Part shown: piece by piece, positions 1 through 64,000 of the stretch
Layout: each line of letters opens with the position of its first letter
Numbering within the stretch: position 1 is the first letter of the stretch
Assembly (NCBI GenBank): GCA_003138855.1
Contig: PLHF01000011.1
Location: 79,580 to 143,579 of the forward strand
From: Acidimicrobiaceae bacterium
GTDB lineage: Bacteria > Actinomycetota > Acidimicrobiia > Acidimicrobiales > RAAP-2
DNA: 64,000 nucleotides
Direction of reading: 5' to 3'
Position numbers and translations under genes: made by a program
The notes under the pieces: generated by a model
What the model saw: the letters and a program-made list of their open reading frames with translations, nothing else
Databases searched by the model: none
Told to the model about the DNA's origin: nothing

Positions 1-629
1 AGGGTGCCGAACCCGCCGGGCAGGACGACGTAGCCGTCGGACTCTTTGACCAGCATCAGCTTGCGGGTGAAGAAGTAGCGCATCTCGACCAGCTTGGGGT
101 CCTGGGCGATGAACGGGTTGGCCTCCTGCTCGAGGGGCAGCCGGATGTTCACGCCGATGGAGAGGTCCCGTCCCGCTCCCTCCATGCCGGCCGCCATGAT
201 GCCGGGCCCCGCCCCGGTGACCACCATCCAGCCGGCGGCAGCCAGGGTGGCGGCCAGGTCGCGGGCCTGGAAGTAGGCGGGATGGTCCGGCTCGGTGCGG
301 GCCGATCCGAAGATGGTCACCTTCCTGGCCCGCCGGTACGGCCGGAAGATCCGGAAGGCCGCGGCCATCTCGGCCAGGGCCGAGTCGGCCAGTTTGAGGT
401 CGATCACGTCGGTGCCCTCAGCGGCCATGCCCCCCACCGTCCCGAGCATCGAACGGTAGAGGCGACGTTGGGTCGACGACGCGGTGCCGGACACCAGTTC
501 GTCCACCAGGCGGGAGGCCATGGCCTCCAGTGCCACCCGTTCGGCGCCGCTGTCGGCGGCAGGTCCGGGCGGCACGTGCCGGCCGGGCCCGCCAGCCCCG
601 GACTTGGTCCCTCCGCCGGGATCGGTCAT
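1..629 (-). CDS. LOG-family / TIGR00730-like Rossmann-fold nucleotide-binding protein, partial (runs off left edge)
   Basis: Minus-strand translation from ATG at 629 contains VTIFGSARTEPDHPAYFQARDLAATLAAAGWMVVTGAGPGIMAAGMEGA and ends at the window edge in VVLPGGFGTL, the PGGxGT motif of the family. Confidence 0.85.
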   Translation of the reverse strand, partial: MTDPGGGTKSGAGGPGRHVPPGPAADSGAERVALEAMASRLVDELVSGTASSTQRRLYRSMLGTVGGMAAEGTDVIDLKLADSALAEMAAAFRIFRPYRRARKVTIFGSARTEPDHPAYFQARDLAATLAAAGWMVVTGAGPGIMAAGMEGAGRDLSIGVNIRLPLEQEANPFIAQDPKLVEMRYFFTRKLMLVKESDGYVVLPGGFGT

Positions 630-630
630 G

Positions 631-3027
631 TCACCGGGCGGCGGCGAGTGCGTCGGCCTGGCGACCCGTATCGGCGACCCGACCGTACAGCGTGGTCCGT
701 TGGGCCAGCGTCCGCCCGAGCGGGGTGACGATCGACCGGAAGCCGTCTGCGTCCATCATCTGGCCGTGGCTGGCCCCCGCCGCCCTCGAGATGTTCTCGT
801 CGATCAGCGTGCCGCCGAGGTCGTTGACACCGGCCCGGAGGATCTGGCGGACTCCCGCGGCACCCAACTTGACCCAGCTGATCTGGATGTTGTCGATGGC
901 GCCCCGGTAGGCGATGCGCCCGACGGCATGCATGAGCAGGGTCTCGCGGAAGGTGGGGCCTCGCCGGGACCGGCGCTGCAGGTAGATGGGCGTGGCCATG
1001 TGCACGAAGGGGAGGGGGACGAACTCGGTGAACCCCCCGGTCTCGCGCTGGAGGTCGCGGGTCCGGATCAGATGGCGGGCCCACGATCGGGGCTGCTCGA
1101 CGGCCCCGAACATGATGGTGACATTGGAATTCAGCCCCACCTCGTGGGCGGTCCGGTGGGCGAAGAGCCACTCGTCGGTGGAGATCTTGTCGGGGCACAG
1201 CACGGCCCGCACCGGGTCGTCGAGGATCTCCGCCGCCGTGCCGGGCAGTGTCCGGAGCCCGGCGTCACGCAGGAGGATCAGGTAGTCGGCCAGCCGCATA
1301 CCCGACCGCCGGGCACCCTCGGTGACCTCCAACGCGGTGAACCCATGGATGTGGATGGTGTCCGACGCCTGGCGTACGGCTTTGAGCACCTCCAGGTAGT
1401 AGTCGCCGTCGAACTTGGGGTGGATCCCACCCTGGAGACACACTTCGGTGGCCCCGATCTCCTCGGCCTCCCGCACCCGGTCGGAGATCTCGCTCAGCTC
1501 GAGCAAGTACGGGCTCCCACGCAGATTGAGTGACAACGGCCCCTTGGAGAACGCACAGAACCGGCACTTGAAGGTGCACACGTTGGTGTAGTTGATGTTG
1601 CGGTTGGCCACGTAGGTGACCTCGTCGCCGACGGCCTCCTGGCGGAGCCGGTCGGCCACCTCGGCCACGACCCGCACCTCGGGTCCGCGTGCGCCGAACA
1701 GGGTGACGATCTCGTCCTCTCCCACAGCGTCGCCGTCGAGGACGCCGACCAGCACGTCGCCCACCGCCCCGCGTGTGGTGGCCACGGTGGCAACCGGGGG
1801 AGCGCCGATCGCCCCCCGATCGACGTCCGAGGATCCGAGGAGGTCCGGTGGGGGGAACTCGCCGCCCGAGCACCAGGGATGGTCGCGGCCGAGCCCTTCT
1901 GCGTCCGAGGCGTCGAGCACCGGGAACCGCATGGCGTCGTGGAGCCATCGGTCGGGTTCGAGGGCGAACCCGGGGTACAGCGTCAGCCGGGGGGCGAGCG
2001 TGTGGCCCGCTGCCTCGGTGGCCGCCCGCAGGATCCCGAGGGACGGCCAGGCCCGCTCGGGATTGACGTGGTCGGCGGTGACCGGTGACACGCCACCCCA
2101 GTCGTCGATCCCCGAGTGCAGCAGCGGGGCGAGGTGGTCGGAGAGGTTGGGGGGTGCCTGGAGGTGGATGTCGGGGGGCAGCACCAGCCGGGCCGCGGCG
2201 ATCGTCCACAGGAACTCATCGGTGGGGCAGGGTGGCGACCGGTGCATCGAGGTGCCCGGCTTGGGCAGGAAGTTCTGGACGATCACCTCCTGCACGTGGC
2301 CGTGGCGTCGATGGCCGGCCGCTATGGCCTCCAGGGTGGCCAGGCGATCGGCACGGGACTCGCCGATGCCGACCAGGAGCCCGGTGGTGAAGGGCACCTG
2401 GGCACGGCCCGCGGCCTCCAGGGTGGCGAGGCGCCGGGCAGGGTCCTTGTCAGGGGCCGAGCGGTGGGCCCCCAGGTCGGGGTTGACCGACTCGATCATC
2501 ATCCCCTGGCTGGCCGTGACCTCTCGGAGGCGGACCAGGTCCTCGAACTCGAGGGCCCCGGCATTGGCGTGGGGCAGCAGCCCGGTCTCCTCGAGGACCA
2601 CCCGGCAGGCGGCCACCAGGTAGTCGACCGTCGAGGAGTACCCGTGGTCGTCGAGCCAGCGGCGGGCCTCCGGGTAGCGGTCCTCGGGGCCCTCTCCCAG
2701 GGTGAACAGCGCCTCGTGACATCCGGCGGCCCGCCCGGCCCGCGCGATGTCGAGCACCTGCTCGACGGTCAGGTAGGGCGCGTCGACCCGGGCCGGGGCC
2801 TTGGCGAAGGTGCAGTAGCCGCAGCGATCGCGGCACAGCATGGTCAGGGGGATGAACACCTTGGGCGAGAAGGTGATGCGGTTGCCGTGGGTCGAGTCGC
2901 GTACCTGGCGGGCCCACTCCTGCATTGCGTCCAGCGGGGCACCGATCAGTGCGTCGGCGTTCTCCGGGCCTGGTCCGGCGTCGGCGTGCAGTGCAGGGGA
3001 GCCGGGTTCGGCGGGCATCGGCGACAC
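631..3027 (-). CDS. fbiC: FbiC, fused CofG/CofH 7,8-didemethyl-8-hydroxy-5-deazariboflavin synthase (F420 biosynthesis)
   Basis: 798-aa ORF with two radical-SAM cysteine motifs (CRDRCGYCTFAK and CTFKCRFCAFSKG) in one polypeptide. Confidence 0.95.
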   Translation of the reverse strand: MSPMPAEPGSPALHADAGPGPENADALIGAPLDAMQEWARQVRDSTHGNRITFSPKVFIPLTMLCRDRCGYCTFAKAPARVDAPYLTVEQVLDIARAGRAAGCHEALFTLGEGPEDRYPEARRWLDDHGYSSTVDYLVAACRVVLEETGLLPHANAGALEFEDLVRLREVTASQGMMIESVNPDLGAHRSAPDKDPARRLATLEAAGRAQVPFTTGLLVGIGESRADRLATLEAIAAGHRRHGHVQEVIVQNFLPKPGTSMHRSPPCPTDEFLWTIAAARLVLPPDIHLQAPPNLSDHLAPLLHSGIDDWGGVSPVTADHVNPERAWPSLGILRAATEAAGHTLAPRLTLYPGFALEPDRWLHDAMRFPVLDASDAEGLGRDHPWCSGGEFPPPDLLGSSDVDRGAIGAPPVATVATTRGAVGDVLVGVLDGDAVGEDEIVTLFGARGPEVRVVAEVADRLRQEAVGDEVTYVANRNINYTNVCTFKCRFCAFSKGPLSLNLRGSPYLLELSEISDRVREAEEIGATEVCLQGGIHPKFDGDYYLEVLKAVRQASDTIHIHGFTALEVTEGARRSGMRLADYLILLRDAGLRTLPGTAAEILDDPVRAVLCPDKISTDEWLFAHRTAHEVGLNSNVTIMFGAVEQPRSWARHLIRTRDLQRETGGFTEFVPLPFVHMATPIYLQRRSRRGPTFRETLLMHAVGRIAYRGAIDNIQISWVKLGAAGVRQILRAGVNDLGGTLIDENISRAAGASHGQMMDADGFRSIVTPLGRTLAQRTTLYGRVADTGRQADALAAAR

Positions 3028-3075
3028 CTTACCGGAGCGGCCCGGTGGACCGACCCGGACAGCGTGGCAGGGGGC

Positions 3076-3825
3076 TCATCCGTGGACCGGCTGCGCTACC
3101 GATCGAGGTTGGGACAGGTCGATGTCGTCGGCAGCCGCAGTGTCCACCAGCCAGAGCACCCGGTCGGCCGTGACCCGCGCCGCCGGGAGGTCCTCACCGG
3201 CCGCGATGCGTGCGAACGCCTGGTGCTTGGACGTCCCCGAGACGGTGAAGACGACCAGGCGGGCCCGGGCGATGGCGGCCAGGGTGAGGGTGATCCGGTC
3301 GTGGGGATTGGCGGCGTTCGGGTCGCGGCTGGCCGCCACCAACACGTCGGGATCGGCGAGCTCCAAGGCCGCGGAGCCGGGGAAGAGCGAGGCGCAGTGC
3401 CCGTCGGGCCCGAGCCCGAGGTGGACCAGGTCCAGGTGCCCCAACGGTTCGACCAGGGCCTGGTACTCGGCCGCCGCCCGCTCCGGGGGCCCGGACCGGT
3501 ACATCGGGTGGTCGCCGTGGACCGGGCCCACGTCGCCCAGCAGGGCCGCGGTGATCATCCGGTGGTTGGAGTCGGCGTCGTCGAGGGGCACGCAGCGCTC
3601 GTCACCGAGGTAGACATCGACGGTCCGCCAGTCGACCCCGGCCCCCGAGTCCCCGGCCCGGCCCGGCCCCGTGCGCCCGGCCAGCCGGCGGTAGCACTTC
3701 TCCGCCGTTGGCCCACCCGAGAGGAAGAGGGAGAACGGGCCGCCCGTGTGCCCGGCCGTCGTTCCTTCCACCAGGTCGGCGAAGGCGTCGGGGACCGACG
3801 CCACCAACTGCACGTCGCCGTTCAT
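3076..3825 (-). CDS. pgl: 6-phosphogluconolactonase
   Basis: LFLSGGPTAEKCYRRLA, YLGDERCVPLDDADSNHRM and GLGPDGHCASLFPG motifs; adjacent to zwf. Confidence 0.92.
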   Translation of the reverse strand: MNGDVQLVASVPDAFADLVEGTTAGHTGGPFSLFLSGGPTAEKCYRRLAGRTGPGRAGDSGAGVDWRTVDVYLGDERCVPLDDADSNHRMITAALLGDVGPVHGDHPMYRSGPPERAAAEYQALVEPLGHLDLVHLGLGPDGHCASLFPGSAALELADPDVLVAASRDPNAANPHDRITLTLAAIARARLVVFTVSGTSKHQAFARIAAGEDLPAARVTADRVLWLVDTAAADDIDLSQPRSVAQPVHG

Positions 3826-3838
3826 CGGCTCGATTCCC

Positions 3839-5473
3839 TCATTGGGGGAAGTCGGTGAGGCGGCCGCCGCTCATCTCCAGGTCGATCACCGGGTTGCGCC
3901 ACTCGTCCCCCGACCGCTCCACCAGCAGGTCGGCCATGTGGGGCCCCCAGGTCCCGGCAGCGTAGGGGTGCAGGCCGCCGCCAGGCTCGGACCACGCCTG
4001 GAGGTACGGGTCGACGATCTTCCACGCCTGCTCCACCTCGTCGGACCGGATGAACAAGGTGGCATCCCCGACCATGGCGTCGTGGATGAGGCGCTCGTAG
4101 CCATCGGCGGCCTCGGCCCCGGCGAACGCCTCGGCGTAGGAGAAGTCCATGGCCACCGATCGGATGTGGAACCTCTCGCCGGGCACCTTGGCCCCGAACT
4201 CGAGAGTGATCCCCTCGTCGGGCTGGATCCGGAGGATGAGCGTGTTGGGACGCAGGTCCCGGCTGGTGCGGTGGTCGAACAGCAGGAACGGGACCTGCCG
4301 GAAGGTCAGGGCCACCTCGGTGACCCTGGCCGGGAGGCGCTTGCCGGTCCGCACGAAGATCGGCACCCCGGCCCACCGCCAGTTCTCGACGCGGAGCCGC
4401 AGCGCCAGGTACGTCTCGGTCTGGCTGTCTGGAGCGACGTCGTCCTCCTGGCGGTAGGCGAGCACCGGTTGCCCATCGATGGAGCCGGCCGTGTATTGGC
4501 CCCGTACCGACTTGTCCACTGCCTCGTCGGGTGTGGGGATGTCGATGGCCTGGAGGAGCTTGACCTTCTCGTCACGGATCCGGTCGGCGTCGGTGCTCGT
4601 CGGTGACTCCATCAGGGTCAGGGCCAGCACCTGCATCACGTGGTTCTGGACGATGTCACGGAGGGCGCCGGCCGTCTCGTAGAAGCCGCCCCGGTGCTCG
4701 ACGCCCAGGCTCTCGGCCACGGTCACCTGGACCTGGTCGACGTAGCGACGGTTCCAGATGGGCTCGAAGATGGCGTTGGCGAACCGCAGGGCCAGGACGT
4801 TCTGGACGGTCTCCTTCCCCATGTAGTGGTCGATCCGGTAGATCTGGCTCTCGTCGAAGGCGGCATGCATGTGGTCGTTGAGCTCCAGGGCGCTGGCCAG
4901 GTCCCGGCCGAAGGGCTTCTCGACCACCACCCGGGCGAAGCTGCCGCCCTCCCCGGGCCCGGTGCAGGCGTGTTTCGCCAGGGCCTGGGCCACCAATCCG
5001 AACACACTCGGGATGGTGGCCAGGTAGTACAGGCGGTTGCCGTCGGTGCCGTCGAGCCGGTCGGCCTCGTCGAGGCAGGTCTTGAGCTGGTCGAAGGTGT
5101 CCGGGTGGTCGTACTCCCCGGCGATGTACTTGAACCGCTCGGTCAACGCCGTCCACTTGGGACCGCCCTCCGGGGTCGACTCGGCGACGTGGGTCCGGAA
5201 CTCGTCGTCGGTCCACTCGGTGCGGGCGACGCCGATGACGGTGAATCCGTCGTCGAGCACGCCGCGGTCGGCCAGGCGAGCCAGGGCCGGCAGGATCTTG
5301 CGACCGGTGAGGTCGCCCGACGCGCCGAAGATGACCATTGCCACCGGCGGCGCCTTCGACAGCACCGGGGGGAGGGTGCGGCGCTTGCCACCGGCGGCGC
5401 CCGGTGTCTCGCTGCTGCCGTCCGGGCCGGCCGCGCTGTCCTCGGCGGCGACAGAGATGGGGTCGGCGCTCAT
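3839..5473 (-). CDS. zwf: Glucose-6-phosphate 1-dehydrogenase
   Basis: FGASGDLTGRKILPAL and RIDHYMGKETVQN motifs. Confidence 0.96.
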   Translation of the reverse strand: MSADPISVAAEDSAAGPDGSSETPGAAGGKRRTLPPVLSKAPPVAMVIFGASGDLTGRKILPALARLADRGVLDDGFTVIGVARTEWTDDEFRTHVAESTPEGGPKWTALTERFKYIAGEYDHPDTFDQLKTCLDEADRLDGTDGNRLYYLATIPSVFGLVAQALAKHACTGPGEGGSFARVVVEKPFGRDLASALELNDHMHAAFDESQIYRIDHYMGKETVQNVLALRFANAIFEPIWNRRYVDQVQVTVAESLGVEHRGGFYETAGALRDIVQNHVMQVLALTLMESPTSTDADRIRDEKVKLLQAIDIPTPDEAVDKSVRGQYTAGSIDGQPVLAYRQEDDVAPDSQTETYLALRLRVENWRWAGVPIFVRTGKRLPARVTEVALTFRQVPFLLFDHRTSRDLRPNTLILRIQPDEGITLEFGAKVPGERFHIRSVAMDFSYAEAFAGAEAADGYERLIHDAMVGDATLFIRSDEVEQAWKIVDPYLQAWSEPGGGLHPYAAGTWGPHMADLLVERSGDEWRNPVIDLEMSGGRLTDFPQ

Positions 5474-6405
5474 TTGGGGGTGAACGTCTCCCCACCCTGG
5501 GTCCCGTCCGCCGTGGTAAAGGCGTGCCCCCCGAACTGGTTGCGCAGGGCCGACACCAGGCGGAGGCCGAAGGCGTCCTTCTTCTGCGAGGCGAACCGGG
5601 CGAACAGTGCCGACGAGATGACCGGTGCCGAGACCCCGCGGTTGATGGCCTCCTCTACGGTCCAGCGCCCCTCGCCGGAGTCGACCACCACCGCCTCGAT
5701 CTGGTCGAAGCCCGATTCGGGCCGCAGGGCGCGCTCGGCCAGCTCGAGGAGCCAGCTGCGCACCACCGAGCCGTACCGCCAGATGGCGGAGATCTGGTGG
5801 AGGTCCAGGTCGAACTCGGGCGCCTCCGCCATGATCTCGAACCCCTCGGCATAGGCCTGCATGAGCCCGTACTCGATGCCGTTGTGGACCATCTTCACGA
5901 AGTGCCCCGCCCCCGGTGGCCCCACGTGGGCGTAGCCGCCCTCCGGTGCCAGGGCGAGGAAGGCGGGCTCGGCGATGGCTACCGCCTCGTCCGTCCCCCC
6001 GACCATCAGGCAGTACCCCTCCTTCAACCCCCAGATTCCCCCGGAGGTCCCGGCGTCGACCAGGGCGATGCCCTTGGCCGCCAGCGTTTCCACCAGCGGG
6101 GCGGTCTCCTTGTAGTTGGAGTTGCCGCCGTCGATGATCACGTCACCGGGCTCGAACAGCCCGGCCAGCGTGGTGATCGTGGAGCTGGTGGGCTCGCCGG
6201 CAGGAACCATGACCCATGCCACCCGTGGAGCCTCGAGTTTGGACGCCAACTCCTCGAGCGTGGTGGCGGGGTCGGCGCCGAACGCGGCAACGGTCGAGCG
6301 CGCCTGCTCGGACAGGTCGAAGGCGACGACCTGGTGGCCGTGCTCGATGAGCCGCTGGGTCATGTTGGCCCCCATCTTGCCCAGTCCCACCATTGCGATC
6401 CTCAT
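5470..6405 (-). CDS. gnd: 6-phosphogluconate dehydrogenase (decarboxylating)
   Basis: MRIAMVGLGKMGANM Rossmann start, VDAGTSGGIWGL and HFVKMVHNGIEYG motifs. Confidence 0.94.
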   Translation of the reverse strand: MRIAMVGLGKMGANMTQRLIEHGHQVVAFDLSEQARSTVAAFGADPATTLEELASKLEAPRVAWVMVPAGEPTSSTITTLAGLFEPGDVIIDGGNSNYKETAPLVETLAAKGIALVDAGTSGGIWGLKEGYCLMVGGTDEAVAIAEPAFLALAPEGGYAHVGPPGAGHFVKMVHNGIEYGLMQAYAEGFEIMAEAPEFDLDLHQISAIWRYGSVVRSWLLELAERALRPESGFDQIEAVVVDSGEGRWTVEEAINRGVSAPVISSALFARFASQKKDAFGLRLVSALRNQFGGHAFTTADGTQGGETFTPK

Positions 6406-6484
6406 CGTGCTCTCCTCGTGTCGTCGAGTGCCTCTTGTCGGTAGCTGCCCTTCGTTGCCGCGCTGTCCCGCCCGTGGCGCGCGG

Positions 6485-6604
6485 GCTCAGCCATCGGCCG
6501 ACGCGCCGGCTCAGCCATTGGCCAACGCATTGGCTCAGCCATCGGCCAACGCATTGGCTCAGCCATCGGCCAACGCATTGGCTCAGCCATCGGCCAACGC
6601 ATTG
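6485..6604. repeat. 24-bp tandem repeat, 5 units (GCTCAGCCATCGGCCAACGCATTG), overlapping the 3' end and stop codon of tal
   Basis: Units at 6485-6508 (degenerate), 6509-6532 (1 mismatch), 6533-6556, 6557-6580 and 6581-6604 read directly. Confidence 0.97.
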
Positions 6605-7704
6605 GCTTTGTCGGTGAGCGACTGCATCAGCTCGTCGAACGACTTGGCGAACGAGGCCACCCCCTCGGTCTCCAGAGTGCCGGCAACGTCCTCCATGTCG
6701 ATGCCGGCGCCGGCCAACGCGGCGATGAGCCCTTCGGCCTCGTCGATCCCCGAGTCAATGGTCCGGGCAACGGTCCCATGGTCGAGGAAGTCGGCCACCG
6801 TCCCGTCCGGCATGGTGTTGACGGTGTCGGGGCCGATCAGGGTGTCGACGTAGGCGAGGTCGGGGTAGTCGGGGTTCTTGGTCGACGTCGAGGCCCACAG
6901 CGGCCGCTGGACCCGAGCGCCCTTGGCCGCCAGCGTGTCCCAGCGTGGCCCGGAGAACCGCTCGGTGAAGAGCTTGTAGGCGAGTCGGGCCTGGGCCACC
7001 GCGGCCCCGCCCCGGAGGGCCAGCAGCTTCTCACCGTCGGCGGCCCGTCCGGCCGCGGCCTCGATCCGGTGGTCCACCTCGGTGTCGACCCGGCTGATGA
7101 AGAAGGAAGCCACGCTGGCCACGGAGGACAGGTCGGTGACACCCGAGGCCGCCAGTGCCTCGAGTCCAGACAGGTACGCCTCGATGACCTCGTCGTAGCG
7201 GGTGATGCTGAAGATCAGGGTCACGTTGATGCTGTGGCCCTCGCTGATCATCTGCTGTATCGACGGGACGCCCTCCGGGGTGGCCGGGATCTTGACCAGC
7301 ACGTTGGGCCGGTCGATCCGGGTATGCAGGTCACGGGCGGCGGCGATGGTGCCTTCGGTGTCGTGGGCCAACGAGGGGGCCACCTCCACCGAGACGAATC
7401 CGTCCCCGCCCTGTGACGAGTCGTAGACGGGTCGGAGAATGGTCAGGGCCCCGTTGATGTCGCCGACGACCAGGTCCCAGTAGGCGTCCTCTACGGATTT
7501 GGTGGAGATGAGGGAGCCGAACTCGTGGTCGTAGGTGTCCTGACCACTGATGGCCTTGGCGAAGATGGTCGGGTTCGAAGTCACCCCACGGATGCCCTTC
7601 GCCACCAGCCCGGCGAGGGTGCCGTCCTGGAGCCAGTCACGCCGCAGGTTGTCGAGCCACGGGCTCTGCCCCTGCTGGTCGTAGAGGTCGTGGAGAGTGG
7701 TCAC
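6583..7704 (-). CDS. tal: Transaldolase
   Basis: GIRGVTSNPTIFAKAI, VLVKIPATPEG and INVTLIFS motifs; between gnd and tkt. Confidence 0.95.
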   Translation of the reverse strand: MTTLHDLYDQQGQSPWLDNLRRDWLQDGTLAGLVAKGIRGVTSNPTIFAKAISGQDTYDHEFGSLISTKSVEDAYWDLVVGDINGALTILRPVYDSSQGGDGFVSVEVAPSLAHDTEGTIAAARDLHTRIDRPNVLVKIPATPEGVPSIQQMISEGHSINVTLIFSITRYDEVIEAYLSGLEALAASGVTDLSSVASVASFFISRVDTEVDHRIEAAAGRAADGEKLLALRGGAAVAQARLAYKLFTERFSGPRWDTLAAKGARVQRPLWASTSTKNPDYPDLAYVDTLIGPDTVNTMPDGTVADFLDHGTVARTIDSGIDEAEGLIAALAGAGIDMEDVAGTLETEGVASFAKSFDELMQSLTDKANALADG

Positions 7705-7751
7705 GGGTTTCCTTTCGGTCGGGCGGGATTGGTGCTTGGGTCACGCCGTTG

Positions 7752-9773
7752 TCAGGGGGCTCGGCGTGTTGCGACCAGTGCGGAGGCCCGCTCGGCGACG
7801 TTGGCCGCCGTGAACCCGAACTCCGCGAGGACCTGTTCGCCCGGTGCCGACGCCCCGAAATGGTCGAGGCAAACGGTGGCGTCCGCGTAGCGCTCCCAGC
7901 CGAACGAGCTGGCGGCCTCGACGGCCAACCGGGCCACACCGTCGGGCAGGACCTCGGCCCGGTACTCGTCGGGCTGCGTGGCGAAGAGCTCCCACGACGG
8001 GAAGGAGACCACCCGGGCCGATACACCGTTCGCCCGCAGCAGGTCGGCGGCAGCCAGGCAGAGCTGGACCTCGCTGCCGGTCCCGATCAGCACCAGGTCC
8101 GGGCTCCCGCCCTCCGCGTCCCGCAGCACGTAGGCCCCTCGGGGAACGCCATGAGCGGCGCGGTCGACGGTCTCGGCCAGCACCGGCAGATCCTGGCGGG
8201 AGAGGATGAGGGCGGTCGGCCCTTCGCTGTCGACGGCGATGCGCCACGCCTGGGCCGTCTCGTTGGCGTCGGCGGGCCGGATGACCCGCAGGTCGGGCAT
8301 GGCCCGTATGGCCGCCAACTGCTCGACGGGCTGGTGGGTGGGACCGTCCTGGCCCAGGCCGATCGAGTCGTGGGTCCACGAGTAGATCACGTGGGCGTTG
8401 GACACCGCCGCCACCCGGACGGCGCCCCGCATGTAGTCACTGAAGACGAAGAAGGTGCCCCCGACCGGGACGATGCCCCCGTGGGCGGCCATGCCGGTCA
8501 TCACCGCCCCCATCCCGTGCTCGCGGATGCCGTAGTGGATCAGGCTCCCCCCCGGCTCCTCGGCCGACTGGGCCACGGCGTCGGCCATGGCCATCCCGGT
8601 GTTCCCGGTCAGGTCGGCGCTGCCCGGTATCAACCCCGGAATGGAGGCTCCGGTGACGTCGATGCAGGCCTTGATCGCCTTTCGGGTGGCGATGGGCCCG
8701 TCGCCGGGGGCGAAGGAGGGGAGGGTCGCCTCCCAACCGGGCATCCCGTGCCCGGCCTGGGCCGCCTCCCATCGGGCCTTGTCCCCGTCCCACGCGGCAA
8801 AGCGCTCCGCCCAGGTCGCCCGCCACGCCTGCCCCCTCGGGATGCACCGGCGGTACATCCCGAGGACGTTCTCGGGAACCCAGAAGGACTCGTCGGCGGG
8901 CAGGCCGAGGATCTCCTTGGTGAGGCGGATCTCCTCCGGAGAGAACGGGTCCCCGTGCGCCTTGGCCGTGTCGGTGAGGTGGGGAGAGGGATAGCCGATG
9001 TGGCTCCGCAGGATGATCAGCGACGGGCGCTCGTCGTCGGCCTTGGCCCGCAGCAGGGCGGCTTCGAGGGAACCGAGATCGTTGGCCACGTCACGGATGT
9101 CGTCGACCCCCCATCCGTAGGCACCGAACCGCTCGGCCACGTCGTCGGAGTAGGAGAGCTCGGTGGGGCCGTCGATGGTGATGTGGTTGTCGTCGTAGAC
9201 GTAGACGAGTCGGCCCAGGCCGAGGTGGCCGGCCAGCGAGGCGGCCTCGTGGGAGATGCCCTCCTCGAAACACCCGTCGCCGGCCACGACGTAGGTGTGG
9301 TGGTCGCACACCTCGGGCGAGAAGTGCGAACGGAGCCATCGCTCGGCGATTCCCATGCCCACCCCGTTGGCGACTCCCTGGCCCAGCGGACCGGTGGTGA
9401 CCTCCACGCCGGCAGTGTGGTGGAGCTCCGGGTGGCCCGGCGTGCGGCTGCCCCACTCGCGGAAGGCGCGCAGGTCGTCCCGCTCCAGCCCGTAGCCCGT
9501 CAGGTAGAGCATCGAGTACAACAGGATCGAGGCGTGCCCGTTGGAGAGCACGAACCGATCCCGGTCGGGCCAGAGGGGATCGGAGGGATCGTGGCGCATG
9601 ACCCGGGTGAAGAGCACGTGGGCCAGCGGAGCCAGTGCCATGGCGGTCCCGGGGTGGCCGGAGTTGGCGGCCCTCGGGGCATCCATGGCCAGTCCTCGGA
9701 TGACGTTGATCCCGAGCTGCTCGAGAGCCTCGCTGGGCGCCAGGTCGGGAGCAGACGACAGGTCTTCGGTCAT
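7752..9773 (-). CDS. tkt: Transketolase
   Basis: NSGHPGTAMALAPLAHVLF, GDGCFEEGISHEAASLAG and THDSIGLGQDGPTHQPVEQLA motifs. Confidence 0.96.
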   Translation of the reverse strand: MTEDLSSAPDLAPSEALEQLGINVIRGLAMDAPRAANSGHPGTAMALAPLAHVLFTRVMRHDPSDPLWPDRDRFVLSNGHASILLYSMLYLTGYGLERDDLRAFREWGSRTPGHPELHHTAGVEVTTGPLGQGVANGVGMGIAERWLRSHFSPEVCDHHTYVVAGDGCFEEGISHEAASLAGHLGLGRLVYVYDDNHITIDGPTELSYSDDVAERFGAYGWGVDDIRDVANDLGSLEAALLRAKADDERPSLIILRSHIGYPSPHLTDTAKAHGDPFSPEEIRLTKEILGLPADESFWVPENVLGMYRRCIPRGQAWRATWAERFAAWDGDKARWEAAQAGHGMPGWEATLPSFAPGDGPIATRKAIKACIDVTGASIPGLIPGSADLTGNTGMAMADAVAQSAEEPGGSLIHYGIREHGMGAVMTGMAAHGGIVPVGGTFFVFSDYMRGAVRVAAVSNAHVIYSWTHDSIGLGQDGPTHQPVEQLAAIRAMPDLRVIRPADANETAQAWRIAVDSEGPTALILSRQDLPVLAETVDRAAHGVPRGAYVLRDAEGGSPDLVLIGTGSEVQLCLAAADLLRANGVSARVVSFPSWELFATQPDEYRAEVLPDGVARLAVEAASSFGWERYADATVCLDHFGASAPGEQVLAEFGFTAANVAERASALVATRRAP

Positions 9774-9838
9774 TGGGGGAAACCCTATCGGCCACAGGTG
9801 CAGAGCGCGGCAATGGTTCCGGTCGGCACGTCCGCCAG

Positions 9839-10987
9839 CTACCGGTCGCGGAACAGGGCGATCGAGGCGGTGAAGCTGTGGACGAAGTTGGTGCCGCCGA
9901 TCGGGCCGAACTCACCGCCGGCGAAGAACCCGCCGAGGGGGACCGGGCCGACCGCCTGGCCGAGCACCCCGGCGTCGTGATCGACACCGTCGAAGAGCCG
10001 CGAACCCCGGCCGTTGCACGTGAACATCAACGCGGCCGTGGCGCGGCGACCCCGTAGGAGCGTTCCGAGCTCCTGGTCGGCGGTGACGGCGTCCCGCACG
10101 TGGAACCGGACCGTGCTGCCCAGGGGAACTTGGTCGTCAACGGCCACCGCGCCGTTGGCGCGATCCACGCCGACCACGGCGCGAACCAGGAAATCCCCCG
10201 GACCGGGGTCGGCGACGCGCTCGTCGATCAGGCGGCCCACGAACAGGCCGTTGTCCTCGATGCCGGCGATGTCGAGCGGCTGGAGGCCGGCCTTGATCTG
10301 GTCGACCATGCACTCCATGGCCGGCACCCCCGCCACTCCATAGATGACGTTGCGGTCGGATCCGGTGACGGTGAGGGGCTGCCCATAGGGTCGACACCCC
10401 TGGGACACCACGATCTCGATGTCGATGCCAGAGCCGATGAGCACGCCGACGGCACCCTCGTTCACCACCTGCTCGTCGACGACGAGGCGGGATCCGCCGG
10501 GGCCGCGTCCCCCTGACGCGTTGCCGCCGATGACGGGGAGTCCGGGCCGGCGTTCGTGGAGCCATGCCAGGAAGTCCGCGGCGGGAAAGGTGAACGGATC
10601 GGCGATCAGCAGGAGGGCGCTCGGTTCGAACCCGGTGCGGTCCGGCCATCCGGCGAAGTGCCACGAGTCATCGGCCAGGCGGGTGGCCCGCAGCGCCATG
10701 CCGGCCAGGGGCCCCACCCGTCCGGCCCAGAGGCTGATGGCCGGCGCCTCCTCCACCTCGGTCCCTGTGCCGATCACCGACTCCGCCGCGCATCCGAGGA
10801 TGGCCAGGGGGTGGAGGACGGCCGATACCGTGGTCACGATGTCCTCGAGCGCCCCGGCATGGGGCCGGGTGACGGTCACCAGCACCAGGTCGGGCCGGTC
10901 ACCGATGGATTCGAGGACTGCCCCCGAGACCTCCCCGATGGCCTGGGAGGCGATTGGGTGCTGGGATATGGCGCTGGCGAAGGGCAC
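9839..10987 (-). CDS. FIST N/C-domain sensory protein
   Basis: 382-aa ORF with GGNASGGRGPGGSRL, VSQGCRPYG and AALMFTCNGRG features typical of FIST proteins. Confidence 0.8.
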   Translation of the reverse strand: MPFASAISQHPIASQAIGEVSGAVLESIGDRPDLVLVTVTRPHAGALEDIVTTVSAVLHPLAILGCAAESVIGTGTEVEEAPAISLWAGRVGPLAGMALRATRLADDSWHFAGWPDRTGFEPSALLLIADPFTFPAADFLAWLHERRPGLPVIGGNASGGRGPGGSRLVVDEQVVNEGAVGVLIGSGIDIEIVVSQGCRPYGQPLTVTGSDRNVIYGVAGVPAMECMVDQIKAGLQPLDIAGIEDNGLFVGRLIDERVADPGPGDFLVRAVVGVDRANGAVAVDDQVPLGSTVRFHVRDAVTADQELGTLLRGRRATAALMFTCNGRGSRLFDGVDHDAGVLGQAVGPVPLGGFFAGGEFGPIGGTNFVHSFTASIALFRDR

Positions 10988-10993
10988 GTCTGC

Positions 10994-12016
10994 TCAGTCG
11001 GGTGCCGATGCGAACCGGATATCGAGGGAGCGGAGGTACGAGTGCAACCCCGCGTCTTGGATGGGGACGAGATGGGCCGGCCGGCCCGACTCGTTGTGGT
11101 GGCTGTGCCACAGGCCCGGGGGGGTGACGAAGGCGCCTTCTGCCTCCCAGTCGATCCGGACCGGGTCGACGATGGCGCCCTCCGGGTCCAGGCGCGAGCC
11201 GATCAGGGAGTAGCAGCCCGGCTCGCACGAGGTGATGAGATCGAGGGCCACGCTCTGGTGTCGGTGCGGGCGCTGGACTCGGCCGGTCGGGAGCACGCCC
11301 AGCATGGCCCACAGGGTGTGGGTGACGGTCATCGTCCGCGGCGCGGCAGTGTTCCCGAGCAGGATGCTGATCCGGTTGCGGGTGGACGCGTCGGGATGGC
11401 GCTCGACCTCGGCCAGCCGGGCCAGTGCCACCTCGCCGTCGAACCGGGTGGGGGCGAAACGGGCCCCCCAGGGCTTGACACCGAGGTAGTGGAGAAGGGG
11501 GGCGTCGGTGACCCGGTAGAGCAGCGCTTCCGCGGGCTCGCCGGGGGCAGGGTCGGTGGCGGCGGCGTGCACGGTGGTACACCCGGCCGGCAAGGTGACG
11601 AAGTCCCCGCGGCGCCAGTCGATGCGCCCGGCCCTCGGTGCCTCGAAGGCACCGACCCGTTGGAACTCGCTGGAGCCCCGGCCGCGGAGGCAGTAGTAGA
11701 GCTCGCTGGTGGCGTCGGGCTCGGTGGACACGTCCTCGCCCGGGCGGAGGATCACGAAGGAGGCCAACAGTCCCGGGCTGGTGGCCGGGTAGCTGACGCC
11801 GAGCTCGCCCGAGAGATCGAGGGGGATGATGCGGGAGGACCCTCCGTCATGCATCCGCGGGGAGAACCTCCGGATCGGCACCCCGGAGATGGCGCCGGAC
11901 CCGATGGGGTCTGCGGCTGCCGAGTACTCGTAGAACGTCGCATCGCCGGTCCAGTCCTCGACGGCCTCCCCGACCGCGACGGTGGGAGCTGCGGTGTCAT
12001 CGATTCGATTGGCCAT
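10994..12016 (-). CDS. Cupin-domain protein (gentisate dioxygenase-like bicupin)
   Basis: Two cupin-like segments (LYYCLRGRGSSEF, VQRPHRHQSVALDLI). Confidence 0.65.
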   Translation of the reverse strand: MANRIDDTAAPTVAVGEAVEDWTGDATFYEYSAAADPIGSGAISGVPIRRFSPRMHDGGSSRIIPLDLSGELGVSYPATSPGLLASFVILRPGEDVSTEPDATSELYYCLRGRGSSEFQRVGAFEAPRAGRIDWRRGDFVTLPAGCTTVHAAATDPAPGEPAEALLYRVTDAPLLHYLGVKPWGARFAPTRFDGEVALARLAEVERHPDASTRNRISILLGNTAAPRTMTVTHTLWAMLGVLPTGRVQRPHRHQSVALDLITSCEPGCYSLIGSRLDPEGAIVDPVRIDWEAEGAFVTPPGLWHSHHNESGRPAHLVPIQDAGLHSYLRSLDIRFASAPD

Positions 12017-12057
12017 CCCTCCAGTATCGACGAGCGGGACGGAGGTAGCGTCACGTC

Positions 12058-12468
12058 GTGGCCGACCAGCGGATCCAAGTCCCTCCCAACTGCGAGCTGA
12101 CCCTCGGGATGACCTGCGTGGAGAAGTCCCAACCCGGTCGCACGGTGTGGCGGATGCGGGCCGACGAACGGTTCGCCAATCCGGCCGGCATCATCCAGGG
12201 GGGGTTCCTGGGTGCCATGGCCGACTCGGCCATGGGTTCTGCCGCCGTGACCTTCGCCAGGGCCTCCGGCCGCAAGGTGTTCGCCTCGAATGTGGAGATG
12301 AAGACCAGCTTTCTGGCCGGAGCCCGGGTGGGAAGCACGCTCGAGTGCACCGCCACGGTGATCTCGGGCGGGTCCCGGGTGGCGTTCGCCGAGGCGGAGG
12401 TGGTGGACGAGGAGGGGAGGACGGTGGCCCGGGCGAGTTCCACCTATCTCTTCACCGCTCGCGAGTGA
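12058..12468 (+). CDS. PaaI-type hotdog-fold thioesterase
   Basis: NPAGIIQGGFLGAMADSAMGSAAVT motif. Confidence 0.82.
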   Translation: MADQRIQVPPNCELTLGMTCVEKSQPGRTVWRMRADERFANPAGIIQGGFLGAMADSAMGSAAVTFARASGRKVFASNVEMKTSFLAGARVGSTLECTATVISGGSRVAFAEAEVVDEEGRTVARASSTYLFTARE

Positions 12469-12514
12469 GGCGCCGCCGCTCGCGAGTGAGGCGCCGCCGC
12501 TCGCGAGTGAGGCG
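12457..12514. repeat. 21-bp tandem repeat (GCTCGCGAGTGAGGCGCCGCC), 2.8 units, overlapping the thioesterase stop codon
   Basis: Units 12457-12477, 12478-12498 and partial 12499-12514; each contains the stop TGA in phase. Confidence 0.97.
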
Positions 12515-12712
12515 TCCCCCGGCGGTCATGAGCATCGACCGGACCCACCCTGCCTATAGTTGGGGCCGTCAACCCGCAGGTGATGGCTCGGACCGGCCGA
12601 AGGTGCCGGGGGGCGCCGTGAGTCGCCGGTGGCGTCTCTCGCCGCACGGATCAATCGAATCGACAACGAGCGCACCCGCCGGCGGTGCAGCCGACAGACT
12701 CCGAGGAGGATC

Positions 12713-13078
12713 GTGGCCCCAGGTAGGAACGCCAGAGGCAAAGGGCTGGGTGCTATCAGGTCCACGGGGAGCGAGACGCTCCAACTGGTCGTCGACTACG
12801 TCAAGCAGGAGACGCTCGACCCGCTCAAGGGGCTCGGGAGGTACATCCTGTTCGGGGTGGCCGGATCCGTGGTGCTCTCCATCGGACTGGTCATCCTGGC
12901 CGTGGCCTTCCTGAGGGTGCTCCAGGGTGAGACCGGGAGCACGTTCACCGGAAACTGGTCGTGGGCCCCGTACCTGATCTGCGCGGTGGCCGTGGTCATC
13001 GTGGCGGCCATTGCGGTCAAAGCCGTCAGCAGGGGGCAGGGGCGGACTGCCGCCGACATCGAGAAGGAGAAGCCATGA
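12713..13078 (+). CDS. Small membrane protein (phage-holin-family/DUF1469-like)
   Basis: GTG start; two transmembrane segments; overlaps the next ORF. Confidence 0.5.
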   Translation: MAPGRNARGKGLGAIRSTGSETLQLVVDYVKQETLDPLKGLGRYILFGVAGSVVLSIGLVILAVAFLRVLQGETGSTFTGNWSWAPYLICAVAVVIVAAIAVKAVSRGQGRTAADIEKEKP

Positions 13079-13287
13079 GCCCGGCCGGACAGAAGATCAC
13101 CCGGGACGACATCGAGGCGAAGTTCCGCGAACTGACCGGCGAGGTGTCCCAGGAGGTCGCGTCGACCCGGTCGCAGGCGATCACGGTGGGGCTGGCGGTG
13201 GGGGTGGCACTGGTGGCCGTGGTCTTCCTGATCGGACGCCGGAACGGGCGGCGCCGGTCCGCGGTCGTCGAGGTCCGGCGGATCTGA
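13075..13287 (+). CDS. Hypothetical small single-TM protein
   Basis: ATG overlaps the upstream stop; TM segment AITVGLAVGVALVAVVFLIG then basic tail. Confidence 0.55.
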   Translation: MSPAGQKITRDDIEAKFRELTGEVSQEVASTRSQAITVGLAVGVALVAVVFLIGRRNGRRRSAVVEVRRI

Positions 13288-13291
13288 TCCG

Positions 13292-13504
13292 ATGGAGGCC
13301 TTCTTGAACTATGTCCGGCTGAAGGCGTTCGGGCGGGGCCTGAGGGGTTACCACTCCGCGTGGTTCGTGGTGGCGGTGGCGACGTGGATGATCCACCGGG
13401 CCCGCAATCAAGGCGACGTGGTCTATCGGACGAAGCTCAAGCCGGGCGAGCAGCTGATCATCAAGGCCAGCCCCTCCACGTCGTCCAAGTCGTCCGGCAA
13501 CTGA
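13292..13504 (+). CDS. Hypothetical small protein
   Basis: 70-aa ORF in operon-like spacing. Confidence 0.45.
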   Translation: MEAFLNYVRLKAFGRGLRGYHSAWFVVAVATWMIHRARNQGDVVYRTKLKPGEQLIIKASPSTSSKSSGN

Positions 13505-13509
13505 GCACG

Positions 13510-14322
13510 GTGGGTCCCGATGAGGACCGGAGCCTCCTGAGGGACGGAGACCGGGTGCTACTGGTCGACGTCAAGGAGCGTCGCTACCTGATCACCCTCC
13601 GTGCAGGCGCGGCGTTCCACACCCATGTGGGCATCGTGGCCCACGACGACATGATCGGCGCCCCGGAGGGCTCGACGATCCCGGGAAGCACGGGGCGCCG
13701 CTTCCTGGTGGTCCGTCCCACTCTGTCCGACGTCGTGCTGAAGATGCCGAGGGGGGCCCAGGTCATCTATCCCAAGGACCTGGCGGCCATGCTGATGGAG
13801 GTCGACATCGCCCCAGGGGTCACGGTGCTCGAAGCAGGGGTGGGCTCCGGGGCACTGTCGATGGCCCTCTTGCGTGCCGGGGCCGAGGTGGTCGGGTACG
13901 AGGTGCGCGAGGACTTCGCCCAGGTTGCCCGCATGAATGTGGCCGCGCTGCTCGGGGAGGGCGCCCGCTACCGGGTGGAGCTGCGGGACGTCTACGAGGG
14001 CATCGAGGAGGGTGGGTTCGACCGGGTCGTCCTGGACTTGCCGGAGCCCTGGCGGGTGCTCCCGCATGCCGAGCAGGCCATGCGCCCCGGTGGGATCCTC
14101 TGCGCCTACCTGCCCACCATCAATCAGACCTCCCAGCTCCGCCAGGCGATGGAGCACAGTGCCTTCGGGCTGGCCTCGACACTCGAGGTCCTGCATCGGA
14201 CCTGGCACATCGAAGCCCGATCGGTGCGCCCGGACCACCGGATGGTCGGCCACACCGGGTTCCTCACCACGGCGCGCCTGCTGCACCCCGACGGAGGGGA
14301 GGGCCGGTCCCCGCAGGGGTGA
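13510..14322 (+). CDS. trmI: tRNA (adenine-58-N1)-methyltransferase TrmI
   Basis: IYPKDLAAMLMEVDIAPGVTVLEAGVGSGALSMALLRA and DRVVLDLPEPW motifs; next to the proteasome locus as in other actinobacteria. Confidence 0.88.
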   Translation: MGPDEDRSLLRDGDRVLLVDVKERRYLITLRAGAAFHTHVGIVAHDDMIGAPEGSTIPGSTGRRFLVVRPTLSDVVLKMPRGAQVIYPKDLAAMLMEVDIAPGVTVLEAGVGSGALSMALLRAGAEVVGYEVREDFAQVARMNVAALLGEGARYRVELRDVYEGIEEGGFDRVVLDLPEPWRVLPHAEQAMRPGGILCAYLPTINQTSQLRQAMEHSAFGLASTLEVLHRTWHIEARSVRPDHRMVGHTGFLTTARLLHPDGGEGRSPQG

Positions 14323-14323
14323 C

Positions 14324-14560
14324 TCAGCCCTGCTCGATGAAGATGCACTCGCCCGGGCACTCCTCGGACGCCTCGACCACCGCATCCTCGAGTTCCCCGG
14401 GTACCGCGGCCATGCCGGCCGAGCCGCCCGGCTGGTCCCTCACGTCCGTGCCTTCCTTCACGTAGGCCAGCCCGTCGTCGAGCAGAGTGAAGACGGCGGG
14501 CGCGATCTCCTCGCAGAGGCCGTCCCCCGTGCACAGATCTTGGTCGATCCAGACCTTCAT
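14324..14560 (-). CDS. Ferredoxin, [3Fe-4S]/[4Fe-4S] type
   Basis: MKVWIDQDLCTGDGLCEEIAPAVF...CPGECIFIEQG. Confidence 0.88.
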   Translation of the reverse strand: MKVWIDQDLCTGDGLCEEIAPAVFTLLDDGLAYVKEGTDVRDQPGGSAGMAAVPGELEDAVVEASEECPGECIFIEQG

Positions 14561-14829
14561 CAGTTACGTCACTCCTACGTTTCTCCCGTTCGATCCGGGC
14601 GAGCTCGACCGGTCGGCTGCACTCGGCCGGCGAACAGGTATCGGCGCACCGTCGCGCTCGGCCGGATCGGAGGTCCGACTGCCGACCACAATGCTATCCG
14701 CAACGGCGAGGAGGATTGCTGACGGTCTGTCAGATACCCCGGATCCGCCCGGCGCTGCCCTGGGCCGTGGTGCATCCCGGCGGAGGGTGCCGGTGTAGGG
14801 TCGCCACCTAGGGTGCACTCGCGAATGGG

Positions 14830-16620
14830 GTGATGGCAACGGTGGACTTCGATGACACGAAAGACGATCGCCGGCCGGCGGACGCCATGGACGACGACGA
14901 CGACCTCGAGGCTTGGAGGATTCGCGCACAGGCGTCCGAGGAAGAGGTGACCATCCTCCGCCGCCGGCTCCAGGAGAGCCCACGGCGGGTCCAGACCCTC
15001 GAGGAGAAACTGCTCGAGACCAAGGGGCAGCTGGCGCAAGCCATCTCCCAGAACGAGAAGCTCACCTTCACCTTGCAGACGGCCAAGGAGCACGTAGCCA
15101 ACCTGCGCGACGAGGTGGAGAAGCTGACCCAGCCACCTGCCGCCTACGGGACCTACCTCGGCGCGAACGATGACGGGACGGTCGATGTGTTCTCCGGCGG
15201 CAGGAAGATGCGGGTGTCACTCCATCCCGACATCGACGTCGACGACCTGCAACGCGGCAACGAGGTGGTGCTCAACGAGTCGCTCAACGTGATCCTGGCC
15301 AGGGAGGGGGAGGGATCCGGTGAAGTGGTAGTGCTCAAGGAGGTGCTCGACGACCGCATGCGGGCCCTGGTCTTCGGCCGGGCCGACGAGGAACGGGTGG
15401 CCGAGCTGTCCGACGCACTGGTGGGGGTCAAGCTGCGGGCCGGCGACACCTTGCTGATGGAGTCCCGGACCGGCCTCCTGGTGGAGAAGCTCGAGCGCCC
15501 CGAGGTGGAGGAGCTCGTCCTCGAGGAGGTCCCCGACGTGACCTACGCCGACGTCGGGGGGCTCGACGACCAGATCGAGGCCATCACCGACGCGGTGGAG
15601 CTTCCCTACCTCTACCGGGAGCTCTACAGCGAGCACAAGCTCCCGGCGCCGAAGGGCATCCTCCTCTACGGTCCGCCCGGGTGCGGCAAGACCCTGATCG
15701 CCAAGGCGGTGGCCAACTCCCTGGCCAAGAAGGTGGCCGAGGTGACAGGCAATACCAACGCCCGGAGCTACTTCCTCAACATCAAGGGTCCCGAGCTGCT
15801 CAACAAGTACGTGGGTGAGACCGAGCGCCAGATCCGGCTGGTCTTCCAGCGGGCCCGGGAGAAGTCGGAGGAGGGCGTCCCGGTGATCGTGTTCTTCGAC
15901 GAGATGGACTCGCTGTTCCGGACCAGGGGCACCGGCATCAGCTCGGACATGGAGTCGACCATCGTGCCCCAGCTGTTGGCGGAGATCGACGGGGTGGAGA
16001 CCTTGAAGGACGTCATCGTCATCGGGGCCTCCAACCGCGAGGACCTGATCGACCCGGCGATCCTGCGCCCGGGCCGACTCGACGTGAAGATCCGCATCGA
16101 GCGGCCCAACGAAGTGGCGGCCACCCAGATCTTCTCGCGCTACCTGACCCCCGACCTTCCCCTCGATGCCGAGGAGGTGCGCACCCTGGGCGGGGGGGAC
16201 CGGGCCAAGGCCACCCAGGCCATGATCGAGGCGACCGTCGCCGAGATGTACCGGAACGACGAGGAGAACCGCTTCCTCGAGGTCACCTATCAGAACGGCG
16301 ACAAGGAGGTGCTCTACTACCGCGACTTCTCCTCGGGGGCGATGATCGAGAACATCGTCCGCCGGGCCAAGAAACTGGCGATCAAGCGGGCCATCGCGGG
16401 GGAGAGTCGGGGGATCCGGACCGACGACCTCCTCGAGTCGATCCGACAGGAGTACAAGGAGAACGAGGATCTTCCCAACACCACCAACCCCGACGACTGG
16501 GCGAAGATCTCGGGCAAGAAGGGCGAGCGTATCGTCTACATCCGCACACTGATCAGCGACCACGACGAGACCAAGGGCGGACGTTCCATCGAGCGCGTGG
16601 GAACCGGTCAGTATCTCTGA
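14830..16620 (+). CDS. mpa: Proteasome-associated AAA ATPase Mpa/ARC
   Basis: N-terminal coiled coil, [15 protein letters not shown] Walker [12 protein letters not shown] Walker B, C-terminal GQYL. Confidence 0.95.
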
Positions 16621-16646
16621 GCAACCCCCGGTATAGGGTCGACCGC

Positions 16647-18140
16647 ATGGCCATCCCCAAGGTCTGTGGAATCGAGACGGAGTACGGCATCCAGGTGGTG
16701 GGCGGCGACCCCAACCCGATTGCCGCCTCGTCCTTGCTTATCAACGCCTATGCCCACGACGTGGCCCGCCAGCAGACCGAGTGGGACTTCGAGGACGAGG
16801 CCCCGGGCAACGACGCCCGTGGGTTCGCCCGGGAGGGATCGATGCCGCCGCAGGTCGAGACCCATCTCGTGAACACGGTGCTCACCAACGGGGCCCGTTT
16901 CTACGTGGACCACGCCCACCCCGAGTTCTCCACGCCCGAGTGCAGCGATGCCCTCGAATGCGTCCGGTACGACCGTGCCGGCGAGGTGGTCCTGATCCGC
17001 GCCATGGAGGCCGCCGACCTCACTGTTCGGGACGGCTCCCATCTGGTCATCTACAAGAACAACTCGGACGGCAAGGGGAATTCCTACGGCACCCACGAGA
17101 ACTACCTGATGGACCGCGCCGCGCCGTTCACCCGCATCGTGGCCGGGGTCACGCCACACTTCGTCACCCGGCAGATCTTCGCCGGCGCCGGGAAGGTCGG
17201 CGCCGAGACCTCGGTCCACGACGGTCAGCGGGTGGACTTCCAGCTCTCCCAGCGAGCGGAGTTCTTCGAGGAGCAGGTGGGCCTCGAGACGACGTTGAAG
17301 CGGCCCATCGTCAACACACGGGACGAGCCGCACGCCGATCCGCACCGCTACCGGAGGCTGCACGTCATCGTGGGCGACGCCAACCTGGCCGAGGTGGCCA
17401 CCTTCTTGAAGGTGGGGACCACCTCGCTGGTCCTGGCCATGATCGAGGACGATGTCTCGGGGAGCCGGAGCCTGGCCCTGGCCGACCCGGTGACCGCCAT
17501 GCACGAGGTGGCCCTCGATCGGACCTTCTCCCGACCGCTGCGGATGGCAGACGGTTCCACGGCGACGGCGCTGGCCATCCAGTGGGAGCTCTACTCGCTG
17601 GCCCGGAAGTACGCCGACGACCGGGGACTCGAATGCATGGGCGCCGAGGGCATCGGCGAGGAGGTGCTCAGTCGGTGGGAGAACGTGCTCAACGGCCTGG
17701 AGACCGATCCGATGTCCCTGGCCGGCCAGCTCGACTGGGTGGCCAAGCTGCAGCTCATCGAGGCCTACCGGCAGCGCCACGGCTGTGCCTGGGACGACCC
17801 CCGGCTGGCGGCACTGGACCTCCAGTACCACGATCTGCGGCCGTCGCGGTCGCTGTTCGCCCGATTGGACACCGAGCGGATCGTCGCCGAGGCGTCCGTG
17901 GTCGCTGCCGTCGTGGAGCCGCCTCGGGGCACCCGCGCCTGGTTCCGGGGCCAGTGCCTCAAGAAATGGCCCACGGCGGTGGTCACCGCCAACTGGGATT
18001 CGCTGGTGTTCGACCTCGGCGCCGACCCCCTGCGGCGCGTCCCTATGATGGATCCCCTGAAGGGTACGGCGGAACACGTCGAAGAACTATTGAACGCATG
18101 TGCGAGTCCGTCCGAGCTGTTGGACCGACTGAGCGGCTAG
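16647..18140 (+). CDS. dop: Depupylase/deamidase Dop
   Basis: GIETEYGIQ...DHAHPEFSTPEC...NNSDGKGNSYGTHENYL; upstream of pup. Confidence 0.94.
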   Translation: MAIPKVCGIETEYGIQVVGGDPNPIAASSLLINAYAHDVARQQTEWDFEDEAPGNDARGFAREGSMPPQVETHLVNTVLTNGARFYVDHAHPEFSTPECSDALECVRYDRAGEVVLIRAMEAADLTVRDGSHLVIYKNNSDGKGNSYGTHENYLMDRAAPFTRIVAGVTPHFVTRQIFAGAGKVGAETSVHDGQRVDFQLSQRAEFFEEQVGLETTLKRPIVNTRDEPHADPHRYRRLHVIVGDANLAEVATFLKVGTTSLVLAMIEDDVSGSRSLALADPVTAMHEVALDRTFSRPLRMADGSTATALAIQWELYSLARKYADDRGLECMGAEGIGEEVLSRWENVLNGLETDPMSLAGQLDWVAKLQLIEAYRQRHGCAWDDPRLAALDLQYHDLRPSRSLFARLDTERIVAEASVVAAVVEPPRGTRAWFRGQCLKKWPTAVVTANWDSLVFDLGADPLRRVPMMDPLKGTAEHVEELLNACASPSELLDRLSG

Positions 18141-18151
18141 GGAGAGCAGAG

Positions 18152-18346
18152 ATGGCAGAACGAGAGCAGAAGAAGAGGGCCTCGCCCGAACGCGCCGATG
18201 AGGTCGTCGAGGAGGTGCCGGCAGCATCGGCCGCCGGCGACAAGCTCAAGGCCGAGCTCGATGATCTGCTCGACGAGATCGACGAGGTTCTCGAGGACAA
18301 CGCCGAGGAGTTCGTGCGCAACTACGTACAAAAGGGCGGCGAGTAG
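18152..18346 (+). CDS. pup: Prokaryotic ubiquitin-like protein Pup
   Basis: 64 aa, ends NYVQKGGE; positioned between dop and prcB. Confidence 0.95.
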   Translation: MAEREQKKRASPERADEVVEEVPAASAAGDKLKAELDDLLDEIDEVLEDNAEEFVRNYVQKGGE

Positions 18347-18351
18347 CACCG

Positions 18352-19167
18352 GTGACCCTGCCGCTCTTTTCGACCACCGACGACCCCGGACCCGATTTCG
18401 CCGGATTGATCCGCCGGCTCAAGGTCCCCACCCCGGCGATGTCCGCCGGCGCCGCGCCCGGGGAAGCCTCGGGGAGCGACCGGTTCCGCCACGGCACCAC
18501 CGTGGCCGCGCTCCGCTTCGCCGACGGCGTGGTGATGGCCGGTGACCGGCGGGCCACCGAGGGCCATGCCATCGCCCACCGGTCCATGGAGAAGGTGTTC
18601 CCCGCCGACCGGTACTCGGCAGTGGCCATTGCGGGCGCCGCCGGCCCGGCGGTGGAGATGGTGCGCCTGTTCCAGACCCAGCTCGAACATTACGAAAAGG
18701 TCGAAGGGGTGGTGCTCAGCCTCGAGGGCAAGGCAAACCAGCTGAGCCAGATGGTGCGGGAGCACCTGCCCATGGCCATGCAGGGCCTGGCGGTGGTGCC
18801 GCTCTTCGCCGGCTACGACCTGACGAGGGGCACCGGCCGGATCTTCACCTACGACGTGACCGGTGGGCACTTCGAGGAGACCGAGTACAACGCCACCGGG
18901 TCGGGTGGGCGCGACGCCCGGACCACCATCAAACTCGGCTACCGGGTGGGGATGGCTCGGGACGAAGCGGTGGAACTGTCGATCGAGGCACTCTACGAGG
19001 CCGCCGACGAGGACTCGGCCACCGGGGGGCCCGATCTGATCAGGGGCATCTACCCTCTGGTGGCCACCGTCACCGCCGAGGGCTTCCTGGCCGTGCCCGA
19101 GGACGAGGTGGCCGAGCGGTTCGCCGCACTCATCGAACGACGTCGAGCAGAGGGTCGCCAGCCATGA
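18352..19167 (+). CDS. prcB: 20S proteasome beta subunit PrcB (GTG start)
   Basis: GTTVAALRFADGVVMAGDRRATEGHAIA following a propeptide. Confidence 0.95.
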   Translation: MTLPLFSTTDDPGPDFAGLIRRLKVPTPAMSAGAAPGEASGSDRFRHGTTVAALRFADGVVMAGDRRATEGHAIAHRSMEKVFPADRYSAVAIAGAAGPAVEMVRLFQTQLEHYEKVEGVVLSLEGKANQLSQMVREHLPMAMQGLAVVPLFAGYDLTRGTGRIFTYDVTGGHFEETEYNATGSGGRDARTTIKLGYRVGMARDEAVELSIEALYEAADEDSATGGPDLIRGIYPLVATVTAEGFLAVPEDEVAERFAALIERRRAEGRQP

Positions 19168-19841
19168 CGATGCCCTACTACGTGGCACCCGAGCAGGTGA
19201 TGAAGGATCGAGCCGAGTATGCCCAAAAGGGCATCGCCCGGGGCCGATCCCTGGTGGCGACCACCTACGACCTCGGCATCGCCATCGTGGCGGACAACCC
19301 GTCGCGTTCGCTCCACAAGATCAGCGAGATCTACGACCGGATCGCCTTTGCCGGTGTGGGGAAGTACAACGAGTTCGACCAGCTGCGGGTGTCGGGGATA
19401 CGGCATGCCGACACCAAGGGCTATGCCTACAGCCGCGAGGACGTCGAGGCGCGGTCGTTGGCCAACCTCTATGCGCAGTACCTGGGGCAGGTCTTCACCC
19501 ACGAGATGAAGCCTCTCGAGGTCGAGATCCTGGTGGCGGAGCTCGGGACCGAACTGCGCCCGCCGCAGCTGTACCACATCGCCTACGAGGGGACGATCAC
19601 CGATGAGGACCGGTACGCGGTGCTCGGAGGCGAGACCGAGGCCATCGCTCAGCGCCTGGACGAGGAGTGGGCCAGTGGCTGGTCGCTGACCGATGCCCTC
19701 CGCTCGGCGGTGGGCGCCCTAGCCGGCCCCGATCGGACGCTGCGGGGCCAGGATCTCGAGGTTGCGATCCTGGCCGAGGGCAATGGCCGCCGGGCATTCC
19801 GGCGCCTGGTCAACGGCGAGTTGGATGACCTGCTCGGCTGA
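19164..19841 (+). CDS. prcA: 20S proteasome alpha subunit PrcA
   Basis: EYAQKGIARGRSLVATTYDLGIAIVADN; overlaps prcB. Confidence 0.95.
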   Translation: MTMPYYVAPEQVMKDRAEYAQKGIARGRSLVATTYDLGIAIVADNPSRSLHKISEIYDRIAFAGVGKYNEFDQLRVSGIRHADTKGYAYSREDVEARSLANLYAQYLGQVFTHEMKPLEVEILVAELGTELRPPQLYHIAYEGTITDEDRYAVLGGETEAIAQRLDEEWASGWSLTDALRSAVGALAGPDRTLRGQDLEVAILAEGNGRRAFRRLVNGELDDLLG

Positions 19842-19895
19842 GCCGGCCGGCAGCGATCGGACCGGTTCGTAGCAGCCGGCCGTCCTCACGGTACC

Positions 19896-21263
19896 GTGAG
19901 GGTGATGGACAAACGTATCTACGGCTTGGAGAACGAGTACGGGGTCACCTGTACGCTGCGCGGGCAGAGGCGGTTGAGCCCCGACGAGGTGGCCCGATAC
20001 CTCTTCCGCCGGGTGGTGAGCTGGGGCCGGTCCTCCAACGTCTTCCTCGAGAACGGGGCACGGCTCTATCTCGACGTAGGCAGCCACCCCGAGTACGCCA
20101 CGCCCGAATGCGACGACGTGGCCGAGCTGGTCGCCCACGACAAGGCGGGGGAGTGGATCCTCTCCTCGTTGGTGGAAGGGGCCGAGGCCCGGCTGCGGGA
20201 AGAGGGCATACGCGGGGACATCTATCTGTTCAAGAACAACACCGATTCGGCGGGCAACTCCTACGGGTGCCACGAGAACTACCTGACCAGCCGGCGCGAC
20301 GATTTCGCCCACTACACCGAGGTCCTCATTCCCTTTCTGGTCAGCCGGCAGGTGTACGCCGGGGCGGGCAAGGTGCTCCAGACCGCCCGGGGCGCGGTGT
20401 TCTGCCTCAGCCAGAGGGCCGAGCACATCTGGGAGGGGGTGTCCTCGGCCACCACCAGGAGCCGCCCCATCATCAACACCCGGGACGAGCCCCATGCCGA
20501 TGCGGAGAAGTACCGTCGTCTCCACGTCATCGTGGGCGATTCCAACATGAGCGAGTACGCCACCTTCCTCAAGGTGGGTGCCACCAGCATCGTCCTGCGG
20601 ATGCTGGAGGATCCTTCGGCCGTCATGCGTGACCTGACCCTGGAGAACCCGATCCGGGCCATCCGCGAGATCAGTCACGACATCACCTGCCGGCGCCCTG
20701 TCCGCCTGGCCAACGGGCGCGAGATGAGCGCACTGGACATCCAGGGGGAGTATCTCCAGCGGGCAATCCGCTACCGCGACCGGCAAGGGCTCTCCCCCCA
20801 GGAGGACCTGGCCCTCGACATGTGGCAGCACTGCCTCAAAGGGCTGGAGTCCGATCCGCTCTCGCTGCACCGGGAGTGCGACTGGGTGGCCAAGTACCGC
20901 TTGATCGACCGCTACCGGGACCGCCACGACCTCCCCCTCCACAGTCCCACCGTGGCCCTCCTCGACCTGCAGTACCACGACGTGGATCGCACCCGGGGCC
21001 TCTACTACCGGTTGCAGCGCCACGATCAACTGGACCGGATCTGCGAGGACGCGGACATCATCACCGCCATGTCGACGCCGCCGCAGACCACACGGGCGCG
21101 GCTCCGTGGTGAGTTCGTGAAGCGGGCCAAGGAGCGCCGACGCGATTTCACCGTCGATTGGGTCCATCTCAAGCTCAACGACCAGGCGCAGCGCACCGTG
21201 CTGCTGAAGGATCCCTTCAAGTCGAAGGACGAGAGGGTCGAGAAACTGATCGCCGGGCTGTGA
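19896..21263 (+). CDS. pafA: Pup ligase PafA
   Basis: [14 protein letters not shown]...[10 protein letters not shown]...[17 protein letters not shown]. Confidence 0.95.
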
Positions 21264-21334
21264 ACAAGGAGACGGAGGGAACGGGGCAGTAGCGGCCCTG
21301 CACTCGATTCGACTTCCCGGTGCGGTAGCGTCCC

Positions 21335-22000
21335 GTGATTGTGCCCGAGGAACCCCCCGCCGCGTCGTCGTCACTGTCCGCAGGTGCCGACCCGCCGTCC
21401 GACGAGGGCGACACGGCGCTGAGCGGCGAGCGGTCGAAGAGCGGCGGCTACCGGGCCGTCATCGAGTGGGCCGTCATCCTGATGGCGGTACTGCTGTGCA
21501 CCGTCGTGCTCCGCACCTACGTCGTCCAGTCCTTCTACATCCCGTCGCCGTCGATGGTGCCCACGCTCCAGGTGGGCGACCGGATCATCGTCGACAAGCT
21601 CAGCTACGACCTCCATTCGATCCATCGCGGGGACATCGTGGTGTTCGAACGGCCCCCGCTCGAGGACCAGGCCTATGCCGACCTGGTCAAGCGGGTGATC
21701 GGGCTCCCCGGTGAGACGATCTCCTCCGAGGACGGGCACATCTACATCAACGGCCAAAGGCTGGCCGAACCGTGGCTCCCCCTCGGACCGGACAGCTACA
21801 CGGGGGCACTCCCCAGTGATGCCAACCAGCAGTTCAACATGCCCGGGCCGGTCAAGATACCCGCAGGCGACTACTACGTGATGGGGGATAATCGGACGGA
21901 CTCCGAGGACAGCAGGTTCTTCGGTCCCATTCCCAAATCGTTGATCGTGGGTCGTGCGGTCGCCGTGGTGTGGCCGCTCAGCCATGCGAAGGGCCTGTAG
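21335..22000 (+). CDS. lepB: Signal peptidase I (copy 1)
   Basis: FYIPSPSMVPTLQVGDRIIVDKLSY and MGDNRTDSEDSRFFGPI. Confidence 0.93.
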   Translation: MIVPEEPPAASSSLSAGADPPSDEGDTALSGERSKSGGYRAVIEWAVILMAVLLCTVVLRTYVVQSFYIPSPSMVPTLQVGDRIIVDKLSYDLHSIHRGDIVVFERPPLEDQAYADLVKRVIGLPGETISSEDGHIYINGQRLAEPWLPLGPDSYTGALPSDANQQFNMPGPVKIPAGDYYVMGDNRTDSEDSRFFGPIPKSLIVGRAVAVVWPLSHAKGL

Positions 22001-22038
22001 GGATCCATCGGCATCCCGTGCGGTAGCCTCGCTGACTT

Positions 22039-22833
22039 GTGACCCCCGACCTCCCGCATGACCCAGGCGAGGGGACAGGACCCGGTGGCTCCACGATGAT
22101 CTCCGAGGTGCCGGTGGCGCCCGTGGCCGGGAGTAGCCCGGCCATCGGTCCGGGACCCAGGGCCCGGTCGGGGAGGTGGGTCCTCGAATGGATGGCCGTG
22201 CTGGGCGTCGCCCTGGTACTTGCCGTCTGCGTTCGGGCCTATGTGGGCCAGATGTTCTACATCCCATCGGGCTCCATGCTCCCGACCCTCCAGATCGGCG
22301 ACCGGATCGCGGTCGACAAGCTCGCCTACCGATTCCACGGCGTCCGTCGCGGGGACATCGTGGTGTTCGCCCGGCCCCCTCTGGAGCAGGCCGACTACGC
22401 AGATCTGGTCAAACGGGTGATCGGGCTCCCCGGTGACACCGTCTCGTCCGTCGGGGGGCGCGTGTACATCGACGGCAAGCCCCTGGCCGAGCCGTGGCTG
22501 CCGCACCCCGAACCGGTGACGGCGCCCAGCCAGCTCCCGGATGCGTTCAGCCTCAATCACCCTTACAAGGTTCCGCCCGGCACCTATTTCGTGATGGGTG
22601 ACAATCGCACCGATTCGGAGGACAGCCGCTACTTCGGCCCCATCCCGCAGAGTCTCATCGTGGGGAAGATGGCCTTCAGGGCCTGGCCGATCGACGATTC
22701 GGTGTGGCTGGTCATCCTGTCGACGGTGGTCGTCGTCGTGCTGGCACTGTTGCTGCTGGTGCTGCGCGGTCCCCGTGAGGCGGGCCCGTCGTCAGAGGGC
22801 CGGCGCCACGAAGGGCCTGCCGGCTCCAGCTAG
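22039..22833 (+). CDS. lepB: Signal peptidase I (copy 2)
   Basis: FYIPSGSMLPTLQIGDRIAVDKLAY and MGDNRTDSEDSRYFGPI. Confidence 0.93.
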   Translation: MTPDLPHDPGEGTGPGGSTMISEVPVAPVAGSSPAIGPGPRARSGRWVLEWMAVLGVALVLAVCVRAYVGQMFYIPSGSMLPTLQIGDRIAVDKLAYRFHGVRRGDIVVFARPPLEQADYADLVKRVIGLPGDTVSSVGGRVYIDGKPLAEPWLPHPEPVTAPSQLPDAFSLNHPYKVPPGTYFVMGDNRTDSEDSRYFGPIPQSLIVGKMAFRAWPIDDSVWLVILSTVVVVVLALLLLVLRGPREAGPSSEGRRHEGPAGSS

Positions 22834-22917
22834 ACCGGAGCAGACCGCATCGAGGCGGCCGGTCGTGGTCCGGGGTATGGGGCGCCCGCCGGTCACTGCG
22901 CCGGTACACTCGTTGAC

Positions 22918-23385
22918 GTGCCATTTCTCAGCCCGGCGAAGCTGTTGGTCATCCTGGTGGTGGCCCTGGTCGTGCTCGGCCCGGACAAGCTGCCCAAGGT
23001 GGCCAGGCAGGTCGGCGCTCTGTGGGGGGACTTCCGCAAGTTCCGCGAGCGCCTCGAGAGCGAGGTGCGTGGCACCTTCCCCGACCTTCCCTCCACCGAG
23101 GCAATCTCCCAGGCGGTGCGCTCGCCACTCTCGTTCCTGGACAACCTGGCCGACACCCACAGCGCGGAGAACGGTGCAACCCCCTCGGCGGCGGGCGGCC
23201 AGGAGGCTCCCGACGTCCGGGGTGACGCGGTACGGCCCTCGGGCGGCACCAACCGACCGGCAGGCACGGTCCGGGCCGCCGAGCAGCCGTCCATCCCGGG
23301 GGTATCCGTCACCGACCCCGGGGGCATTGTCCACCAGGTGCGCTCCAACGGTCGGGCCGTTCCCGACGACCCCGGAATGAACTGA
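22918..23385 (+). CDS. tatB: Sec-independent translocase TatA/TatB family
   Basis: PAKLLVILVVALVVLGPDKLPKVARQVG. Confidence 0.85.
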   Translation: MPFLSPAKLLVILVVALVVLGPDKLPKVARQVGALWGDFRKFRERLESEVRGTFPDLPSTEAISQAVRSPLSFLDNLADTHSAENGATPSAAGGQEAPDVRGDAVRPSGGTNRPAGTVRAAEQPSIPGVSVTDPGGIVHQVRSNGRAVPDDPGMN

Positions 23386-23434
23386 TCCGACCGGCTCACC
23401 CCAACGTGCACGGATCCTGTCGAGGCCGGGGACC

Positions 23435-24184
23435 ATGGCCATCTCGCTGAAGCGCTCCGGCGAAGCGCGGCCGGAGCCCAATGCGATGACGCTCGTAGAG
23501 CACCTGACCGAGCTGCGCCGCCGGGTAGTGGTGTGCGCCGTGGCCTTCATGATCACCGCCACGGTGGCCTTCCTCCTCTACAACTGGATCTTGGCCTTTC
23601 TCAAGCATCCCTACTGCCAGGTGGCGCCCCACCACTGCGGCTTCTACATCACCGGCCCGCTGGACGGACTTGCACTGCGGGTCAAGATCGCCGCCTACGG
23701 CGGGCTGGTCCTCGCCTCCCCGGTGCTCCTGTGGGAGCTCTGGCGGTTCATCACGCCGGGATTGAACCCCAAGGAGAAGAAGTACGCGATTCCCTTCATC
23801 GTCGCCTCGATCGCCTTGTTCCTCCTGGGATCGCTGGTGGCGTTCGTGACGTTCCCCCATGCGTTGGGCTGGCTCGACAGCATCGGCGGCCCGAGCCTCA
23901 CCGAGATCCTCGATCCGACCAAGTACCTCAGCCTCATCGTGTTGCTGATGACGGTCTTCGGCCTGACCTTCGAGTTCCCGGTGCTGCTGGTGTCACTCGA
24001 GTTGGCTGGCGTGCTCACACCCAAGCAGCTCTCCTCGTTCAGGCGATGGGCCATCGTGTTGATCGTCGTGGTGGCCGGGGTGGTGACTCCGAGCTCGGAC
24101 CCCTTCTCGATGATGGCCTTGGCCATTCCGCTCTACCTCTTCTACGAGCTGTCGATCGTGGTCGGGAAGCTCGTCCGGCGATGA
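23435..24184 (+). CDS. tatC: Sec-independent translocase TatC
   Basis: NAMTLVEHLTELRRRVVV and multi-TM profile. Confidence 0.95.
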   Translation: MAISLKRSGEARPEPNAMTLVEHLTELRRRVVVCAVAFMITATVAFLLYNWILAFLKHPYCQVAPHHCGFYITGPLDGLALRVKIAAYGGLVLASPVLLWELWRFITPGLNPKEKKYAIPFIVASIALFLLGSLVAFVTFPHALGWLDSIGGPSLTEILDPTKYLSLIVLLMTVFGLTFEFPVLLVSLELAGVLTPKQLSSFRRWAIVLIVVVAGVVTPSSDPFSMMALAIPLYLFYELSIVVGKLVRR

Positions 24185-26250
24185 CCCCCGGGCGTGCCCG
24201 GGGCCCCTCCCGGAACGCCTCGGCAGGGGTGGGAGAGGGATTCCGGGAGCGCTTCGAGCAGGGCCTCGGGCTCCGTCTCGACGGATTCCAACGCCAGGCG
24301 ATGGATGCCCTCGACCGGGGCGAGTCGGTGCTGGTGTCGGCTCCCACCGGATCAGGCAAGACGCTCATCGCAGACTACGCGGCGGCCCGGGCGCTGGAGT
24401 CGGGCGGGAAGGCCTTCTACACGACTCCGATCAAGGCCCTCTCCAATCAGAAGTTCGCCGAGCTGTCGGCCCGATACGGGGAGGAGCGGGTCGGTCTCCT
24501 GACCGGGGACGTGTCCCACCAGCCCCTTGCGCCGATCGTGGTGATGACCACCGAGGTCCTGCGCAACATGCTCTTCGCCCGCTCGTCGATCCTCGACGAC
24601 CTGGAGGTGGTGGTGCTCGACGAGGTGCACTACCTCCAGGACCCGTATCGAGGCTCGGTGTGGGAGGAGGTGCTGGTGCTCACCCCGGCGGGGATCACCT
24701 TCGTCAGCCTGTCGGCCACGGTCAGCAACGCCGCCGACTTCGGGGCGTGGCTCACCTCCATCCGTGGCAGGACCAGGGTGGTGGTGGAGACCCACCGGCC
24801 GGTGACGCTGCACCACCATTTCGCCGTGTCCGAGCGGGGACGCGACGGACTCATCGTCCTCCCACTGCTGCGGAACGGAAAGCCCAACCCGGACGGCATC
24901 GCCCTGGACGACAGGCGCCGGCGCAATCCCCGGCACCGGTACCGGGCACCCCGGAGGACCGAGGTCGTGGAGTACTTGGCGTCGGCCGGGATGCTGCCGG
25001 CCATCACCTTCATCTTCTCGAGGGCGGCCTGTGACGACGCCACCCGCCAGTGCCTGCAGGACGGCGTCCGCCTGACGACACCCGAGGAGCGGACGCGCAT
25101 CCGCATGCTCACCGAGGCCTCCGTCGAGCGGCTCGGCGACGACGACCTGCGGACCCTCGGGTACGGGCCGTGGTCGGCAGCTCTCGAGTCGGGCATCGCC
25201 CCGCACCATGCCGGGTTGGTCCCTGCCTTCCGCCAGGCGGTCGAACGGTGCTTCTCCGAGGGCCTACTGAAGGTGGTGTTCGCCACCGAGACGCTGGCCC
25301 TCGGGATCAACATGCCCGCCCGGACCGTCGTGGTCGAGCGGTTCGCCAAGTTCCGGGGTAGCGACACCTCGGCCCTCACCTCGGGCGAGTACCAACAGCT
25401 GACCGGCCGCGCCGGCCGGCGTGGCATCGACACCGTGGGCCACGCCTTCGTCCTGTGGTCGGCTGCGTCCCCGTTCAGCCTGGTGGCCCGCACCGCTCTG
25501 GCCCCGCCGCCGGACCTGTTGTCGTCGTTCCATCCGACGTACAACCTGGCCGTTAACCTGGTGCGGCGCTGGTCGCGGGAGGACGCCCACGGCCTGCTTG
25601 CCGCCTCGTACGGGCAGTGGCAGGCGCCTGCCGGCTCGGAGTCGTTGCCCGCCCTGCTCGACCGGCGCCTGGCCATCCTCGAGAAGCGGGGCTTCGTCGA
25701 CGGATGGGAGCTGACCGAGGCCGGGTACGCCCTCGCCAGCATCTACCACGAGTCGGACCTGCTGGTGGCCGAGGCCCTCCGGGGTGGGCTGCTCGACGGA
25801 CTCGATCCGGCGTCGCTGGCCGGTGTGGCCTCGGCGTTGACGTTCGAGGCCCGGCGGAGTTCGGAGGACGCCGCCGAGCCACACGGCAAGAAGGTGATCG
25901 ACCGCCTGGCCCGGCTCGATGCAGTGGCCGGCGAGCTCCGGGCCGACGAGCGCCGGGTCGGCCTGCGTCGTACCCGGCGCCCCGATGCCGGCCTTGTCCG
26001 GGCGGTGACCGGCTGGGCCAAGGGGGCCACCCTCGACACGGTGCTGAGGGATGCCGACGTCGCTCCCGGCGACTTCGTCCGCAATGTCCGCCAACTGATC
26101 GACCTGGTGCGCCAACTGGCCCAGGTGGCGGCCGAGACCGGCACGCGGGAGTCGGCCCAGATGGCTGTGGCCCTGCTCAAGCGGGGTGTGGTGGGGGCGG
26201 ACGACCCCGCCGCGCTGGGGTCCGCCACTGACCCACCACTGCCGTCCTAG
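24181..26250 (+). CDS. DEAD/DEAH-box helicase, SKI2/MTR4-like (HelY-type)
   Basis: SAPTGSGKTLIADYAAARAL, VVLDEVHYLQD, LTGRAGRRGID. Confidence 0.92.
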   Translation: MTPGRARGPSRNASAGVGEGFRERFEQGLGLRLDGFQRQAMDALDRGESVLVSAPTGSGKTLIADYAAARALESGGKAFYTTPIKALSNQKFAELSARYGEERVGLLTGDVSHQPLAPIVVMTTEVLRNMLFARSSILDDLEVVVLDEVHYLQDPYRGSVWEEVLVLTPAGITFVSLSATVSNAADFGAWLTSIRGRTRVVVETHRPVTLHHHFAVSERGRDGLIVLPLLRNGKPNPDGIALDDRRRRNPRHRYRAPRRTEVVEYLASAGMLPAITFIFSRAACDDATRQCLQDGVRLTTPEERTRIRMLTEASVERLGDDDLRTLGYGPWSAALESGIAPHHAGLVPAFRQAVERCFSEGLLKVVFATETLALGINMPARTVVVERFAKFRGSDTSALTSGEYQQLTGRAGRRGIDTVGHAFVLWSAASPFSLVARTALAPPPDLLSSFHPTYNLAVNLVRRWSREDAHGLLAASYGQWQAPAGSESLPALLDRRLAILEKRGFVDGWELTEAGYALASIYHESDLLVAEALRGGLLDGLDPASLAGVASALTFEARRSSEDAAEPHGKKVIDRLARLDAVAGELRADERRVGLRRTRRPDAGLVRAVTGWAKGATLDTVLRDADVAPGDFVRNVRQLIDLVRQLAQVAAETGTRESAQMAVALLKRGVVGADDPAALGSATDPPLPS

Positions 26251-26262
26251 TGTGATCTGGGC

Positions 26263-27921
26263 ATGTTCCCCTACGCCGAGGAGACGTTCAGCGCTGAAGA
26301 GGAGGACATCCTCCGCCGCTACGTCACCAATCTCGATCAGCCGGTGTTCGCCCTGGTCAACCTGCCGGAGGTGGTCAAGGGCGCACTGTTCGCGCGGTAC
26401 TCCCGGTCCCCCAAGAGCCTGCGCCGGCTGTTCCTCGACGAATTCGTGAGCGAGCTCGACATCAGCGGCGACGCCACGGTGGATGCCACCGTCGGGCTCA
26501 AGCGGGCAGTCGAGCTCTACGAAAAGGTCTTCCTCGAGTACGGGGACGACTCGGTGGCGCAGTTGGGTGGCGTGCACCTGGCGTGCGAGCAGGCGTCCAA
26601 CGTTCTGACCAAGATCCTCGAGTGGGGGAGGCTCATGGCCTACCTCGAGCAGTCGACCCGCTACATCGCCTACAATCAGCGGCTCACCACCGGCCACTAC
26701 CGCTACTACCGCGACCCGGGCCTGCTCGACTCACCGTTGGGGGCCCGCTACGTCGGCGACATGGACCGGATGTTCGACACCTACGGCGACCTCCTCGAGG
26801 AAGCACAAGCGTGGTTGGCGGTCCGACATCCACGTCGGCAGGGGGACTCCGACTTCATCCACCGCCAAGCGGTGAGGGCCAAGGCCCTCGATGCCCTGCG
26901 GGGCCTGCTCCCTGCGGGCTCGCTGTCCAACGTGGGCATCTACGGCACCGGGCAGTCCTACGAGATGCTGCTGCTCCGGATGCGGTCGCACCCGCTGCCC
27001 GAGGCCCGGCAGTACGCGGACATGATGCTCGAGGAGCTCCGAAAGGTGATCCCTTCCTTCCTGCAGCGTGTCGATCGCCCCGATCGGGGAGGGGCGTGGT
27101 CGGAGTACTTCCGCCGGACGCGGGAGGACACGGACCGTCTGGTCGGGGAGCTCTTCCCCGACCTGGTGGCACCGGCGGGCGAGTCGGCCGACGGGCCCTG
27201 GGGCCGACCCTCGGTGAACCTGGTCGACTTCGATCCCGAGGGCGAGGAGAAGGTCATCGCCGCCATCTGCGCACCCCTCACCAATCGCTCGGAGGAGGAG
27301 GTGCTGGCCCGGGTCCACCTCCTCGGAGCCGAGGAGAGGCGAGCGCTTCTGGCCGCCTACGTCGGGGACCGGGCCAATCGTCGTCACCGGCCGGGTCGGG
27401 CCTTCGAGCGCACCGGGTACCGCTTCGACGTGGTGAGCGACTACGGCGCCTTCCGGGATCTCCAGCGCCACCGCATGCTGACCATCGAATGGCAGCCACT
27501 CGGCACCTCCCTCGGATACGACGTGCCCGAGGTGGTGCAGGAAGCCGGCCTCGAGGATCGGTACGTGGCGTCGCTGGAGCGGTCACGCGAGCTTTGCGAT
27601 GCCCTTGACACCCGCTTCCCGGTGGAGTCGGCCTACGCCGTCGCCCTGGCCTACCGCATCCGGTACTCGATGCAGATGAATGCGCGTGAGGCGATGCACC
27701 TGCTCGAGCTGCGCTCGGGCCACCAGGGCCATCCGAGCTACCGCTGGGTGGCCCAGGAGATGCACCACCAGATCGCCGATCGGGCCGGCCACCACCTCCT
27801 GGCCGATGCGATGTCGCATGTGGAGTACGGGTCCGAGGACCTCGAGCGGCTCGATGCGGAGCGGCGTGCGGAGGGACGACGGAAGTCCATGTCAGCTGCC
27901 GGAAATCCTGCAACTCCCTGA
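26263..27921 (+). CDS. Double-length FAD-dependent thymidylate synthase (ThyX)-like protein
   Basis: 552 aa; STRYIAYNQR and DLQRHRMLTIEWQ segments resemble ThyX elements but are split between halves. Confidence 0.7.
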   Translation: MFPYAEETFSAEEEDILRRYVTNLDQPVFALVNLPEVVKGALFARYSRSPKSLRRLFLDEFVSELDISGDATVDATVGLKRAVELYEKVFLEYGDDSVAQLGGVHLACEQASNVLTKILEWGRLMAYLEQSTRYIAYNQRLTTGHYRYYRDPGLLDSPLGARYVGDMDRMFDTYGDLLEEAQAWLAVRHPRRQGDSDFIHRQAVRAKALDALRGLLPAGSLSNVGIYGTGQSYEMLLLRMRSHPLPEARQYADMMLEELRKVIPSFLQRVDRPDRGGAWSEYFRRTREDTDRLVGELFPDLVAPAGESADGPWGRPSVNLVDFDPEGEEKVIAAICAPLTNRSEEEVLARVHLLGAEERRALLAAYVGDRANRRHRPGRAFERTGYRFDVVSDYGAFRDLQRHRMLTIEWQPLGTSLGYDVPEVVQEAGLEDRYVASLERSRELCDALDTRFPVESAYAVALAYRIRYSMQMNAREAMHLLELRSGHQGHPSYRWVAQEMHHQIADRAGHHLLADAMSHVEYGSEDLERLDAERRAEGRRKSMSAAGNPATP

Positions 27922-28017
27922 CCTGGGAAGTTGGAGGAACGCCCAGGTGAAGCGGGATGTTGCGCATTTGACGACACACGGTGTCCCTGGCCTATCGTTC
28001 GCGCAGTCCCAACCGCC

Positions 28018-28317
28018 CCGCAGGACGTGCCAAGCGGTCGTTCATCCAATGGTGCGCTCTGAGGGGGGGACGCTGTGAGAGGCGGAGGGAGACCCAGGGG
28101 ATCGAGTAGAAAACATCTCCCCGAGACCGGCGGCGCAAGCCGGAGGTAACGGGGGGATGGTGCCAAAGACCCCCTGGGTCCGACCGCCTGGCAGGCGCCG
28201 GCCCGCGGCCCGGACGTCCTGCGGACCGCCTCTGCCCCGACTAGATTCCAGGTGGAACACGTAAGCACCCTCCCTCCGGACAGGGCGGACGCACCGGCCA
28301 CGGTGCCCGTCCGGAGG
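28018..28317 (+). ncRNA. Candidate structured RNA / leader upstream of the DUF4193 gene, unassigned
   Basis: Nested complementary helices read by hand: 28078-28085/28226-28233, 28091-28100/28171-28180, 28115-28123/28150-28158 (one U-G), 28127-28131/28139-28143, plus 28018-28028/28214-28224 (11 bp, pseudoknot topology) and 28273-28281/28309-28317. Confidence 0.5.
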
Positions 28318-28412
28318 AGACAACCTCGCAGCATCGGTCCGGCGGCCCCATGTGAACGGTGTGTATGCCGGACCGTCTATGCTCCCGCCCAACTCACCAC
28401 GGAAAGACCGAG

Positions 28413-28922
28413 ATGCCACAAGAACTCGACGAAGTCGAAGGGCCGGACGAACTGATCGAGGGAGACCTCGATGAGTTGGCGGACGACGACGACCTGATTG
28501 CCGAAGAGGATGCACTGGTGCTACCGGACGACGACGACGCAGACGTCGTCGTCGTGGAGGAGGACCTCGTCGAAATCGACGACGCAGACGTCGTCGTCGT
28601 GGAGGAGGACCTCGTCGAAATCGACCCCAAGGTACCGACCAAGGCCGCTGCAGCCGGCGAAGAGGCCGAAGAGGAAGAGGAAGAGGAGCCGGACGACGAG
28701 GACGTCGAAGCCAGCCTGGACACGATCCTGAAGGAGCGGTTGGTCGTCGAGGAGGTCGAGGACGACGAGGACGCCCCCGAGCCCGAGGATCGGAGCGGGG
28801 ACGGCGTGGAGCGGGTGCTGCCCAAGCAGCCCGGTGAGTTCGTCTGTCGGTCGTGCTTCCTGGTGAAGCACCCCAATCAGCTGGCGGACCGGAAGAAGAT
28901 GCTCTGTCGCGACTGCGTGTGA
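28413..28922 (+). CDS. DUF4193 family acidic zinc-ribbon protein
   Basis: Acidic N-terminal part; C-terminus FVCRSCFLVKHPNQLADRKKMLCRDCV. Confidence 0.8.
   Translation: MPQELDEVEGPDELIEGDLDELADDDDLIAEEDALVLPDDDDADVVVVEEDLVEIDDADVVVVEEDLVEIDPKVPTKAAAAGEEAEEEEEEEPDDEDVEASLDTILKERLVVEEVEDDEDAPEPEDRSGDGVERVLPKQPGEFVCRSCFLVKHPNQLADRKKMLCRDCV
28533..28622. repeat. Perfect 45-bp tandem duplication inside the DUF4193 gene (DDADVVVVEEDLVEI x2)
   Basis: Units 28533-28577 and 28578-28622 identical. Confidence 0.97.
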
Positions 28923-28934
28923 CGGGGGCCGACG

Positions 28935-29630
28935 ATGCCAGTACCGAATGACGATGAATCCGAGGAGACGCCGCTGAGCGAGCGGTTGCTCGATCTGCTG
29001 GTCTTCATACCCGCCGGGCTGGCGGTCACGGCCGTGGACGAGTTACCGAAGCTGGCGGCCCGCGGCAGGGAGCGAATGGGCGTGCGCGTGTCGTCGGCCC
29101 GGGCGGTGGGGCAGTTCGCGGTGAAGGCCGGGCAAAGTGAGTTCCGGCGGCGATCCTCGGCATTGCGCCGCCGGGACCAGGGTGCCTCCGAGGTCCTCGG
29201 GGACGAGGAGCCGGAAGTGGCAGACGTTCCCAGGCCGACCCCGAAGACACCACGGGTCACCGATGCGCATCGCTCGGCCGGCACCGAGTCGGTGGCGGCG
29301 CCGATCACGACCACGCCTCCCTCGTCGCCGGGCACCCCGCCGACCGCGGCCACGCCTCCGACCGCGGCCACGCGACCTTCAACGCCGGCCATGCCTCCGG
29401 CGGGGGCACCGGTAGCAGCAACGGCTCCGGCAACGGGGAATGGCCACACTCCGGCCGTGTCGAGCCTGGCCATCCCCGGATTCGACTCGCTGTCCGCGTC
29501 CCAGGTGGTCCAACGCCTCGACGGGTTGAATCGCCAGGAACTGGTGTCGGTCCGGGCCTACGAATCTTCCACCCGGGGCCGGCGGACGATCCTCAACCGG
29601 GTGGATCAACTGCTCGACGAGCGGTCGTAG
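28935..29630 (+). CDS. Hypothetical protein with Pro/Thr/Ala-rich linker
   Basis: 231-aa ORF; operon-like spacing after the DUF4193 gene. Confidence 0.65.
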   Translation: MPVPNDDESEETPLSERLLDLLVFIPAGLAVTAVDELPKLAARGRERMGVRVSSARAVGQFAVKAGQSEFRRRSSALRRRDQGASEVLGDEEPEVADVPRPTPKTPRVTDAHRSAGTESVAAPITTTPPSSPGTPPTAATPPTAATRPSTPAMPPAGAPVAATAPATGNGHTPAVSSLAIPGFDSLSASQVVQRLDGLNRQELVSVRAYESSTRGRRTILNRVDQLLDERS

Positions 29631-29667
29631 GCCGATCGCGAGCAGTGCGGCGAAGGGGGGAGGGCCG

Positions 29668-30138
29668 ATGGAGGCTGTCCGGGTGGCACGAGCCACGGAC
29701 GCCGGGCGCATCGCCGAGTTGGTCGACGAGTTCGCACAGGAGATGGCGTCACGGCGGGGCGCTTCGCTGCTGAACGACCCCGGTGGGCCCGGCCCGGCCC
29801 GGATCGACGGTGCCGATGCGGCGGCGGTCGGCGATCCTGGTCGCCTGGCCCTGGTCGGCACCCTTGACGAGAACGTGGTGAGCATCGCCCTGTGCCACCT
29901 CGAGGAGGCCGGGCCCACCGGGCGGCGCGGCGTGGTCGACGCCTGCTATGTGGAGCCCGGGGCCCGGGTGGTCGGACTCGGCCGGATGCTGATGGACCAG
30001 GTCCTGGCATGGTGCACCGACCACCAGTGCCGTGGTATCGACGGGTTCGCCTTCCCCGGGGACCGGGGGGCCAAGAGCTTCTTCGAGTCGGCGGGGTTCA
30101 AGGCACGGCTACTGGTCATGCACCGAGACCTCGACTGA
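29668..30138 (+). CDS. GNAT-family acetyltransferase
   Basis: VDACYVEPGARVVGLGRMLMDQVLAWC acetyl-CoA-binding-like segment. Confidence 0.8.
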   Translation: MEAVRVARATDAGRIAELVDEFAQEMASRRGASLLNDPGGPGPARIDGADAAAVGDPGRLALVGTLDENVVSIALCHLEEAGPTGRRGVVDACYVEPGARVVGLGRMLMDQVLAWCTDHQCRGIDGFAFPGDRGAKSFFESAGFKARLLVMHRDLD

Positions 30139-30213
30139 CTGCGCCGACCGGGCCGGTACGGGCTCGGTCGGAATCAGGCCGGAGTGTGCGACCCGGGGGC
30201 GGCCGCCCGGCGT

Positions 30214-31518
30214 TCAGGAAGCCCGGCGCCCCGGGGTCGAGCGGGCACGGGCAGGTACCGGCCGCCGGGGCCCGGGGGGTGGGGGAATGGGGATCCCGAG
30301 AAGCCTCGCCAACTCGGGCACGTAGCCGGAGGCCTTGCGGGCCGCTCCCAGCAGTGCCTCGTCGGCTCCAGCAGGTATGCCCTGGGGCTTCACTGTGCGG
30401 CGTACCGGCGATTCCACCACGACCTCCAACAGGGCCTGCCACGCCTCGGGCGATGTCTCGGTCGACATGGCGTGGCCGGCCGCATCGGCCAGCCGGACCG
30501 CAAGTTCGGCGGAGAGGCGGGTGGCAGGTTCGGGGGGCCGGATGGAGGCTCGCACCGCGTCGAGCACCCTCCCTTCGTCGAGGGACGAGGTGATCCGCTC
30601 GACCCAACGCTCCCGCAGGGCGGTGACACGCTGATCGAGCGCGGAGCGCAGGGCGCTCGCGAGCTCGGTTCCCTCCTCGTCCAGGGTCACGGTGGAAGCC
30701 GAGGCGACGATGGAGCGAAGCTCCCGAAGTGGGATGTCCTTGCCCGCCGTGCGCGCCACCGACGCCCGGTCCTTCCAGGTGGCGAGTGTGATCAACGGAC
30801 GCAGCTCCTCGGCCAGGGCCAGCAGTGGACCCGGTGTGACCTCGGGTCGACCCTCGGCACGGGCACGGGTGTTCTGCTCCTCGATGGCCTGGCGGACGGC
30901 AGGGATGCCGCCGCGCAGCAATTGTTCGGCCACCGGGATCTGCTCGGGCCTGAGCGTGGCCAGGGCGGCATTGCGGTAGGTGGTCGACGCAGCCGGACGG
31001 CGCGGGTTCTCGCGGCCCCCCGATTCGCGGGCGCCCGGACGGGCAGGCCCGTTACGTTTGCGGGCCGGTATGCCACCCTCCGACGGCGCTCCCGTGGAGG
31101 CTCGGTCGCGTTGCCCGGAGCCGCTCCTCGGCCCGCGTGAGCGGTCCTCGGAACGCGGCTTGCGCTCGGCCGGTCGACGACCCTCTTGGGAAGGCCCGTC
31201 CGGCCGGTCGTCCCGGCGGCGCCTGCCCTTGGAGGCCAGCACCACGTTCACGTCGGGTGCGCGCTGGGGTGTGCCGATCACCTCGATCCGGTCCTTGGCG
31301 CGTGCATCGCCCTTCGCCCTCGCCGGGAGGAGCGCGGTCACCGTCGTCCCGTCCAGGGTCGTCTCCACCTCGGCGCGCAGTACGGTTCCCACAGCGGCAC
31401 CGGCGGGAACCAGGTCGGCACCGACCGTTCCGCGGGGCTGCTTGGCACCGGCAGCGCGCCACGTCCACGTGGAGTCACCGGTCTGACTGGTCAGTTCGAC
31501 TTCGATGCGATGGGCCAT
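30214..31518 (-). CDS. Conserved hypothetical protein (MAHRIEVELTSQTGDSTWTWRAAGAKQPRGTV...)
   Basis: Long ORF on minus strand, start chosen at MAHRIEV. Confidence 0.65.
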   Translation of the reverse strand: MAHRIEVELTSQTGDSTWTWRAAGAKQPRGTVGADLVPAGAAVGTVLRAEVETTLDGTTVTALLPARAKGDARAKDRIEVIGTPQRAPDVNVVLASKGRRRRDDRPDGPSQEGRRPAERKPRSEDRSRGPRSGSGQRDRASTGAPSEGGIPARKRNGPARPGARESGGRENPRRPAASTTYRNAALATLRPEQIPVAEQLLRGGIPAVRQAIEEQNTRARAEGRPEVTPGPLLALAEELRPLITLATWKDRASVARTAGKDIPLRELRSIVASASTVTLDEEGTELASALRSALDQRVTALRERWVERITSSLDEGRVLDAVRASIRPPEPATRLSAELAVRLADAAGHAMSTETSPEAWQALLEVVVESPVRRTVKPQGIPAGADEALLGAARKASGYVPELARLLGIPIPPPPGPRRPVPARARSTPGRRAS

Positions 31519-31737
31519 ACCGGGCGACAGGCTACTGCCGCCACCGACCATGGCGGTAACAAGCTGGGGAACCGGGGGCCTAAGAAGGGTCTAAGAACCC
31601 TCTGAAATGCGGGTTTGCCGTCCTGCGCACGCCGTACGATGACGGCACACGTGGCGCCCCATGCGCCGCCCGCCAGGGGGGCCGACGGCAGGGCGGGTGG
31701 CATCCGGGGGGCATCGGTGCGTTCGAGGAGGCAATCG

Positions 31738-33348
31738 ATGGAGCATTCGGAAACCGACGGGCAGGTCGCACCGGGCCCCGCAGTGCCTGCATCGCCGCCG
31801 CAGACCTTCCCGCCGCCCGCGACTGCCGCGATGCCGTTCGGCCCGGGGGCCACACCGGCCGAGGCCCCGGTACCGCCGGCCGATCGGCCCGGCACCGAGG
31901 CTCCGGCCGCGACGGAGCCGACCAGCGAGGTTGCCGTCCCCGGTGCTGGACAGACCGATCAGATCCCCGCAGTGGCACCACCCTCGGGAGCATCCTTCCT
32001 GCCCCCGGAGTGGCGGGAGCCAGCGCCCACGGCCGAGTCGCCCGATGCCCAGGCGTCGGAGCCGACGCACCCCTGGGGCGCCCGGTCCGCACTCGTCCCG
32101 GTCGTCGCTCCGGCCGGGTCCGGCTGGTCGACGGACCTCACGGCACCGGCCCCTGTCGCCGAGGGGTCGAAGGGGAACCGGGTGCCGGTGTGGCGCTGGG
32201 CGGTCCTCTGCCTGGCCGCAGCGCTCATCGGCGCCCTGGTCGGAGGAGGCATCGTGGCCGCGTCCAACAGCAAGAATGCCACCACCACGGTCAAGGAGAT
32301 CTCGGCCGGGCCCGCCTTGCTCAACGGGGTCACCAACATCGAGGCGGTGATCGACAAGGTGCTGCCCGCTGTGGTGTCGATCGACGCCACCTCGCCGGCA
32401 CCGGCCTCCCCGTCGGTCTTCGGCGGTTCGACGGGCGGCGAACAGGAGGACCAGGGCACCGGGATGATCATCACCTCGAACGGTGAGGTTGTGACGAACA
32501 ACCACGTGATCTCCGGGGCGACCACCATCACCGTGACGCTCTTCGGCAGCCTCAAGGCACTGCCGGCCACCTTGGTCGATACCGATCCGACCAACGACAT
32601 CGCGCTGTTGCAGATCACCAACGCCTCGAACCTCCCGACGGTCGGCTACGGCGATTCCGACAACGTGCAGGTGGGTGACGCGGTGGTGGCCATCGGCAAT
32701 GCACTCGGGCTGTCCGCCGGCACGCCGACGGTCACCCAGGGGATCATCTCCGCCAAGGGCAGGACCGTGCAGGCCAGCGACTCGACGGGTGCCGTCACCG
32801 AGACGCTGACCAATATGTTCCAGACCGATGCGGCCATCAACCCGGGCAACTCGGGCGGACCGTTGGTGGACAGCTCGGGCAAGGTGATCGGGATGAACAC
32901 CGCAGTGGCATCGAGTGCCGACGGCACCTCCCAGGCTCAGAACATCGGCTTCGCCATCCCGTCGAACAAGATCGAGCAAGAGCTGCCGGAGCTCCGCAAC
33001 AAGACCATCCCCAACCCGGCTACGTCGGGGGCGGGCTACCTCGGTGTGTCGCTCGAGACATTGACCTCCGAGCTGCGCAGCGAGTACAACTTCGTACCCA
33101 ACCAGGGCGCCGTGGTGCTGCAGGTGGAGAGTGGCTCGCCGGCCGATGCGGCGGGGCTGCAGCAAGGGGACGTGATCACCTCCTTCGACGGGAAGACCGT
33201 CACCAGTGCCGACCAGCTGGCTACGGCCATCCAGTCGGAGCATCCGGGAAAGATCGTGACCATCGGGCTCTACCGGGGACAGGCCCAGATGACGGTGACG
33301 GCGACCCTGGGGTCGGCGAGCCAGTACGGGCAGTCGGCCGGGGGCTGA
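31738..33348 (+). CDS. HtrA/DegP-like membrane-anchored trypsin-like serine protease with PDZ domain
   Basis: TNNHVISGA, TDPTNDIALLQI, TDAAINPGNSGGPLVD, C-terminal PDZ (GSPADAAGLQQGDVITSFDG). Confidence 0.93.
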   Translation: MEHSETDGQVAPGPAVPASPPQTFPPPATAAMPFGPGATPAEAPVPPADRPGTEAPAATEPTSEVAVPGAGQTDQIPAVAPPSGASFLPPEWREPAPTAESPDAQASEPTHPWGARSALVPVVAPAGSGWSTDLTAPAPVAEGSKGNRVPVWRWAVLCLAAALIGALVGGGIVAASNSKNATTTVKEISAGPALLNGVTNIEAVIDKVLPAVVSIDATSPAPASPSVFGGSTGGEQEDQGTGMIITSNGEVVTNNHVISGATTITVTLFGSLKALPATLVDTDPTNDIALLQITNASNLPTVGYGDSDNVQVGDAVVAIGNALGLSAGTPTVTQGIISAKGRTVQASDSTGAVTETLTNMFQTDAAINPGNSGGPLVDSSGKVIGMNTAVASSADGTSQAQNIGFAIPSNKIEQELPELRNKTIPNPATSGAGYLGVSLETLTSELRSEYNFVPNQGAVVLQVESGSPADAAGLQQGDVITSFDGKTVTSADQLATAIQSEHPGKIVTIGLYRGQAQMTVTATLGSASQYGQSAGG

Positions 33349-33458
33349 GGGCTGTTCCTGTCCACAGGCCCGTCGAGTGACGCAGATGGTCGTCTGTGCC
33401 CCTACGGTGGGTGGATGTCCTCCGGTGACGAGCCCGTGATGACCGGGGACGCAGACCC

Positions 33459-34094
33459 ATGGGACTGAGCGGCGAAGGGGCTGCCGGCGAGGAGTGGATC
33501 GAGCGGCTTCGAGCGCCCCGGCCCGAACCGGCCCGAGACGGCTCTCCTCCCGATGACCGGACCCTCTCCAGGGTGATCCAGGCCGCCACGAGCGTTCCCG
33601 ATCACGGTGGACTGCGGCCGTGGCGCTTCGTCGTCGTGTGCGGGACCGGTCGCCAGCGGTTCGCCGACGCGCTGGTGGCTGGGCTCCATCAGCTCCGTGG
33701 TCCCGACCAGCCCGACGCGGCCGTGGCCAAGATACGCGGGAAGGCATTCGCCGCCCCCTGCGCGGTAGCCCTGATTGCCTCGCCGGACCCCACGTCGAAC
33801 GTGCCGGTATGGGAGCAGGTGGCCTCTGCGTCGTGCACCGGATACGCGATCGTGCTGGCGGCCTCTGCACTCGGGTTGGGGGCGGTGTGGAAGAGCGCTG
33901 CGGTCCTCGAGGCCGACCCCGTCCGAGCGCTGTTCGATCTGCGCCCGGACGAACGGTTGCAGGGTTGGGTGAATCTCGGTTCGCCGGCCCCCTTCGGGCC
34001 GAAGGCTGCACGTCCGGAGTCGCCGGTGGACCTCGATGCGCTGGTCACCGTGATCGGCGACGACGGCGTTCACGGCGGTCCGGTCGACCGGTAG
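33459..34094 (+). CDS. Nitroreductase family protein
   Basis: RVIQAATSVPDHGGLRPWRFVVV; GYAIVLAASALGLGAVWKSA. Confidence 0.88.
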   Translation: MGLSGEGAAGEEWIERLRAPRPEPARDGSPPDDRTLSRVIQAATSVPDHGGLRPWRFVVVCGTGRQRFADALVAGLHQLRGPDQPDAAVAKIRGKAFAAPCAVALIASPDPTSNVPVWEQVASASCTGYAIVLAASALGLGAVWKSAAVLEADPVRALFDLRPDERLQGWVNLGSPAPFGPKAARPESPVDLDALVTVIGDDGVHGGPVDR

Positions 34095-34147
34095 GCGCCC
34101 GTCCGGTCAGCCAGGCGCGGGAGTAGGGGAGTGGCGGCCTGTCGCCC

Positions 34148-34909
34148 TCACGGACGCACGACGAGACGGAGGGCACCGAGGAACGAGGGCTGGCGGCGGA
34201 GCGCACCGTGGCGCTCGTCCCATCGGCCGGAGGCCAGGTCGGCGGCGAGTGCCCCGACGGCCGCCTCCTCGACCGCAGGGTCGAGGAGGCTCCACGCGGA
34301 CTGCGATCGGCGTACCGACGGATCAAGGAAGGCCTCCGGGCGCCCGTAGTAGGCCTCGGTGAATCCGTCGACGCAGTCGAAGGGAACCGGTACCTCGTGG
34401 ACGGAGGCGGTCGGGCCCAGGGCCGAGACGAGGGCACGGACGGTCGGATAGCGGGAGGTCTCGGCGGCCAGGAGTTTCGGCGCGTACTCCATGAGCCACA
34501 GTCGGTCGAGGGTATCCGGGTCGAAGGTCAAGATGGCGACCGGGCCCCGCGTCACCCTGCACAGCTCTGCGATCCCGAGGAGCGGGTCGGGCCACTGATG
34601 GATGGTGACCGTGGCCATCGCCGCATCGACGGCGTCGCTGCCGAGGGGAAGGGCCTGGGCCACGGCCCGGATCACGGGGCCTGTGCCCGGTGGTCGTTGG
34701 ACGAGCATCGCCACGGAGGGCTCCACCGCCACCACGGCGCGGTCCACGGGCTCGTAGGAACCGGCTCCGGCCCCCACGTTGAGCACGGTCCGCGCCGTTC
34801 CCAACGCCTGGTCGACGAGGGTCGCGATCCTCGGGTCCGTCCGCCGACGACCGGCGTACCCGGCGCCGTAGGTGGCGTAGTCGACGTCGCCGGCAGGCAG
34901 GTTCATCAT
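34148..34909 (-). CDS. Class I SAM-dependent methyltransferase
   Basis: TVLNVGAGAGSYEPVDRAVVAVEPSVAML. Confidence 0.85.
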   Translation of the reverse strand: MMNLPAGDVDYATYGAGYAGRRRTDPRIATLVDQALGTARTVLNVGAGAGSYEPVDRAVVAVEPSVAMLVQRPPGTGPVIRAVAQALPLGSDAVDAAMATVTIHQWPDPLLGIAELCRVTRGPVAILTFDPDTLDRLWLMEYAPKLLAAETSRYPTVRALVSALGPTASVHEVPVPFDCVDGFTEAYYGRPEAFLDPSVRRSQSAWSLLDPAVEEAAVGALAADLASGRWDERHGALRRQPSFLGALRLVVRP

Positions 34910-35154
34910 CCCCAGCGGGCCATCGGCGGCCCGATGCCGGCCTCTTGTGCGCAGGCGCCGCACAGGTCCATGCGTCGGGCACCGGGCCGGTCCGACGCCG
35001 CCACTCGCCGCCACCCGTAGCGTCTGGCCTCCTCGAGGCAGGCGGACTCCGACCAGCGCGGCGCCGTGCGTGCCCCGCACTTGCCGCAGGTGCGGAAGTA
35101 GACATCTTCGTCGCGCAGGTCGTCGAGGGCGAGTTCGTCGGGGTCGTAGTCCAT
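34906..35154 (-). CDS. Hypothetical zinc-ribbon protein
   Basis: FRTCGKCGARTAP...MDLCGACAQEAG, two CxxC pairs; overlaps the methyltransferase. Confidence 0.6.
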   Translation of the reverse strand: MDYDPDELALDDLRDEDVYFRTCGKCGARTAPRWSESACLEEARRYGWRRVAASDRPGARRMDLCGACAQEAGIGPPMARWG

Positions 35155-35308
35155 GGTGGCCGCTCCGGCCCGAGGATACCGGCGACGGCGACCACCCGGC
35201 ACGCTGGGGGGCCGGGCCGGTCGGCCTCCTCCCTATGATCGGGAGGCAGGGTCGGGGAGGCCGTCTCCATCCGCCGTCACGGCGGTCACGATCGAAGGGA
35301 GTGGGTCG

Positions 35309-35722
35309 ATGTCGGAGATGATCGACTTCAACACGCAGATCATCGAGGAGTTCCGGGCCAACGGAGGGAAGATCGGCGGGCAGTTCGAGGGAGCCCCCAT
35401 GCTCCTCCTGACCACGGTGGGAGCCAAGTCGGAGCTGACCCGGGTCAACCCCATGATGTACCTGGCCGAGGGGGAACGCCTGTTCGTCTTCGCCTCGAAG
35501 GCAGGGGCGCCGACCAACCCCGACTGGTTCCACAACGCCGTAGCCAATCCGGTCGTGGCCGTCGAAGTCGGTTCCGACAGGTTCGATGCCGTGGCCACCG
35601 TGCTCGAGGGAGGCGAACGGGACCGCGTCTACGCAGAACAGGCCAAACGGTTCCCGGGGTTCGGCGAGTATCAGCAGGCGACCGATCGGGTCATCCCGGT
35701 GGTGGCGCTCGACCGGCGGTAG
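35309..35722 (+). CDS. Deazaflavin (F420)-dependent nitroreductase family protein
   Basis: GAPMLLLTTVGAKSELTRVNPMMYLAEGERLFVFASKAGAPTNPDWFHN. Confidence 0.88.
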   Translation: MSEMIDFNTQIIEEFRANGGKIGGQFEGAPMLLLTTVGAKSELTRVNPMMYLAEGERLFVFASKAGAPTNPDWFHNAVANPVVAVEVGSDRFDAVATVLEGGERDRVYAEQAKRFPGFGEYQQATDRVIPVVALDRR

Positions 35723-35790
35723 GAGCCGGCGGCGCGACGAGCCGGCAGGCATCCGACCGGGCCGCCGCTCACAAGGGTAATATCGTCACC

Positions 35791-36138
35791 GTGACGAAAT
35801 CATCCGACACCCCAAGGTGCGGCTGGTGCCACCGTCCGGTGGGGCAGTCGGAGGGTGCCGGTCGGCCTCGGAGGTTCTGCAGCCGTTCCCATCGCCAACG
35901 GGCGTACGAGGCCCGCCGCAGGGCCGACTCACTCAAGATCCCGGCGGGGCAGGTGGTCGTCGTCGAGGAGGACCTCCGGCGCATGCACGATCGCCTGTAC
36001 CGGCTGGAAGCGGCCGTCGAGGACGTCACCGCCGACCTCGGGAGGTCGGCGGGGCCCAAGGACTATCGGGAGGCGTTCGAACATCTCTACGAGTCGGCGA
36101 GGGATCTGGTCGGGACGGTGGTGGAGCCGGCCCGGTGA
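35791..36138 (+). CDS. Hypothetical protein with N-terminal CxxC/FCS zinc-finger-like segment (GTG start)
   Basis: CGWCHRPVGQ...RRFCSRSHRQRAYEARR then coiled-coil-like tail. Confidence 0.6.
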   Translation: MTKSSDTPRCGWCHRPVGQSEGAGRPRRFCSRSHRQRAYEARRRADSLKIPAGQVVVVEEDLRRMHDRLYRLEAAVEDVTADLGRSAGPKDYREAFEHLYESARDLVGTVVEPAR

Positions 36139-36184
36139 GGCCGGTGCCGGTGTGCGTCGTCCGTCCCCGCCGCCCAGGGGATGC

Positions 36185-37299
36185 CTACCGGAGCCGGTAC
36201 GTGATGGGGAGGTGCTTGACCCCGCTCACGAAGTGCGAGGGACCGCCTCATCCCTGTTGGCCGACGGGTAGCAGGTCAGCACGACATCGCCCTCGGGTAT
36301 CTGGATGCCGCTCTTCAACTCCACGTCCTCTTGGGCCCAGCGGAAGAAGCTCCGGACCGGACTTGTCCATCGGATGATCTCCTCGGCGGCGTTGAATCGG
36401 AGAGACGGGTCCTCCTGGAGGTCCTGCAGCTGCTCGGGGTTCCGCAGGAGGACCTCTAGGCCGCCGGAGATGGCGTAAGACGTGGTGTCGTGGCCGGCGG
36501 TGGCCACGATGATGTAGTACCAGAGGCGCTCGGCCGAGCCCAGTGGCGCTCCGTCGATCTCACCGTTGGCGATCACGGTGGCCAGGTCACCGGTGGGGTG
36601 GGCACGGCGGTCAGCGGTGAGGTCGTCGAAGTAGGCACTGAACTTCTCGATGGTGTCCGCCACCAGGGCACCGGGGTCGGAGAACTCCCCCAGGAACTCG
36701 GGATCGCCGGCGCCGAAGAGCCCCTGGGTGAGCTCCAGCATCAGCTGTTCGTCGCTCTGGGGGATGCCGAAGATGCTCATGATCACCCGGGTGGTGAAAG
36801 GGATGGCTATATCGGAGGCGAAATCACACCGACCACCGAGCTCGACGAGCCGGTTGGCGTACTCCTCGGCGATCACGTCGACCACCGGTTGGAGTCCCTT
36901 GACGGCGGCCGGCTTGAACCAGTCGCTGGTGACCTGCCGGTACTTGAAGTGTGCCTCGCCGTGGAGGTGGACCAGGGTGGCGGGCATCTCGAGGCCGAGC
37001 GCGGCCAGGATGTCGTACTGCGCATCGGGCGCCGGTGCGGACCGTTCGGTGTTCAAGAGCACGTCGCTCCGGCGCGACACCTCCGTGACGTCGGCGTGCC
37101 GGAGAATCGCCCAGAAAGGCGTCCATCCCTCGGCCTCGACCCGCACGACCGGGGAGTCCTGTCGGAGCTCGGCAACGGCGGCGTGCCAATCGTCCATGTC
37201 GGCGAAGGCGGAGGGCTCGATGAAGATCAGGCCTCGAGGGTCCGCCGTCACGGTCGAGATCTGGGTGCTGGTCAAGGGATCCTCCTGCGTCGATGCCAT
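36185..37299 (-). pseudogene. Cytochrome P450 with internal deletion removing the haem-binding loop; intact reading frame is 36226-37299
   Basis: I-helix ATAGHDTTSY and ExxR (EIIR) present; ORF stops at NRDEAVPRTS; typical P450 C-terminus SHFVSGVKHLPITYRLR* follows in another frame at 36185-36238; no FGxGxHxCxG. Confidence 0.75.
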
Positions 37300-37733
37300 C
37301 GGTCGGTTCGACTCCAAGGCTAGGCGTCCGTCGGTCCGGGGACCTCGACCTGGCAACGATTTCGCTCCTCGTGGCGGCCGGACGTCCGCTCGCCGCCGTT
37401 CATTCCGTCCGGTAGCTCGCGATGCTGTCGATGCGGCCCGGCCCGGGGCGTGGCGGGCCGGGGATCGTGGGTCGCCGGCACGTCTTGACCACTCTCACTG
37501 CCTGGGCTTAACCGCCGATAATGTATATTATGTCAAGTACAGCAGAACGGTGTCTCAGGCCGAGATACGGGAGCCACACCCTCCGGCACGTCCAGGGGCG
37601 AACTAGGCACAGACTTCTACTTCAGCAGGTCTGGATGGGTGCCGATGGCAACAACATGACTTCCATGGGAACCGGACACTCCGAAATGAGCGTCAGACTT
37701 GCGTCCAACGAGGCATCGAAGGCTCAGGACCCG

Positions 37734-38408
37734 ATGACGACCTGGCAACGACTGCAGCCCGTCCTGTCGAGCACGCATCGGCTCGACGCCTTGCGTGCCG
37801 TCTCCGCCCACACCGTCACTGATGCCGGTTTCACCCTCATCGAGCTCATGGTGGTCCTGTTGATTCTGGCCATCTTGCTGGCAATCGCCATTCCCACGTT
37901 CCTGGGTGTGACGAAGTCGGCAAATGACCGGGCGGCGCAGTCCAACCTCAACACCGCCATGTTGAACGCCAAGGCTGCGTACCAGTCGAACAGCCAGACC
38001 TACGCCGGTGTCACCACGGTGACGTTGACCAGCGCAGAGCCGAGCCTGAGCTTCGTTGCAACTAACTCGACCGGTCAGGGCGTGATCTCGGTCAACGCCA
38101 CGGACGGCCATGCCATCGTGTTGGCTGCGTTTTCGAAGTCCAACAACTGCTGGTATCAGATCGACAATCCGTCGGGTACCTTCGTGACTGCTGCCGCACC
38201 GTTCCTCGGGACCGTCAGCGGAGGTGCCACCTCAATGGCGCTCCCCGTCACGACCGTCACGGCCGGTAACCTGGTGTTCCCCACGGTGGCTGGCACGGTC
38301 TACGTCGAGGTGAAGGGTGACTCCGCCCCCGGCGACTGCAGCGCAGCGGTTCCCCAGTACCACGGCACTTCCTACCAGTGGAAGACGACTGGATTCCCGT
38401 CCATCTGA
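37734..38408 (+). CDS. Type IV pilin (prepilin with class III signal)
   Basis: DAGFTLIELMVVLLILAILLAIAIPTFLG; start codon uncertain (in-frame ATGs at 37686 and 37734). Confidence 0.85.
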   Translation: MTTWQRLQPVLSSTHRLDALRAVSAHTVTDAGFTLIELMVVLLILAILLAIAIPTFLGVTKSANDRAAQSNLNTAMLNAKAAYQSNSQTYAGVTTVTLTSAEPSLSFVATNSTGQGVISVNATDGHAIVLAAFSKSNNCWYQIDNPSGTFVTAAAPFLGTVSGGATSMALPVTTVTAGNLVFPTVAGTVYVEVKGDSAPGDCSAAVPQYHGTSYQWKTTGFPSI

Positions 38409-38759
38409 CGCTGGACGACGTGACTTCGGCTCAGACCCTATCCATGAGATGGGAGCCGCCATTCTGAAAGTGCCGTACTTTGGCGCCCTCCAGAGGCCGC
38501 TGAACCCATAACGTACGCGTAACGCCAACCGTAACCATCCGTAACGCAGTGCCGTTTTGGGGCATGGCTAGAGACTCAGCGGCGGCGCAGACTGCCCCGC
38601 AAGTGCCCATCGTGCGATGAGCTGGTGGTGACGGACACGCGGGCGATCTACTGCTCCCCCGCCTGCAAGCAGGCGGCGTGCCGTCTCAGAGGAAGACAGT
38701 TATCGGACGCCAGCGTTGCGCATTACGTCAAGTACAGAATCACGCCGGGTAAGGCCGGG

Positions 38760-38987
38760 TCAGGTCAGGATCTGGCTGCTGTAGACGGACCTGCCGGCGA
38801 TCAACGCGGTGTCGAGGTCGGACCGGGTAGCCCGATGAATGGCCGGGTTCGTCTCGCCGAGGAATGTTCGAATGGCGATGGCAAGCAGGATGACCGGGAT
38901 CAACTGTACGACCATGATCTCGACGAGAGTGCAACCGGCATGGGCACCGAAACGGTTCCCCTCGGGTAGCCCGCTCCCGAACAGCCT
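38760..38987 (-). pseudogene. Degenerate type IV pilin N-terminal fragment
   Basis: Minus frame reads GAHAGCTLVEIMVVQLIPVILLAIAIRTFLGETNPAIHRATRSDLDTALIAGRSVYSSQILT*; 29 of 45 residues match the 37734 pilin by hand count. Confidence 0.75.
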
Positions 38988-39305
38988 GAACGGTTGGTGT
39001 CGAAATTCTACGGCGGCAGGAGCCGTGACACCAAGGGATATGGCACGAGCGTCGGCGCCTGCATCATGCCGAGCCGGAACGGCGCGGGCACCGAGCGCGT
39101 CGTGCCGAAACGATGTGCGCGCTCCCCCGCCCGGAGGGCTTACGGGTCGCTGCGGACCCGTCGCTGTCGCTGTGGAGACGTGACCTTCGGCCCTGGTGTG
39201 CTAAGGAAGACACCATCACCATTGCAACAAGGAGTTAGCAGGCATCCGGCGGACCTTCAATTCCGGGGGTTCGTTCGCCTGTCTAGGAAGGAAGAAAGGA
39301 TTGTG

Positions 39306-39740
39306 ATGGCGCCCAGCAATGCCAAGTCAACCAATGAGGATGTGTTCGAGTTCGTTCGCAAGAGCGAAGAGGCCGTTCTGGAAGTCGGACGAAGGTGGGC
39401 CGAGACGTTGAGTGACTTCGTTCCGGCGGAGGTACCCTTGGCCCGTGAGATGACCAAGCAGGTGCTCGAGTTCCTCGAGGACCTCCTGAAGATCCAGCGC
39501 GACTTCGCCGAGCAGGTGTTCGACGAGACCACGAAGGCAGCCCGGAAGACGACCAAGGCAGCCAAGAAGACCACCAAGGCGGCGACGAAGACCACCAAGG
39601 CGGCGACGAAGACGGCCAAGGACGCTGCCAAGAAGGTACGGGCCCCGAGGGCCACGAAGCGTGCGCCCGCAAAGCGTGCGCCCGCAAAGCGTGCACCCGC
39701 CAAGCGTCCGGCGGCTAAGAAGGCGGCAGCGAGCCGGTAG
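39306..39740 (+). CDS. Phasin/coiled-coil N-terminus fused to histone-H1-like Lys/Ala/Pro-rich tail
   Basis: TTKAARKTTKAAKKTTKAATKTTKAATKTAKDAAKK...KRAPAKRAPAKRAPAKRPAAKKAAASR. Confidence 0.75.
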   Translation: MAPSNAKSTNEDVFEFVRKSEEAVLEVGRRWAETLSDFVPAEVPLAREMTKQVLEFLEDLLKIQRDFAEQVFDETTKAARKTTKAAKKTTKAATKTTKAATKTAKDAAKKVRAPRATKRAPAKRAPAKRAPAKRPAAKKAAASR

Positions 39741-40100
39741 TGCCCTGGTGAGGCCGAGCCGGTCAGCGCTCGGACGTGCGACGCCGGCATGCGGGCGTCA
39801 GCAGTCCCAGCGCTTGGCCGGCACGGCCCCCAAGAGGCGATCGCCACCGGTCGTCGGTCCCGGTCGCCGAGTCGAGACAGGCTTCGGGCACCAGCAGGTT
39901 CTGGGGGTGCGGTCGTGTCCCTGAGCCGTCGTCACGGCCGTGGCACACCGGCTGGTTCCGTCCCCCTCTGAACCCCTGCAGGTGCGCCGGCGCTCGTCCG
40001 GGCCTCACGCCGGCCGGAGAGCGCCTTGCGGTTTAGTATCGCGGGCAACCGCCCGTTCCGACCTCGGGGGCGGCGCTACATCGTCCTCAAGGAGGAAACC

Positions 40101-40865
40101 GTGCCCGACGTCGTGAGACTGCCACCGCAGATGAAGTTCGACTCGCCCGAGGAGGAGCGGCTCCATCGCAAGCAGCGGCTGGCCGCGGCGTTCCGGCTCT
40201 TCTCGCGGTTCGGGTTCGACGAGGGCGTAGCTGGGCACATCACGGCCAGGGACCCGGAACGGCTGGACCATTTCTGGGTGAACCCCTTCGGGATGTACTT
40301 CGGCCACATCGCAGTGTCGGACCTGATCCTCGTGAACCACCGAGGGGAGGTGGTCGAGGGCGACAAGCCCGTGAACATCGCCGCCTTCGCCATCCACTCG
40401 CAGGTACACGCGGCGCGCCCGGACGTGGTGGCCGCGGCGCACGCCCACTCCGTCCACGGCAAGTCGTGGTCGGCGCTGGGACGCCTGTTGGATCCCATCA
40501 CCCAGGATGTGTGCGCGTTCTACGAGGACCACAGCGTCTTCGACGACTACACCGGCGTGGTGGTCGACGTCGAAGATGGAAAGCGCATCGCCCATGCACT
40601 CGGTGGAAACAAGGCGGCCATCCTCCGGAACCATGGGCTGATGACCGTGGGACAGTCGGTCGACGAGGCGGCGTGGTGGTTCATCACCATGGAGCGTTCG
40701 TGTCAGGCCCAACTGCTCGCCTCGGCTGCGGGCACGCCAGTGTTGATCGACCCCGACATGGCCCGGCTCACCCACGGCCAGGTCGGATCCCAACTGGCCG
40801 GCTGGTTCAGCTTTCAGCCGCTCTTCGAACGGATCGTCAGGGAGCAGCCCGACCTGCTGGAGTGA
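40101..40865 (+). CDS. Class II aldolase/adducin family protein
   Basis: GVAGHITARDPE, AAAHAHSVHGKSWSALG, AILRNHGLMTVG; SD-like AAGGAGGA upstream of GTG 40101. Confidence 0.9.
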   Translation: MPDVVRLPPQMKFDSPEEERLHRKQRLAAAFRLFSRFGFDEGVAGHITARDPERLDHFWVNPFGMYFGHIAVSDLILVNHRGEVVEGDKPVNIAAFAIHSQVHAARPDVVAAAHAHSVHGKSWSALGRLLDPITQDVCAFYEDHSVFDDYTGVVVDVEDGKRIAHALGGNKAAILRNHGLMTVGQSVDEAAWWFITMERSCQAQLLASAAGTPVLIDPDMARLTHGQVGSQLAGWFSFQPLFERIVREQPDLLE

Positions 40866-40941
40866 GGGGGGCCACGGCCCGGGACGGCCACCCGGCCGCT
40901 GCACGGGCCCTCCTAAGGGCCCTGCGGAGGCCCGCAGGTTG

Positions 40942-41436
40942 TCACGTGGAGCGCGACGGTGAAGGCGGGCGCTCGGGGGTGAGGATGACCACCGGGATCT
41001 CTCTGCTGGTGTGCCGCTGATAGACGTCGTAGCGACCGGTGACCCCGGGGTGGAAGAGGCGCGCCATGCCCCGATTGGTCCGATTGACCAATGGCCAGAG
41101 TTGCGCTCGTTCCTCCGGGTCGGCAACTCGCGCTGACGCCCTGAACGCCCGGCGGCCCACCCGGAGAGTGACCTCCGGGTGGGCCTGGAGGTTGAGCAGC
41201 CAGGCCGGAGGGCGGTCGCTTCCCCCATTGGAGGCCACGACGATGAAGTCCCCCCGGTCGCGGCAGTAGGTCAGGCCGTTGGTGCGGGGTTCCCCGGATT
41301 TCCGTCCGACGGTGGTGATCAACAGTGCGGGCACCCGGTTGCTGTGTTTGCCGACCCGCCCATCGGACTGTTCGTAGATGTACTTGTGGAACCGGAGGTA
41401 TGGCCCCACGAAGCGGGTGGTGAAGATCCCGTCCAT
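40942..41436 (-). CDS. Deazaflavin (F420)-dependent nitroreductase family protein
   Basis: VPALLITTVGRKSGEPRTNGLTYCRDRGDFIVVASNGGSDRPPAWLLNLQAHPEV. Confidence 0.9.
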   Translation of the reverse strand: MDGIFTTRFVGPYLRFHKYIYEQSDGRVGKHSNRVPALLITTVGRKSGEPRTNGLTYCRDRGDFIVVASNGGSDRPPAWLLNLQAHPEVTLRVGRRAFRASARVADPEERAQLWPLVNRTNRGMARLFHPGVTGRYDVYQRHTSREIPVVILTPERPPSPSRST

Positions 41437-41448
41437 GACCGGCCTGGG

Positions 41449-42996
41449 TCAGTTCCGGGCGTCGAAGGTGGGGATCAGGGTGCGGGCCGCCCTGGCTTCG
41501 TCCAGCCGTCGTACCGGGGTGAAGTGGGGGAACTGGGCTATCCACCCGGAGTCCTCCGTGTTCGCCTCGAGGGCGATGCGCTCGAGGGACTCTGCGAGCG
41601 CTTGGAGGGTCTGGGGACTCTCCGTTTCGGTCGGCTCGATCATGAGCGCCTCCTCGACGATCAGCGGGAAATAGACCGTCGGGGCGTGGAATCCCTCCTC
41701 CAACAGGCGTTTGGCGACGTCGAGGGCCCGCACCCCGTGTTCGTGCTTCATGGTCCGCGCCGACAGCACCACCTCGTGCATGCAGGGCCGATCGAAGGGC
41801 ACGTCGTAGGTGCCGGTCAGCCTCTGGCGGATCCAGTTCGCGTTGAGGACGGCGATCTCGGCGATGCGCTTCAGGCCGTCACCGCCATTGGCCAGGATGT
41901 AGGCGAGTGCACGGGCCAGCACCAACGAGTTGCCGTGCCAGGTGTGCACCCGCCCGATGGACCTGGGTGGCGTCACCCATTCGTAGGTCGGCGATGTGCC
42001 GCCCTTGTCCATCCGGGCTGGACGAGGGCCGGGCAGGTACGGGACGAGGCGCTCCGAGACGGCCACCGGCCCTGCGCCGGGCCCTCCTCCGCCATGGGGT
42101 GTGGCGAAGGTCTTGTGCAGGTTCATGTGGACGATGTCGAAACCCATGTCACCGGGGCGCACCACCCCGAGGATGGCGTTGAGGTTGGCGCCGTCGTAGT
42201 AAAGGAGCCCACCGACCCCGTGCACCGCGGCGGCGATGGAGGCGATGTCCTCTTCGAACAGACCCAGGGTGTTGGGATTGGTGAGCATGATGCCGGCAAC
42301 GTCTTCGTCGAGCACCGCGGCCAGTGCCGCCATGTTGACGCACCCACGCTCGTCACTCGGCACCGTCACCACCTCGAACCCTCCCAGTGTCACCGATGCC
42401 GGATTGGTGCCGTGGGCGGAGTCGGGGATGATGACCTTGTGGCGGACCTGTCCCTGGGCCTCGTGCCACGCCCGCATGAGGAGCAGGCCGGTCAGCTCGC
42501 CGGCAGCGCCGGCTGCCGGCTGCAGGGTGGCTGCGGCCATGCCGGTGATCTCACAGAGGGCCTCCTCCAGTTCTACGAACAGGCCGAGCCACCCCTGGGT
42601 CAGGGACGCCGGAGCGGCCGGGTGGACGCCGGCCAACCCCGGGAGCTCTGCCACCGCGTCGCACACCTTGGGGTTGTACTTCATCGTGCACGATCCGAGG
42701 GGGTAGGCCCCGAGGTCGACGGAGAACTGGCGGTGGGACAGCCGGGTGAAATGGGCGACCAGGTCGCGCTCGGAAACCTCCGCCAGGCGAACGGGCTTCT
42801 CCCGACGATGGCCGGCGGGCACCAGTTGGTCGATGGGCACCTCGGGGATGCCCGTGGTGCGCAACGACCACGAGTGACGGCCCGCGTGGGAAAGTTCGAA
42901 CAGGGTCGGCTCGGTGTCGCGGCCCAGGAGGGGCGCACTGCTGGCCTTGCCGCCCGGGGCCCCACCCGGAGGTACGGTCGTCGGCTCACTCATCAC
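41449..42996 (-). CDS. gcvPB: Glycine dehydrogenase (decarboxylating) subunit 2
   Basis: YPLGSCTMKYNPK, DSAHGTNPASV, NLHKTFATPHGGGGPGAGPV. Confidence 0.95.
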   Translation of the reverse strand: MMSEPTTVPPGGAPGGKASSAPLLGRDTEPTLFELSHAGRHSWSLRTTGIPEVPIDQLVPAGHRREKPVRLAEVSERDLVAHFTRLSHRQFSVDLGAYPLGSCTMKYNPKVCDAVAELPGLAGVHPAAPASLTQGWLGLFVELEEALCEITGMAAATLQPAAGAAGELTGLLLMRAWHEAQGQVRHKVIIPDSAHGTNPASVTLGGFEVVTVPSDERGCVNMAALAAVLDEDVAGIMLTNPNTLGLFEEDIASIAAAVHGVGGLLYYDGANLNAILGVVRPGDMGFDIVHMNLHKTFATPHGGGGPGAGPVAVSERLVPYLPGPRPARMDKGGTSPTYEWVTPPRSIGRVHTWHGNSLVLARALAYILANGGDGLKRIAEIAVLNANWIRQRLTGTYDVPFDRPCMHEVVLSARTMKHEHGVRALDVAKRLLEEGFHAPTVYFPLIVEEALMIEPTETESPQTLQALAESLERIALEANTEDSGWIAQFPHFTPVRRLDEARAARTLIPTFDARN

Positions 42997-44342
42997 GCCA
43001 CCGCCTTGGCCAGCGCCGTGGCGTAGGCGTCGATCTCGTCACGCGTCCTGCGTTCGGTCACGGCGATCAGCAGCCCGTGCTCACCGTCGTCGAACTCGCC
43101 ATCCAGGGCGATCCCCGCCAGAAAGCCGGCATCGGCCATGCGGTCGATGACCGTCTCCGCGGGGACGGGGAGGCGGACGGCAAACTCCCGCAGGACCGGT
43201 GCGTCGACGAACGGAACCACCCTGTCCAGCGAGAGCAGCGCATCCCTGGTGTACCTGGTGGCCTGCGCACAGCGCCGGGCCACCTCGACGAGGCCGGAGG
43301 TGCCCAGCCAGCCGAGCTGGATGGCCGCGGTCACCGCCATCAACGTCTGATTGGTGCACACGTTGGAGGTGGCCTTCTCGCGCCTGATGTCCTGTTCCCG
43401 GGCCCGCAGGGTGGTCACGTAGGCGCGCCGGTCGTCCACATCGACCGTCTCCCCCACCAGCCGGCCGGGGAGCCGCCGGACGTGGGAGGCGGCACAGGCG
43501 AAGAGACCGAGGTACGGGCCGCCGAAACCGAGCGCGGTACCGAACACCTGGCCCTCCCCCACCATGACGTCGGCTCCCCACTCCCCTGCCGATTTGAGCA
43601 GGCCCGCGGCGACCGGATCGGTGCCGACTACCAGCAACGCCCCGGTACGGTCGCAGACGTCCCGGGCCGGGCCCAGGTCCTCGATGCACCCCAGGTAGTT
43701 GGGGTAACCGACCAGCACCACACCGGGCGGATCCCCCGACTCGGCATCCACGTCCGGCCAGGCGGTGACCCCGCCGGCCAACGGAATGGTCTGCAACCGG
43801 TGTCCGGTGCCTGCGGCGAAGGTGGCGAGCATCTGGCGCCAATGCGGATGGATCCCGGCCGACACCCACACGGTATGGCGACCCGAGGCCGCCGCTCCGA
43901 GGTTGACCGCCTCCACCGCCGCGCTCCCCCCGTCGTAGAGGGAAGCGTTGGCCACCGGCAACCCTGCCAGCCTGGCCACCATGGTCTGGTACTCGAAGAT
44001 GGCCTGCAGGACACCCTGGGCCACTTCGGGCTGGTACGGGGTGTACGAGGTGACGAACTCCGACCGCCCCGCCAGGGCGCGGGTCACCGCGGGAATCTCG
44101 TGGTCGTAGGCACCGCCACCGGCGAAGCAGACCAGCCGGTCCGTGCGGGAGCGGTTCTGCTCCCCGAACGCCTCCATATGGGCCAGGACGTCGGGTTCGC
44201 CGACACCGTCGGCCAGCTCGAGCGCCCGTTGCAGCTTGAGCGCCTCGGGCACTGCGTCGAACAGCTCGTCCAGGGAGGACAGGCCGAGGAAGGCGAGCAT
44301 GGCGGCCACTTCGTCGTCGGTGTGCGGGATGTAGTTGCCCAC
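42993..44342 (-). CDS. gcvPA: Glycine dehydrogenase (decarboxylating) subunit 1
   Basis: FVTSYTPYQPEVAQGVLQAIFEYQTMVARL; overlaps gcvPB. Confidence 0.95.
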   Translation of the reverse strand: MGNYIPHTDDEVAAMLAFLGLSSLDELFDAVPEALKLQRALELADGVGEPDVLAHMEAFGEQNRSRTDRLVCFAGGGAYDHEIPAVTRALAGRSEFVTSYTPYQPEVAQGVLQAIFEYQTMVARLAGLPVANASLYDGGSAAVEAVNLGAAASGRHTVWVSAGIHPHWRQMLATFAAGTGHRLQTIPLAGGVTAWPDVDAESGDPPGVVLVGYPNYLGCIEDLGPARDVCDRTGALLVVGTDPVAAGLLKSAGEWGADVMVGEGQVFGTALGFGGPYLGLFACAASHVRRLPGRLVGETVDVDDRRAYVTTLRAREQDIRREKATSNVCTNQTLMAVTAAIQLGWLGTSGLVEVARRCAQATRYTRDALLSLDRVVPFVDAPVLREFAVRLPVPAETVIDRMADAGFLAGIALDGEFDDGEHGLLIAVTERRTRDEIDAYATALAKAVA

Positions 44343-44411
44343 AGGGTGCTCCTCAAACTCCGTCTTGACTTGTCGGATGTCTCGGTGGATGGTGCGGTCT
44401 CGATGTGTGCT

Positions 44412-44436
44412 GTCCGGACGGGCGTTGCGTCCGGAC
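44412..44436. other. Hairpin between gcvT and gcvPA (GTCCGGACG-7 nt-CGTCCGGAC)
   Basis: 9-bp perfect inverted repeat. Confidence 0.7.
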
Positions 44437-44459
44437 GTGCCCCTCGGGTGGTCAGGTCG

Positions 44460-45593
44460 TCAGTCGGCCGGTGGCGATGCCCACGCACCGGCGCGCACGA
44501 ACGGGGTGCTCACTATGGTCGCCGGGATGGCCCGACCTCGCTGTTCGATGTCCACGGCTGTCGACGGCATCGGGTCGACGGCGGCGTCGACGAATGCCAG
44601 CGCGATCCCATGGCCCAGCATCGGTGAGAAGTTCCCACTGGTCACCGAGCCCACCGGCTGTCCGTCCCTTGCCACCGTCGAGCCCTCGCGCGGGGGCTGG
44701 CGGCCTTCGGTTGCCAGGCCCACGAGGCGCCGGGGCACACCGTGCTCCCGCTCGGCCAGAAGAGGGGTACGTCCACGGAACTCCGCCTTGTCCCAGCCGA
44801 CGACCCAGCCCAACCCGGCCTGCAACGGGGTGATGCCCGGGCCGAGCTCGTGCCCGTGCAGGGGAAGAGCTGCCTCGAGCCGGAGGGTATCGCGAGCGCC
44901 GAGGCCGGCCGGTTGCGCACCGGCCGCAAGGAGTGCGGCCCACAGGGCGGGGGCGACCTCATTGGGGATCGCGCATTCCACGCCGTCCTCGCCGGTGTAG
45001 CCGGTCCCGGCTACGACGCACTCCGCCCCTTCGAAGGTGAACGGCTGCACGCCGAAGCGCGGCACCGAGGCAGCGTCCGGCAGCAAGGTGGCCAGTCGGG
45101 CCCGGGCATGGGGGCCCTGTACGGCGATGATGCACCGTGAGGTGGTGGTGTCCTGCCCACCGATGGCCTCCACCACGCGTTCGGTGTTGGAGGCGTTGGG
45201 CATGACGTCGAAGACGTCCTCGGACAGCCACCACGCGATGATGTCGTCGACCACCGAGCCATCCCGGTCGTCGAGCAGGTGGGTGTACTGAGCCCGTCCC
45301 GGACGGATCTTTCGAAGGTCGTTGGACAGTGCCCCCTGGAGGAGCTCGAGTGAGCCGGGGCCAGCCACCCGCACGGTGCCCAGGTGGCTGACGTCGAAGA
45401 TGACCGCATCCTGGCGGCAGGCCCGGTGCTCGGCGATGGTCCCCTCGCCGTAGGAGAGCGGCATCTCCCAGCCACCGAAACCGACCAACTTCGCCCCCAA
45501 CTGGCGATGGGCATCGATCAGGGCGGTATGGCGGAGGGCGTCGCCATCCTCGGTGCCGGGTGCGTCGGTGGGCACCGTGGGGGTATCGCTCAC
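44460..45593 (-). CDS. gcvT: Aminomethyltransferase (glycine cleavage T protein)
   Basis: LVGFGGWEMPLSYGEGTIAEHRACRQDAVIFDVSHLG, GYTGEDGVE. Confidence 0.95.
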   Translation of the reverse strand: MSDTPTVPTDAPGTEDGDALRHTALIDAHRQLGAKLVGFGGWEMPLSYGEGTIAEHRACRQDAVIFDVSHLGTVRVAGPGSLELLQGALSNDLRKIRPGRAQYTHLLDDRDGSVVDDIIAWWLSEDVFDVMPNASNTERVVEAIGGQDTTTSRCIIAVQGPHARARLATLLPDAASVPRFGVQPFTFEGAECVVAGTGYTGEDGVECAIPNEVAPALWAALLAAGAQPAGLGARDTLRLEAALPLHGHELGPGITPLQAGLGWVVGWDKAEFRGRTPLLAEREHGVPRRLVGLATEGRQPPREGSTVARDGQPVGSVTSGNFSPMLGHGIALAFVDAAVDPMPSTAVDIEQRGRAIPATIVSTPFVRAGAWASPPAD

Positions 45594-45617
45594 GCCGAAA
45601 GGATATCGGACAGCGGT

Positions 45618-46016
45618 TCAGGCGGAACGAGCAGCCAGCGGCTGGCCGAGCCCGCCGCCGGCCAGCCCGTACTTGGCCAGCAGGGCCAAGGTGTCCCTCT
45701 GGTAGAGGATGGTCACCCGGACCTCGGGATAGAGCCGGGCCATGCGCCGGATCTTACCGTTCTTCTTCGTCACCAGGCGTTGGTTGAGTGTGGTCACCTC
45801 GACGAAGAGCCCTGGCTGGGGAAGCCAGAAGTCCGGTCGGAATGCCGTCGTCGGGCGCCCGTCCCGGTCCCACTCCAGAGCGAACTCGACCGGCTCGTAC
45901 TCCCACTCCACACCGTAGAAGTCGAGGATCCGGGCGAACCGTCGCTCCGACTCGTGGGCGAAGCGGGCCACCGGGGCGGACGTTCCGCGTTGGGATCCAG
46001 GAGAACTTCCGGTCAA
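45618..46016 (-). CDS. Hypothetical PD-(D/E)XK nuclease-like protein
   Basis: YEPVEFALEWDRDGRPTTAFRPDFWLPQPGLFVEVTTLNQRLVTKKNGKIRRM. Confidence 0.55.
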   Translation of the reverse strand: MTGSSPGSQRGTSAPVARFAHESERRFARILDFYGVEWEYEPVEFALEWDRDGRPTTAFRPDFWLPQPGLFVEVTTLNQRLVTKKNGKIRRMARLYPEVRVTILYQRDTLALLAKYGLAGGGLGQPLAARSA

Positions 46017-46528
46017 TGCTCGGCGGCCTCTTGGGATGCAAGGTAGGCGGCGGCCGGGTGGTGCCGGGGCTGTGGACCAGCATTCGTCGCGTTGATCTCC
46101 ACGATCGCCGCATCGAGCTCGGAGACGACTCCGGACAGCGGAAGGATGTTGAAGACACCTTGGCCGCCGGCGAGCAGGTCGACGAGCTCGCCGTCCGACC
46201 GGGCAAGGATCGAACGACTGTCGGCGAGCACCAACTGGGCCGAAGCCAGATCGACACCGAGTTCGCCGCGCAGGCAGCCCACCGCCTGGCGCGCCTGCTG
46301 CAGCTTGAGGCCGGCGTCGAGCAACCGCTTGATGACCTTGAGCTCGAGCACGTCGCTGTAGGAGTAGCGGCGCTGGCTCCCACTTCCGGTGGCATCGGCA
46401 ATCGATGGGCGCAACAGCCCGGTGCGTGCCCAGTAGTCCAACTGCCGATAGGTGATGCCGACCAGAGAGCAGACCTGCGGGCCACGAAAACCCTCGGCAG
46501 CGGCTGCTTCCTGATTCACCTCGACCAT
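46013..46528 (-). CDS. MerR family transcriptional regulator
   Basis: SLVGITYRQLDYWARTGLLRPS...RRYSYSDVLELKVIKRLLDAG. Confidence 0.92.
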   Translation of the reverse strand: MVEVNQEAAAAEGFRGPQVCSLVGITYRQLDYWARTGLLRPSIADATGSGSQRRYSYSDVLELKVIKRLLDAGLKLQQARQAVGCLRGELGVDLASAQLVLADSRSILARSDGELVDLLAGGQGVFNILPLSGVVSELDAAIVEINATNAGPQPRHHPAAAYLASQEAAEH

Positions 46529-46702
46529 GGACGGTCCTCCACCTCGATCAGAGGTTGACCCTGAAGCCAAACCTCACGGTCACCCTGTAGGATCACGGTA
46601 TCACATGGCCGTAACTACGTGCTTGTGACCGATCCCGGCCCCGGGGAGGGCCGATACGACCCCCGATTTGGTCCTCGGGCCGCATCCGGCAATGATCGCT
46701 GT

Positions 46703-47068
46703 ATGACCCTTGTGAAGATCAATGCCATCACCGTCAGGGAGGGTTCGGGAGACGAGCTGGCCCGGCGGTTCGCCGACCGTTCCGGGGCCGTCGACGGTGC
46801 CGACGGCTTCGAGGGATTCGAGCTCCTGCGGCCCAGTGATGGACGCGACGTCTGGTTGGTGGCCACCCGATGGAGGGACGAAGAGTCCTTTGACGCATGG
46901 GTCGCCTCGCCCGCCTTCGCCCATGGTCACCGCGGCCAGGCCGGAACTTCGTCCCCTTCGCAGCAGGGACACGGGGACGGCCCGGGGGAGGCCACAGGCC
47001 CACCGCCCGTGAGCACACACAGCGAGCTTTGGTCGTACGAGATCGTCGACCTCCCGTCTCCGCGGTGA
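46703..47068 (+). CDS. Antibiotic biosynthesis monooxygenase-domain protein
   Basis: VKINAITVREGSGDELARRFADRSGAVDGADGFEGFELLRP. Confidence 0.8.
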   Translation: MTLVKINAITVREGSGDELARRFADRSGAVDGADGFEGFELLRPSDGRDVWLVATRWRDEESFDAWVASPAFAHGHRGQAGTSSPSQQGHGDGPGEATGPPPVSTHSELWSYEIVDLPSPR

Positions 47069-47673
47069 GTGCTGCGCCTACGGCGTCCGGCGGACCGGTC
47101 CCTCTCCATCGACGCACCCTCGAGTACGAAGCCTTCGACGCAGGGGACTCGCTGCGCATGGTCGGACGTCTTCAGGACACCCGGCCGTGGGCCCGGGACG
47201 GACAGGCCGTCACCCTCGTGCACGACATCGAGCTCCGGGTCACCGTGCGGATCGCCGACATGACCATCACCGAGTCCGCAGCCGAAATGCACACCTTCCC
47301 CCACGCCGAGTGCCCGGGCATCGCCCCCGCCTTCGCCGGACTTGTGGGGCTGAACGTGGCCAGAGGATTCACCCGTGAGGTGCAGAACAGATTCGGGGGG
47401 GCGAAGGGATGCACCCACCTCGAACAGCTGGCGCGTTCCCTGGGCCCCGCCGTCGTGCAGGCCGTCACGTCGGGGCGAGCGCTGTCGGTCAGCAGGGGCG
47501 AATCCGCCGACCTATTGACCGGGGGGAGCAGCCCCTGGACCCGGAACACCTGCCACATCTGGGCCGAGGACGGGATTGCCGACCAGAAGCTCGCCGCCGG
47601 CTGGCGTCCCGGTGCCGGGCCGTACCCCGCTCCCCGACTCGAGCACTTCAAGGCATCACCCCCGGAGCGATGA
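47065..47673 (+). CDS. DUF2889 family protein
   Basis: HRRTLEYEAFDAGDSLRMVGRLQDTRP...GCTHLEQLARSLGPAVVQA. Confidence 0.7.
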   Translation: MSAAPTASGGPVPLHRRTLEYEAFDAGDSLRMVGRLQDTRPWARDGQAVTLVHDIELRVTVRIADMTITESAAEMHTFPHAECPGIAPAFAGLVGLNVARGFTREVQNRFGGAKGCTHLEQLARSLGPAVVQAVTSGRALSVSRGESADLLTGGSSPWTRNTCHIWAEDGIADQKLAAGWRPGAGPYPAPRLEHFKASPPER

Positions 47674-48218
47674 GCAGCCGTCGTTCCGAGTCACCCCGGG
47701 CCGGCGCCGCTCGTCGATCCTCTGCATGGGCGGTTGCACTGCTGGTGCTGTGTGCGGCCGGTGCGTGCTCGAACTCGGGCACCGCGGTCAAGTCGCCGTT
47801 CTCCACATCGCCGCCGGTGCTCGAGCACGGACCCGTCGAAGAGGTGAAAGTGATCGGCATCAACGGGCTCGGCCCCGTACTGGTGGACGGCCAGGGGATC
47901 ACCCTGTACATGTTCGAGACGGACCGGCAGGGCTCACCGTCCCGCTGCTACGGCATCTGCGCCGTGCAATGGCCACCGCTGACCCTGCCGCCAGGCGTGT
48001 CCGCACCCATCGCAGGCCCGGGCATCGAGGCCTCGTTGCTGGGCACGGCTCCCCGGACCGACGGGACGACCCAGGTCACCTACAACGGGTGGCCGCTCTA
48101 CCTGTGGCCCCCCGACCGGTCCCCGGGAAAGGCCACCGGCCAGGCGCTCACCAATGCCGGTGGTCTCTGGTACGTGCTCGACCCGGCCGGCTCACCGGTC
48201 AAGACTCCGAGCCCATGA
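47670..48218 (+). CDS. Secreted lipoprotein with COG4315-like repeats
   Basis: LVLCAAGACSNSG lipobox-like; GQGITLYMFETDRQGSPSRCYGICAVQWPPL and YNGWPLYLWPPD. Confidence 0.8.
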   Translation: MSSRRSESPRAGAARRSSAWAVALLVLCAAGACSNSGTAVKSPFSTSPPVLEHGPVEEVKVIGINGLGPVLVDGQGITLYMFETDRQGSPSRCYGICAVQWPPLTLPPGVSAPIAGPGIEASLLGTAPRTDGTTQVTYNGWPLYLWPPDRSPGKATGQALTNAGGLWYVLDPAGSPVKTPSP

Positions 48219-48238
48219 CCGGCGCGGAGAATGGCAGG

Positions 48239-48505
48239 ATGGAGCGCATGGCCGATCGGAGCGTCAATTCGCGTTGGTCGATCAATTCGACCAACTCCAT
48301 CCTTTCGGTCGACTCGGAGGGGTCGATCCTGTCGATCGGATCGGTGGGATCGTTCCTCTCGGTGGGATCGATCGCGTCGGCAGCATCCCTGGGTTCGATC
48401 GGCAGCTTCCTCGGGGTCGCCTCGATCCTCTCCTGTGGGTCCGTCCTGTCGGTGCTGTCCTTCCGCTCGCGTCGCGGCGTCCTCAGGGCCCGCAGGAGGA
48501 ACTGA
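48239..48505 (+). CDS. S-x-x triplet-repeat protein, 88 aa, basic C-terminus, function unknown
   Basis: MERMADRSVNSRWSINSTNSILSVDSEGSILSIGSVGSFLSVGSIASAASLGSIGSFLGVASILSCGSVLSVLSFRSRRGVLRARRRN; Ser at 23/24 positions 8,11,...,77. Confidence 0.75.
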   Translation: MERMADRSVNSRWSINSTNSILSVDSEGSILSIGSVGSFLSVGSIASAASLGSIGSFLGVASILSCGSVLSVLSFRSRRGVLRARRRN

Positions 48506-48510
48506 CGGGT

Positions 48511-49485
48511 TCAGTCGGTCGGACCACCCAACCAGCCGCGCTTGCGGAAGAGGTAGAGCAGCCCCAACGCGGCCACGAGCTCGAGGCCGATGGCGAAGAT
48601 GTAGAACGGCGCCCGACCGGTGATGTGTACGACCAGGTACGAGAAGTTCTGCCCGAAGAAGCCGGTGAGGAAGCTCAACGGGAGGAACACGGAGGCGATG
48701 ATCGTCAACTGCTTCATCACCACGTTCAACCGGTTGGACACTGTCGACAGATGGGTGTCCATCACACCGCTCAGGAGGTCGCGGTAGCCGTCGACCAGGT
48801 CGCTGATCCGGATCAGGTGGTCGTAGATGTCCCTCATGTAGCGCTGGCCCTCGTCGGTCACCCCGGGCAGGACGATCACCCCTGAGGTGACCCCAGCGAA
48901 CATGTCCCGCTGCGGTGTGATTGCCTTGCGCACGGTGATCAGTGAACGCTTCATGGCGAAGAGCGTGCCCAGCTGTTCCTCGGTCGGCCTGACCAGGATC
49001 GCATCCTCCAACTCGTCGATCTGGTTGTCGAACTGGTCCAGCATCGGGAAGAAGCTGTCGACCAGCTGGTCGATCACCAGGTAGATCAGCGCGATCTGGG
49101 GCGATTCCGCCTCGGAGGGCTTACGATGGGCGATGCGGGCACGCACCGAGTCCATGGCTGCACAGGGGCGGTGGTGGACAGTGATCACGAAGTGGTCGGC
49201 GAAGATGAAGTGCACCTCTTCGGTCGCCGTTCCATCCGACGACGCGCCGTGCACGACCATGTAGGTGAAGTTCTCGTAGTCCTCGATCTTCGGGCGCTGC
49301 CCGAAGTTCTGGGCATCGTCGACCGCCAGATGGTGCACGTGGAAGACGTTCAGCAGGAGGTCATGGGCCTGGGCGTCGACCCCGTCGAGATCGAGCCAGA
49401 GGAACTGATGGGCATCGATGAGCTGTCCGATGGCCTCGGCGGTGGCCTCGGAAGTGGTTCCGTTGGCGGTGATGATTCCGTGCAT
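48511..49485 (-). CDS. corA: CorA-like magnesium/cobalt transporter
   Basis: C-terminal VFLPLSFLTGFFGQNFSYL (GxN-like) and two TM helices. Confidence 0.9.
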   Translation of the reverse strand: MHGIITANGTTSEATAEAIGQLIDAHQFLWLDLDGVDAQAHDLLLNVFHVHHLAVDDAQNFGQRPKIEDYENFTYMVVHGASSDGTATEEVHFIFADHFVITVHHRPCAAMDSVRARIAHRKPSEAESPQIALIYLVIDQLVDSFFPMLDQFDNQIDELEDAILVRPTEEQLGTLFAMKRSLITVRKAITPQRDMFAGVTSGVIVLPGVTDEGQRYMRDIYDHLIRISDLVDGYRDLLSGVMDTHLSTVSNRLNVVMKQLTIIASVFLPLSFLTGFFGQNFSYLVVHITGRAPFYIFAIGLELVAALGLLYLFRKRGWLGGPTD

Positions 49486-49567
49486 GACGCGAGTCTGACG
49501 CCGTCGAGGTGCCGCGGTGCGGATGGGACCCGGGCGGGAGGCGGCGCCGGGCAGATGGACCGGGCGT

Positions 49568-50086
49568 TCAGCCGATCCGCACCAGTGACTCCTTGAAGTG
49601 ACGGCCATTGGCGACGTACCCGGCTGCCCCCATCCGGATGGCGGCCAGACTCGACTTGCCCGGGCGCACGGTGGCCGGCACGCCGACGGCGAGCGCCCCT
49701 GCCGGGACCTCCATCCGATTGGGGACGACCGCGTTGGCCCCGACGGTGGCGCCAGTGCCGATGATCGCATGATGGAGGACGACCGATCCTGAGCCGACCA
49801 GCGACTCGTCCTCGAGCGTGCAGCCCTCGAGGTGGGCCAGATGGCCGATCACGCATCCATCGCCCACCACGGTGGGGAACCCGGGCCCGGCGTGGATGAC
49901 CGTCCCGTCCTGCACCGATGTGCGGGCGCCGACGACGATGGCGCCGTGGTCGCCGCGGAGGACGGCGCACGGCCAGACGGTCGACTCGGCTCCGATGGTG
50001 ACGTCGCCGAGGACCACCGCGTCGGGGTGGACGAACGCCAAAGGGTCGATGCGGGGGGTCAGGTCACCGAGTCGGTAGATGGGCAT
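49568..50086 (-). CDS. Gamma carbonic anhydrase / hexapeptide-repeat protein
   Basis: FVHPDAVVLGDVTIGAESTVWPCAVLRGDHGAIVVGARTSVQDGTVIH. Confidence 0.92.
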   Translation of the reverse strand: MPIYRLGDLTPRIDPLAFVHPDAVVLGDVTIGAESTVWPCAVLRGDHGAIVVGARTSVQDGTVIHAGPGFPTVVGDGCVIGHLAHLEGCTLEDESLVGSGSVVLHHAIIGTGATVGANAVVPNRMEVPAGALAVGVPATVRPGKSSLAAIRMGAAGYVANGRHFKESLVRIG

Positions 50087-50188
50087 GGAGTGACCCTACG
50101 GCAGGAGTCCGCCGGGCGGAACACGGGCGCGGGACTCGGGGGGACTTAGGATTGCCGCACCAAGGGACGCACTGCGAGGAGATCGACC

Positions 50189-51379
50189 ATGGGCGATGAC
50201 GGAGCACCGGACCATCCCGTGTTCGACGCCGACAACCACTACTACGAGGCAGTGGATGCCTTCACCCGCCACCTCGATCCGGCGTTGGGTGCACGTGTCA
50301 TCCAGTGGTGCGAAGTCGACGGCCGGCGATACCACGTCATCGGTGGCAAGGTCAGCCATGCCGTGACCAATCCGACCTTCGACCCGGTGGCGTTCCCCGG
50401 CGCCATGCACGACTACTTCCGCGGCAACCCCGACCGTCGGAACCCGCTCGAGTTCCTGGCCGGGCGGGAGCCCATCCGCGCTGCCTACCGCGAACCGGAG
50501 GCCCGGACAGCCACCCTCGACGAGCAGGGACTTGCCGGATGCCTGCTGTTCCCCACTCTGGGGATGATCTATGAGGAGCCGCTCGCTCACGACCCCGAGG
50601 CCGTCTGCCACCTCTTTCGGGCATTCAATCGGTGGCTCGTCGAGGACTGGACCCTCGACTATGGCGACCGTATCTGTGCCGCGCCCTACATCACCCTGGC
50701 CGATCCGAACTGGGCCGCCCAAGAGTTGGCCTGGGCTCTCGACAACGGGGCGCGCACCGTGGTCATGCGCCCGGCCGCCCCCACCACCACCCAGGGCCGA
50801 CGGAGCCCGTTCGACCCGCTGTTCGACCCGTTCTGGACCCTGGCCAACGACGCCGGCATCGCCGTGGTGGTGCACGCCGCCGACAGTGGCGTCTCCTCGA
50901 ACGGTTATGCCGTCGACGGGTTCGCTGCCACCTTCTCGGGAGGGTGGAAGCCATCGATCAAGACCTTCGCCATCGAACAGGCCATCCGTGACTACCTGAT
51001 CACCCTGATATTCGACAACCATTTCGAGCGGTTCCCCAACCTACGGATCGCCTCAGTGGAGAACGGTGCCCAGTATCTCCCGGACCTCATCAGGAAGCTC
51101 CGGTCGACGGCCGACAAGATGCCGGGCTACTGGAAGGAAGACCCGGTGGAGACGCTTCGGCGTCACGTATGGATCAACCCCTTCTGGGAGGACGACGTCT
51201 ACGAGGTCGCCGAGTGCGTGGGTCCCACCCGGGTGATCTTCGGCTCCGACTGGCCCCATATCGAGGCGCTCCCCGAGCCCATGGCCTACGTGAAGGAACT
51301 GAAGGACTTCGATGCCGCCGACCAGCGCCTGATCCTCAACGACAACGTACGGGAGCTGATCACCCTCAGGCCCACCTGA
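50189..51379 (+). CDS. Amidohydrolase family protein
   Basis: VFDADNHYYE...RVIFGSDWPHIEALPEP. Confidence 0.9.
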   Translation: MGDDGAPDHPVFDADNHYYEAVDAFTRHLDPALGARVIQWCEVDGRRYHVIGGKVSHAVTNPTFDPVAFPGAMHDYFRGNPDRRNPLEFLAGREPIRAAYREPEARTATLDEQGLAGCLLFPTLGMIYEEPLAHDPEAVCHLFRAFNRWLVEDWTLDYGDRICAAPYITLADPNWAAQELAWALDNGARTVVMRPAAPTTTQGRRSPFDPLFDPFWTLANDAGIAVVVHAADSGVSSNGYAVDGFAATFSGGWKPSIKTFAIEQAIRDYLITLIFDNHFERFPNLRIASVENGAQYLPDLIRKLRSTADKMPGYWKEDPVETLRRHVWINPFWEDDVYEVAECVGPTRVIFGSDWPHIEALPEPMAYVKELKDFDAADQRLILNDNVRELITLRPT

Positions 51380-51427
51380 ACGGTCCGTCCGACCGACCCG
51401 GGCCGCCAGCACGTCCCGGACCCGGTG

Positions 51428-51601
51428 TCAGTGCCCGTGACCTCGGCCTCTCGAGCGTCGGGCCCCCTTGCCGTGGTGGGTCTCGTGATGGTGGGCGTTG
51501 CGCTCGTCCTCCTCGCGGTGCCGGGCACGTCGACTGCGGCCGACGAAACCGCCGGCCACGATCACTACAAGCACGATGGCCATCACCAGCCAGATCAGCA
51601 T
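51428..51601 (-). CDS. Small membrane protein with His-rich tail
   Basis: MLIWLVMAIVLVVIVAGGFVGRSRRARHREEDERNAHHHETHHGKGARRSRGRGHGH. Confidence 0.5.
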   Translation of the reverse strand: MLIWLVMAIVLVVIVAGGFVGRSRRARHREEDERNAHHHETHHGKGARRSRGRGHGH

Positions 51602-51685
51602 TGCTGCTCCCGTCCATCGGTCTGCCTGCATGCGGCAGGCGAGCCCGCCGCCGAGCCCGCGGGTGGGCTCGCCTGTCCCTCGTTG

Positions 51686-51726
51686 GTCGGGCTGCCGGCA
51701 ATTGAACCCGGGACCTCTTGACCCCC
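51686..51726 (-). repeat. Partial tRNA-Pro 3'-end copy (putative att site)
   Basis: 39/41 match to 53432-53472, read by hand. Confidence 0.85.
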
Positions 51727-51808
51727 CAGGAATCTGCCACCAAGCGCTGTGCAAGGGTGCGGTTCGAGCAGGCAGGGACTGAGCGAACTGGGCGAACCTA
51801 TACGCGGC

Positions 51809-52054
51809 TCAAGTGGACTGCGCCGGCCGGACCGTTTCCCAGCCCGAACCCTCATCGCATCTCGGACAGAACGGCGTCGTGTCTTCAATCAACACGTCCT
51901 CGACCGGAAAATCCTCACCGCATGACCCGCAGTACCAAAAGACCGTCTCCGGGGTCACCACGGGAATCGGCTTGGTGTGGCGGCGCTGGGCCTCGGCGAG
52001 GAACTCGGTCTTCATGTCCCCTTGAATGTCACCGTAGGGGACCTTCACGTCCAC
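51809..52054 (-). CDS. Hypothetical zinc-ribbon protein within the tRNA-Pro element
   Basis: FWYCGSCGEDFPVEDVLIEDTTPFCPRCDEG; overlaps next ORF. Confidence 0.55.
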   Translation of the reverse strand: MDVKVPYGDIQGDMKTEFLAEAQRRHTKPIPVVTPETVFWYCGSCGEDFPVEDVLIEDTTPFCPRCDEGSGWETVRPAQST

Positions 52055-52340
52055 CGACTCTAGCCACGAACGGCCAGCCGGTTTCGATCAGCGTTTCCAC
52101 TTCCGCTCGCAGATCGGAGAGGACCTCGCGAATCTCGTCAAGCCGATCGCCCACACCGCTGACCTCCATCTGGTCACGAATCAGCTCGAAGGGCAGCGGC
52201 TCAGACGGTTCCGGTAGGCTCTCAAAGCTCGCGCGTAGGTTGGCGAGCGCCTCCGTCAGGATTCCCAGCGCCTCGCTCGCTGCCTCTTCGCTACGCGCGT
52301 ACGCATCGGCAATGAAGGGTTCGCTGGTCATCGCCTTCAC
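52029..52340 (-). CDS. Hypothetical helical protein within the tRNA-Pro element
   Basis: 103-aa ORF, 26-bp overlap with the downstream gene. Confidence 0.5.
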   Translation of the reverse strand: MKAMTSEPFIADAYARSEEAASEALGILTEALANLRASFESLPEPSEPLPFELIRDQMEVSGVGDRLDEIREVLSDLRAEVETLIETGWPFVARVGGREGPLR

Positions 52341-52569
52341 GGTACTTTGTCGAGCCGTTCAGCTACGTGATCCCCGCTACCGAGATCGTCCGTCGCTGCG
52401 AGCGCCGGATCGGCAAATCGGTTCGGTGGGAGCTCGCCACAACGCTGCCACACCGCGCAGGATCGCCCCTGTGCCTCGCAACTGGGCGGCGTGGGGGTCA
52501 GAAGAAAGGTGCCGGGTCGTCCCGGCCGATCTGAGGCGCGGCCACCGCTGGCGCAGCGGCGACGGCGGC

Positions 52570-52691
52570 CTACGCCACGTAGATGGCCGTGATGTCCGGG
52601 CCTTGGTGGCCGAGTACTCCTGAGCCAACCGGATGTCGTGCGTCACGGCAGAGATGCCGATCCCGAACCAGTGGCGCAGCTGGTGGGCGCT
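52570..52691 (-). pseudogene. Frameshifted C-terminal fragment of a tyrosine recombinase
   Basis: SAHQLRHWFGIGISAVTHDIRLAQE then, after a one-base shift, VLGHQGPDITAIYVA*. Confidence 0.8.
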
Positions 52692-52908
52692 TCTTGTTGG
52701 ATCACTGATGTCAGGAATCCATGGGTCGGGGGTCTTCGGTCGACCTGGGCCGGTCTACTTCCGTGGATTCGACGGCGGCTCCCCCACGAGCGATCTCCCA
52801 CTGAAGGCTGCGGCGGACTTGCGGGGTCAGAGGGGACGTTTGGCTCTTGCAAGTACGCGACCATCAGTTCAGGCTGGCGGTATACGAGGGGCCGAGGGAG
52901 TGAGCACC

Positions 52909-53160
52909 GTGCGTGCACAAGTTGGAGATCGGATAACAGTTTGGGGGCATCTGGCGGCCTTGCCAGACCGTGAATGCGAAGTGGTGGAGGTTCGTAAGCC
53001 GAATGGAGAGCCGCCCTACCTCGTCCGGTGGGCAGGCAGTGACCGTCAGAGCGTCTTCTTCCCTGGGCCAGACGCCGGCATCGGTACCGAGAAGCGCCAG
53101 GGCAGCGAGCGAATGGTTCCGTTCGCCTGGCCCGATCGTTACTGGTGGGGGTATTGCTGA
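52909..53160 (+). CDS. DUF1918 family protein (GTG start at 52909 or 52900)
   Basis: VRAQVGDRITVWGHLAALPDRECEVVEVRKPNGEPPYLVRWAGSDRQSVFFPGPDAGI. Confidence 0.7.
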   Translation: MRAQVGDRITVWGHLAALPDRECEVVEVRKPNGEPPYLVRWAGSDRQSVFFPGPDAGIGTEKRQGSERMVPFAWPDRYWWGYC

Positions 53161-53432
53161 GGCAGGGCGAGTCAGGCATCACCCGGGCAGGGCGCTCTTG
53201 CACCAGTTCGTCAGGTAGTTGAGAAGCTGCGGTGGAGACCAGAAGGTCGGGAAACCGTTGGTCTGGACGTAGAAGGTGGAATCCGTTCCGGCAGTCCCCA
53301 AGAACTTCGGCTGGGAGGCGGCGCAGTCAGTGCCAGCAGGGGAGCTGTCCCTCGCACGAGGATGGCGCGGGACAGCGGCTCCGGCAAGGAATCCAGAGGC
53401 GCCTGCAGAAGCCTGAACTGCATCTACCTTCG

Positions 53433-53507
53433 TCGGGCTGCCGGGATTTGAACCCGGGACCTCTTGACCCCCAGTCAAGCGCGCTAACCAAGCTGCGCCA
53501 CAGCCCG
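53433..53507 (-). tRNA. tRNA-Pro (anticodon GGG)
   Basis: CGGGCTG-TG-GCGCAGCTTGGTTAGCGC-G-CTTGACTGGGGGTCAAG-AGGTC-CCGGGTTCAAATCCCGG-CAGCCCG-A folds as a 75-nt cloverleaf. Confidence 0.97.
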
Positions 53508-54094
53508 TTCCTGTTCAGAGCCACATTCTGCCCTGTCTACTGCGATCCGATTTGGTCAGTAAGTTCAAATAGTAAGTTCACGACCTTGCTGCCCCAATCG
53601 GGGGGGAGTCGAAGCATACCGCACCGCATTCCCAACGCCCTGGACTCGCTGAACCGAGAACGCCGACAACCGGTAGCCCCGAAGACTTGTTGGCTACGGG
53701 ACCCCTGGCCGCGTTCGCGGATACCTCGTTACGTCATATTCCCCAGTTCAACGCGAAGAGCCGGACTACAAGGCGTGGACCTGAAGTGCGTCGGAGGGGA
53801 GGCTTGAACTACGACGGCAACGGTGCCGGACGGTAGTGAAGAATCCGAATCGCCTGGTCAGTTCCGGTCCTGGCACTCCCCCGCTGCCAATCCATGATGG
53901 CAAGTCCGGACAAATCCGGGGAGTCCGGTGGAACGGTGGTGGAACGGGAACCTACCTGCCAGAGGCATCTGGTCTGCATGGAGTTCTCGCCACGACAGCT
54001 GCGATCGTGATGCTTGTGCGTTTCAGCTAACGAGGGACCCCGTTTCACTCCTATCGAGACCGCTGCCGAACCAATCAGGTGAATTGGGCTCTAC

Positions 54095-54982
54095 TCAGAT
54101 TCCAACGATCCGGCCCAGTAACGCCTGGATCCGAGTCGCAGTCTGTCCGGCCACTTCCGGCGACAGGTCTCGGGTGATAACCGCCAATGCAGCACCACCT
54201 CGCCCAAGTTCGCGTTGAAGGAACTCCCGAATCTGAGCAACGTCGGAGCCTGTGAAATCTGTAGCGATGACATTATCTGCGTTCGCTACCTCAAGGCACC
54301 GCCATAGGTCGGTAGCATCTCGATCCTCGTTCCTGACCCTGCGGGCACCGGCCTTCAAGAGAATCATGCTCTTCGGATCAGGAAGCAGCACCCTGGCGTT
54401 GAGGTGCTCTCCGTTGATCAGAATGAACTCTGCGTCGACTACACACGGTTCGGCCAGAAACGCCTCAGCAAGCCCGGGGACCTCAGTGGTATTCATTCCG
54501 CCGACCTGTCTCGAGGATCGGGCACGTGACGTGTACGCAGGAATGAGAAGGTCTACGGTCGCTGTCCGCTCATCGTCGATCTGGCGTTCCCAACGATTCC
54601 CCTCTGTCTTGACGTACCCCCGACGCTCGATCTCCCGGACCAACTTTCCTTCGGTGAGAACCCGAGGAGGCACGCCATAGTCGGCATCGCCCGTGCTGCG
54701 AATCGGGATGTCTGCCCCCGTACGAAGAACATGGAGCATCACGGCGATACCACCCACAACTCGATAGTCAGATTCGAGCCCTGTATCGCTCATGGCCTCG
54801 CAAACATCCGTGATGGCGATCAATCCACCATCGGTGGCCAGCGATTCACTTGGGAACAGAATCCGGCGAGGCGGGTCCTTCCTCTCTTCCGCGATGGTTG
54901 AATCGCGTACAGGAAGGGGCCTGTCTCGGAATCCCCCCGGATGGCTCTCGTTCTGGTGCTTCTCTTCCTTGAAGTCAGTCAT
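54095..54982 (-). CDS. AbiEii/MenT-like nucleotidyltransferase (toxin)
   Basis: VVGGIAVMLH, RSTGDADYGVP, TVDLLIP, KSMILLKAGARRVRNEDRDATDLWR. Confidence 0.75.
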   Translation of the reverse strand: MTDFKEEKHQNESHPGGFRDRPLPVRDSTIAEERKDPPRRILFPSESLATDGGLIAITDVCEAMSDTGLESDYRVVGGIAVMLHVLRTGADIPIRSTGDADYGVPPRVLTEGKLVREIERRGYVKTEGNRWERQIDDERTATVDLLIPAYTSRARSSRQVGGMNTTEVPGLAEAFLAEPCVVDAEFILINGEHLNARVLLPDPKSMILLKAGARRVRNEDRDATDLWRCLEVANADNVIATDFTGSDVAQIREFLQRELGRGGAALAVITRDLSPEVAGQTATRIQALLGRIVGI

Positions 54983-55003
54983 GACGGGCGTCCTGTCGCT
55001 TCA

Positions 55004-55651
55004 CTAGCGCAGTGTCCTGTCGATGAGCCGTTCTGCTGCTTCGATCCGGTCTTCACCGCCAAGGTCGTAGAGATCCCACACTTGCTGGACCGGATGAATA
55101 ATTGGGATGTCTGGCCGACTGGTCGTCCAAGGGGCGAGCAGCGAATCGTCCGAGACGTGGCGGATGAGAAGCGTGGCCTCGCCCCGGGCTATCGCTGGTA
55201 CGAACAGGCTGGGCTCGAGGTCGACTGATGCCTCGGCGTAAACGACTGTGAGCGTCGGTGTTCGCCACGGAGCGATGAGGTCAGGCGCCAGGTCGGCGCT
55301 TACTGCCACCCGGACATCTTGTCGGTTAGCAGCTTCGATCACCTGGCGAACCTGCTCATACGCCGGGTCGAGGGCATAGAAGAGCGACTCCGACACCGCA
55401 TTGGGACGGTGGTACCGCACATAGAGATCAACCAACCGACGGTGCTGTTCCGGGTCATCGAGGTGCTCGATGTCGATGTCGTGGTTAGCGAGGAGCCGGA
55501 GGATCTGGGAGATCCGGGGCTGGCTCACCTGGAGGTCTCGTGCCAGGGCAACTTGGTTGATGGGCTCGGCATGTACCGCCAGACGGCGCACGAGTTGCGA
55601 CGTGGCTGGACCCCATCGCCGCACCCTGGGCTGCGTCTCCGTCACTGTCAT
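55004..55651 (-). CDS. HTH-containing AbiEi-like antitoxin/regulator
   Basis: NQVALARDLQVSQPRISQILRLL wHTH plus C-terminal effector-like domain; 21 bp upstream of the nucleotidyltransferase gene. Confidence 0.72.
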   Translation of the reverse strand: MTVTETQPRVRRWGPATSQLVRRLAVHAEPINQVALARDLQVSQPRISQILRLLANHDIDIEHLDDPEQHRRLVDLYVRYHRPNAVSESLFYALDPAYEQVRQVIEAANRQDVRVAVSADLAPDLIAPWRTPTLTVVYAEASVDLEPSLFVPAIARGEATLLIRHVSDDSLLAPWTTSRPDIPIIHPVQQVWDLYDLGGEDRIEAAERLIDRTLR

Positions 55652-55657
55652 GCTCGT

Positions 55658-55698
55658 AGTATAAGTGTTCTACCCATAACTTGCAAGAACACTTATAC
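55658..55698 (-). promoter_or_regulatory. Perfect 13-bp inverted repeat (GTATAAGTGTTCT-14 nt-AGAACACTTATAC) overlapping a TTGCAA-17-TATACT promoter
   Basis: Arms 55659-55671 and 55686-55698; -10 is 6 nt from the ATG at 55651. Confidence 0.85.
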
Positions 55699-55753
55699 CC
55701 ATCCCTGGATTCAACAACTTCACGGACATGGTCGGTTGAGGATCCTGCGGGTC

Positions 55754-56152
55754 ATGCTGAGTTCACGTCCGACATATGCCAAATCGTTGACAATGCTGCG
55801 CGGATTCGGACGATACAGCAATCATTGGATCCGGATGACCTTCCAGCGTCTTCAGGGGCTCAACGATCACCAGAAGCGGATCGCTGACCGGCTCGGGCTG
55901 ACGAAGGGCACGGTTAGCCGACAGATTGACGCCGCGGTGGCTGCCGGCCTCATGACCGTCAAGGTCGCCCCACACACCCGCCGCGAAAATGCCGTCGCCC
56001 TCACGCGAGCCGGCACTAGTCTGGTCCGAAGGGGCGACGCGCTCATGCGGGACTCTCGTACAGCGATGCTGGGCGCCGTTACCTCAACACGACTCCACGC
56101 CGTAGTGGGTGCCCTAGGCTCGCTGCTGCAGGCACTCGAGCAAGATGAATGA
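55754..56152 (+). CDS. MarR-family regulator (N-terminus possibly decayed)
   Basis: RIADRLGLTKGTVSRQIDAAVAAGLMTVKVAPHTRRENAVALTRAG. Confidence 0.6.
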   Translation: MLSSRPTYAKSLTMLRGFGRYSNHWIRMTFQRLQGLNDHQKRIADRLGLTKGTVSRQIDAAVAAGLMTVKVAPHTRRENAVALTRAGTSLVRRGDALMRDSRTAMLGAVTSTRLHAVVGALGSLLQALEQDE

Positions 56153-56702
56153 CTGTCTGGGAATCAGGGAGCAGGTCATCCAACTGGTGCCGTTTGCGCA
56201 CTGTCGAGATCAGCCGGGTAAATGTCACGCTTCTTGTGAGCTCCGGGGATCGATTCTGACTTCAGTGAGCGGCCAAGATGGCCCAGTAAGACCTGTCGCC
56301 CGCTCGACGTCGGAACAGTTCTCGAGTTGGCGCCCGGGGTTCCAGATGTGATTTGCCTGTTTGTCGCCGCCATGGCGAGCATCGTGGCCGGCGCTCACAG
56401 CTAGTCGGGCTGACTGACTGACGGGCTCGTGAAGCGCCTTCGCTGTTCTGCGGCCGACATTGCGGCCTCTTGCAGCGGCGCCCTCGCCCGATTCCCAGCC
56501 CGCGGACTATCTCTGTAAGCGGAACGACGTACGGCGACACAGAGAGGTCCAGCAGACAACGATGACCGTCACCCGAAGCGGATCGGCTTGCGAGAGTCCT
56601 ATTTGATCCAGTTGCCGGCGACGTGACCGGTGGTTCTGTTCGCGAGATGCAGTGGCCGCACAACCGTGTCAACCAGGCAGTTGGAGTCAATCAGCCGAAT
56701 CT

Positions 56703-57506
56703 TCAGTGGTCATCGCCAATCCGGAGGCTGAGTTGCTCCCCGAGCTCCGTGAGGCCGAGACTTCTGGCCATGGACTTTGAGGCTTCGGGTCGTGCACGCC
56801 ACTGGGGAAGCAAATCCTGCTCGAGCGCGTCCGAGATCGCCCTGTTGGCTACGGCACGACCTGCCCCTTCGCGTCGATGGTCGGGGTGCGCCAAAACGCA
56901 TAAGTGGGCGATATTTTGAGGCCAGTGAGAGAATCCGCAGGCAGCGGTTATGGATCCATTATCCGTCTTGGTCACAAAGACGGCGGACGTCACCCCAAGA
57001 AGTCCACTTTCCTTTGCCTCATCGGGCGTAGAGGCGGCGAGCAAGTTATCGACGTCTCCGGGGACCGCCGGATAGACGTGATGTTCAGGTGCTGGCGGAA
57101 GGGTGTCGACGGCGAAGAAGAGCATTGCCGGTCCTAACACTTCGGCAACGCCCCGAAGGCGAGTGGTTACGTCCATCAACGCAGCAGGAACATCCGCTAG
57201 CGCTGACCGAACGGCACCAACAAGATCGTCATGAGGGACGACGACGGTCACTGTGTCCTCCAATCGGAGTATCCCGACCCACCCGGCGGGGCACAGAGCA
57301 GATCGTGCGCGGACAATCACCTGAAATCGCTCCAGCCGGTCCACCTTGGCAAGCCCCGCCCATGCAATCAGAACACGTGACCTGCGGTCATCAGCTGAAT
57401 CGAGCATCCAGGCATAGTGCCACGCGCAAGGAACTAAGCCAGCACCTCGACGTCCCATATGCCGAACGGGCAGCGGACAGGTCGGAAGCCTTTTCGGGCG
57501 CGGCAC
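56703..57506 (-). CDS. GNAT-family acetyltransferase
   Basis: AHLCVLAHPDHRREGAGRAVANRAISDAL. Confidence 0.75.
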   Translation of the reverse strand: MPRPKRLPTCPLPVRHMGRRGAGLVPCAWHYAWMLDSADDRRSRVLIAWAGLAKVDRLERFQVIVRARSALCPAGWVGILRLEDTVTVVVPHDDLVGAVRSALADVPAALMDVTTRLRGVAEVLGPAMLFFAVDTLPPAPEHHVYPAVPGDVDNLLAASTPDEAKESGLLGVTSAVFVTKTDNGSITAACGFSHWPQNIAHLCVLAHPDHRREGAGRAVANRAISDALEQDLLPQWRARPEASKSMARSLGLTELGEQLSLRIGDDH

Positions 57507-57572
57507 TCGGTGCCCTCATGCGGATCCCCTGCGGGCACCCGGGCAATGCCCTGAAAGATGAGCTGGGCAGTG

Positions 57573-57594
57573 CCGCAAGCCGTTCGGCTTGCGG
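57573..57594. repeat. 22-nt palindrome CCGCAAGCCGTTCGGCTTGCGG
   Basis: Arms CCGCAAG/CTTGCGG shared with 61350-61371. Confidence 0.85.
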
Positions 57595-57746
57595 GACGGG
57601 CTGTTGACTCCTGTCGGTCGATCACGGAAAACCGCAGGAACCGTCTTTCGGTGCGCTCAGGACCTGGGATTGATCACAGGCCCCCAGCCACTGGCGAGAT
57701 GGACTCTGCCGTTCACTACCGAGGGGAACTTGCGCGTCCGCTCATT

Positions 57747-57762
57747 ATGAATGATCATTCAT
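57747..57762. promoter_or_regulatory. Perfect 16-bp palindrome ATGAATGATCATTCAT, putative TetR operator
   Basis: Immediately upstream of the methyltransferase start (ATG 57766) in a methyltransferase-TetR operon. Confidence 0.75.
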
Positions 57763-57765
57763 TTT

Positions 57766-58659
57766 ATGAAGGACGACCACGAGAGCAGCACGGCTGCGTA
57801 CATGGCGCTATTTCGGGCAGTCGAGTCAGCCCGACCCGAAGAGGGACGGCTGTTCAGCGACCCTCTTGCTGCATCGCTCCTGCCTACGTCACTCCGGCTC
57901 GTGGCGGAGATCGCCCAAGTTCCCGCGATCGGCCGGGTGGTGCCTGCAATTCTCGACGTGGGCTGGCCGCGCACCCGTAGTTCGGGGGTGGTCCGCACTC
58001 GGCTGATCGACGCAATGGTCGAGGAGGCCATCATGGATGGGGCGGCGCAGTTTGTGCTTCTCGGGGCCGGCTTCGATAGTCGTGCCTATCGGTTGGAGTC
58101 GGCACGACGGGTCAAGGTGTTCGAGGTGGACCACCCCTCCACCCAGCGCGCCAAGCTCGGGCGTCTCGAGGCATCAGGAGAATCGTTCGATCACGTTCGC
58201 TTCGTCGGCGTCAACTTCGAGGTCGATGACGTCGCCCGTCGGCTTGAGGACGCAGGCTTCGATAAGCGAGTCCGATCGATGGTCGTGTGGGAGGGCGTGG
58301 TCTCCTACCTGAGTCCGCAGGCCGTGGACGACAACTTCGCGCTCCTCGCTGGGATCTGCTCCCCTGGCAGCCGACTGGTCTTCACCTACGTCGACGGACG
58401 GGCACTCGACGGTTCGGTGCACTTCAAGGAGGCGACGCGCTGGAAAGGCTGGGTACGGCTCAATGGGGAGCCGTTCGTCTTCGGCTTCCGCCCCGATGAC
58501 CTGGAGGCCTACCTCTCCGAACGCGGGTTCCACCTCGATTCCGACTGCACGACGGCCGAGGCGGCGCGTCGGTTCAATGCGGAACTCGGACGCGCCGAAC
58601 TCGGCTCCGAGCTCTACCGAGTAGCCGAAGCGACGAAGGTGGGTCCATGCCCCGAGTGA
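57766..58659 (+). CDS. Class I SAM-dependent methyltransferase (TIGR00027/LCMT-like)
   Basis: RTRLIDAMVEEAIMDGAAQFVLLGAGFDSRAYRLESARRVKVFEVDHPSTQRAK. Confidence 0.88.
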   Translation: MKDDHESSTAAYMALFRAVESARPEEGRLFSDPLAASLLPTSLRLVAEIAQVPAIGRVVPAILDVGWPRTRSSGVVRTRLIDAMVEEAIMDGAAQFVLLGAGFDSRAYRLESARRVKVFEVDHPSTQRAKLGRLEASGESFDHVRFVGVNFEVDDVARRLEDAGFDKRVRSMVVWEGVVSYLSPQAVDDNFALLAGICSPGSRLVFTYVDGRALDGSVHFKEATRWKGWVRLNGEPFVFGFRPDDLEAYLSERGFHLDSDCTTAEAARRFNAELGRAELGSELYRVAEATKVGPCPE

Positions 58660-59291
58660 CCGACGCATACCGGGAATCGAAGAGGCGTCAGATCCTCGAC
58701 GCTTCGATCGAATGCTTTGCTCGCGAAGGGTTTCACCGCACGTCGATGGCGCAGATCATCGCCGAAGCCGGAGTCAGTGCCGGCACGATCTATTTGTACT
58801 TCGATTCCAAGGAGCAGATTGTCGAAGCTATCGCCGAGGAGCGCCACGCGCTCGAATCGGTTCTTGCAGCCACTGCGCTCGCCAATCCCGACACCCGTCA
58901 AGCGCTCCACGACCTGGCCGACGGCTACCTAAACTGGCTCTCCGACCCAATCGAGCAGAAGCGGCGTCGGGTTACCGTTCAAGTTTGGGCCGAGGCCCTG
59001 CGAAGTGACCGCGTGGCGTCCATCGTGCGCGACGGAGTCGCCCAGCGTCAACAGATCGCTGACTTCATACGCGAACGTCAACAGCAGGGGCATCTTGTCG
59101 CCGGTCTCGATCCTGATGCGGTCTCCCGGGTGATGCTTTCCCTCGTTCTCGGGTTCGTCCTTCAACAGGCATGGGATGCCGCCATCGACGTCGACGGCTA
59201 CCGCTCGGTTCTCAACGAGATCATCGATCGCCTCCTGCTCGCAGAGCCGACTCGGGGGCGAGTGGACCATGGTCGGCCGCCGAAGCGTTAG
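58647..59291 (+). CDS. TetR family regulator
   Basis: KRRQILDASIECFAREGFHRTSMAQIIAEAGVSAGTIYLYFDSKEQIVEAIA. Confidence 0.93.
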   Translation: MPRVTDAYRESKRRQILDASIECFAREGFHRTSMAQIIAEAGVSAGTIYLYFDSKEQIVEAIAEERHALESVLAATALANPDTRQALHDLADGYLNWLSDPIEQKRRRVTVQVWAEALRSDRVASIVRDGVAQRQQIADFIRERQQQGHLVAGLDPDAVSRVMLSLVLGFVLQQAWDAAIDVDGYRSVLNEIIDRLLLAEPTRGRVDHGRPPKR

Positions 59292-59374
59292 AACTGGGTG
59301 ATCGGTGCGTCGCTCCCTGGTCCGAGCGGCCAGCCGGCCCGGGTGCATAATCGGCGATCTGGCCTACACGCGCC

Positions 59375-59548
59375 CTAATCGATAATGGACGTCGCTCCGA
59401 GGTAGGTGTCGGTTCCCCAGGATGCGCCGACCGCCGTCGGAAAGGACTCGACCCGCACTTCTGCGCCGGTGTACGGGGCATCGACCATCTGCCCGTTGCT
59501 GACGTAGATGCCAACGAGGGTAACGTCGGTGCTGGATCCCCTGCGGGC
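59375..59548 (-). pseudogene. C-terminal fragment of an NlpC/P60 (C40) peptidase
   Basis: TDVTLVGIYVSNGQMVDAPYTGAEVRVESFPTAVGASWGTDTYLGATSIID*. Confidence 0.65.
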
Positions 59549-59786
59549 ACCCGGACGCTGATCTGAAGGATGGGTTTGGCGGCTCTGTGCCACAAGCCGT
59601 TCCTCGAGCGGTCACGAGGCTTCGATGCTCACCATGGTTGAATGCGCCCCCTCCGGCACCTCGGAGGCATGTCCCAAGTGAGTGTGACCGCGCCAGAGTG
59701 GGGCGCGGCACCGATAGGCAACTTCGCGCCCCTACGGCGCAACACCCGGTGTATCGGCGGTTTGCCAGCAACGTCGACGTGAAAGC

Positions 59787-60752
59787 TTACTTCGACTCGA
59801 CTTTCGCGATCGGGTCGTCGCTACCCTCGAGGACTGCGATGGCGTCGGCCCAAGCGGCGTCGCCGGGGTAGAGTTGCGTTCGAAGGTACGCCCATACGAG
59901 GGCCCGCAGAGCCGCGACGCGCTCGGGGTTCTCGTCGGACGTCTCAGCAGCGTCATAACCGGAGATGCCGCCGAACATGTGCTCTGCGCCGAAGAACGTC
60001 AACAACTTCTTGGGAGCAGGGGCCTCGGTGTAGGCGTCCCAGCGGTAGCTGAGCCGGTCGGAGAACATGGGGTTGAGGTCCTTGTCCCCTGCGATGACCA
60101 ACGCCTGACTCGTCATGTTGGAGAAGTCGATGAACTTCAGACTGGGATAGCCGGCGGCGGCCTTGTCAGACAAATGCTCGTCTCCGATTCCGGGCGCAGC
60201 GATCACCACCCCCGCCTTGATTCGGGGGTCGGATAGGTCCTTCTCACGGGGGTCGTCGGGATCGAGAACCCGCATGCCGAGCAGGAGGGTGACAGTCTCG
60301 GCGCCGAGTGAGTGTCCGACGGCGGCGATCCGATCGTGGTCCATGCGTCCTGCGAGGCCAGGAACGGCCGACTCGAGCTCGTCGAGGTGATCGAGGATGT
60401 AGTGCATGTCCGTCGCCCGGTCGCGCCAGAAGAGAGGCGCGTCGGGAAGGTCCATATCCCGCAGTCCCAAGGCGGTCGAGTCAAGGTGCGTGGGCTGGAT
60501 GACCACGAAGCCGTGGGCGGCCCAGAAGTCGACGAGCGGGCCGTATCCCTTGAGCGATGAGAGAAAGTTGGCCATGCCGTGGCCGTGGGACAACAGGATG
60601 ACCGGCAGATCCCTCCCCGACTCGGGCATCGAGACCTTGATCTCGAGCGGCACGGGTCGGTCCGGTACGTCAAAGACCACCGGACAGTAGGTGACGACCG
60701 CGCTCGTCTCGCTTACTGGAATGTGTGCCGCGTCAGTGAATGAAGTGCTCAT
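59787..60752 (-). CDS. Alpha/beta hydrolase (chlorophyllase/PAF-acetylhydrolase-like)
   Basis: LPVILLSHGHGMANF and IAAVGHSLGAETVTLLLG. Confidence 0.85.
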   Translation of the reverse strand: MSTSFTDAAHIPVSETSAVVTYCPVVFDVPDRPVPLEIKVSMPESGRDLPVILLSHGHGMANFLSSLKGYGPLVDFWAAHGFVVIQPTHLDSTALGLRDMDLPDAPLFWRDRATDMHYILDHLDELESAVPGLAGRMDHDRIAAVGHSLGAETVTLLLGMRVLDPDDPREKDLSDPRIKAGVVIAAPGIGDEHLSDKAAAGYPSLKFIDFSNMTSQALVIAGDKDLNPMFSDRLSYRWDAYTEAPAPKKLLTFFGAEHMFGGISGYDAAETSDENPERVAALRALVWAYLRTQLYPGDAAWADAIAVLEGSDDPIAKVESK

Positions 60753-60783
60753 GTGTGGTCTCCTTTTGGAGTCTCAGTTGGAC

Positions 60784-60808
60784 TGATGATCAGCATACCT
60801 GATTATCA
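60784..60808. promoter_or_regulatory. Twin TGATNATCA sites in the divergent hydrolase/MarR intergenic region
   Basis: TGATGATCA 60784-60792 and TGATTATCA 60800-60808. Confidence 0.65.
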
Positions 60809-60830
60809 GCGACATTGCTATACTGAAACC

Positions 60831-61286
60831 ATGACCGAGAACATTGCCGGGCCTCCGGTTGCGCTCATGGAACGGCTGTCGTTCCTCCTCAAAAGCACGT
60901 TTGCGCTGCTCGAGGGCACTATCGAGCCGGAGCTGGCCCGACTCGGCATCAACGGCCGGGAGTTCGGTTTGCTGACGCTCATCGAGGCGGAGGGGCCAGC
61001 CTCCCAACAACGGCTCGCCAGCCGCATCGGCGTCGACCGCACGACGATGGTCGGGCTCATCGACGCTCTCGAAGAGAAAAAGCTGGTTGAACGCCACAGG
61101 GATCCAGGCAATCGGCGCGCTTACCTACTCGAGGTCACGGCGGCGGGCCGCAAAAAGCTTCGAGATGCCCTCAAGGCGGTAGAGCGAGCCGAGCAGGAAG
61201 CTCTTGCGCCCCTCTCGGTTGCAGACTCAGCCACCCTGACCCGAACACTGCAACGACTCGTAGAAGCTCGACTACACAGGACGTGA
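60831..61286 (+). CDS. MarR family regulator
   Basis: ASQQRLASRIGVDRTTMVGLIDALEEKKLVERHRDPGNRRAYLLEVTAAG. Confidence 0.93.
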   Translation: MTENIAGPPVALMERLSFLLKSTFALLEGTIEPELARLGINGREFGLLTLIEAEGPASQQRLASRIGVDRTTMVGLIDALEEKKLVERHRDPGNRRAYLLEVTAAGRKKLRDALKAVERAEQEALAPLSVADSATLTRTLQRLVEARLHRT

Positions 61287-61349
61287 TGGCCCATTCGGCC
61301 AATGGCGACTGGCACTACGACGACGCGTCTTGGCGTACCTGTGCCGTCC

Positions 61350-61371
61350 CCGCAAGAGGATCCGCTTGCGG
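61350..61371. repeat. 22-nt palindrome CCGCAAGAGGATCCGCTTGCGG
   Basis: Same 7-nt arms and total length as 57573-57594. Confidence 0.85.
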
Positions 61372-61433
61372 TGATGGCAAACCCAAGATCAAGCCGCCTG
61401 AGGTTGCGCCGGAGCGGGTTCCGCATGTGGGAC

Positions 61434-62513
61434 TCAGGAGAGTCGATGGCGGACCCACCAGGCGCAGGTGCCGGCCAAGGCCAGTGCCACGCCGAGATAG
61501 AGCGCCAGCTCAGCCCACTGGAGTGGCCAGTAGTGCCCAGGGGGTTGGTACGAGACAAGCTCGTGGTACGTGGCGCCGACCTTCGAAACGCAGGCCTGAA
61601 GCACCTGGTTAGCTCCGGCAGGTGCGGGACCTATGGCGGCGACGTGGCCTCCCTGGATCTGTGGCGCACCTGGGCCGGGACCACCGAGGACCGTCGCGAG
61701 CTGTGGACAGAGATCGTTGACCACGCTGGCGGTGAGCGAGTGTCCGGCCTTGTCGACGATATCGGTCGACAGGATCCAAGCGTTCGGGAGGCTCGGCGTT
61801 CCCGGGAACAGAGACGCCTGCGCCCCGTTGGAGCCGCCGTAGCCGGAGATGGTCGTACCCAGCGCGAGCGAGTAGGAGTGTCGTACTGGGGTAATGAGGT
61901 GGGGCTGCACATAAAAGAAGTCGAGCAGCCGGATGGTCACGAGGGCCACCAGAGTGGCGGCTATTGCGGGCACTGTTCGGCGGATGAAAACGCCGGCGGT
62001 GGCACCGAGGGCAAAAGCGAAGGCGGCGTAGCCGACGGCAACGATGTTGCGTTGGTCAAACGTGGTGAAGACGGTCATGTTCACCCGGTCAATCGGGCTG
62101 AACCACCATGTCACCATCAGGCTGAAGAGCCCGGCAACGACCAGGCTGGCGACGCCGACGACGCCCAGCTTCACGGCCAGCCAGCGGGTGCGGGTGACGC
62201 TCTGAGTCCATGCCAGGCGGTAGGTGCCGGTCTCTAGTTCCCGGGCGACCAGGGGTGCTCCCCAGAGGATCCCGATGATGCCCGGTAAGACCACGGCGAG
62301 CACATTGAGCCCGACTTGTAGAGCATGGTCGTTCTGCAGGAACGATGAGGTGGCGGTCGAGCAGTCGTCGCGCGCGACGCAGTTGGAGACATTCGCGTCG
62401 TAAAGGTGCACGAGGTGAGGACCAGTGATGGCCAGGACCACGGCGACGACCAAGAGACCGCCGGTGGCTACCACGGTTTGGGCGCGGAACTGCATCCACG
62501 TCGACCGGATCAT
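61434..62513 (-). CDS. ABC transporter permease
   Basis: Multiple TM segments; LETGTYRLAWTQSVTRTRWLAVKL; 4-bp overlap with the ATPase gene. Confidence 0.85.
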   Translation of the reverse strand: MIRSTWMQFRAQTVVATGGLLVVAVVLAITGPHLVHLYDANVSNCVARDDCSTATSSFLQNDHALQVGLNVLAVVLPGIIGILWGAPLVARELETGTYRLAWTQSVTRTRWLAVKLGVVGVASLVVAGLFSLMVTWWFSPIDRVNMTVFTTFDQRNIVAVGYAAFAFALGATAGVFIRRTVPAIAATLVALVTIRLLDFFYVQPHLITPVRHSYSLALGTTISGYGGSNGAQASLFPGTPSLPNAWILSTDIVDKAGHSLTASVVNDLCPQLATVLGGPGPGAPQIQGGHVAAIGPAPAGANQVLQACVSKVGATYHELVSYQPPGHYWPLQWAELALYLGVALALAGTCAWWVRHRLS

Positions 62514-63406
62514 CGCAGGACCTTCAATCCGGAGCGGCGGGGTGGTTGGGTGTCGCGAGCCCGGCCCATGTAGGCAAGCACCAGGTCCTCCAAGGTGACC
62601 GGCTTGACTGTCCACGTCGGATCGAGAATCGCGTCGTCGGTGCGCACCAGGAGCGTGGTCTGCCGCTCAGTGTGGCTCTCTTCGATGACTTCTTGAGTTG
62701 CCGGAAGGCTGCCGGGATCCCGCCGGGGTCCCGAGAGACGGTGGTGGGATGCCAACAGACCGCCGATTTCGCCGGACAGCTGGACGCGGGAAGCGACGAG
62801 CACGATCAGGTAGTCACAGGTCCGCTCCAGGTCGGCGACCAGGTGGGAGGACAGCACGACACTCACCCCCTGTTCGGCGACGACCTCCATCAACGTCTGG
62901 AGAAACTCGCGTCGGGCGAGCGGGTCCAGACTGGCCACGGGCTCGTCCAGGAGCAGTAGCTCGGGCCGCTTGGCGATAGCCAGGGTGAGCGCGAGCTGAG
63001 CCCGTTGACCGCCGGAGAGCGATCCGGCCCGTTGGCTGGGGTCGAGGCCCAGCTCCTCGATGCGATGGTGGGCCACCTGGTCATCCCAACTCGGATTGAG
63101 ATAGGCACCCAGACGGAGATGCTTGTCCACAGTGAGCCCGGCGTAGGTGGGTGCATCCTGGGCGACGAACCCGACCCGTCCGAGTTGCGCCGGTCCATCG
63201 GCAGGACGACCACCGAGCACCTCGATCGAACCGGAGGTAGGAGCGAGGAGACCGACGCCCAGATGCAGCAGGGTGGTTTTGCCTGCACCGTTCGGTCCGA
63301 CCAGCCCGACCACCTTCCCTTCGGGGATGGACAGGGTGCAGTCGGACAGGGCCCAGCGTCGTCCGTACCGCTTGCCGAGGCTGGAAGCCTCCAGTACCGC
63401 GGTCAT
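62510..63406 (-). CDS. ABC transporter ATP-binding protein
   Basis: GLVGPNGAGKTTLLHL, LSGGQRAQLALTLA, LLLDEPVASLD. Confidence 0.96.
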   Translation of the reverse strand: MTAVLEASSLGKRYGRRWALSDCTLSIPEGKVVGLVGPNGAGKTTLLHLGVGLLAPTSGSIEVLGGRPADGPAQLGRVGFVAQDAPTYAGLTVDKHLRLGAYLNPSWDDQVAHHRIEELGLDPSQRAGSLSGGQRAQLALTLAIAKRPELLLLDEPVASLDPLARREFLQTLMEVVAEQGVSVVLSSHLVADLERTCDYLIVLVASRVQLSGEIGGLLASHHRLSGPRRDPGSLPATQEVIEESHTERQTTLLVRTDDAILDPTWTVKPVTLEDLVLAYMGRARDTQPPRRSGLKVLR

Positions 63407-63795
63407 GCCACACCTTCCGCGAAGCAGTTGCGGAACGCAGTGCGGTAGATGGCCTCGATGTCGTCGGGACCGAGCCCTGCCGAGCGGGCCGAGCCCAACC
63501 ATTTGGCCATGGAGGCGAGGAACCTGGCCTGAGCGACGGGATTGGTACGGGGGAGTGTTCCAACGATGAAGGTCCCCTGACCGGGTCGAGCCCGTGCGAG
63601 GCCTTCACGTTCCAGGTCCCGGTAGGCCTTGAGCACCGTGTTGGGATTGATCGCCAGCTTTCCAACGACCTGCTGGGCCGTCGGGAGCTGATCACCAGGC
63701 TCGAGGAGACCCAGTTGCAGCGCTTGGTGGACCTGTTGGACCAGTTGTAGATAGGTGGCGACACCCGACGTGCTGTCTAGCTGAAATTCGATCAC
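63403..63795 (-). CDS. GntR family (YtrA-like) regulator, GTG start
   Basis: GDQLPTAQQVVGKLAINPNTVLKAYRDLEREGLARARPGQGTFI. Confidence 0.93.
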   Translation of the reverse strand: MIEFQLDSTSGVATYLQLVQQVHQALQLGLLEPGDQLPTAQQVVGKLAINPNTVLKAYRDLEREGLARARPGQGTFIVGTLPRTNPVAQARFLASMAKWLGSARSAGLGPDDIEAIYRTAFRNCFAEGVA

Positions 63796-63804
63796 GACTC
63801 CTCA

Positions 63805-63826
63805 TTCCACTAACCCCTTAGTGGAA
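63805..63826. promoter_or_regulatory. Inverted repeat TTCCACTAA-CCCC-TTAGTGGAA, putative GntR operator
   Basis: 9-bp perfect arms 10 bp upstream of the GntR start codon. Confidence 0.8.
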
Positions 63827-64000
63827 AGGTATCTCTGACGGAACCCGAGTGCAAGCCACCGCCGATTTGAGGGAAGACCCCAGGTACGACGTTGTCGCTG
63901 TCGAATCGGTACCAGCGATTCGCAACCAGTGTCCGCAGGTCCAACGTCCCACAGGTCACTTCGATCCGTTCCGGGCTGAACTGAATGGTCTCCCTAGGAG

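Follow-up and report, generated by a model that had tools for sequence, protein, structure and literature searches.

The described systems closest to the locus examined here share with it either a short-period repeat or a long uncharged core. HxsA, of the His-Xaa-Ser system (NF038313, HxsA4), is His-rich and carries Ser at every third residue throughout a long stretch. The left-handed beta-helix of Hexapep proteins is built from a short-period, 6-residue repeat of aliphatic and small residues. Intracellular functional amyloids and silk-like Ser/Gly/Ala repeats combine a tiny-residue periodicity with an uncharged, strand-favoring core and change in length by whole units, and oleosin-type proteins possess a proline knot and a very long uncharged hydrophobic segment with charged ends.

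We compared these systems with a Ser-x-x array protein encoded in a 64-kb window (the whole stretch of DNA analyzed, 64,000 nucleotides from an Acidimicrobiaceae bacterium) and with 57 members of its family. The array shares the 3-residue Ser period with HxsA, but its core is hydrophobic and devoid of a His repeat (His at 17 of 4,113 core residues), and the similarity of 39 of the 57 members to the HxsA4 profile was weak (best E 1.5e-4, about 20 bits versus a cut-off of 55 bits). Relative to Hexapep proteins, the array has a period of 3 and 9 instead of 6, no strand was predicted for it, and 0 of 57 members matched the Hexapep model; a true Hexapep member, a gamma-carbonic-anhydrase-like protein, is encoded near the array at 49568-50086. 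The array has no homology to functional amyloids or silk-like proteins and carries a predicted membrane anchor in many members. It differs from oleosins in lacking a proline knot (Pro is nearly absent), in being less hydrophobic, in having Ser at every third position and in giving no Pfam match.

Database searches extended this picture. The window protein and the 57 members yielded no Pfam match at E 0.01, the 57 members gave only sub-cut-off matches to NCBIfam, and PHROGs returned one marginal match, in one member. A profile search of the PDB identified no informative relative, the best hit (E 0.005) falling on the C-terminus of an engineered kinesin light chain construct, and our literature search found no paper with the array motif or with equivalents described as every-third-residue or tail-anchored Ser-rich proteins. 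A sequence-only reading of this DNA had been unable to name a characterized family for the protein, and these searches bear it out. The function of the repeat family may yet prove ordinary.

Direct inspection of the window recovered the ORF at 48239-48505 (+) with the sequence quoted in that reading. From ATG 48248 it encodes 85 amino acids and terminates at TGA 48503-48505; Ser occupies positions 5, 8, 11 and so on to 74, with G56 as the sole exception, which reproduces the 23 of 24 third positions and the single Gly break reported previously. The chance level of this period was judged on the 64-kb window sequence itself: the next-best period-3 run of any residue elsewhere in it reached 16 of 24, and 15 simulations of the window under a first-order Markov model gave maxima of 10 to 13 of 24. 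The Ser codons are mixed (TCG 16, TCC 5, AGC 2), as had also been noted, and they vary in relatives. Basic residues stand on either side of a 48-residue stretch free of D, E, K and R. The features of the locus are summarized in Table 1.

Table 1. Features of the Ser-x-x array locus (window coordinates)
Feature	Position	Strand	Basis
COG4315-type secreted lipoprotein (Lipoprotein_15, PF03640), upstream neighbor	47670..48218	+	Pfam E 1.1e-22
-10-like box CAGGAT, 7 nt upstream of ATG 48248; candidate leaderless promoter	48235..48240	+	Sequence; layout in relatives
Alternative N-terminal extension from ATG 48239	48239..48247	+	ORF
SxxS-array protein, 85 aa, likeliest start	48248..48505	+	ORF; start placement as in homologues; -10-like box; dN/dS
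Ser-x-x array, residues 5-74, 23 Ser and one Gly	48260..48469	+	Period count
Nonapeptide core, residues 17-70	48296..48457	+	TRF 27-bp period; 9-phase composition; 9-aa length steps
48 residues without D, E, K or R (residues 25-72)	48320..48463	+	Composition
Borderline membrane segment IGSFLGVASILSCGSVLSVLSFR, residues 51-73, then basic tail	48398..48466	+	Insertion energy +0.46

At the DNA level the window array also shows a weak 27-bp periodicity, which TRF scored at 2.7 copies with 77% match; it corresponds to a 9-amino-acid protein unit that the earlier reader had passed over. The window units are SILSVDSEG, SILSIGSVG, SFLSVGSIA, SAASLGSIG, SFLGVASIL and SCGSVLSVL, and the 9-phase composition across relatives defined the family unit as the nonapeptide S-[VIF]-L-S-I-G-S-V-G. 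Length among relatives varies in whole 9-amino-acid steps. Elsewhere in the window, at 28359-28922 (+), a DUF4193 protein (Pfam E 5.9e-9) shows an in-frame tandem duplication of an acidic stretch, in which DDADVVVVEEDLVEI occurs twice.

Residue usage in the array followed strict rules. The Ser columns held S 875, A 15, G 14, C 8 and T 1 in the first set and S 1247, A 28, G 17, C 6, T 5 and P 4 in a larger member set; the residue following Ser is mostly V, I, A, L or F, and the next one mostly G or L. Since Thr is mutationally as near to TCN as Ala is, and TCN to Pro is a transition, the scarcity of Thr and Pro at these columns points to selection. Sequence comparison thus strongly supports the rule that every third array residue must be tiny, with Ala, Gly and Cys accepted and Thr very rare. 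Pro accounted for 6 of 4,113 core residues versus 98 of 2,038 residues in the termini. The longest stretch free of D, E, K and R had a median of 50 residues per member (family range 40-65), Kyte-Doolittle maxima were 1.5 to 2.0, and the Chou-Fasman means of the core were 1.08 for strand and 0.95 for helix. These rules fit a regular hydrogen-bonded core and speak against a polyproline-II form and against modification of the Ser hydroxyl. Glycosylation or phosphorylation of Ser is an unlikely reason for the period, given that the Ser columns accept Ala and Gly but almost never Thr. A Ser-attenuator leader peptide was likewise rejected, because the hydrophobic residues are also conserved and the downstream gene is not common to the copies.

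Analysis of substitution rates across homologues, which the sequence-only reading had proposed, revealed purifying selection in the array frame, with in-frame dN/dS values of 0.33, 0.22, 0.34 and 0.43 in four lineages. In the same lineages dN/dS exceeded 1 in both other forward frames and in two of the three antisense frames; the remaining antisense frame, whose wobble position coincides with that of the array frame, gave 0.46 to 0.65, which we read as a mirror effect. In addition, TCN and AGY codons were both present in 12 of 20 Ser columns. The window ORF is a genuine protein-coding gene.

Translation of this gene may start at any of three in-frame codons. Of the two within the ORF, ATG 48248 is the more likely start relative to ATG 48239, because the CAGGAT box lies 7 nt upstream of it, as in relatives; the ORF described previously therefore stands, but its start probably shifts by three codons. 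In homologues, too, the start codon stands at this distance from the array, with a -10-like box 6 to 7 nt ahead of it. A start at a further in-frame codon, ATG 48215, which overlaps the lipoprotein stop (ATGA), is possible, and one relative (L008) has an apparent RBS-preceded start at a similar position. Among 107 non-identical array copies, the pattern [TC]AnnnT was found 6 to 7 nt before an in-frame ATG or GTG near the array in 54, versus 2 of 107 in each other frame, and this count is unbiased. A first count, which yielded a box in 48 of 57 members against 38 of 305 control starts, was partly biased, since that very feature had guided the choice of some starts. Nocardia copies carry an invariant tGTGGTAGACC at the box position, outside the strict pattern. 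For leaderless translation in mycobacteria, an ATG or GTG at the 5' end of the message is both required and enough (PMC4633059). From the placement of the boxes, the array mRNA is probably leaderless in many members.

The array gene proved widespread in Actinomycetota. A second copy in the window's genome shares 53% identity with the window protein; this paralogue (L002; contig C126, 4859-5086, minus strand) has its own -10-like box before its ATG and no lipoprotein neighbor. Relatives occur in the same genus and family as the window's organism, in additional families of the order to which it belongs, in other Acidimicrobiia, and in Streptomyces, Kitasatospora, Nocardia, Winogradskya, Nucisporomicrobium, Nocardioides, Terrabacter, Janibacter and Herbiconiux. 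A one-genome-per-species scan yielded at least 29 confirmed matches, all of them Actinomycetota among the matches listed. In a phylum-wide sample roughly 29 of 398 genomes matched, a figure from which members can be missing, because scoring was limited to the top few candidates of each genome, and to which unrelated simple GSVGSV repeats contribute some of the weak matches. The gene was present in 116 of 120 genomes of the genus of G294, which we read as Nocardia, and is thus near-core there; it was found in 9 of 31 sampled genera of the GTDB family of G294 and in 65 of 199 Streptomyces genomes. The names Nocardia and Streptomyces are attached to these counts through named loci with closely similar sequences, and are to that extent presumptive. 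Several Streptomyces copies are found toward the ends of the chromosome or are carried by large linear plasmids, annotated as hypothetical protein, and a DNA search with a Streptomyces copy retrieved plasmid copies that mostly bear the same annotation. A tblastn search of plasmids and phages with the window protein gave no match, an uninformative result because low-complexity filtering was active.

Typical members comprise 80 to 130 amino acids with a core of about 5 to 8 nonapeptides, and the Ser period is kept from Acidimicrobiia to Streptomyces and Nocardia, in agreement with what the earlier reading would expect of a real family. Taken together, these comparisons strongly support the view that the window gene is one of a genuine family of small actinobacterial proteins that has gone undescribed. 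Four loci in other families of the window's order (L062, L066, L069 and L070) display a second architecture, near-perfect SILSIGSAG nonapeptides followed by a C-terminal membrane helix, which reflects either shared ancestry with the window type or convergence. Weak phylum-survey matches (L067, L076, L078 and L079) were plain GSVGSV or GSAGSA repeats, and five matches on viral contigs in IMG/VR (L136-L140) were long low-complexity GS-repeats in unrelated frames; neither group was counted as members.

We then considered the architecture of the protein. The N-terminus before the array is short and mostly basic, and no N-terminal signal peptide was apparent. A membrane helix was predicted C-terminal to the array in 31 of 36 Streptomyces members, in 10 of 21 members of other lineages and in 0 of 17 Nocardia members, the last of which have an acidic hydrophilic tail instead. 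The window's clade has no membrane helix after the array, and the last third of its array is borderline for insertion (+0.46 in the window); in both paralogues of the window's genome and in several Acidimicrobiia the insertion score was only borderline or above. The core usually scored about +2 (typical windows +2 to +3) versus about 0 or below for the C-terminal helix, all by a re-implemented predictor whose checks were limited to glycophorin A and two homopolymers. These predictions indicate that the protein is probably often membrane-anchored, although not universally, since the Nocardia members have no predicted membrane helix. AlphaFold2 models from 41 and 57 aligned sequences were of low confidence (mean pLDDT 52.6 and 51.2, pTM 0.26 and 0.23) and contained helices and no strands.

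These data bear on the shapes suggested in the sequence-only reading. A self-assembling rod is still possible. A polyproline-II form found no support, as Pro is nearly absent from the core and the third position is occupied by Ser and not Gly. The beta-solenoid obtained no positive support, there being no Hexapep match and no strand in either low-confidence model. A surface-binding peptide is unlikely, given that no signal peptide was apparent and that a membrane helix is predicted after the array in many members.

The genomic neighborhood differed between lineages. In tblastn searches of the fetched loci, the COG4315 gene preceded the array only in the window's own Acidimicrobiia clade; at the Streptomyces, Nocardia, Micromonosporaceae and Micrococcales loci, as at the second copy in the genome, no homologue was detected close to the array. 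Among the loci compared, the adjacency to COG4315 lipoproteins, whose co-occurrence the earlier reading had proposed to test, thus does not extend beyond that clade. In Nocardia and seven other genera, the array gene is flanked by a secreted protein without a Pfam family and an Rv2525c-like protein, and its block usually also includes typA and genes for a GT87 mannosyltransferase, a pterin dehydratase and a peptide-binding-type lipoprotein. The arrangement is different in a ninth genus (L123). We take this block to correspond to the pimE-lpqW region of Mycobacterium tuberculosis. The secreted neighbor in the Nocardia-type loci (L040, L120-L122 and L124-L128) appears to represent a further conserved family for which no model exists. 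Clustering of neighbors revealed no partner common to all lineages, and RibD_C-like, TetR-like and LanC-like neighbors were confined to isolated lineages. A Streptomyces linear plasmid copy (L141; NZ_CP109366.1, 301405-301770; WP_164369710.1, hypothetical protein) is located about 0.8 kb from a LanC-family gene, a single case.

Several explanations of the array were weighed against this evidence. That it is no protein at all, and that a low-complexity DNA repeat or spurious ORF is seen while the signal lies in another frame, strand or RNA, is scarcely credible: the 27-bp period is detectable in the DNA and long antisense frames overlap many copies, but the selection data already contradict such a reading, with dN/dS lowest in the array frame and above 1 in all non-mirror frames, and mixed TCN and AGY codons, -10-like boxes before in-frame starts and an Rfam search of the array that gave no match argue in the same direction. 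It is highly improbable that the array is a modified-peptide precursor related to the HxsA system, with its Ser residues as maturase substrates. The common Ser period and the weak HxsA4 matches would fit such a precursor; however, the scores fall far under the cut-off, the core is nearly free of His, the model of the radical SAM maturase HxsB (TIGR03978) found nothing in the window's genome, and no conserved maturase gene lies beside the arrays, the plasmid-borne LanC case standing by itself. Also very unlikely is an accessory subunit of a COG4315 lipoprotein/DUF2889 operon, for example the surface partner of the lipoprotein. In the window and its nearest relatives the lipoprotein gene is adjacent and in the same direction, and a DUF2889 gene precedes in the window, but no COG4315 homologue was detected near the array in the other lineages compared or at the second copy, the array has its own -10-like box, and a signal peptide is not apparent.

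The remaining explanations concern the structure of the core. We tentatively regard as the best explanation that the array lies on the cytoplasmic side, tethered to the membrane and associating with itself. It would stay cytoplasmic at the inner membrane face, its copies would associate via tight packing of the Ser/Gly positions, and the protein would form a homo-oligomeric patch or filament there; the composition of the core suggests the self-association, and the biological role is one that we infer. The difference in insertion energy between core and C-terminal helix, and the presence of that helix in most Streptomyces members, favor tethering. Against it stand the AlphaFold2 models, helical instead of beta and of low confidence, the lack of a membrane helix in Nocardia, the borderline or higher scores of the genome's two paralogues and the lack of a partner conserved across lineages. 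Alternatively, the uncharged Ser/Ile/Val/Leu/Gly core could itself lie in the bilayer, as a helical hairpin, an oligomeric bundle or an oleosin-like inclusion coat. The 48 uncharged residues with basic residues on both sides, the Kyte-Doolittle maxima, the helices drawn by AlphaFold2 and the borderline C-terminal third of the array in the window's clade all agree with this, but we consider it rather unlikely, as typical core windows score well above the separate C-terminal helix, a 3-residue period would put Ser all round an alpha helix and explain no packing face, and the models are of low confidence. A beta-structured intracellular polymer that needs no membrane, of the functional-amyloid or flat beta-solenoid kind, with stacked nonapeptide rungs, Ser/Gly turns and hydrophobic faces, is similarly doubtful. 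Core composition favors strand over helix, Pro is nearly absent, length varies in whole 9-amino-acid units and an odd 9-residue unit would give the same pattern on both strand faces; nevertheless, AlphaFold2 (itself weak on amyloids) produced no strand, neither Hexapep nor another repeat domain matched, and the PDB match was uninformative.

A broader proposal builds on the tethered, self-associating segment: the Ser-x-x arrays of Actinomycetota may be intracellular, membrane-tethered proteins that self-assemble and make up a new class, with a nonapeptide packing code (a tiny residue at every third position) that is absent from solved structures and curated libraries, a prospect that we judge to be possible but on the unlikely side. 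Given the strict rule, with Thr and Pro nearly excluded, the array fold should be new or unrecognized. The gene is near-universal in Nocardia and syntenic in seven more genera, and it is also scattered over Streptomyces, Micromonosporaceae, Micrococcales and Acidimicrobiia, yet our searches found no family model, solved relative or paper for it. As the array of the Nocardia group shares a block with a PimE-like mannosyltransferase, it may be of relevance to the cell envelope.
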